IMG/VR virus record: IMGVR_UViG_3300017772_000121
Span: 1-24,596 of that record
DNA from: a virus
Reading direction: 5' to 3' (one strand)
Length of the DNA stretch: 24,596 nucleotides
Every line of letters begins with the position of its first letter. The first letter of the stretch is position 1. The translations under genes and the position numbers were made by a program. Below are positions 1 to 24,596 of this stretch, piece after piece. The notes under the pieces are model-generated. The model saw only the letters and a program-made list of their open reading frames with translations, was not told where the DNA came from and did not search any database.

Positions 1-747
1 ATTTGAGTACATCGCAAATTCCATTGTGAGGTACTGGGCGGCGTTAGCAAATGCCTGACGCCGCGCCACCGGCTCTGCTGTGTCAGCAGCTAGCTGGAAA
101 GCATCTTGCGTTTTGCGTGTCAGATCTCGCGCTAATATCAAGCCAGCTAGAACATCCTCAGCCACATCACCCCTGCCGGGCTGACGTGTGAGCCATTTCT
201 TCAACACCTGATCTGCGCCTTGCTGCTCTGCTAGTTCTAGCATTGAGGTATAATTGATTGTGCCTCGCCGGGCGCGTTCAAATAATTCCTTGTTTAGCTC
301 TTTTACTTGCGCCATATAACCGGCGAGGTCAAAATCACCCGACGCATTCATGATTGCTGGAAGGTTCAAACCTTTTTCAAAAGTGATATCCAGCACACCT
401 TCAAGCGCGTCAATATCTTCTTGATTGGCTTGGCGTATGACTGTGCTGCCGCCGATCACCTGCACATCTTTTTCGGGGATCTTAGCGGTGACACGCTTTT
501 CAGCCTCAGCAGTTTTGCGCTTGATGAAGCCAACCGCGCCGGTAACTGCATCATCAAATAAACTGGCAACCTGCACAGGCTCATCCGGCAACGAAACTGG
601 GTTGTTAAGCTGCACAACCTCTTCCGGCATAACAGGCGCTAAATCTTCTTGTTCGGTTATGACCTCATCAGACACACCAAATGAAATCTCTTCCATTTGT
701 TGAGCCTTCGCCATTTCATCCATTTCTTCGCTGAGATCACGCGCCAT
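1..747 (-). CDS. Large internal virion/ejection-type protein, N-terminal 249 residues
   Basis: An open frame runs from ATG at 747 off the window edge without a stop, so only the first 249 residues are seen. The start is supported by AAAGGAA six bases upstream of ATG. The N-terminus (MARDLSEEMDEMAKAQQMEE) is acidic and Met/Gln-rich. Further in come a Lys/Glu-rich helical stretch and long Ala/Leu/Gln-rich helices. There is no signal peptide and no recognisable catalytic motif. It is the last visible gene of the tail and ejection operon, directly after the two large internal proteins, which is where short-tailed phages place their biggest injected protein. That role is inferred from position and helical composition; the missing C-terminal part could carry an enzymatic domain. 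Confidence 0.7.
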   Translation of the reverse strand, partial: MARDLSEEMDEMAKAQQMEEISFGVSDEVITEQEDLAPVMPEEVVQLNNPVSLPDEPVQVASLFDDAVTGAVGFIKRKTAEAEKRVTAKIPEKDVQVIGGSTVIRQANQEDIDALEGVLDITFEKGLNLPAIMNASGDFDLAGYMAQVKELNKELFERARRGTINYTSMLELAEQQGADQVLKKWLTRQPGRGDVAEDVLAGLILARDLTRKTQDAFQLAADTAEPVARRQAFANAAQYLTMEFAMYSN

Positions 748-750
748 TGT

Positions 751-834
751 TTATTCCTTTGGCTGTTCTTCTTCGGCCTCTGCCTGCATAGGCATTAGCT
801 CTCGCTTTGCGTATAACTCAGCAACCAATGACAT
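751..834 (-). CDS. Small acidic peptide, 27 aa, between two ejection protein genes
   Basis: A short frame from ATG at 834 to TAA at 751 (MSLVAELYAKRELMPMQAEA, then a Glu-rich end) fills the only gap between the 709-aa gene and the edge gene. It ends three bases before the next ATG, and the ribosome site of that next gene lies inside its last codons, so translation may be coupled. Its own ribosome site is weak: only an A-rich stretch upstream. The 5' end lies just after the TAA of the 709-aa gene. No function is known to me. It is supported by fit and spacing only. Confidence 0.45.
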   Translation of the reverse strand: MSLVAELYAKRELMPMQAEAEEEQPKE

Positions 835-838
835 TACA

Positions 839-2968
839 TTAGTATTCTTTTGCTGGTTGTCCTTTTGCTCTAATGAGCTTGTCGAGTTTTCCACGATCTA
901 CTCCTTCAAATTCATACCAAGGTATGCTTCCACCTTCAAATGCTTGGACGCCCGGAAAGTCTGCTGGAAGAACACCAGACTTTTTGCCAAACGCTTGATC
1001 GAACATACCATCTAATTGGGTTCTTGTGAATTGATACGGCTCACCGTCACTTGTTTTGTAAATAAACCGGCTTTTACCACTCGGCATTTTTTCGTATGCC
1101 ACACCAGAATATTTGGTGTGGAACCGACCTTCAGTTATGGGCATCATTTCTGTTGGGCTAAAGTTTGCGCCGGGGCGCTTTGTACCCATACCAACAACAG
1201 CCTCTAGTGTTGGGTGCGACACAACTTGGCCTGATGATCTTACCCAGCTTTCCCAATGGTATCTGCCAACAGACCCCACATCACCACGCCCAAGGCGATT
1301 ATAAAGGTCTGGCACACGATTTAATAGTGAGCGTTCAAGCGCCTCATATTGAACAAGTCCTTGTGCGCCCTCAAACTGTTTCATGATGTCGTCATAAATC
1401 TTGTCGCCACCACCCCACATTTGATTAATCTGGATGCGGTCAAGAACAACAACATCGTTTCGGCCAGATACAAGCAAAGCAAATGACATAATTTTGTTGC
1501 CGATACCTGTTCCTTCTGCAAGCGAATAATATTCGCGCCTAATTTCTTTACTGCTTTTGCTCTGGTCTGCAATCAAATTGTGCAAGCGCGTTAATGCAGA
1601 CACACCGTTTTCATCAACCGCAGACATCTTTTTTAAGAAAACCTCACCAAAATCGTTTGCGTTAGATGTGGCACTTTTGCCGGGCGCACCTTCTGGTTGT
1701 ATGCTCATTGACATTTTACGCCAAGCGGCAGTGTCTGCATCAGACCACTCGCCACGCGCTGCCTTTTGAATAAACGGTTGTGCAGCTTCCGCTAATTCAA
1801 GATATCCAGCCTCGTGTGGGAATGCCGACATACGTCTTGACAAGATAGCCCATAACATAAGTTGGCCTGTCAATTCTGGCCCAGACCCGGCGGTGTATGC
1901 GCCAACAAATTTTTGCTGTACCGCCAAACCTTCATCAGCCGCTTTGATTTGATCTGGCGTAATTTGCCCAAACCAATCAGCCCATTTTTCTGGGTTGTTT
2001 GCGTGGTCAATCATCCACGATGGCGGCATAGAAACTTCAGCTTTGTTTTGCATATTAGCAACCATAGCCGCATATGATTGCGGCGAGGCCAGCGGGTCAG
2101 GGAACTTTTGCTCAAGTTGCGTCATTACCGGCTTAACTTTTTCTGCGTTCTTTGGCGTTAGTTTAATTGGAACCAAGGACTGTTTACCTGTTCCCTCTGG
2201 CGTAAACCCATCAACCGTTACGCGATACTGCGGCGCAAGCCCGGAAACTGTTGGCGCATCAGATGCTGGCAAAAGAGTACCGGCTGGCGGCAAATCTTTA
2301 CCCATAAGCTTTTGACCAGCCACAATTGCCTCATCAACGATCTGGGTAGGGTCTACACCCATACCAAGTGTGACGCCGCTCTTGGCGTCTTCTAGGCGGG
2401 CTGGTGCGCCTGCTGCATAATCAGCAACAGCGCCAGCCCCGGCCTTAGCAGCCTGCGGCGCAACAAGACCCATCGACGCAAACTCGCCAGCTAAGTACCC
2501 TTGTTTTAAACCTTGCTTGGCTTCATCGCTAACATCCAAACTATCAACAACCCCATCAAACAAACCGCCAAGCGCCTCAGAACCAATGGTGCCAGAGATA
2601 GCGCTGAAGCCATCCAAGAACGATTGTAACCGCTCGCCCTCTTCTGCTGTAGCCGCTTTATAACCGCCATAAACTAAACCGGCAACATCTGGCAGACCAG
2701 TCACGATAGCACCGGGTACACCAACTGCTGCGCCAAGCTGTGTACCGCCAACCTCAGCTTCAGTAATTGGCGCGTCTGCTTGCTGTGAAAGCGCGTAAAT
2801 GTCGCGGTAATCACCCGCGCCAGCCGCCTGCATTTGCTCTAGAGCCATAGCCTTGTCGTAAACGCGGCGCATACGATAGGTGCCGACATCATCGCGCACA
2901 GTCTCAATTGACCCGCCGCTTTCAGCCGCGATGATAGTATTCATCATTTCTTGTGCTATATCGGTCAT
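839..2968 (-). CDS. Internal virion (ejection) protein, 709 aa, with helix-hairpin-helix motif
   Basis: The ATG at 2968 overlaps the stop of the preceding gene as ATGA. Residues 75-190 are rich in Gly/Ala with small hydrophobic stretches (GAAVGVPGAIVTGLPDVAGL), typical of segments that could insert into or cross membrane during DNA ejection. Residues 365-400 (LMLWAILSRRMSAFPHEAGY) and 484-515 together resemble an HhH-GPD DNA glycosylase fold: a GIGNK hairpin at 488-492 with Lys492, followed 18 residues later by Asp510 in VVVLDR. That is the spacing of Lys120 and Asp138 in E. coli endonuclease III. The C-terminal part has an HWESW motif near 571. The position in the tail/internal protein run says it is a virion component. 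The enzymatic reading is inference; the ejection role is the likelier part of the call. Confidence 0.7.
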   Translation of the reverse strand: MTDIAQEMMNTIIAAESGGSIETVRDDVGTYRMRRVYDKAMALEQMQAAGAGDYRDIYALSQQADAPITEAEVGGTQLGAAVGVPGAIVTGLPDVAGLVYGGYKAATAEEGERLQSFLDGFSAISGTIGSEALGGLFDGVVDSLDVSDEAKQGLKQGYLAGEFASMGLVAPQAAKAGAGAVADYAAGAPARLEDAKSGVTLGMGVDPTQIVDEAIVAGQKLMGKDLPPAGTLLPASDAPTVSGLAPQYRVTVDGFTPEGTGKQSLVPIKLTPKNAEKVKPVMTQLEQKFPDPLASPQSYAAMVANMQNKAEVSMPPSWMIDHANNPEKWADWFGQITPDQIKAADEGLAVQQKFVGAYTAGSGPELTGQLMLWAILSRRMSAFPHEAGYLELAEAAQPFIQKAARGEWSDADTAAWRKMSMSIQPEGAPGKSATSNANDFGEVFLKKMSAVDENGVSALTRLHNLIADQSKSSKEIRREYYSLAEGTGIGNKIMSFALLVSGRNDVVVLDRIQINQMWGGGDKIYDDIMKQFEGAQGLVQYEALERSLLNRVPDLYNRLGRGDVGSVGRYHWESWVRSSGQVVSHPTLEAVVGMGTKRPGANFSPTEMMPITEGRFHTKYSGVAYEKMPSGKSRFIYKTSDGEPYQFTRTQLDGMFDQAFGKKSGVLPADFPGVQAFEGGSIPWYEFEGVDRGKLDKLIRAKGQPAKEY

Positions 2969-4707
2969 TGTTCAAGTGCCGCCCGGTTGCGTTTAACAAT
3001 AGCAATCGCATCTAATAGTTTGTTGTGATTATTTTGATGATTTTGATTGTCTTCCAAAACACCTGATGATTTTAATATGATCGCATCAAGAGCTTCATCT
3101 GTGTCTGTCTTTTCACCGCCCATACGCAATTGGCTATTTTTAATTTTGTTAATTGTGCTTAGGGCTGAACTAATACCATCCTTTAATCTTTTTTGCACAT
3201 TACCCTTCTCAATAAACCCATCAGCCCAAGTCATTGGGTCTAGATTAGGAGTTATCCGCAGGGCCGCGTCTAGCTCAACCATACCCTGCATTACAAATTT
3301 TGCGGCCTCGCTTCTTTCACCTGACGCATCAAGCGTCATCATTCCAATATCAGGAACGCCAAGCGACATTTTAATTTTATCTATAGCCTCTTTTCTGGCG
3401 CTGGTTCGGTTCGTTTTTATTACAGTCAAATATTTCCTAGCACTTTCTAGCGTTATTTTTCTGGCTGCCCTCGCATTTAGAATATCCGCAGTGGTCAAAA
3501 ATCGATCCATACCCTTTTGGTCTAAAAGCAACAATGTATCTGGGTCATCATTGCCACCCTTCACAAAATACGCATCATTAAATTTTGACGCTTTATCGGG
3601 GTCTAGATTACGCAACTCAACTATCTTTGCTCGGACAATTTCATCATCAGTTTTGCCCTCAATCAAAAACTCAGTAAGTTCAATTTCTAGATCTCTTACA
3701 TTGTTCTTTCTTTCGCGCTCAATTCTAGCATCTTGCTGTGTCTCTCTTGCATACACATCATTGATTGCAGTGTTTGATCTTTTAAACGCCTCAAGACGCT
3801 CTTCTGAGTTAAGAGACATAGCAATGGTTGCAATCCCATTATCTGTAATTTTCATTTTGCCAGTCTTTAATGTATCTAAAATCTCTTGGCTGTTTTTAAG
3901 GGGATCTCGCAAAACATATTCGCCTATAGCGTTTATCTTCGCGTCACTAACAGCCTTGTCAAAATTCGCAAGAGAGTTTGTTAAAAACGCCGCGTCTTCA
4001 GTTTCGTTAGCAAATTTAATCAATTTCTCTTTTTGTTTAAGAATATGACCACCCATTTCATCTGGGCCTTTTGCCGCTGTGGTAAAGATCATACCCGGTA
4101 TGTCATCAATAATTTGATCCACGCCTTTTGCAGATAAATACTTGGCTTGCTCTTCAGCCTTTGTAGCCATCATCTTGACGTGGGTTGTGTAGGCAGTATT
4201 GCCAATGGTTGACAAGCCAAGGCGCAGTTTAGCGCCTGTCGCCGGGTCAACATCAGTCATTGCGCCGCTAAAGCCGTTAATGACACCGTCAAGCTGCCTT
4301 TGAAGATCAACAACGCTGGTAAAGTTTACATGACCCTCAACAGCTATTTGCTTAATTGCATCACGCGCTGTTATCTCAAGGTTAGCCGCAACAGTGTTTA
4401 GCGCCGCCTGACGCTCTGCTCTGCCGCGCACAGTTTCAGTGCTGCCGGGCAACAATGCTTTTCTAGCCTCGGCGTCCTCAGCTTTAATAAGATCAACAAC
4501 GCTTGGCGCATTAGCTGCGCCAAACTCAGCACCCTCAATCTTTGCTTGTGTTTCGTATTGCTGAAAAGCAAAGCGAGACATTTGGTCGAGCGATTGTGCA
4601 ATCGTGCTTGCCACCCTAGCTTGCGCTGTTCCAGTGGCAACAAAATTAACGCCGGGCAGCGATGCAATGCCGACGCCAAGTGGCCTATATTCTAGTGACC
4701 TAGCCAT
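2965..4707 (-). CDS. Internal virion protein, 580 aa, helical
   Basis: The ATG at 4707 shares a base with the stop of the gene before (TAATG), and its own stop overlaps the next start (ATGA), so three ejection genes are translationally coupled. The protein starts MARSLEYRPLGVGIASLPG, then becomes long, charged and Ala/Lys/Glu-rich, consistent with extended helices. No enzyme motif is seen. Its size and place between a gp14-like small protein and a larger ejection protein match the middle internal core protein of T7-like phages (gp15 position), but I see no clear sequence similarity to T7 gp15. The C-terminal two thirds (about 2,990-4,120) are visibly richer in A+T than the flanking genes, with many AAA/AAT/ATT codons, suggesting a different evolutionary history or relaxed codon use there. 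Confidence 0.7.
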   Translation of the reverse strand: MARSLEYRPLGVGIASLPGVNFVATGTAQARVASTIAQSLDQMSRFAFQQYETQAKIEGAEFGAANAPSVVDLIKAEDAEARKALLPGSTETVRGRAERQAALNTVAANLEITARDAIKQIAVEGHVNFTSVVDLQRQLDGVINGFSGAMTDVDPATGAKLRLGLSTIGNTAYTTHVKMMATKAEEQAKYLSAKGVDQIIDDIPGMIFTTAAKGPDEMGGHILKQKEKLIKFANETEDAAFLTNSLANFDKAVSDAKINAIGEYVLRDPLKNSQEILDTLKTGKMKITDNGIATIAMSLNSEERLEAFKRSNTAINDVYARETQQDARIERERKNNVRDLEIELTEFLIEGKTDDEIVRAKIVELRNLDPDKASKFNDAYFVKGGNDDPDTLLLLDQKGMDRFLTTADILNARAARKITLESARKYLTVIKTNRTSARKEAIDKIKMSLGVPDIGMMTLDASGERSEAAKFVMQGMVELDAALRITPNLDPMTWADGFIEKGNVQKRLKDGISSALSTINKIKNSQLRMGGEKTDTDEALDAIILKSSGVLEDNQNHQNNHNKLLDAIAIVKRNRAALEQ

Positions 4708-5135
4708 TAACCAATACTCTTGTTCATCATTAACCCAGACCCAAATGTGCCGATAGCGGCAGCAAAGCCAGCTTGCCTAGCTGCGCTGGCCTGCATCATA
4801 TATTGATCGGCTTGCATATAACCGCCGCGCAAAGCAATGATCTCATTGTTCTTTACGGTGTATAATTCTTTGACACCTTTTGCCCGCGCTGCTCTATTTA
4901 AATTATCTACGTTGCCAAGCCCTATACCGCCGTATGCGTTAATCGTGGCGGCAGTAGCTATCATGTTGTCCATTACCACAACCGCCTGCTGCTTTTGCTT
5001 CAACGCCTCTTGTTGCGCCTGCAAGCGTGTGTAACCTGCCTGAGATTGTAAAGCGGCAGACTGTTGCTGCCCGGCTCGGTACTGCATAAAAGCGCTAGCG
5101 CCTGCAAGCGCCAATCCTAAACCACCACCACTCAT
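4707..5135 (-). CDS. Small internal virion protein, T7 gp14-like position, 142 aa
   Basis: The start ATG at 5135 overlaps the previous stop as ATGA. The N-terminus (MSGGGLGLALAGASAFMQYR) is Gly/Ala-rich and hydrophobic, followed by a Gln/Ala coiled coil at about 20-55 (QQQSAALQSQAGYTRLQAQQ), then Met/Ala-rich helices and another Gly-rich hydrophobic end. This pattern, a small Ala/Gln-rich protein with a membrane-active N-terminus located just after the tail tube gene, is that of the gp14-class internal protein, which is ejected and forms the outer-membrane end of the DNA channel in T7. The assignment rests on size, composition and gene order, not on a diagnostic motif. Confidence 0.7.
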   Translation of the reverse strand: MSGGGLGLALAGASAFMQYRAGQQQSAALQSQAGYTRLQAQQEALKQKQQAVVVMDNMIATAATINAYGGIGLGNVDNLNRAARAKGVKELYTVKNNEIIALRGGYMQADQYMMQASAARQAGFAAAIGTFGSGLMMNKSIG

Positions 5136-7339
5136 TGCCCTGCACTCACTTTATAATCAATGCCAAGCAGCGTCATTTTCAATGGCACTTCTTGACCAAT
5201 TGTGATTTGACCATCGTATGTATAACCTAACATAGAATGTAGCGTTTTGATACCAGTGTACTCAGGAACCGCACCGCCAAGAACTCCGCTACCAAATTGC
5301 CTAAACGGCACTAACTTGCCGTCAATTGTTAACGACTGCGTTTCAAACAATTCTGCATTTACCTCAAAGATACGTTTCTTAAAACCTTTTAAAGAGCCGC
5401 TAGATAGACGCGGCTCAACCGGCAGCGTCTTTACCTCTGGGGTAAAATTAAGACCAACTTGATAGCTTGTGCCAGCCGCCGTAGCAAAAGACACCCTAAA
5501 GGGTGAGGCTGGCACAACCTGATCTGGCTCAATAATACCATCACGAACAACCTTTACCGTTTCGCCTTTAAGGTGATCCATAGTTACACTGGCAGCAGCG
5601 CCGCCTGTTTTGGCGCTATCAAGCAATGTGTTAGCGTCAAACAACTCAACATAATAAACATTGCTGCTATCTACTGTGCGCTTTACAACGGTATAGATGT
5701 CATCAACATCAACGCCAATGTTTAAAAAATTCCCACCTGTTGTCCACTCACTGGGCGCAATTACATTTTGACTACGCAGCAACGTATAGCAGGCAATGCT
5801 GCCGTCATCGTCATTTACAATTAACAAGCGGTCGCCTTCGTCAGTGCCTGTCGCTTTACGCACAGCCATCTCGCCGGGCGTCTTTAGCAGGTGCGATGAT
5901 AGCAACGATATCTTGGCTGATGTGTAGGCTTGCACTGTGTCGCTATAAATAAATTCTTGAAGCGCTTTGCCCTGACGCTGAATAAACAAGGTCGAGCCAT
6001 CTACGTTTTGCAGCCTGATGCCTGGCTTCATACCAAAGCCGGTTTGCTGCTTTACAATCATGTTTGTTGGCGTGATGGGTTCGTCTAGCGCTTGCGGCAC
6101 ATAGAACTCAGCGCCGGTTGTGAACACCTGCAAATGGCGGCCAGAATAAATATCAACGATAGCATTAAATGTGCCAGTGTCTAATGTTGCTTCAACACCT
6201 GCATCATCAAGCGCTTCGCCGGGGTCAAAGTTAAAAAAGTCAGATACGCGACTGCCCCACAATGTTGATGGGCGTGATTTGCTGCCGCCAAAATATAACC
6301 GGCCTTCGTGAAATGTGACGCTGCGCGGCCAGCCGCGTGTTGATGACCACACCGCCTCGTAACCGTGTTCGCTGTTCCATTTTCCCTTTGTGATACCACT
6401 TGTATCAAAAAACGGTATCTCAACGTAGGCTTTGATTTCTGTGTCGCTGACATATTCAACGTAACGCGCACGGCCAAAACCATTGTCAGCGGCAGCATAT
6501 GAGCCAACAGCCGCTGTGCTAAAAGGAGCTATTTTATACTGGGATGTGCCATTCGGTGCTGTATCCCAAACTGGGTAAACTGTAGCCAGTTTACTCGACG
6601 CGACATAATCTTCGACGTGCCGCTTTTGGCCTGAGCCAGTGCCGCTGGTGATTTCAATAAACATACCATTTGGCTCATCGTCCAGCGTAAAACTGCTAGA
6701 TGATTTTAATGTTATAGTATTCGCCCCACCACCCTGAGCCGTGCCAGTGTCTGTCGTTGTTGCACTCGCTGTTATTGTAATGTTTCCAACCGTGCTTGAT
6801 GGCGTTATGGTAAACTGCGGGCTGTGAACAATATATTCAAATGCGTGTTTTGGTATGTGGTCAAAGTCGATGGTGCTGGCCGACCAATTGGCGTCAGTGG
6901 CCCCGCGCACAATTTTTATTGGCTCTAAATCCTCATGCACCACAATAACTGTGTCAGCAGATTGCACCCAATTCATCTGCGGCAGTATAGACGCAGTAAC
7001 AGCAGCCACAGCCAAAAAGTTGCTGCCACCACCATTGATTGCAGTAATCTGTGCGCCATTCTTAAAAACATACATTTTGCCGGGCGTGAACACCAGCATA
7101 TAGCTATCAGATACACTAAACTCAAATGGCACCATACGAACTGCGGTGCCTGCGCCACTGTCTAACTCAGCAACAAACTTAGTGCCGTCACGCCGCTTTG
7201 CGCCGCCTTGCGGCTGGATGCTTACATTACGCGCTGTGGTCAGGCCAGAGCTATACTGGTCAATATCAGTTCGGGCGCGTAGCTTTGGATCTAGCTCACC
7301 ACTGGTAAAATCATTTTGGATCTGAATAATTCGGCTCAT
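5132..7339 (-). CDS. Tail tubular protein B-like (tail nozzle/stabilisation) protein, 735 aa
   Basis: The N-terminal signature is IQNDFTSGELDPKLRARTDI, then YSSGLTTARNVSIQPQGGAK followed by RRDGTKFV. It is the hallmark opening of the family annotated as tubular protein B or tail stabilisation protein in many podoviruses. It forms the tail nozzle below the adaptor ring and may extend to fibre attachment. The rest is beta-rich with aromatic patches (HEGRLYFGGSKSRPSTLWGS near residue 340) that are also typical. It follows the tubular protein A gene with one base between the start and the preceding stop, the same order as T7 genes 11 and 12. Length is in the usual 700-800 range. The stop overlaps the next gene (ATGA). 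Confidence 0.9.
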   Translation of the reverse strand: MSRIIQIQNDFTSGELDPKLRARTDIDQYSSGLTTARNVSIQPQGGAKRRDGTKFVAELDSGAGTAVRMVPFEFSVSDSYMLVFTPGKMYVFKNGAQITAINGGGSNFLAVAAVTASILPQMNWVQSADTVIVVHEDLEPIKIVRGATDANWSASTIDFDHIPKHAFEYIVHSPQFTITPSSTVGNITITASATTTDTGTAQGGGANTITLKSSSSFTLDDEPNGMFIEITSGTGSGQKRHVEDYVASSKLATVYPVWDTAPNGTSQYKIAPFSTAAVGSYAAADNGFGRARYVEYVSDTEIKAYVEIPFFDTSGITKGKWNSEHGYEAVWSSTRGWPRSVTFHEGRLYFGGSKSRPSTLWGSRVSDFFNFDPGEALDDAGVEATLDTGTFNAIVDIYSGRHLQVFTTGAEFYVPQALDEPITPTNMIVKQQTGFGMKPGIRLQNVDGSTLFIQRQGKALQEFIYSDTVQAYTSAKISLLSSHLLKTPGEMAVRKATGTDEGDRLLIVNDDDGSIACYTLLRSQNVIAPSEWTTGGNFLNIGVDVDDIYTVVKRTVDSSNVYYVELFDANTLLDSAKTGGAAASVTMDHLKGETVKVVRDGIIEPDQVVPASPFRVSFATAAGTSYQVGLNFTPEVKTLPVEPRLSSGSLKGFKKRIFEVNAELFETQSLTIDGKLVPFRQFGSGVLGGAVPEYTGIKTLHSMLGYTYDGQITIGQEVPLKMTLLGIDYKVSAGQ

Positions 7340-7340
7340 G

Positions 7341-7955
7341 CTAGAACCTTATGTCAGAGATAGGAAACTCATGTATAGTTTGTGCTGGACGATCAGCGCC
7401 ATCAATATTTATTGAAACACGCAACAGCCCACCACGCATATTTTCTGACGGCGCACCGTATGCCTTTTGGTGATAATAATCACCCTTAGTAAGCTGATCG
7501 GTTACCGGCTCGGCAAAATCAGCCGCTAGTGCTGTTTTTAGCAAGCGCACAAAATAAGGTGGAAACACAGCTTCTGCTGGGCGGTACTGATAATCAATCC
7601 AGACCTGTTCATAGTTTGTGTAAAGGCCAAGGTTGTAGATCTCAAAGTCTCGCACTGGCTGCGCCCCAACAGCGCCAACATTAAATACAGCCTTTGGGTT
7701 GCCGAGTATGTCACCGGGCAGAGCGTAAGTGTATTTCCATTCATTGATGGGGGTGCTAGCCAAGCGGCCTAGCTTTACCTTTTTAACAGACCAACTAAAT
7801 GGGTACTGCATTAAGATAGTATCGCGGATATCGTCATAAAGACGATCAGCCACTTGCGCTTCATCGGTGCCAGTGGCAAATGACGAAAGCGGGGCAGCGC
7901 CCAGCATGATCAGAGCCTCGGAACATATTGATAGTTTGGTGTCGCCCTGCGCCAT
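7341..7955 (-). CDS. Tail tubular protein A-like (adaptor) protein, 204 aa
   Basis: The N-terminal region (LSICSEALIMLGAAPLSSF, then DEAQVADRLYDDIRDTIL and QYPFSWSVKK) matches the gp11-like adaptor family. In that family a helical bundle binds the portal and a beta part meets the nozzle. WKYTYALPGDIL and the PYFVRLLKTALAADFAEPVT segment are also typical of it. Length is normal (about 200 aa). A good ribosome site, GGAG seven bases before ATG, lies just downstream of the hairpin at 7,978-7,999, so this gene opens the tail unit. It is followed directly by the tubular protein B gene. Confidence 0.9.
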   Translation of the reverse strand: MAQGDTKLSICSEALIMLGAAPLSSFATGTDEAQVADRLYDDIRDTILMQYPFSWSVKKVKLGRLASTPINEWKYTYALPGDILGNPKAVFNVGAVGAQPVRDFEIYNLGLYTNYEQVWIDYQYRPAEAVFPPYFVRLLKTALAADFAEPVTDQLTKGDYYHQKAYGAPSENMRGGLLRVSINIDGADRPAQTIHEFPISDIRF

Positions 7956-7977
7956 TTGTTACTCCAAAATAAGGAAA

Positions 7978-7999
7978 TGGGGCGGCCTAAACCGCCCCA
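7978..7999 (-). terminator. Hairpin terminator-like element after the capsid unit
   Basis: An eight-base-pair perfect stem (TGGGGCGG with CCGCCCCA) and a six-base loop lie between the 90-aa gene and the adaptor gene. On the - strand it is followed by TTTCCTTATTTT, a broken T-tract, so it probably gives partial termination and lowers tail gene transcription relative to capsid. Confidence 0.65.
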
Positions 8000-8005
8000 C
8001 TATTA

Positions 8006-8278
8006 TTAGTCAGCGTCAGCGACTGATATAGCCGTGCCGTCTGATACGTCAACAACACCAGATGCGTTTGACAAAACAACAACGATTGACATTGTTGGTG
8101 TTCCGCTGTCGCGAACAAAGATAATGTCACCAACTGCCAGTGTGTCTGACAGATTGTTGAAATAACCTTCGGTATTCACAGTCGCAATCGCGTCTGCTGA
8201 TGTGTAGGTGTACATTGATGGTGCGTTGCCAGATTTAGCTGCACCAATAACATTCCATCCTGCTGAAGAGAAAGCCAT
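8006..8278 (-). CDS. Capsid decoration-like small protein, 90 aa
   Basis: It starts at ATG 8278 with a strong AGGAGT ribosome site nine bases upstream, right after the major capsid gene. The sequence is small, Thr/Ser/Ala/Val-rich and beta-like: MYTYTSADAIATVNTEGYFN, then AVGDIIFVRDSG and SIVVVLSNASGVVDV. Short proteins with the TYTSxDxIATV...GYFN...VGDxIFV pattern sit next to capsid genes in several phages and are usually annotated as structural or head decoration proteins. The strong ribosome site and the shared transcription unit with capsid suggest high expression. The exact role (decoration, fibre base) is inferred. Confidence 0.7.
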   Translation of the reverse strand: MAFSSAGWNVIGAAKSGNAPSMYTYTSADAIATVNTEGYFNNLSDTLAVGDIIFVRDSGTPTMSIVVVLSNASGVVDVSDGTAISVADAD

Positions 8279-8293
8279 TTTCTACACTCCTTT

Positions 8294-9127
8294 CTATTCA
8301 GTGCAAGAGATTTTGACGATACCTTCGTCATCAATGGCAACCGCGCCTGCGGAGAACATTGAAGAAACGAGGAACGACGTTTTCTCAGGAACATAGTTGA
8401 TTTCAGACTTTTGGTTCATGCCGATACCCATACCCATTGCATCTTTGTGGAATGCAAAACAGGTGCGAGTTGATGGCTTTGGCAAGCCACCTTCATCACG
8501 GTCACCAAGAGTTACGAACTTGAAGCCCATAAAGGTGTCAACCTCACCAGAAACAAGAGCTTTTATCGTATTGAAATCGCTCGATTGTACTGCGGTTTCA
8601 CCCAACAGGCCAGCAAGAGTGTTGGCATGAATAATCATGCAACGGTCTTCTGATGGTACGTTTTTCGCATCAAGCAGCTTCTTTGTTTCGATCAGCTTTT
8701 CGACGTTCATGTTTGTACCAGAGCCACCAACGGTAGTCGCAACGGTCAGTGATGTTGATGATGCGTTGAGCGCATCAAGGACAAGCTGATCCATACGACG
8801 GCCAATAGCGTTACCAACTACCTGCACCAATTCACGGCGCTCGTCAAAATTGACTTTTTGCTGTGAAAAGATGTCGCTATATTCTGAAGCGATGTAGTCA
8901 GACATTGTGGCTGTGACCTGTGAGTAGGTCACGTTAAGAGGGGTTACGTCAGTTTGCGGAACGCGAACTGTTGCGGTGCCTTTTCCAATCTTTGGAAACT
9001 TCACCTGATTGCCTTCGACATTTGCCCGCTCGCGGGTTAAGCCTGCCAGTGCGCGTGACGACTGGTATGCCTGCTTAACCTCGGCATCGAACAACTGTAC
9101 AAAAGCATTGGAAATGCCAACTGCCAT
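8294..9127 (-). CDS. Major capsid protein, 277 aa
   Basis: It lies directly after the scaffold gene, which is the usual place, and has the typical composition: MAVGISNAFVQLFDAEVKQA, then KFPKIGKGTATVRVPQTDVT, and a central helical DERRELVQVVGNAIGRRMDQ segment like the spine helix of HK97-fold coat proteins. A later part reads MIIHANTLAGLLGE and GEVDTFMGFKFVTL (A-domain and E-loop-like patterns in this family). Length is at the short end of the usual 280-350 range. AAGGAA sits upstream of ATG. The gene is flanked by hairpins on both sides (with the 90-aa gene), which fits high, separate expression. No protease domain or cleavage signal was recognised. Confidence 0.85.
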   Translation of the reverse strand: MAVGISNAFVQLFDAEVKQAYQSSRALAGLTRERANVEGNQVKFPKIGKGTATVRVPQTDVTPLNVTYSQVTATMSDYIASEYSDIFSQQKVNFDERRELVQVVGNAIGRRMDQLVLDALNASSTSLTVATTVGGSGTNMNVEKLIETKKLLDAKNVPSEDRCMIIHANTLAGLLGETAVQSSDFNTIKALVSGEVDTFMGFKFVTLGDRDEGGLPKPSTRTCFAFHKDAMGMGIGMNQKSEINYVPEKTSFLVSSMFSAGAVAIDDEGIVKISCTE

Positions 9128-9269
9128 TTTCCTATTCCTTTGTAAAAGTTAAAACACGATTTGACGCCTAGCAGGTATCCTTCCGGGCTGCGGCTTGAGC
9201 ATATACGCTACGCCCCCAAGCGTTTGCGACAGGTCGAAAGCCGATTGTCTGTCAAGGGTGATTTTATAG

Positions 9270-9300
9270 AAAAACGCGGCAATTGTAAACAACTGCCGCG
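9270..9300 (-). terminator. Rho-independent terminator after the scaffold gene
   Basis: On the - strand, a 12-bp stem with one mismatch (arms 9,275-9,286 and 9,289-9,300, two-base loop) is followed at once by TTTTT (9,274-9,270). It stands six bases after the scaffold stop. The 140 bases between it and the capsid start would then hold a capsid promoter or processing site. A TTGACA on the - strand at 9,255-9,250 has no good -10 at the right distance. Confidence 0.8.
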
Positions 9301-9306
9301 CTTGCA

Positions 9307-10110
9307 TTAAATGGCACTATATTCTTGCTTGCCATATACGTTTTCAAACATCTTCTCAACCTTCGCCCGGTAGGCGGGGTCGCTTTGATATTCGGGCTTG
9401 CCAACCATTGCCATTAGCTCTTCTTTTGATGGCGCATCGCTTGTTGGCGACACGTCGATTGGCACTGGCTTATCTCCATAATATGAGCGGATTTTTTGCA
9501 AAGCGCGTAGCCCTTGTGCTGTGCCGCCCATAATTTTAAACTCTTCAAAATCATCATCTGACCACACGCCTTTGCGAACTAAGCTAGATGCCCAGTCAGT
9601 CATTGACTTAATAGCGATGTCAGCGTTAGGGCCAAGTTTCTCGTATTCTTCTTTGTATGAGATTTCGGCTTGCTGGCTTTCGCCTTGAGCCATCTCAATA
9701 AATGTGCCAGCTAGCTGTTCAAACGCCGCTTGGCTAACGCCATTCTCTTTTGCCCAGTCTTTGTAAACGCTATAAAGCGGATCATCGTCACCAATGCCAG
9801 CCTCTTCAAAAATTGCTGTGTCGTATTTGTCAGGGGATTTGTGCTTGCCCTGACTAAACTTTTTTTGCAGTTCATTGTAAGACTTGACAAGGTTCTCTAG
9901 ATCCGGGCCATCGTCTTCGTTCCAAAACTTTTCTGGATACCACTCTGGCTTTTCAAGCTCTATCTCTTCACCTTCTTTTGCAACGGTTACGCTATCAACT
10001 GACGGCTCGTTGTCTGTTAGCTGGTGTGGGATTGATGTCTCTTCAGCCTGCTGCTGGTTATCGTCGCCCTCGACTTGGGCTTCGGCCAACAGTCCATCTG
10101 TATCATTCAT
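9307..10110 (-). CDS. Capsid assembly scaffolding protein, 267 aa
   Basis: A strongly acidic N-terminus (residues 1-55, with Asp/Glu/Gln-rich EGDDNQQQAEETS) is followed by KPEWYPEKFWNEDDGPDLEN, then LVKSYNELQKKFSQGKHKSP. This is the recurring signature of phage scaffolds of the T7 gp9 class (x-PExF...LVKSYxELQKKxG). The remainder is helical, ending in AYRAKVEKMFENVYGKQEY, a basic/aromatic C-terminal helix like those that bind coat protein. Place between portal and capsid agrees. The start overlaps the stop of the 89-aa gene (ATGA). It would be absent from the mature head. Confidence 0.85.
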   Translation of the reverse strand: MNDTDGLLAEAQVEGDDNQQQAEETSIPHQLTDNEPSVDSVTVAKEGEEIELEKPEWYPEKFWNEDDGPDLENLVKSYNELQKKFSQGKHKSPDKYDTAIFEEAGIGDDDPLYSVYKDWAKENGVSQAAFEQLAGTFIEMAQGESQQAEISYKEEYEKLGPNADIAIKSMTDWASSLVRKGVWSDDDFEEFKIMGGTAQGLRALQKIRSYYGDKPVPIDVSPTSDAPSKEELMAMVGKPEYQSDPAYRAKVEKMFENVYGKQEYSAI

Positions 10111-10376
10111 AGTGATCTCGCTCTTTTCATACGCCGCTCAATTTCCCTGACCAAACTGTTTTGGCCTTCGCGAGCATAGCCGTGGCTGGCGTCCTCACCG
10201 GGATACCAACTTGGCTGCTCTATCGTCAGCGACCTTAGATGGGTGAGCAGCTTTGCCCCATCATCGCTGGCGAACACGCGCAAATAAAGACGATCAATGT
10301 CATCTTTATCAACTTGTTGCTTTTCTGCTATTTCGGGGTTTACGGTTTGTAAACCTTCCCAACCGTCCGGGTTCAT
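10107..10376 (-). CDS. Bbp19-like small phage protein, 89 aa
   Basis: The core YLRVFASDDGAKLLTHLRSL, then EQPSWYPGEDASHGYAREGQ, and NSLVREIERRM resembles the Bbp19 family, small proteins found beside portal genes in podoviruses. The pattern is an F-x-T/S-x-D/E-G-x-x-L helix followed by P-G-D-x-x-x-x-x-x-x-G and a closing amphipathic helix. Function is unknown. It begins with ATG at 10,376, sharing a base with the portal stop (TAATG), and ends overlapping the scaffold start. The coupling to portal and scaffold suggests a head assembly role. The family link is from memory of the pattern. Confidence 0.7.
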   Translation of the reverse strand: MNPDGWEGLQTVNPEIAEKQQVDKDDIDRLYLRVFASDDGAKLLTHLRSLTIEQPSWYPGEDASHGYAREGQNSLVREIERRMKRARSL

Positions 10377-11941
10377 TAGACCATCCCTTCTGGTGGTGCC
10401 TCGCCTTCAGTTGGCGCACCACCCTCTGCCTGCGCTTGTGCCTGCATCATCTGCGCGGCCTGTTGCATCATTTGCTCGCGCTCTTGTGGTGTCGTGCGTA
10501 ACTCCGCTGGCACCCCTAGTTTGTCAGCCACATAATCTGAAATGCTACCCATCTTAACAGCCATCTGACCTTCTGGGCCAAGCGCTGATGACATTTGCAC
10601 CCACTGCATAATCTTCTCAATGTCACCCATATTTTGCGCTTGTGCAATCGGGCTAACTGGCGTGACCTTAACTTCAAGGCCATTGACGCGCAATGGCATT
10701 TCAATCAGACCGCGCTCATCCATCACATACAAAATGCGGCTAACTAGCGGCACCATTGTTTCTGTGATCAAGCGACCAAAAGCGGAGCCAAGGTTCTGCG
10801 CCAGTTCTTTCATGCGTTCTGCAATCTCTGTCGCAGACCTTGCGCTCATATTGTCTGGCGGCAATGTGTCATCAAGCAAAATCTTTTTGACGTTCATACG
10901 CAAGTCATTGATCACGATCTGCGACACATTAAAATCACCAGAGCGCGGCATCTGACGCAGGCTTTCGCCTTGTGGGCCACCGTTACGCGCAACCGGGATA
11001 ATGGCACCCGGCTGGATGCGGATGTTTTGCGGGTTCAATACGCCATCATCAGCCGCCGTGTAAACACCGGCAATTGACAGGCTGGCATTTTTCAGCAGCA
11101 ACTCTAGCGTTTTGTTTAGTGTCTTAATGTCCGGGATTGCTGTGACCAACGGCCCTCGCCCATAAACCTCACCCGCCACTTTCATGTAACGCGCTACAAT
11201 CCAAGGCGATGATTTCATCCGGCGCATAAGCAAGCCAGCTTTGCCCTCAGCCCAAATAACGTGATAACAAAAATCACCTTTGTCGGGGTCATATAATGTA
11301 GCTTCGACCAAATCGATTTCCTGAGTAGGCTTGTCATCAATCATGCGCTGCAAGCGATCCGGGATTTCGGCGTCCTGCCAATGCTGCTTGATGGCCTCAC
11401 CTTTTAAGCGCATCCGGCGGTACACATTATCGACCTTGCCGTGTGCGCCCTCTTCGATGCTTACCAAATACTGCGGCACAGCAGTAAAGCGAATAGGAGA
11501 CATATCATCGCCGGGCTGAACCAGCATGACGGCAGTGCCAACAGCTAGGTCAAGCAAAAACTCACCCATAGCCAAATCAAAATTAGATTGGCGTAACAGG
11601 CTAAACATTGTGTCGCTATACATATCAAGCGCAGTTTGTGCTTCAAGGCGGCGCTCTTCTGGGATTTCTGGCCCCGGCTCTAACCGGCACCAAGGTGCAT
11701 AAGGTGGGAACAAGCCTGACTGGATGCGGTTCGCAAAGCGCTGCGTTGCATTGATAGCGGTGCTATCGAACACGCGCACCATTTTGTTTTGCCCCGGAGA
11801 GCCACCGCCCTCGTAATAGCCATCATAAAGATTGCGCTGTGGCAAGCCAAACTCATAGCAGTCTTCATAGATCTGCCGCCAGTTATCTTTGCGCCGCTGC
11901 GCCACGTCGTGACGCTTTAGGATATCTTCAACACTATGCAC
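10376..11941 (-). CDS. Portal (head-to-tail connector) protein, 521 aa
   Basis: Pattern matches the head-tail connector family of T7-like phages. An N-terminal helix (KRHDVAQRRKDNWRQIYEDC) precedes the conserved FDSTAINATQRFANRIQSGL and FPPYAPWCRLEP (residues about 78-108). The middle has GRGPLVTAIPDIKTLNKTLE and then LLLKNASLSIAGVY. The clip/crown helices include PPDNMSARSATEIAERMKEL and GSAFGRLITETMVPLVSRIL. The C-terminal tail is Gln/Met/Ala-rich, then Pro/Glu/Gly. Length is typical (about 520-560). The start is GTG at 11,941, eight bases inside the end of the 100-aa gene, with AAGGA upstream; no nearby ATG fits better. It forms the dodecameric DNA channel at the head vertex and docks terminase. 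Confidence 0.92.
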   Translation of the reverse strand: MHSVEDILKRHDVAQRRKDNWRQIYEDCYEFGLPQRNLYDGYYEGGGSPGQNKMVRVFDSTAINATQRFANRIQSGLFPPYAPWCRLEPGPEIPEERRLEAQTALDMYSDTMFSLLRQSNFDLAMGEFLLDLAVGTAVMLVQPGDDMSPIRFTAVPQYLVSIEEGAHGKVDNVYRRMRLKGEAIKQHWQDAEIPDRLQRMIDDKPTQEIDLVEATLYDPDKGDFCYHVIWAEGKAGLLMRRMKSSPWIVARYMKVAGEVYGRGPLVTAIPDIKTLNKTLELLLKNASLSIAGVYTAADDGVLNPQNIRIQPGAIIPVARNGGPQGESLRQMPRSGDFNVSQIVINDLRMNVKKILLDDTLPPDNMSARSATEIAERMKELAQNLGSAFGRLITETMVPLVSRILYVMDERGLIEMPLRVNGLEVKVTPVSPIAQAQNMGDIEKIMQWVQMSSALGPEGQMAVKMGSISDYVADKLGVPAELRTTPQEREQMMQQAAQMMQAQAQAEGGAPTEGEAPPEGMV

Positions 11942-12236
11942 TGGCTTGGTTCCTTTTACTTATGGCTGCCGATTTTCTTTTGGCGTCTGCTTTTGAGCTA
12001 GCGCCCCAAGCGCGTAGCGATAAAAGCAGACGTGTAGGCTCTCCCTTTTCATTACGCTCTGGCCCTGGCATACCACCCATCCTAGCCAAGAATGATGCGC
12101 GGCGCGGATTGTCGCCAGACTTTACCGGCGCTTTTAGGTTCATGCCTTGCGCTTTAGCAGAACGACGACCAGCAGCGTTCAAACCACCTTTTGGGTTTTT
12201 GCCTGCACTGCGTGTCCAAGCCGGTGACCTAGCCAC
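11934..12236 (-). CDS. Basic phage protein, DUF6321-like, 100 aa
   Basis: The sequence reads MARSPAWTRSAGKNPKGGLN, then AAGRRSAKAQGMNLKAPVKS, GDNPRRASFLARMGGMPGPE and LLLSLRAWGASSKADAKRKS. This is a well-conserved basic protein that I associate with DUF6321, common in marine podoviruses; its function is unknown. The start is GTG at 12,236; MARSPAW is the conserved beginning, so the GTG is preferred over later starts. It overlaps the end of the 51-aa gene before it and the portal start after it. High Lys/Arg and low aromatic content suggest nucleic-acid binding or a packaged basic protein; that part is inference. Confidence 0.75.
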   Translation of the reverse strand: MARSPAWTRSAGKNPKGGLNAAGRRSAKAQGMNLKAPVKSGDNPRRASFLARMGGMPGPERNEKGEPTRLLLSLRAWGASSKADAKRKSAAISKRNQASA

Positions 12237-12384
12237 GCGCCGCCCTCATATTATCAATGAGGTTTGGATATGGCCGACCAGCTTTTTTAGCTGCCCGCAT
12301 AGCGCTGCGCTTCTTAGCAGAACTCAACGCCTTTGGCTTGCCCAAATCTTTTGGCCGCTTTTTATCCCAAACTTGCTTTGCCAT
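12229..12384 (-). CDS. Small basic protein, 51 aa
   Basis: The frame runs from ATG at 12,384 to TAG at 12,229: MAKQVWDKKRPKDLGKPKAL, then SSAKKRSAMRAAKKAGRPYP, ending NLIDNMRAARG. It is very basic (about a third Lys/Arg). Its start shares a base with the stop of the 11-codon frame (TAATG) and its stop overlaps the GTG start of the 100-aa gene, so it fits the gene chain exactly. Function unknown; the composition suggests binding to DNA or RNA. Confidence 0.65.
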   Translation of the reverse strand: MAKQVWDKKRPKDLGKPKALSSAKKRSAMRAAKKAGRPYPNLIDNMRAARG

Positions 12385-12419
12385 TATTTACCGTAACCCT
12401 TACCTTTTTTCTTAGGCAT
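12384..12419 (-). CDS. Tiny ORF, 11 aa (MPKKKGKGYGK)
   Basis: The frame has ATG at 12,419 with a good AGAGGAAAG ribosome site just upstream and TAA at 12,384 overlapping the next ATG. It starts inside the last codons of the preceding 51-aa gene. It may be a real basic micropeptide or simply a coupling device that carries ribosomes from one 51-aa gene to the next. The sequence cannot decide which. Confidence 0.4.
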   Translation of the reverse strand: MPKKKGKGYGK

Positions 12420-12567
12420 AATCTTTCCTCTTCGCCATTTTAGTTTTCATGTTAGCCTCAGTTACCCGGCCACCAGTCTGCCGGGCATACTCTTTAGCTG
12501 CCTTCATCCCAGCCTTGCTATAAGCAAAGTGCCGGGTCTTCCCATCTTTGGAAACTACTTTTGGCAT
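12412..12567 (-). CDS. Small basic protein, 51 aa
   Basis: The frame has ATG at 12,567, placed directly after the TAA of the 290-aa gene, and stop at 12,412. It begins MPKVVSKDGKTRHFAYSKAG, then MKAAKEYARQTGGRVTEANM and KTKMAKRKDYA. It is basic, with a short beta-like start (KVVSKDGKTRHFAYS) and an amphipathic helix, a plan seen in tiny phage proteins between terminase and portal. No known function. The adjoining stop/start supports translation by re-initiation. Confidence 0.65.
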   Translation of the reverse strand: MPKVVSKDGKTRHFAYSKAGMKAAKEYARQTGGRVTEANMKTKMAKRKDYA

Positions 12568-13440
12568 TTATGCTCCTAATCGTGATGAGGTTGATAATAA
12601 TGTGCGTGTGCCAAGCTGCGTCATCCCAGATTTGCGGCGACGTAACCGCTCGGCTTCAATCTCTTTTGCGAGGTCTGAGCGAATAACTTTTTTGCCAAGC
12701 TTCGCTTTTTCTTCTTCTTCTTCTTCTGGTTTAATGACAGAGCTTGGCGCACCACCGCCACCCTCGTTCATTCTTTCTCTTTCCTCTCGCGCTTCAGCGG
12801 CGGGGTCACGACCTGTCAACCTGCCAAGGCTATCATAAACGCCGCTTACTCTGCCGGTGCGGCTATCAAAAACCGCTCTTGAACCTGCTTTACTTAACAC
12901 GTCTTTCATGCGGTTTCCCATAAACTGGGCAGCATAATTTTGCGTTACATTAAGCGCAGCGAATGGCATTGCAGCAGCAATAATTTTGTCGCTTGTGGTC
13001 ATGTTGTCGATATTTTTTTTGCCAAGCGCAATTTGTTTATTTATCTGTTGCTGTGCTTTGTTTTTCTTTCCCTGCGGCGTATTTGATCCGGGGCGCTGTT
13101 CAGCGCCACCACGGTCTGGCCCAGAGTAACCGCGACCGCCGTCATCCCGGCTGCTTCCCATACCCGCGCTAGAACGACCACCACCGCGACCGCCGGATGG
13201 CCCACCACCGCGACCGCTGCCACTTGCGCCAGAAGAGCCACCAGCCGCCCCGCCCGATCTCTCCGACCCAAAGCCAGAACTTTCATTACCAAACCCAGGC
13301 GGGTATGATGGAACGCCTTTATGGAACTCACCTGTTCCACCGCGTGATTTCAGAAGCTCGGCTTCGGCTGGCGTGATATAAGCCAACAAATGCCGCTGGC
13401 CTCTAATTGTGGTTCTGCTTGGTGGGTTTCTTTTTGTCAT
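12568..13440 (-). CDS. Gly/Ser-rich structural-type protein, 290 aa, unknown function
   Basis: The N-terminal 40 residues (RGQRHLLAYITPAEAELLKS, then RGGTGEFHKGVPSYPPGFG) resemble the short opening segment LAYITPxEAxxLxxxGG found in a number of phage structural proteins. Residues about 50-115 are a Gly/Ser/Arg low-complexity linker. A helical part follows (NIDNMTTSDKIIAAAMPFAA), then EEREMN-type charged helices with a run of six Glu coded by a pure GAA repeat. The end is RTLLSTSSRLGA. It lies between terminase and portal. I do not recognise a family for the whole protein. Disordered middle and location suggest a minor head component. The ribosome site is weak. Confidence 0.55.
   Translation of the reverse strand: MTKRNPPSRTTIRGQRHLLAYITPAEAELLKSRGGTGEFHKGVPSYPPGFGNESSGFGSERSGGAAGGSSGASGSGRGGGPSGGRGGGRSSAGMGSSRDDGGRGYSGPDRGGAEQRPGSNTPQGKKNKAQQQINKQIALGKKNIDNMTTSDKIIAAAMPFAALNVTQNYAAQFMGNRMKDVLSKAGSRAVFDSRTGRVSGVYDSLGRLTGRDPAAEAREERERMNEGGGGAPSSVIKPEEEEEEKAKLGKKVIRSDLAKEIEAERLRRRKSGMTQLGTRTLLSTSSRLGA
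12709..12726 (-). repeat. Trinucleotide run, six GAA codons
   Basis: TTC is repeated six times on the + strand, coding six consecutive Glu in the 290-aa protein. Such a run is prone to slippage in multiples of three without breaking the frame. Confidence 0.9.
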
Positions 13441-13443
13441 ATC

Positions 13444-13668
13444 TTACACCGGCCCTAATGTTTCTGTAATGCCCTTTTCGGCGTCTTCGCGGGTTTTAGA
13501 TAGCAGCATCCGACGACCGCCAGTATATCGAGCGCGGCGCTGTGCTGCTAGCTTCATGCGCCTATCGCGATCCTCAGCCTCGACCTGTTGTTCTTGGCGC
13601 TTTTGAGCAGCCACCAATTCTGGATCTGGCTGTTGTGGTTTAGGACTGCCGCCAAATAATCCGCTCAT
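13444..13668 (-). CDS. Small charged phage protein, 74 aa
   Basis: It begins MSGLFGGSPKPQQPDPELVA, followed by a Gln/Arg/Glu helix (KRQEQQVEAEDRDRRMKLAA) and TGGRRMLLSKTRED. Proteins of this plan (a GGSPK-type Pro-rich start, a charged helix, then a G-R/G-x-LL segment) recur between terminase and portal genes in podoviruses; their role is unknown. The RRMLL segment near the end echoes RTLLS at the end of the neighbouring 290-aa protein, so both may share a binding target. A GAGG ribosome site lies eight bases before ATG. The start overlaps the previous stop (ATGA). Confidence 0.6.
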   Translation of the reverse strand: MSGLFGGSPKPQQPDPELVAAQKRQEQQVEAEDRDRRMKLAAQRRARYTGGRRMLLSKTREDAEKGITETLGPV

Positions 13669-14162
13669 TTATAATACCTCGCATACATTCTATAATCAGC
13701 GCCATCAGGGCCGTAGCTTTTCAATAAACCCTCTGGCGTGAATTGTAACGCATCAGCCCACCTAACAGCAAGATCATTCTGCGTATTTACTGTTAGCTGC
13801 AACCGCTTCAATACCATCTCGGTAGCGATCAGGTTGAAATAGCGGTATGCCCCCCTAGTAAGCGATACCGGCGCGGTAGCAACGTGGTCTGTTGTCAACA
13901 TCCAGCCTTCAGCAACACCCGGCCACAGCTTGTTAATGCCAAAGCAACAAGCAATCTTCCCACGCAATAATGCTGTGCAAGCAAGCCCACCTGTGCCTGC
14001 TGCCTGCAAAGCTTCTTTATAATCCGGCACAAGTTTTAAAAACTGGGCGTCAATTGGCCTTAAATCTGCCATATAGGCATGACCCCAGTAAAACGGCACA
14101 ATAGAAACCTCACTATTGCCGCACAGCGTTTCCCGCCAGTTAGAATATGTTAAAATCTGCAT
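13665..14162 (-). CDS. T7 gp13-like / GNAT-fold phage protein, 165 aa
   Basis: Central and C-terminal motifs resemble acetyltransferase-fold proteins of the phage gp13 class. A beta strand (GKIACCFGINKLWPGVAEGW) is followed by a helix (RGAYRYFNLIATEMVLKRLQ) and the closing pair RWADALQFTPEGLLKSYGPD then GADYRMYARYYK. That end, with position-typical A-x-x-L-x-F-x-x-E-G-L and Y-G-P-D-G-A-D-Y, is the most diagnostic. In T7, gp13 is needed for internal protein assembly and has no shown transferase activity. The acetyl-CoA-binding R/Q-x-x-G-x-G/A loop is not evident here, so catalysis is doubtful. It overlaps the end of the terminase gene by 23 bases. Confidence 0.65.
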   Translation of the reverse strand: MQILTYSNWRETLCGNSEVSIVPFYWGHAYMADLRPIDAQFLKLVPDYKEALQAAGTGGLACTALLRGKIACCFGINKLWPGVAEGWMLTTDHVATAPVSLTRGAYRYFNLIATEMVLKRLQLTVNTQNDLAVRWADALQFTPEGLLKSYGPDGADYRMYARYYK

Positions 14163-15693
14163 TAGCTGTTAGCTGATTAAACTGTTTACTAAACTGGCTG
14201 TTGCGCGTAATGCTCCGCACCTCACCGGCACCAAGCATCAAATACCCAAACGCATCACCAACGTGCGAATGTTCATTTTTATTTGGAGCATCGCGAAACC
14301 GCTCATAACCAGCGCCAACTGCAACGCGCCGAAAATGATAACCGCCAGCAAGCGATTTTCGGGTGCGAGTGCATTTACTGCTAACCACCAACCCAGCTTT
14401 GCCATCTATCATGCGGTTCATTGGCATAGCACCGGCCTCGCGCCGCACTTTAAAATCGTTGGTGCTAGTTGGCCGGGCATGAAGCCCCATCGTTTTTAAA
14501 TGCTCAAATGCGGTGACCTCAAAGATCTCATCGCGCTTGACGCCCGCCGGGTCACCCCAAACCAGCACGTCGCATTTCGGAAACATACTTTGTATGTCAG
14601 CCAGCAAGTGATGGCAGAACCGCTCAAGCCCCATATCAAAAGCCACAAGCTCATGCACGACATTCCATCTGCCATTCTGCATCTTTTGCCCAAACACAGC
14701 CGCCGGGGTCAAACCAAAGTCAAGCCCGATATGCACCGGCCAGCCCGGCTCAATCTCAGCATCACCAGACATCACGCTATCGCTAAACTCAGGCCAGACC
14801 GGCTTACCATCCTGCACATAAACATACTGCGCCCCGGCATAGCATTGTATCCAATCAAGCGTCTTCCCAGCTAGCTGCTGCTCGTAATATCCAACCGGCA
14901 AGTTATTGACGTTCTCAGCTATCGGATTATTCAGCCAATGCTTGCCAGCCGCAAACATAGCGTCCTCATGCTCGGCCGTACCTTCGACCACACCGCCGGG
15001 CTGCTTGTAAAACTTCCAAGGATATTTTCCGCGAATAGGATTTTTTTCGGCAAGGTTCGGCCACCAGTGGTCGCTATCCATTGGGTTGGTACTCATCCAA
15101 ACACCGCGCCAAGTGCAACCAGCATTCGATTTGGTAGGATAACGACCAACACGCGATGTCAAGCCGTCAACCACCGCTTTCGGAAGCTCTCTAGCCTCGT
15201 CAATGAAACCGCCGGTCAATTCCAAAGACAACAGCTTCCGAACATCCCGAGGCTGATCTAACGCCAAGAAGATCACCTCACAATCAAGCCCAGCCGCGCC
15301 ATCACGCGGCGGCAGCTTGATGTGATGGGTGATCGGCGGCGACCAGCGCATCGGCCCCCAAACATTCTCAGGGAATAATTCCTGCCACGTTTTAATCGTG
15401 GTCGTGCGTAGCTCCGGGTAGCTGTTTCGTATTACTGCAAATCTGGTATATCTGATCCCATCTATCGGCGACGGCTCCTGCTTCACCGCCCGCAGCATCA
15501 CTTCCGCTAATGAAGCAAACGTCTTGCCAGACCCGACCGGCCCCATCAACCCACGCACGAAACTGTCGTCTTGTAAAAATTGCCATACTGTTGGGCTTTG
15601 CGAAAAATCAAGGTTTAAACCCGCAAGCGCCTCAGTGGTTGGCTGCTTGCGACGCCGGGGTGATCTGTCTGTTGCTGCTTTAGCTCTCGCCAT
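14140..15693 (-). CDS. Terminase large subunit, 517 aa
   Basis: ATP-driven packaging motor and headful/end-cutting nuclease. Walker A GPVGSGKT is at 51-58, Walker B GGFIDEARE near 161-169 (Asp165, Glu166), and a coupling motif STNP at 201-204. The RNase H-fold nuclease part shows HIGLDFGLTPA (Asp325), VLVWGDPAG (Asp381) and SHVGDAFGYL (Asp480). Two ATGs sit side by side at 15,696 and 15,693. I take 15,693 because GAGG is then six bases away, giving MARAKAATDRSPRRRK; a TTG further upstream is less likely. It overlaps the 74-aa zinc-ribbon gene. The basic N-terminal tail could bind DNA. Confidence 0.93.
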   Translation of the reverse strand: MARAKAATDRSPRRRKQPTTEALAGLNLDFSQSPTVWQFLQDDSFVRGLMGPVGSGKTFASLAEVMLRAVKQEPSPIDGIRYTRFAVIRNSYPELRTTTIKTWQELFPENVWGPMRWSPPITHHIKLPPRDGAAGLDCEVIFLALDQPRDVRKLLSLELTGGFIDEARELPKAVVDGLTSRVGRYPTKSNAGCTWRGVWMSTNPMDSDHWWPNLAEKNPIRGKYPWKFYKQPGGVVEGTAEHEDAMFAAGKHWLNNPIAENVNNLPVGYYEQQLAGKTLDWIQCYAGAQYVYVQDGKPVWPEFSDSVMSGDAEIEPGWPVHIGLDFGLTPAAVFGQKMQNGRWNVVHELVAFDMGLERFCHHLLADIQSMFPKCDVLVWGDPAGVKRDEIFEVTAFEHLKTMGLHARPTSTNDFKVRREAGAMPMNRMIDGKAGLVVSSKCTRTRKSLAGGYHFRRVAVGAGYERFRDAPNKNEHSHVGDAFGYLMLGAGEVRSITRNSQFSKQFNQLTANADFNIF

Positions 15694-15904
15694 CATAATC
15701 CTCTGGGTCAAAAATAATAGTCAAATTATCGTTAAACTGGTCGCTTTCTAATTCAAGCATAGGCCCGCCGCACTCAGTACAAACAATAGCCTCACCACTA
15801 TCATACACCCGACCCCTAGTAAGCCGGGAACAATATCGACACACTATATCATTCTTAAAAAACCTGACGCTGATATAGTCCTTCATGTCGATAACCTTAC
15901 CCAT
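15680..15904 (-). CDS. Zinc-ribbon-like small protein, 74 aa
   Basis: ATG at 15,904 has GAGG six bases upstream and is preferred over the longer TTG-initiated frame reaching 15,958, which would run deeper into the small terminase gene. The protein has two Cys pairs, CRYC and CTEC, 18 residues apart (first Cys to last pair), a four-cysteine zinc ribbon pattern, followed by an acidic tail (FDPEDYDGES). It is placed between small and large terminase with overlaps on both sides. A role in packaging or DNA binding is possible; function unknown. Confidence 0.6.
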   Translation of the reverse strand: MGKVIDMKDYISVRFFKNDIVCRYCSRLTRGRVYDSGEAIVCTECGGPMLELESDQFNDNLTIIFDPEDYDGES

Positions 15905-16298
15905 CGTCGCCCTCAATCTCGACAATCTTGGTGGTCGGCCCAGTAATGTTAATACCAATCATGCTCGGTTTTTGATCCCCGGCATTCGGCTCTAACAACC
16001 CGCGATGCTTCGCCAACAGCCTCAACGCCGATAGCTTGTCGTGCATCTCAACCTCAATCGTGTTGCCAAACTGATTAAGCGTGACCTTAACCTTCTTAAC
16101 CGCCCGGCGGGCGCGATCCGACAATTGATTACTTGGCGTCAGCGTAACCCGCCCCATATCATCCCACTGGATAACGTCAGTTGCCTCACCAGCGCCAATC
16201 GCCTCTAGCTCCTGCACCACGGCTTCCCGCCGGTCAGCGTCGGACGATGCCAAAGCCGCCCGCTGCTGCCTAATCGTTGGCGTTGTTTTTCCTGACAT
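15897..16298 (-). CDS. Terminase small subunit, 133 aa
   Basis: The segment ATDVIQWDDMGRVTLTPSNQ, then RRAVKKVKVTLNQFGNTIEV and HDKLSALRLLAKHRGLLE is the typical C-terminal core of a Terminase_2-type small subunit (the E-x-x-D-x-x-x-x-D-x-x-G...HDKxxALxxLxxHxGLL pattern). It recognises phage DNA and regulates the large subunit. Start: ATG at 16,298 with GGAG seven bases upstream, giving MSGKTTPTIRQQRAALAS. A longer frame from TTG at 16,340 lacks support. The N-terminal helix-turn-helix seen in longer family members is short or missing. It lies two genes ahead of the large subunit, as usual. Confidence 0.8.
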   Translation of the reverse strand: MSGKTTPTIRQQRAALASSDADRREAVVQELEAIGAGEATDVIQWDDMGRVTLTPSNQLSDRARRAVKKVKVTLNQFGNTIEVEMHDKLSALRLLAKHRGLLEPNAGDQKPSMIGINITGPTTKIVEIEGDDG

Positions 16299-16551
16299 CC
16301 AGACACTCCGATCCTGTTGCGGCATACCCAGCCAGATCAACCCAACTATCCTGATGATCGGGTGTGGCCGCTAACCTAGCCAACTTTACACCCGCCATCA
16401 TCATAGCAACGTGTTCCGGCTCAATCTGTATGCCAATGAGCGCCGTCCATATAATAGCAATGCGCTCATGATTATCCCATATGCTGCCGTAATCCTCGCC
16501 ACGATCAGCGACAGTTTCCTTGGCGGCCTCTAATAACTCGTATCTGTTCAT
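16270..16551 (-). CDS. DUF6378-like (MazG-like) phage protein, 93 aa
   Basis: The pattern R-G-E-D-Y-G (17-22), HERIAIIWTALIG, then VAMMMAGVKLARLAATPDHQ and DSWVDLAGYA (67-76) matches the phage family DUF6378 as I know it. In that family conserved Tyr-Gly, Lys-x-x-Arg and Asp-x-x-Asp positions suggest an all-alpha NTP pyrophosphohydrolase-like (MazG-type) fold. Activity has not been established for the family to my knowledge. Such proteins could clean or shift nucleotide pools. It overlaps the start region of small terminase and the previous stop (ATGA). Confidence 0.7.
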   Translation of the reverse strand: MNRYELLEAAKETVADRGEDYGSIWDNHERIAIIWTALIGIQIEPEHVAMMMAGVKLARLAATPDHQDSWVDLAGYAATGSECLDVRKNNAND

Positions 16552-16715
16552 CCTTCAGTGTCTCCCTTAACGTCAATAATTTTTAAGCTGCAAGTAGTGC
16601 ATTCGTATTCGCGCTTATGCGCGTCATCGCGGCGCAACACAATCGCGCTGCGACAGCGCGGGCATTGCCGGTTGGTTAGCTTTCTCTCAAACGAGCCATC
16701 GCCCTCATAGATCAT
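16548..16715 (-). CDS. Zinc-ribbon-like small protein, 55 aa
   Basis: ATG at 16,715 has GGAG six bases before it. Product: MIYEGDGSFERKLTNRQCPR, then CRSAIVLRRDD and ECTTCSLKIID. The CPRC and CTTC pairs form a four-cysteine ribbon. A longer frame in the same phase reaching 16,844 overlaps the well-supported 81-aa gene and has no ribosome site, so it is not used. Function unknown; possibly nucleic-acid or protein binding. Confidence 0.65.
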   Translation of the reverse strand: MIYEGDGSFERKLTNRQCPRCRSAIVLRRDDAHKREYECTTCSLKIIDVKGDTEG

Positions 16716-16950
16716 CGGCCTCTCCTGTTCCCCCACAAGAATAACACGATGTCCACTGGACGCAACCATAGCCATCCGGCTCGCGAATGAAGCCGTTGTC
16801 GCAGTCCGGGCAAACGGTGCGAAAATTTTGTGTGACACCCCCATCTACGCTAGGGGCGAGGCGGGGGGCAAGGGGTGCTTTTTTTGCTGGCGCAAACTTG
16901 CTCGCGCCCCCTGCCGTACAAAAGCATACGTCGGTCTGTTCGTTGTACAT
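16705..16950 (-). CDS. DnaJ-type zinc-finger-like small protein, 81 aa
   Basis: ATG at 16,950 shares a base with the TGA of the 219-aa gene. An N-terminal low-complexity stretch (KFAPAKKAPLAPRLAPS) leads to CPDCDNGFIREPDGYGCVQW and CYSCGGTG, i.e. two CxxCxxG-like repeats as in the cysteine-rich region of DnaJ. There is no J domain. Small phage proteins with such repeats are common and uncharacterised. The A7 run at the start of the Ala/Pro/Lys stretch is coding in this frame. It overlaps the following ribbon gene by 11 bases. Confidence 0.65.
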   Translation of the reverse strand: MYNEQTDVCFCTAGGASKFAPAKKAPLAPRLAPSVDGGVTQNFRTVCPDCDNGFIREPDGYGCVQWTSCYSCGGTGEADDL

Positions 16951-17609
16951 CACAGCATACCCGACGCTACATCGTACAGCGACGGCACCCCTGCCCTTCG
17001 CTCTATCGCTGCATCACACACGTTGAGGGTGGCAGCGCTGACATCAGCCGCAGTGTAGCCAGCGACAGCCAGCCGCCGGGCGTGTGCTATCTCATTATCA
17101 TACAGTCGCACCTGCCCGGTCGCCTGCTGCACGGCTCGGATGTAGGCATGAGCGATGGCGCTGGCCTCTGGCTGGTCGGTTGTGTGAGTGGTTACTTGTT
17201 CATCCCCCATACCCCCTATTACATTTGCGTGTGCCTCATCTTCATCACTACGAACCTGCAATGGCGTTGCGTTGTGTATCTCTTCATAGGTTGGCAGTGG
17301 GTCGTCCTTATCCCACAGCACTTGATACCTGTTGCTCTTCCATCCGCTTACTGTGTCTTGGTAATCCTTTGGCGATAGCTGGCGCACATACTTGCGACGC
17401 TTCAACACCTTCATCGCGTTATGCACGGTCACACGCTCTTTGTAGCCGGTGATATCACACAGCGTTTCCATCGCAGGCCAACACACGCCGGCACGGTTCG
17501 CAAAGATGCACAACGCACCAAGCACTCGCAGTTCGCGCTCTTTCAACTCGCGATCACCAACCGATCTGGCTGGCATTACTGACCATCGTCTAGAATGGTA
17601 TTTCATCAT
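16950..17609 (-). CDS. Winged-helix DNA-binding protein, 219 aa
   Basis: Residues 20-80 look like a winged helix of the replication-protein/HTH_36 type: ERELRVLGALCIFANRAGVC, then WPAMETLCDITGYKERVTVH and NAMKVLKRRKYVRQL (a recognition helix followed by a basic wing). The middle is a polar linker. Residues 150-219 form a second helical domain (AYIRAVQQATGQVRLYDNEI) with a DnaD-like look. Two ATGs are in tandem at 17,609; AAGGAA lies just before. It sits after the primase-helicase and the 189-aa gene, so replication initiation or late-gene control are both possible. I cannot choose between them. Confidence 0.6.
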   Translation of the reverse strand: MMKYHSRRWSVMPARSVGDRELKERELRVLGALCIFANRAGVCWPAMETLCDITGYKERVTVHNAMKVLKRRKYVRQLSPKDYQDTVSGWKSNRYQVLWDKDDPLPTYEEIHNATPLQVRSDEDEAHANVIGGMGDEQVTTHTTDQPEASAIAHAYIRAVQQATGQVRLYDNEIAHARRLAVAGYTAADVSAATLNVCDAAIERRAGVPSLYDVASGML

Positions 17610-18159
17610 TCAGTTCCTTTTCAGTTCGCGTCTTGACCTTTTCAACAGCGGCACCCGGCCACATCGCCTTGGCTATGTCAGCCACTTGCCCGGCCTTGTC
17701 TTTACGCCAGCCTGACACGATAGCTGCGATCTCATCAACGCTGTAAACCACCATCTCGCGATGCTCTTTGGCAACCTTGCCTGCCTCATAGCCATTGCGC
17801 GTAATCGCCAACACTTTACCATCATCCATTGCCGCCTCCCAGTAATCACCAGTCAACGGTTTATGCCCGGCAGCTATGGCAGCCTGCTCAAGCGCAGCCA
17901 ATCCTCGCAATGTCACTGACACCTGATGTTCGACATCGTGCTGGCTTTCAATTGCCTCATTCAGCTTATCCATCTGCGCTTCAAACCTGCCACGCAATCC
18001 CTCTGCCACAAGCCAAGGCAATCTATCTATGCCCCAATTCGCTTCCATTGCTGTTGCGGCTCGATCATATTCATGCAGCGCATCCTGCATCCGACGCATC
18101 GCCATCTGACTAGGCGCATAGTGTTGCTTGCTTGGTTTTGGTACTCGTTTGCCCTTCAT
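17590..18159 (-). CDS. Unknown protein with SSB-like C-terminal tail, 189 aa
   Basis: It has a strong AGGAGAGG ribosome site before ATG at 18,159 and is the first gene after a repeat-rich gap. The body is helical: QMAMRRMQDALHEYDRAATA near 18-37, then a coiled-coil-like QMDKLNEAIESQHDVEHQVS near 62-81. A C-terminal half carries VVYSVDEIAAIVSGWRKDKA. It ends KELNDEIPF, which closely resembles the DDDIPF tip of bacterial SSB, the peptide that docks helicases, nucleases and primosome proteins. There is no OB-fold pattern, so it is not itself an SSB by sequence. Its neighbours (primase-helicase, winged-helix protein) point to replication or recombination. Confidence 0.6.
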   Translation of the reverse strand: MKGKRVPKPSKQHYAPSQMAMRRMQDALHEYDRAATAMEANWGIDRLPWLVAEGLRGRFEAQMDKLNEAIESQHDVEHQVSVTLRGLAALEQAAIAAGHKPLTGDYWEAAMDDGKVLAITRNGYEAGKVAKEHREMVVYSVDEIAAIVSGWRKDKAGQVADIAKAMWPGAAVEKVKTRTEKELNDEIPF

Positions 18160-18177
18160 TTTACCTCTCCTAAACGT

Positions 18178-18266
18178 AGGGTGGGATGGTAGGGTGTGAT
18201 CTAAAGATCATCACACCCCACCCACCTGTGCCGGAACGTGCGATATAGGTGGGATGGTCACCCCAC
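18178..18266. promoter_or_regulatory. Repeat- and dyad-rich intergenic region, operator- or origin-like
   Basis: The 110-base gap between the primase-helicase and the 189-aa gene holds two direct copies of GGTGGGATGGT (18,180-18,190 and 18,248-18,258). Between them is a hairpin of GGTAGGGTGTGAT with ATCACACCCCACC (18,188-18,200 and 18,210-18,222, one mismatch, nine-base loop). A further G-rich inverted copy lies at 18,219-18,226. No T-tract follows, so a simple terminator is unlikely. An operator, an attenuator or a replication initiation site all fit. Confidence 0.5.
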
Positions 18267-18269
18267 ATT

Positions 18270-20069
18270 TTACGCTAACCCCTTGTTAATCCACACTTTG
18301 CCTTCATGCACTGTCACCACACCCTTATCCTGCAAGCCCTGCCGCGCATCTTTGCGCTGTCCGGGCGTTAAATCGGGTGATTTGACCTTGTGCGCCTCAT
18401 GCCATTGGCTCACCGACAGTGCATCTGTCGTTAGTTTTATCAGCGTGTTTTGCAGCGATTGGAATGCGTGTTGCTGCCTTGCAGACAGGTTTTGCTTCTT
18501 GGTTGCACCTTGCGCTTCAATTGGTTTCAGCACGATGCTAGTGTCGTCAACCAATGCCACTGGCGTCATCTCAAACGTGATCTTGTCCATTGGCTCGGCA
18601 TCCTTTTGCTTATCCATTGACAACGCCACGATGCTCTCAGCCTTGCCGACTGCCAGCACGGTGTCAGCGGCACCAGCCAGTGCCGAGCTACCGCGCATTG
18701 AGTTGATGCCCCGGCTCGCATCCTTGCCAGCGTGGTGTATTGCCAGCAGGCCACAGCCGGTGTGATGCTTTACCGCGTCACAGCCCCTGATGAACGACGA
18801 CATATCTGTGGCGCTGTTTTCCTCGCCGGTCATGCTGCGAGCCACGGTGTCGATGACTAAGCAACTAAACTGCTCGTTGAGGCTGTCAATAGTACGCAGC
18901 AGCTTGTCGATGCTTTCCTCGTCCATCATATCAACGGCCATAGGCAACACGCGCAGCAAGCCAGTATCCTCAACCTGATTATGCAGCTTCCAAGCCTTGA
19001 CGCGCTTGCCAAGCCCGCCAACACCCTCACCGGCAATGTACAGCACAACGCCCTGCCTTGTTTGCCTGCCGTGCCACGCCAAGCCGTGTGACATACACAA
19101 CGCCATATCAATAGCTATGAATGATTTGCCGGTGCCTGGTGCGCCATACATGACGCTGAAGCCGTGCTTGGTCAGTACATCGTCAATCATCCACTCGACT
19201 GGCGGCATCGTCATCAGGTAATGTTCATCATACAGCGGGTAAATGTCAGGCTTGGCCTCTGGCGCTGTCTCAACCACTGGCGCTTGACGTGCCATCTCAA
19301 GCAACACCTTCTTGCCATTGCCAGCTAACAGCCAGTCTGCCACGTCACCCTTGTGCGGCAGGTTTGGCAAATCCAGACGCTTGATCTTGTCCACCGTGCC
19401 GTGTAGCGCAGCAATAACTGTGTCGGCGTGTGCTTGCCCGGCCTCATCGTTGTCGGGCAGCACTACGACATTGCGGCCTGCAAAATACTGTGCAAGCTCC
19501 GGCTTCCAGTTCTTCGACCCGCCACTGTTTGTCGTTGCGATAAGGCCAAGCTCAATCAAAGCATCGGCGCATTTCTCGCCCTCTACAATAAACACTGGCG
19601 CTTGTGGGTTAGTCACGATGGCTGGCAGGTTATATGGCAGCGGGTCAATGTCTTTGATGCTGTTGATCCAGCCACCACTGTTATCCGGGCGTCTCTGTCT
19701 GAATGTCTTTGGGTTATCGAACCGCAATACCTGATAAGCCAAGACGCCATCGCTGTCATAGTAATCATAAGCGCGAGACATCTTCGGCGTCACTGGCAAC
19801 GCTCTTTGCTGCTGCTTGCTAATACCAAACTTTCGCTCAAGCACGTCAGGGATGTTGCCATTGATAGACGCTGGCTCGTTGGCCTTAACCATATCAATGA
19901 CGCCGCCGCTTTCGCCAGTTTCAAAATTACTCCAAACGCCTTTGCGCGTACAAACAGACAGGCTGCCGTGCGTACCCCAGCGCAATTCTGTGCCTTTCGA
20001 CAGACGCGGGTTTGGCTCACCCCAGTAATGGCGGGCAACCTGTTCTATATATGCTGCTATATTTGTCAT
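18270..20069 (-). CDS. Primase-helicase (Toprim + RecA-fold AAA_25 ATPase), 599 aa
   Basis: Domain order: a residual zinc-ribbon-like N-terminus (28-62) in which the usual Cys residues are absent; Toprim at about 157-250 with FIVEGEKCADAL (Glu163) and VVVLPDNDEAG (Asp206, Asp208); and a RecA-like ATPase at about 290-480 with GAPGTGKS (309-316), LVIDTVAR (Asp407) and LLAIHHAGKD. The C-terminus at 515-599 looks like a winged helix (DALSVSQWHEAHKVKSPDLT). It resembles the RepA/DnaB-type fused primase-helicases of phages and plasmids, unwinding DNA and, if the Toprim is active, making primers. ATG at 20,069 is preceded by AAAGGGATAAAGAG. It lies next to the SSB-like gene, as expected for a replication unit. 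Confidence 0.88.
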   Translation of the reverse strand: MTNIAAYIEQVARHYWGEPNPRLSKGTELRWGTHGSLSVCTRKGVWSNFETGESGGVIDMVKANEPASINGNIPDVLERKFGISKQQQRALPVTPKMSRAYDYYDSDGVLAYQVLRFDNPKTFRQRRPDNSGGWINSIKDIDPLPYNLPAIVTNPQAPVFIVEGEKCADALIELGLIATTNSGGSKNWKPELAQYFAGRNVVVLPDNDEAGQAHADTVIAALHGTVDKIKRLDLPNLPHKGDVADWLLAGNGKKVLLEMARQAPVVETAPEAKPDIYPLYDEHYLMTMPPVEWMIDDVLTKHGFSVMYGAPGTGKSFIAIDMALCMSHGLAWHGRQTRQGVVLYIAGEGVGGLGKRVKAWKLHNQVEDTGLLRVLPMAVDMMDEESIDKLLRTIDSLNEQFSCLVIDTVARSMTGEENSATDMSSFIRGCDAVKHHTGCGLLAIHHAGKDASRGINSMRGSSALAGAADTVLAVGKAESIVALSMDKQKDAEPMDKITFEMTPVALVDDTSIVLKPIEAQGATKKQNLSARQQHAFQSLQNTLIKLTTDALSVSQWHEAHKVKSPDLTPGQRKDARQGLQDKGVVTVHEGKVWINKGLA

Positions 20070-20107
20070 CTCTTTATCCCTTTCCCCCTTTGCCCCTTGT
20101 GCATGAT

Positions 20108-20140
20108 CGGCGGCAAGGGGGAGAAAAAACCCTGCCGCCG
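20108..20140 (-). other. GC-rich RNA hairpin with T6 in the loop
   Basis: Arms CGGCGGCAAGGG (20,108-20,119) and CCCTGCCGCCG (20,130-20,140) pair with one bulged A and leave a loop containing, on the - strand, TTTTTT. The element lies between the SSB-like gene and the primase-helicase, with a CCCCCTT/AAGGGGG pair that could form an alternative fold with the region before the primase ribosome site. Because the T-run is in the loop and not after the stem, classic termination is not expected. Confidence 0.5.
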
Positions 20141-20153
20141 ACCACTACCACCG

Positions 20154-20780
20154 CTAGAACAAGTCAGCGCCTTCGACTACCGAAGGGACGACAGCAGCCG
20201 GGGCGACTGTTGCGGCGGGTTCTGGTGCAGCTTGTGCATCCATTCCTGCTGGGCGGTCAACCCAGCCAGCTATTGACCACTTAGGTGAGCGAAAGGTTTG
20301 TGTGCCTTGCGCCTTAGTTTCAATCTGTATGCGATCAGATCCAGTGATCTCAATTATTGGCATCTTGCCCGCATTGTCAGCCTTGCCAGCCAAATACGCA
20401 TCGTGCAAATCGTTCATTTGATTACGCACGATCTTGCTGCTGCTGCTCATCTCGCGCAAACCGATCTCTTTGTTGTACATCCTGATGCGAAAGCCTTCCT
20501 TATGCTCATCGGATGGCTTGACCGGCATTGGCTCGCCAACCTTAACAAAGCGAAAGTCTGGGCCAGTCGTAGTAAAGGCGATAAACCCAACCTCGATCTG
20601 ATCCATATCCATCAAAACCTTAAAAGGCAATTCCATCTCGGTTTCGCTTTTTTCCCAAGTTCCCTCGCTAGTCTGGTGCCGGTCTTGGCGCACGAATGAG
20701 CCGTCCTTGGCACTGAATTTCATAATAGGCAGGAAATCCCCGCCGCCTGATGATGTAGTCTCTGTAAAACCTAAAGCCAT
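20154..20780 (-). CDS. Probable single-stranded DNA-binding protein, 208 aa
   Basis: AGGAGT lies eight bases before ATG at 20,780. The sequence is beta-rich (FLPIMKFSAKDGSFVRQDRH, then MDQIEVGFIAFTTTGPDFRF) with a conserved-looking KSPKW-type end (TFRSPKWSIAGWVDRPAG). Then come an Ala/Pro/Val linker and the acidic tip VEGADLF, ending in Phe as ssDNA-binding proteins such as T7 gp2.5 and bacterial SSB do. It lies between a nuclease gene and the primase-helicase. Family assignment is from composition, end motif and place; the OB fold itself would need a structure check. Confidence 0.6.
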   Translation of the reverse strand: MALGFTETTSSGGGDFLPIMKFSAKDGSFVRQDRHQTSEGTWEKSETEMELPFKVLMDMDQIEVGFIAFTTTGPDFRFVKVGEPMPVKPSDEHKEGFRIRMYNKEIGLREMSSSSKIVRNQMNDLHDAYLAGKADNAGKMPIIEITGSDRIQIETKAQGTQTFRSPKWSIAGWVDRPAGMDAQAAPEPAATVAPAAVVPSVVEGADLF

Positions 20781-20802
20781 TTTTAACTCCTAAACTTTAG
20801 AA

Positions 20803-21219
20803 CTACCGCACGACCAGTGCGGCTTGGATCGGAAAATAAGCACAGATATCTGCGTCTTGGGCATCGCCCCTGTCGCCTCTGCCACCCTTCTCCAATTTGT
20901 AATCACCCGCAAAATCAAACCGGGCGATGTTATCTATATATACGTTCAGCAAATATGCTGGCAAGCCGGTGTGCTGCGTCAGCAGCCGCGCTTGTAGCAC
21001 TTTAGACAGGCTCACCATCGCTGTGTTGTACTGCAACAGCCGCACGTTACGATGCTTCACCTCAATAAATGCCTTGGCCTTGTTGTCCTTAAACACCACA
21101 AAGTCGAGGCGGTACTGCACCGGCAGCTTGTGGAAATCATAGCCGTGCGCAGCAAAGGCATCAGCTAGTGCCTGCTCTTTTGCTCTGTCGGCTGCGGTTT
21201 CGTACATTGGCCTAGCCAT
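20803..21219 (-). CDS. PD-(D/E)XK nuclease-like protein, 138 aa
   Basis: The core RLDFVVFKDNKAKAFIEVKH carries Asp39, Glu53 and Lys55 in the D-(X)n-E-X-K arrangement, with Glu15 in the preceding helix (KEQALADAF) as a possible fourth residue. This is the fold of endonuclease I, Holliday junction resolvases and VRR-type nucleases. Size suits a minimal single-domain enzyme. Start ATG at 21,219 overlaps the end of the methyltransferase gene by eight bases. Possible jobs: resolving recombination intermediates before packaging, or host DNA breakdown. Neither is decided by sequence. Confidence 0.7.
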   Translation of the reverse strand: MARPMYETAADRAKEQALADAFAAHGYDFHKLPVQYRLDFVVFKDNKAKAFIEVKHRNVRLLQYNTAMVSLSKVLQARLLTQHTGLPAYLLNVYIDNIARFDFAGDYKLEKGGRGDRGDAQDADICAYFPIQAALVVR

Positions 21220-22249
21220 TGTGCGCCTCCTTGATAGCCCACAATATCCGCGCCGCCACTTGCGGCACGATACTATTCCCTAACTGTCTAAGTCTGTGTA
21301 CCCGACCGGGTACCCCATTAGCCACTCGACCCACGCTGGGTTCAGGCTCCCAGAAACTCTTTTGCCATCTGGCTTCTCCACGGCGTAATCCAGCCGATCC
21401 CTCATCGTCTCGTTTCTGCCCGACCCCTTGAAGTCGTTGGCTGTCGGCGTTGGGTACATCTTTATCTGATCCGCTAGGTTCGCCCCAAACACCAAATTGG
21501 GATTTGTCTTGCTGATCCTTTGACCCTTCTCGTTCAGTGTCCTGCCGGATGTCACATCTGATGTTCTCGGCGTTGCCCACAGATTCGGCTCCGCTACTTG
21601 ATCCCTCAGATTGCTCGATCTCTTGCGTCTTCCTGTCAGGCTCTCTTTGTACGCGCCCGATATCCCTGACGGCAGATGATCCATCGTGTTTGGCGTAGCC
21701 CATAACGGCTCGTTCCAGCCGCTGTTCATCGACGGCGCTAACTGGTTCGCCTTCGCGGTCGGCGTATGCAATAACCCAGCATCTGTCTCTGCGGTGGCAG
21801 GCATCTGCGGCGACAGCCGGTATAACAAAGCACCTTGCTTGGTAGTGCGAATTTTCCAAGTCAGATAGCACCTCGTCGAGGCCCATAGAGATGTGGCCAG
21901 CAACGTTTTCTCCAATAACCCAAGTCGGCCGGACAGCTTGGATAATTCTAAGCATTTCCGGCCAGAGGTGTCGGTCATCTTTATCGCCTCTTCTGACCCC
22001 GGCAAGCGAGAAAGGCTGGCAAGGATATCCGCCGCAAATAATGTCAACTGATCCTCTGAATCTTTCTGCGTCATTCGCTAACTCCCTCACGTCATCAATT
22101 ATCTCTGTATCTGGCCAATGCTTTCGCAAAACCCTTTGGCAATGCTTGTCATATTCGCAAAAGGCCACTGTTTCATACCCACCAACCAGCTTTTCGCCAG
22201 CATAACTAAACCCGCCAATGCCGGAAAATAGATCAAGCATCCTAAGCAT
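21212..22249 (-). CDS. C5 cytosine DNA methyltransferase, 345 aa
   Basis: Transfers a methyl group from S-adenosylmethionine to cytosine C5. Motif I DLFSGIGGFS (6-15), motif IV GGYPCQPFS with the catalytic Cys77, motif VI GENV (113-116), motif VIII-like CHRRDRCWVIAY (151-162) and motif X LGNSIVPQVA (323-332) are all present, so the enzyme looks intact. The target recognition part (about 165-300) is unusually hydrophilic and rich in Glu, Asp, Gln, Ser and Arg. It coincides with a second long frame on the same strand. The ATG at 22,249 is used; ATG at 22,240 would remove three residues. It is translationally chained with nuclease genes on both sides. The recognition sequence cannot be predicted. 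Confidence 0.92.
   Translation of the reverse strand: MLRMLDLFSGIGGFSYAGEKLVGGYETVAFCEYDKHCQRVLRKHWPDTEIIDDVRELANDAERFRGSVDIICGGYPCQPFSLAGVRRGDKDDRHLWPEMLRIIQAVRPTWVIGENVAGHISMGLDEVLSDLENSHYQARCFVIPAVAADACHRRDRCWVIAYADREGEPVSAVDEQRLERAVMGYAKHDGSSAVRDIGRVQREPDRKTQEIEQSEGSSSGAESVGNAENIRCDIRQDTEREGSKDQQDKSQFGVWGEPSGSDKDVPNADSQRLQGVGQKRDDEGSAGLRRGEARWQKSFWEPEPSVGRVANGVPGRVHRLRQLGNSIVPQVAARILWAIKEAHNG
21280..22074 (-). CDS. Overlapping ORF inside the methyltransferase gene, 264 aa
   Basis: The frame is +1 relative to the methyltransferase and lies wholly inside it (its residues 59-323). ATG at 22,074 has GGAG exactly seven bases upstream. The protein contains MTDTSGRKCLELSKLSGRLG, then LWASTRCYLTWK (63-74). 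Four spaced motifs of the form hydrophobic-aromatic/His-x-T-P follow: LLHTPTAK 101, LWATPNTMD 124, LWATPRTSD 165, MYPTPTAND 206. It ends SLNPAWVEWLMGYPVGYTDL (243-262). I recognise these blocks (SGxKCLE, STRCxLTWK, TPxxxD, LNPxWVEWLMGxP) from many phage proteins found with C5 methyltransferases, often annotated as hypothetical or as methyltransferase. Function unknown; it could also be a passively open frame. Confidence 0.6.
   Translation of the reverse strand: MTQKDSEDQLTLFAADILASLSRLPGSEEAIKMTDTSGRKCLELSKLSGRLGLLEKTLLATSLWASTRCYLTWKIRTTKQGALLYRLSPQMPATAETDAGLLHTPTAKANQLAPSMNSGWNEPLWATPNTMDHLPSGISGAYKESLTGRRKRSSNLRDQVAEPNLWATPRTSDVTSGRTLNEKGQRISKTNPNLVFGANLADQIKMYPTPTANDFKGSGRNETMRDRLDYAVEKPDGKRVSGSLNPAWVEWLMGYPVGYTDLDS
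22082..22085 (-). promoter_or_regulatory. Ribosome-binding site internal to the methyltransferase gene
   Basis: GGAG on the - strand (within GAGGGAG) is seven bases before the ATG at 22,074 of the overlapping frame. It codes for Arg-Glu of the methyltransferase, so chance is possible, but strength and spacing are as good as at any gene here. Confidence 0.55.
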
Positions 22250-22676
22250 CAGCTAGATGCTCTCTGATGACCATCATCGCTGTCATCTGGTCGCACTCGA
22301 CCGCGTAACGCCAATCGTATTGCTCGTGGATGTCACCCGCTGGCAGGTAATTGTCCATACCGGCAACAGCAGCAACCGGGAAGCGCCAGCGGATTGGCAA
22401 GCGGTCGTACTTGTAAACCAGCAATGGCAGCTTGTGTGTCGCCAATGCACTAGCGCAGCACTGATCCCACCAAGCGGGCTGGATGCCGTACCCGGCGCGA
22501 TACCTCTTTGCCTCAATGCTGAAGGGAAAGTCAGGCATTTCGACGCAGATCAGATCGCCGTGATCAGCAGCGCGATACTGCTCTATGTCGCGCTTGAACG
22601 TCAGGCCAAGCTCTTCAAACAACAGCTTGGCAAGCTCGCGCTCAAAGCTGGCACCCTTGTTTCGGCTGTTAACCAT
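22242..22676 (-). CDS. PD-(D/E)XK phage endonuclease, 144 aa
   Basis: The N-terminal NKGASFERELAKLL helix with Glu12 and Glu14, then AADHGDLICVEMPDFPFSIE and AKRYRAG give Asp41, Glu55 and Lys57, the PD-(D/E)XK catalytic set. The following QPAWWDQC with Gln66 resembles the usual downstream helix of phage resolvase-like nucleases of this type. It may be a Holliday junction resolvase or another structure-specific enzyme. The start ATG at 22,676 overlaps the previous stop region, and the stop lies inside the beginning of the methyltransferase gene. Confidence 0.78.
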   Translation of the reverse strand: MVNSRNKGASFERELAKLLFEELGLTFKRDIEQYRAADHGDLICVEMPDFPFSIEAKRYRAGYGIQPAWWDQCCASALATHKLPLLVYKYDRLPIRWRFPVAAVAGMDNYLPAGDIHEQYDWRYAVECDQMTAMMVIREHLADA

Positions 22677-22869
22677 TGCGGCGCATCCCGCGCAGCGCGT
22701 CAGCCGGGTTAAAGGCTGGCTCGTCGGCCAGCATTTTATCCAGAGCCTGATCTAGTATATCATCGGCCAAAGCAGCCATAGAGCGATGCGCTGATGCGTC
22801 CAAAGCCAGCCGCAGCTTGTCCATTGTGGTTTTTCTGAGCCGGAAATGCGCCTGTGTCGTGGTTGCCAT
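22669..22869 (-). CDS. Ribbon-helix-helix (Arc-like) DNA-binding protein, 66 aa
   Basis: A short strand AHFRLRKT (7-14) is followed by helix TMDKLRLALDASAH and helix SMAALADDILDQALDKML, the beta-alpha-alpha plan of ribbon-helix-helix repressors that bind palindromes as dimer pairs. The tail is Arg/Asn-rich. It is the first gene of the left-going block and sits beside a region with two perfect palindromes, so it is a candidate for a repressor controlling itself and the recombinase. The ribosome site is A-rich and weak. Overlaps the following nuclease gene by eight bases. Confidence 0.7.
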   Translation of the reverse strand: MATTTQAHFRLRKTTMDKLRLALDASAHRSMAALADDILDQALDKMLADEPAFNPADALRGMRRNG

Positions 22870-22892
22870 TGCATTTTCTTTCGTTTTGTTTT

Positions 22893-22971
22893 CAATAACT
22901 TATGCGATTTTGTACAAAAACATATACAGCCACCCTTGTACCACAGTGGTAGGATGCGTATATAGTTATTG
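22893..22971. promoter_or_regulatory. Divergent control region with nested palindromes
   Basis: Outer inverted repeat CAATAACT (22,893-22,900) and AGTTATTG (22,964-22,971). Inside lie two perfect dyads: TTTTGTACAAAA (22,908-22,919) and TACCACAGTGGTA (22,939-22,951). TTGTAC also occurs twice, 26 bases apart (22,910 and 22,936). The region lies between the ribbon-helix-helix gene and the recombinase, so it may be an operator pair, a recombination (res-like) site, or both. Confidence 0.65.
22936..22964 (+). promoter_or_regulatory. Sigma70-type promoter for the recombinase
   Basis: TTGTAC (22,936-22,941) and TATATA (22,959-22,964) are separated by exactly 17 bases. The palindrome TACCACAGTGGTA overlaps the -35 end and fills the spacer, which would let a bound protein block the promoter. 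The start would fall near 22,971, about 30 bases before the recombinase ATG. Confidence 0.65.
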
Positions 22972-22999
22972 TAGGCTAGTAACAAAGGGAGACAGACCA

Positions 23000-23635
23000 A
23001 TGACTAAATACGTTTCTTATTATCGTGTGTCCACCAAACGCCAAGGTCAATCCGGCCTTGGCCTTGAAGCCCAGCAGGCGCTGGTTGCGCCATACGCTGA
23101 CGGCATCATCCATTCATTTACTGAGGTCGAGAGCGGCAAGGTTGACGCCCGGCCACAGCTTGACGCTGCCCTTGCGCTATGCCGCGAGACTGGCGCGTCT
23201 ATCCTCATCGCCAAGATCGACCGCCTATCGCGTGATGCTGCATTCTTGTTGACCCTGCGTAAAGCTGGCGTCGATATCGTTGCCGCTGATATGCCAAACG
23301 CTGGCACGTTAGAGTTTGGCGTCCGGGCTGTTGTCGCACAGCATGAGCGTGAAGAGATCAGCAAGCGCACCAAGGACGCCCTCGCAGCCGCCAAGGCGCG
23401 AGGCATCAAGCTGGGCTGTCCTAACCCACGCGCAGGCGGGCTGGCATCTGGTGCCGCTCGGCGCGAAAAGACTGAGCGCGTTGCCAGCAAGGCAATGCCA
23501 ATCATTAGCGCGATGCGTGACGCTGGTGCGTCGCTACGCGCTATCGCCGCCAGCCTTAATGACGCTGGCATCACAAGCGCAATGGGCGGCCAATGGTATG
23601 CGTCCAGTGTGCGTAACTTAATAGGGGCAAGGTAA
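23000..23635 (+). CDS. Serine recombinase, resolvase/invertase type, 211 aa
   Basis: YYRVSTKRQGQSGLGLEAQQ places the catalytic serine at 11 with Arg9; IAKIDRLSRD (70-79) supplies the conserved Arg75 and Arg78; EREEISKRTKDAL (116-128) is the E-helix start. The C-terminus (about 165-210) is a helix-turn-helix (ASLRAIAASLNDAGI, then SSVRNLIG). Length is that of small resolvases and invertases, not of large serine integrases. It could resolve dimers or concatemers, invert a segment or integrate the phage. ATG at 23,000 with GGGAG upstream is used. A longer in-phase frame back to 22,817 would run through the promoter and is rejected. Confidence 0.9.
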   Translation: MTKYVSYYRVSTKRQGQSGLGLEAQQALVAPYADGIIHSFTEVESGKVDARPQLDAALALCRETGASILIAKIDRLSRDAAFLLTLRKAGVDIVAADMPNAGTLEFGVRAVVAQHEREEISKRTKDALAAAKARGIKLGCPNPRAGGLASGAARREKTERVASKAMPIISAMRDAGASLRAIAASLNDAGITSAMGGQWYASSVRNLIGAR

Positions 23636-23829
23636 TGAAAATAACACGCTTAAAGAGAGGCTATCGGCTGCATATGTCTGACGCTGAGTTTGATCTATAT
23701 AATGTTGCTTTAGACGAGGGCTTTTCTGGTTTAGGTGCAACTGAAGAACACGATCTTTTTAACAAGATCAACGGCACAGAGAAAATCAGTAGCTGGTTTG
23801 TAATCGCTGACGACAGGAGATCAACATGA
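23635..23829 (+). CDS. Small protein of unknown function, 64 aa
   Basis: ATG at 23,635 shares a base with the recombinase stop (TAATG), so it is co-translated. It begins MKITRLKRGYRLHMSDAEFD and continues as mixed alpha/beta (DLYNVALDEGF, then WFVIADD). No family is recognised and no metal or catalytic motif is seen. Its end overlaps the next start (ATGA). The exact fit in the operon supports it as a real gene. Confidence 0.65.
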   Translation: MKITRLKRGYRLHMSDAEFDLYNVALDEGFSGLGATEEHDLFNKINGTEKISSWFVIADDRRST

Positions 23830-23942
23830 TTAAAGACACTATCGGTATGCTGTTTGTGACAGCATTTGTAATCACGTTTTTTACTAACGCCATCACCACC
23901 GAATATAACGTGTGGGCTTTGATGGTAAAATTTGGGAGCTAA
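23826..23942 (+). CDS. Small single-span membrane peptide, 38 aa
   Basis: ATG at 23,826 overlaps the previous stop (ATGA); TAA ends at 23,942. The sequence MIKDTIGMLFVTAFVITFFT, then NAITTEYNVW has one hydrophobic span (about 6-24), so it would lie in the host inner membrane. It is too small for a holin with two or three spans but could be a class III-like holin, an antiholin or a superinfection-type peptide. The function is not known. The AGGAGA ribosome site upstream is good. Confidence 0.55.
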   Translation: MIKDTIGMLFVTAFVITFFTNAITTEYNVWALMVKFGS

Positions 23943-23946
23943 TATA

Positions 23947-24596
23947 ATGGTCGGAAAACTTACACCGGATAATCAGTTGAGCGTCAGCCGGATGGCTACA
24001 TTGCTTAACGCATCACCGTGGCAAACGCGGAACGAACTGCTTGAGGAAATGATCAGCATTGACGAGGGCAACCCGCCAACGCGCATACCTCAGAATGAGC
24101 CAATGGAACTAGGCGATTATTTTGAGCCATTCATTTTGCAAAAGGCTGCCGAGCGTCTGGACTTAACCAATGTCGAGACTGACATCACCGTGCCATACCA
24201 GCACGACCACTTGCCATTGGCAGCCAGCCTTGATGGCACTGGTGTTGGTCACGGCTCAGTTAGGGCTGACTGGGATAAGGGTATCTATGTGCCGCAGGGT
24301 GGCTGGATAGATACCGCTGGCGTTGGCTTGATTGAAGCCAAGCTAACGTCAGCCAGGCCAGAAGAGATCCCGGCACCGCATCGAGGCCCGCTGCAATTGC
24401 AGGGGCAGATGATGTGTACCGGGTATAAGTGGGGCTGCGTTGCCGTGCTGTATCAAAGCACGACCTTGCGTCTGTTTATCTATCAGGCTGATGAGGTAAT
24501 ACAAAACCGCATCAGAGAGGCGGTTATTGATTTTGAAAATCGCCGAAAAAATATTGACAAATACCCAGTCGTGTCACCGGCAGATGGGGTGGCGGC
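23947..24596 (+). CDS. YqaJ-type viral recombinase/exonuclease, N-terminal 216 residues
   Basis: An open frame from ATG at 23,947 to the window end, four bases after the membrane peptide; GGGAG lies upstream. PD-(D/E)XK exonuclease residues in YqaJ order: LGDYFEPFI (Glu60), LAASLDG (Asp96), GLIEAKLT (Glu130, Lys132), then PLQLQGQMMCTG (Gln152, Gln154). Such enzymes resect double-stranded ends for annealing recombination (lambda Red alpha-like function). An annealing partner would be expected beyond the edge. The opening SVSRMATLLNASPWQTRNEL is typical of the family too (an A-x-x-L-G-x-S-P-W/F pattern). Confidence 0.88.
   Translation, partial: MVGKLTPDNQLSVSRMATLLNASPWQTRNELLEEMISIDEGNPPTRIPQNEPMELGDYFEPFILQKAAERLDLTNVETDITVPYQHDHLPLAASLDGTGVGHGSVRADWDKGIYVPQGGWIDTAGVGLIEAKLTSARPEEIPAPHRGPLQLQGQMMCTGYKWGCVAVLYQSTTLRLFIYQADEVIQNRIREAVIDFENRRKNIDKYPVVSPADGVA

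What the first reader, a model, noticed from the sequence alone, without database searches (positions are those of the whole stretch)
21280..22074. A 264-codon second gene appears overprinted inside the C5 methyltransferase gene
Seen: a same-strand +1 frame covers 77% of the methyltransferase gene, has its own GGAG site seven bases before ATG, and carries coherent blocks (SGRKCLE, STRCYLTWK, LNPAWVEWLMGYP) plus a repeated TP motif. Known to me: similar blocks recur in many phage proteins found with methyltransferases. Inference: both frames are used, giving a linked accessory protein of unknown function, perhaps an enzyme partner or a defence-related factor. The alternative is passive openness enforced by methyltransferase codons.
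Basis: partly seen in the sequence, partly recalled or inferred. Interest (0 to 1): 0.78.

Follow-up and report, generated by a model that had tools for sequence, protein, structure and literature searches.

The report
Nested second subunit of phage methyltransferase
A phage DNA-methylating enzyme gene really does contain a second gene read in another frame, and that hidden gene most likely makes the enzyme's missing DNA-recognition half, an arrangement known from one studied bacterial enzyme but here conserved across hundreds of phages and many bacterial phyla.

Summary
On the minus strand, the 264-codon +1 ORF (21280-22074) lies inside a C5-methyltransferase gene (21212-22249), with GGAG seven bases before its ATG. 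It is a real gene. All 78 viral loci fetched by methyltransferase similarity carry a homologous +1 ORF. In that set the +1 frame has 10 stops where synonymous-codon shuffling predicts 428. Excess +1 conservation starts and ends with the ORF. Methyltransferase third-position changes fall from 0.43 to 0.24 inside the overlap. Six classical and ten single-chain methyltransferases show no such stop depletion.

Function: the outer protein (alpha) has motifs I-VIII and X, but no recognisable target-recognition region or motif IX. The nested protein (beta) has TP repeats ending in LNPxWVEWLMGYPxGWTDL. In many actinophages the same TP-repeat/motif-IX segment sits in the same chain, between motifs VIII and X (profile match E 1e-13). 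Beta is therefore most likely the small-domain subunit of a two-subunit enzyme.

The layout matches M.EcoHK31I (alpha I-VIII and X; beta IX). Sequence relationship to M.EcoHK31I could not be tested. Translation and activity are not shown. New points are the breadth, the reciprocal overprinting, and motif IX read from the same DNA as the segment before motif X.

The parts
21212..22249 (-). alpha: C5-methyltransferase large subunit, motifs I-VIII, hydrophilic linker, motif X
   Evidence: PF00145 2.9e-37; phmmer to M.HhaI covers residues 2-163 only
21280..22074 (-). beta: nested +1-frame gene, 264 codons; predicted target-recognition / motif IX subunit
   Evidence: PHROG 1008 E 5e-35; conserved in 78/78 alpha-fetched loci; constraint tests
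22082..22085 (-). Shine-Dalgarno GGAG, 7 bases before the beta ATG
   Evidence: SD of at least 4 bases before the beta start in 88% of 78 homologues against 46% in synonymous shuffles
22016..22024 (-). alpha motif IV catalytic PCQ
21790..22002 (-). beta N-block (PGSEEAIKMTDTSG ... CYLTWKIRTTKQGALLYRLSPQMP), overprinted on alpha motifs IV-VIII
   Evidence: invariant W73, K74, L87 in 94 homologues; AlphaFold pLDDT mostly 70-88, helix-helix-hairpin
21415..21774 (-). beta TP-repeat variable region (four TP units), overprinted with the alpha linker
   Evidence: equivalent segment lies in frame between motifs VIII and IX in fused enzymes
21289..21348 (-). beta motif IX (SLNPAWVEWLMGYPVGYTDL); the same DNA reads as part of SVGRVANGVPGRVHRLRQL in alpha
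   Evidence: hhalign to fused C5-MTases E 9.8e-14; colinear with M.HhaI 274-307 (weak on its own)
21248..21286 (-). alpha motif X (LGNSIVPQVAARI)

Best explanation
The window encodes a two-subunit phage C5-cytosine methyltransferase from one stretch of DNA read in two frames. Alpha is the catalytic and AdoMet-binding domain (motifs I-VIII and X). Beta, translated from its own start inside alpha in the +1 frame, is the small domain in trans: an N-terminal block, a TP-repeat variable region in the position of the target-recognition domain, and motif IX. The two polypeptides assemble to give a sequence-specific methylase. In a phage its probable use is modifying its own DNA against host restriction. 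Shown here: dual coding constraint, conservation, and homology of beta to the variable/IX segment of single-chain enzymes. Inferred: translation, assembly, DNA recognition by the TP region, and biological role.
For: 1. All 78 loci fetched by alpha similarity carry beta in +1. Of 169 loci (mostly beta-fetched), 164 have the +1 overlap and 5 have beta running on through motif X. 2. +1 stops: 10 seen against 427.6 expected in 73 genes; the +2 frame has 1072 against 1161. 3. +1 similarity exceeds the synonymous null only over alpha residues about 61-320, matching beta at 59-322, and beats alpha's own conservation in 221-240, 261-280 and 301-320. 4. In 198 close pairs, alpha third-position changes fall from 0.43 outside to 0.24 inside the overlap, and first-position changes (beta third) rise from 0.17 to 0.265. 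5. RBS enrichment 88% against 46%. 6. Alpha matches M.HhaI only over motifs I-VIII. 7. 51 loci of the actinophage scan have a single ORF with the MTase N-terminal motifs in front of the beta-like segment; the examples read show I-VIII, TP repeats, W-M-M-G-x-P-x-G-W, then GN-V-V-P. Nested beta matches their profile at E 9.8e-14. The predicted fused structure (pTM 0.71) aligns with M.HhaI over about 390 columns. 8. Classical and fused MTases show no +1 stop depletion. 9. In L047, L051, L060, L103 and L132 alpha ends after motif VIII and beta continues through motif X. 10. M.EcoHK31I is a biochemical precedent with motif IX on the smaller polypeptide (PMC3404938).
Against: No expression or activity data. 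AlphaFold of beta alone is weak (pLDDT 65, pTM 0.34) with no PDB fold match. The TP region is predicted with low confidence, as if disordered, in the fused model and only moderately in the beta model, so its role in recognition rests on position. The N-block is not seen in the fused enzymes read, so its function is unexplained. Direct sequence similarity of motif IX to M.HhaI is weak on its own. The alpha-fetched set was found with a query alignment whose members all have beta.
Confidence: 0.86

Rival explanations
1. Passive openness: the +1 frame is open and looks conserved only because MTase codons force it.
For: The two frames share nucleotides, and motifs IV-VIII of alpha are conserved.
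Against: Synonymous shuffling removes both openness and +1 similarity. The +1 excess begins and ends with beta. Classical and fused MTases have +1 stops near expectation. The beta C-block is more conserved than alpha there.
Confidence: 0.01
2. The +1 frame is reached mainly by ribosomal frameshifting, giving an alpha(I-VIII)-TP-IX fusion rather than, or as well as, a free beta subunit.
For: Single-chain enzymes with exactly that domain order exist. In L047-type loci alpha ends soon after motif VIII.
Against: Beta has its own start with an enriched RBS and an N-block overlapping motifs IV-VIII that a frameshift product would not need, yet which is strongly conserved. No slippery site was searched for.
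Confidence: 0.07
3. Beta is an unrelated overprinted protein (regulator, anti-restriction or defence factor) that merely travels with the MTase.
For: No Pfam or NCBIfam match; the N-block has no known homologue.
Against: Its variable and C-terminal part is homologous to the in-chain segment of fused C5-MTases, alpha lacks exactly that part, and in some loci beta also carries motif X.
Confidence: 0.05

Closest known systems
M.EcoHK31I (YGGCCR), two-polypeptide C5-MTase
   Same: Larger subunit has motifs I-VIII and X, smaller has motif IX (PMC3404938); both proteins are required in vitro (title of Lee et al. 1995, cited there). From memory, its smaller polypeptide is also encoded in another frame within the larger.
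   Different: The TRD was assigned to the larger subunit there; here the variable TP region lies in beta.
M.AquI (CYCGRG), two-subunit C5-MTase
   Same: Enzyme split after motif VIII within the variable region; IX on the second subunit (PMC3404938). The L047-type loci resemble this.
   Different: In the window motif X is on alpha, and the two genes overlap over nearly the whole of beta.
Single-chain TP-repeat C5-MTases of actinophages (e.g. L276, L284, L347)
   Same: Homologous TP-repeat and motif IX segment (E 9.8e-14).
   Different: One ORF, no N-block seen, no +1 stop depletion.
PHROG 1008 ('DNA methyltransferase')
   Same: Beta matches at E 5e-35; the family spans nested and split beta proteins.
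   Different: The label names an enzyme, but the members tested lack catalytic motifs I-VIII.
M.HhaI / classical monomeric C5-MTase
   Same: Alpha motifs I-VIII; fold of the fused form.
   Different: The classical enzyme has TRD and motif IX in frame in one chain.

Membership tests
M.EcoHK31I-type overlapping two-subunit C5-MTase | Larger polypeptide holds motifs I-VIII and X | tested here: met
   M.HhaI match over residues 2-163; GN motif X at residues 324-325
M.EcoHK31I-type overlapping two-subunit C5-MTase | Smaller polypeptide holds motif IX | tested here: met
   hhalign to fused C5-MTases E 9.8e-14; M.HhaI colinearity weak on its own
M.EcoHK31I-type overlapping two-subunit C5-MTase | Smaller polypeptide encoded in another frame within the larger (recalled, not read here) | tested here: met
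   +1 nested ORF under constraint
M.EcoHK31I-type overlapping two-subunit C5-MTase | Sequence homology to M.EcoHK31I alpha and beta | not testable with these tools
   Sequence not available; the original paper is not held
M.EcoHK31I-type overlapping two-subunit C5-MTase | Both polypeptides needed for activity; specificity YGGCCR | not testable with these tools
   Needs biochemistry
M.AquI-type split C5-MTase | Motifs IX and X both on the second subunit | tested here: not met
   Motif X is on alpha in the window; met only in the L047-type loci
Classical monomeric C5-MTase | TRD and motif IX in frame with I-VIII and X | tested here: not met
   Alpha matches M.HhaI only over I-VIII; the IX-like sequence is in the +1 frame
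PHROG 1008 | Profile match | tested here: met
   E 5e-35

The most novel reading that the evidence does not exclude
A large, ancient class of phage and prophage C5-methyltransferases built by reciprocal overprinting. The N-block of beta arose over alpha's catalytic motifs, and alpha's linker arose over beta's recognition region. Motif IX and the segment before motif X came to be read from the same nucleotides in two frames. The variable-number TP units act as exchangeable recognition modules, and fused single-chain forms mark repeated entry to or exit from the overlap.
Probability: 0.35. Interest if true: 0.82.

Novelty: new member of a known kind. Interest (0 to 1): 0.62.

Why it matters
Long same-strand overlapping genes with strong comparative proof are few in phages and bacteria. 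This one has hundreds of homologous pairs, plus natural single-chain and split versions to compare. It explains why annotators list two 'methyltransferases' at one place or drop one of them. It predicts that many phage C5-methylases cloned as the alpha gene alone, or recoded for expression, would be inactive because beta is destroyed. It also offers a system for studying how one DNA sequence keeps two interacting protein domains.

Tried and rejected
Pfam and NCBIfam gave nothing for beta, nor did the PDB by sequence profile. AlphaFold of beta alone was weak and had no PDB match, so the fused relative was modelled instead.

The plasmid search was made by mistake with the alpha frame of L007, not beta. 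The small-plasmid hits next to NgoMIV-family endonucleases (L354, L356) are classical single-chain MTases without beta and were kept only as negative controls.

The stop count defined its region by the ORF itself and is circular for the observed value; it was replaced by the region-independent count.

Literature searches for nested or overlapping methyltransferase genes returned nothing on this family. M.EcoHK31I is mentioned in four held papers; the primary paper is not held. That an annotator called the frame an 'internal gene' in phage Lily, and that others annotated two overlapping methyltransferases at the place, are the only signs found that it was noticed. Papers on Paenibacillus larvae phages were searched for the relevant words and do not discuss the overlap in the passages found.

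Full report
What is there. The C5-methyltransferase gene (alpha, 21212-22249, minus strand) contains a second ORF (beta, 21280-22074, same strand, +1) of 264 codons with GGAG seven bases before its ATG. The record is a virus fragment of 24,596 bases with head, connector, tail and terminase genes. Alpha overlaps a PDDEXK-family gene by 8 bases on each side.

Is it a gene? For the window alone, 1 in 20,000 synonymous shuffles leaves the stretch open. The comparative test is stronger. I fetched 80 loci (78 new) by alpha similarity; all 78 new ones carry a beta homologue in +1 with E of 3e-25 or better. In 73 genes (the window and 72 of these), between the catalytic PCQ and the motif X GN, the +1 frame has 10 stops against 427.6 expected, while the +2 frame has 1072 against 1161. 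Column-wise similarity in +1 exceeds the shuffle null only from about alpha residue 61 to 320, the extent of beta (59-322). In residues 221-240, 261-280 and 301-320 beta is better conserved than alpha. In 198 close pairs, alpha third codon positions change in 43% of codons before beta, 42% after it and 24% inside it, while first positions (beta third positions) rise from 17% to 26.5%. The beta start has a Shine-Dalgarno match of at least 4 bases in 88% of 78 loci against 46% in shuffles; the start was chosen partly by that score, which favours the observed value. Six classical MTases and ten fused MTases show +1 stops near expectation.

Who has it? tblastn finds the +1 product in 71 phage records, including Paenibacillus, Lactobacillus, Escherichia and Acinetobacter phages. 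The viral scan gave at least 519 relatives and the bacterial genome scan 314, among them Bacillota, Pseudomonadota, Bacteroidota, Acidobacteriota, Nitrospirota, Spirochaetota and others by record title. Of 169 loci examined, 164 have the +1 overlap. In the other five, alpha stops after motif VIII and beta runs on through motif X.

What is beta? It has three parts: an N-block over alpha motifs IV-VIII, a variable region with one to five TP units (four in the window), and the C-block LNPxWVEWLMGYPxGWTDL. Alpha matches M.HhaI only over motifs I-VIII. A scan with split actinophage beta proteins found 51 loci in which one ORF carries the MTase N-terminal motifs ahead of the beta-like segment. The examples read show motifs I-VIII, TP repeats, the W-M-M-G-x-P-x-G-W motif and motif X in one frame. 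The nested beta profile matches this fused profile at E 9.8e-14, 98%. The fused protein is modelled with pTM 0.71, its C-terminal part at pLDDT 93-97, and aligns with M.HhaI over about 390 columns (Foldseek E 1.4e-13). The C-block lines up with motif IX of classical enzymes (E 7e-4, weak). Beta is thus the segment that a classical enzyme carries between motifs VIII and X.

How it most likely works. Alpha binds AdoMet and carries the catalytic cysteine; beta provides the small domain and motif IX. By analogy with M.EcoHK31I, where motif IX is on the smaller polypeptide (PMC3404938), the two assemble into the active enzyme. Assembly, specificity and use by the phage are inferred.

Overprinting. 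Over the catalytic region the alpha sequence is the universal one, so the N-block of beta is probably the later arrival. Over the variable region and motif IX the beta sequence is the one shared with single-chain enzymes, so the alpha linker is probably the later arrival. In 59 of 71 loci motif IX of beta and the alpha segment RVAxGVPxRVxRL before motif X come from the same nucleotides, typically with 11.7 codons from MGxP to GN; in 12 the two are further apart. The order of events was not tested with a tree.

Novelty. The kind, a two-subunit C5-MTase with motif IX on the second chain, is known. I found no paper describing this family or its breadth in the library held, which lacks most subscription journals. 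I file it as a new member of a known kind, with sequence membership in M.EcoHK31I untested.

Noticed in passing
L047, L051, L060, L103, L132: Split layout: alpha ends shortly after motif VIII and beta, starting inside alpha in +1, carries motif IX and motif X in series.
   Followed up: yes
L251:2152-2571 (Streptococcus phage P0092): A +1 ORF inside a classical single-chain C5-MTase is also annotated as 'DNA methyltransferase'. By eye it resembles part of the actinophage-type beta N-block; overall +1 stop depletion is slight (5 against 8.4 expected).
   Followed up: partly
L123-L127 (Roseovarius), L115-L117 (Lihuaxuella): Five and three apparently identical copies of the alpha/beta pair in one genome, presumably repeated prophages.
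   Followed up: no
window 20803-21219 and 22242-22676: Two putative PDDEXK nucleases (PF24579, PF24608) flank alpha/beta, each overlapping alpha by 8 bases; homologues of one or the other are present in several close relatives (L010, L011, L013-L015, L025, L181).
   Followed up: partly
L225 and L233: L225 alpha has an in-frame stop in the linker; L233 appears to have an indel that shifts both frames together. Sequencing error or decay not distinguished.
   Followed up: no
window 842-4707: Two large ORFs (709 and 580 aa) without any PHROG match at 1e-4.
   Followed up: no
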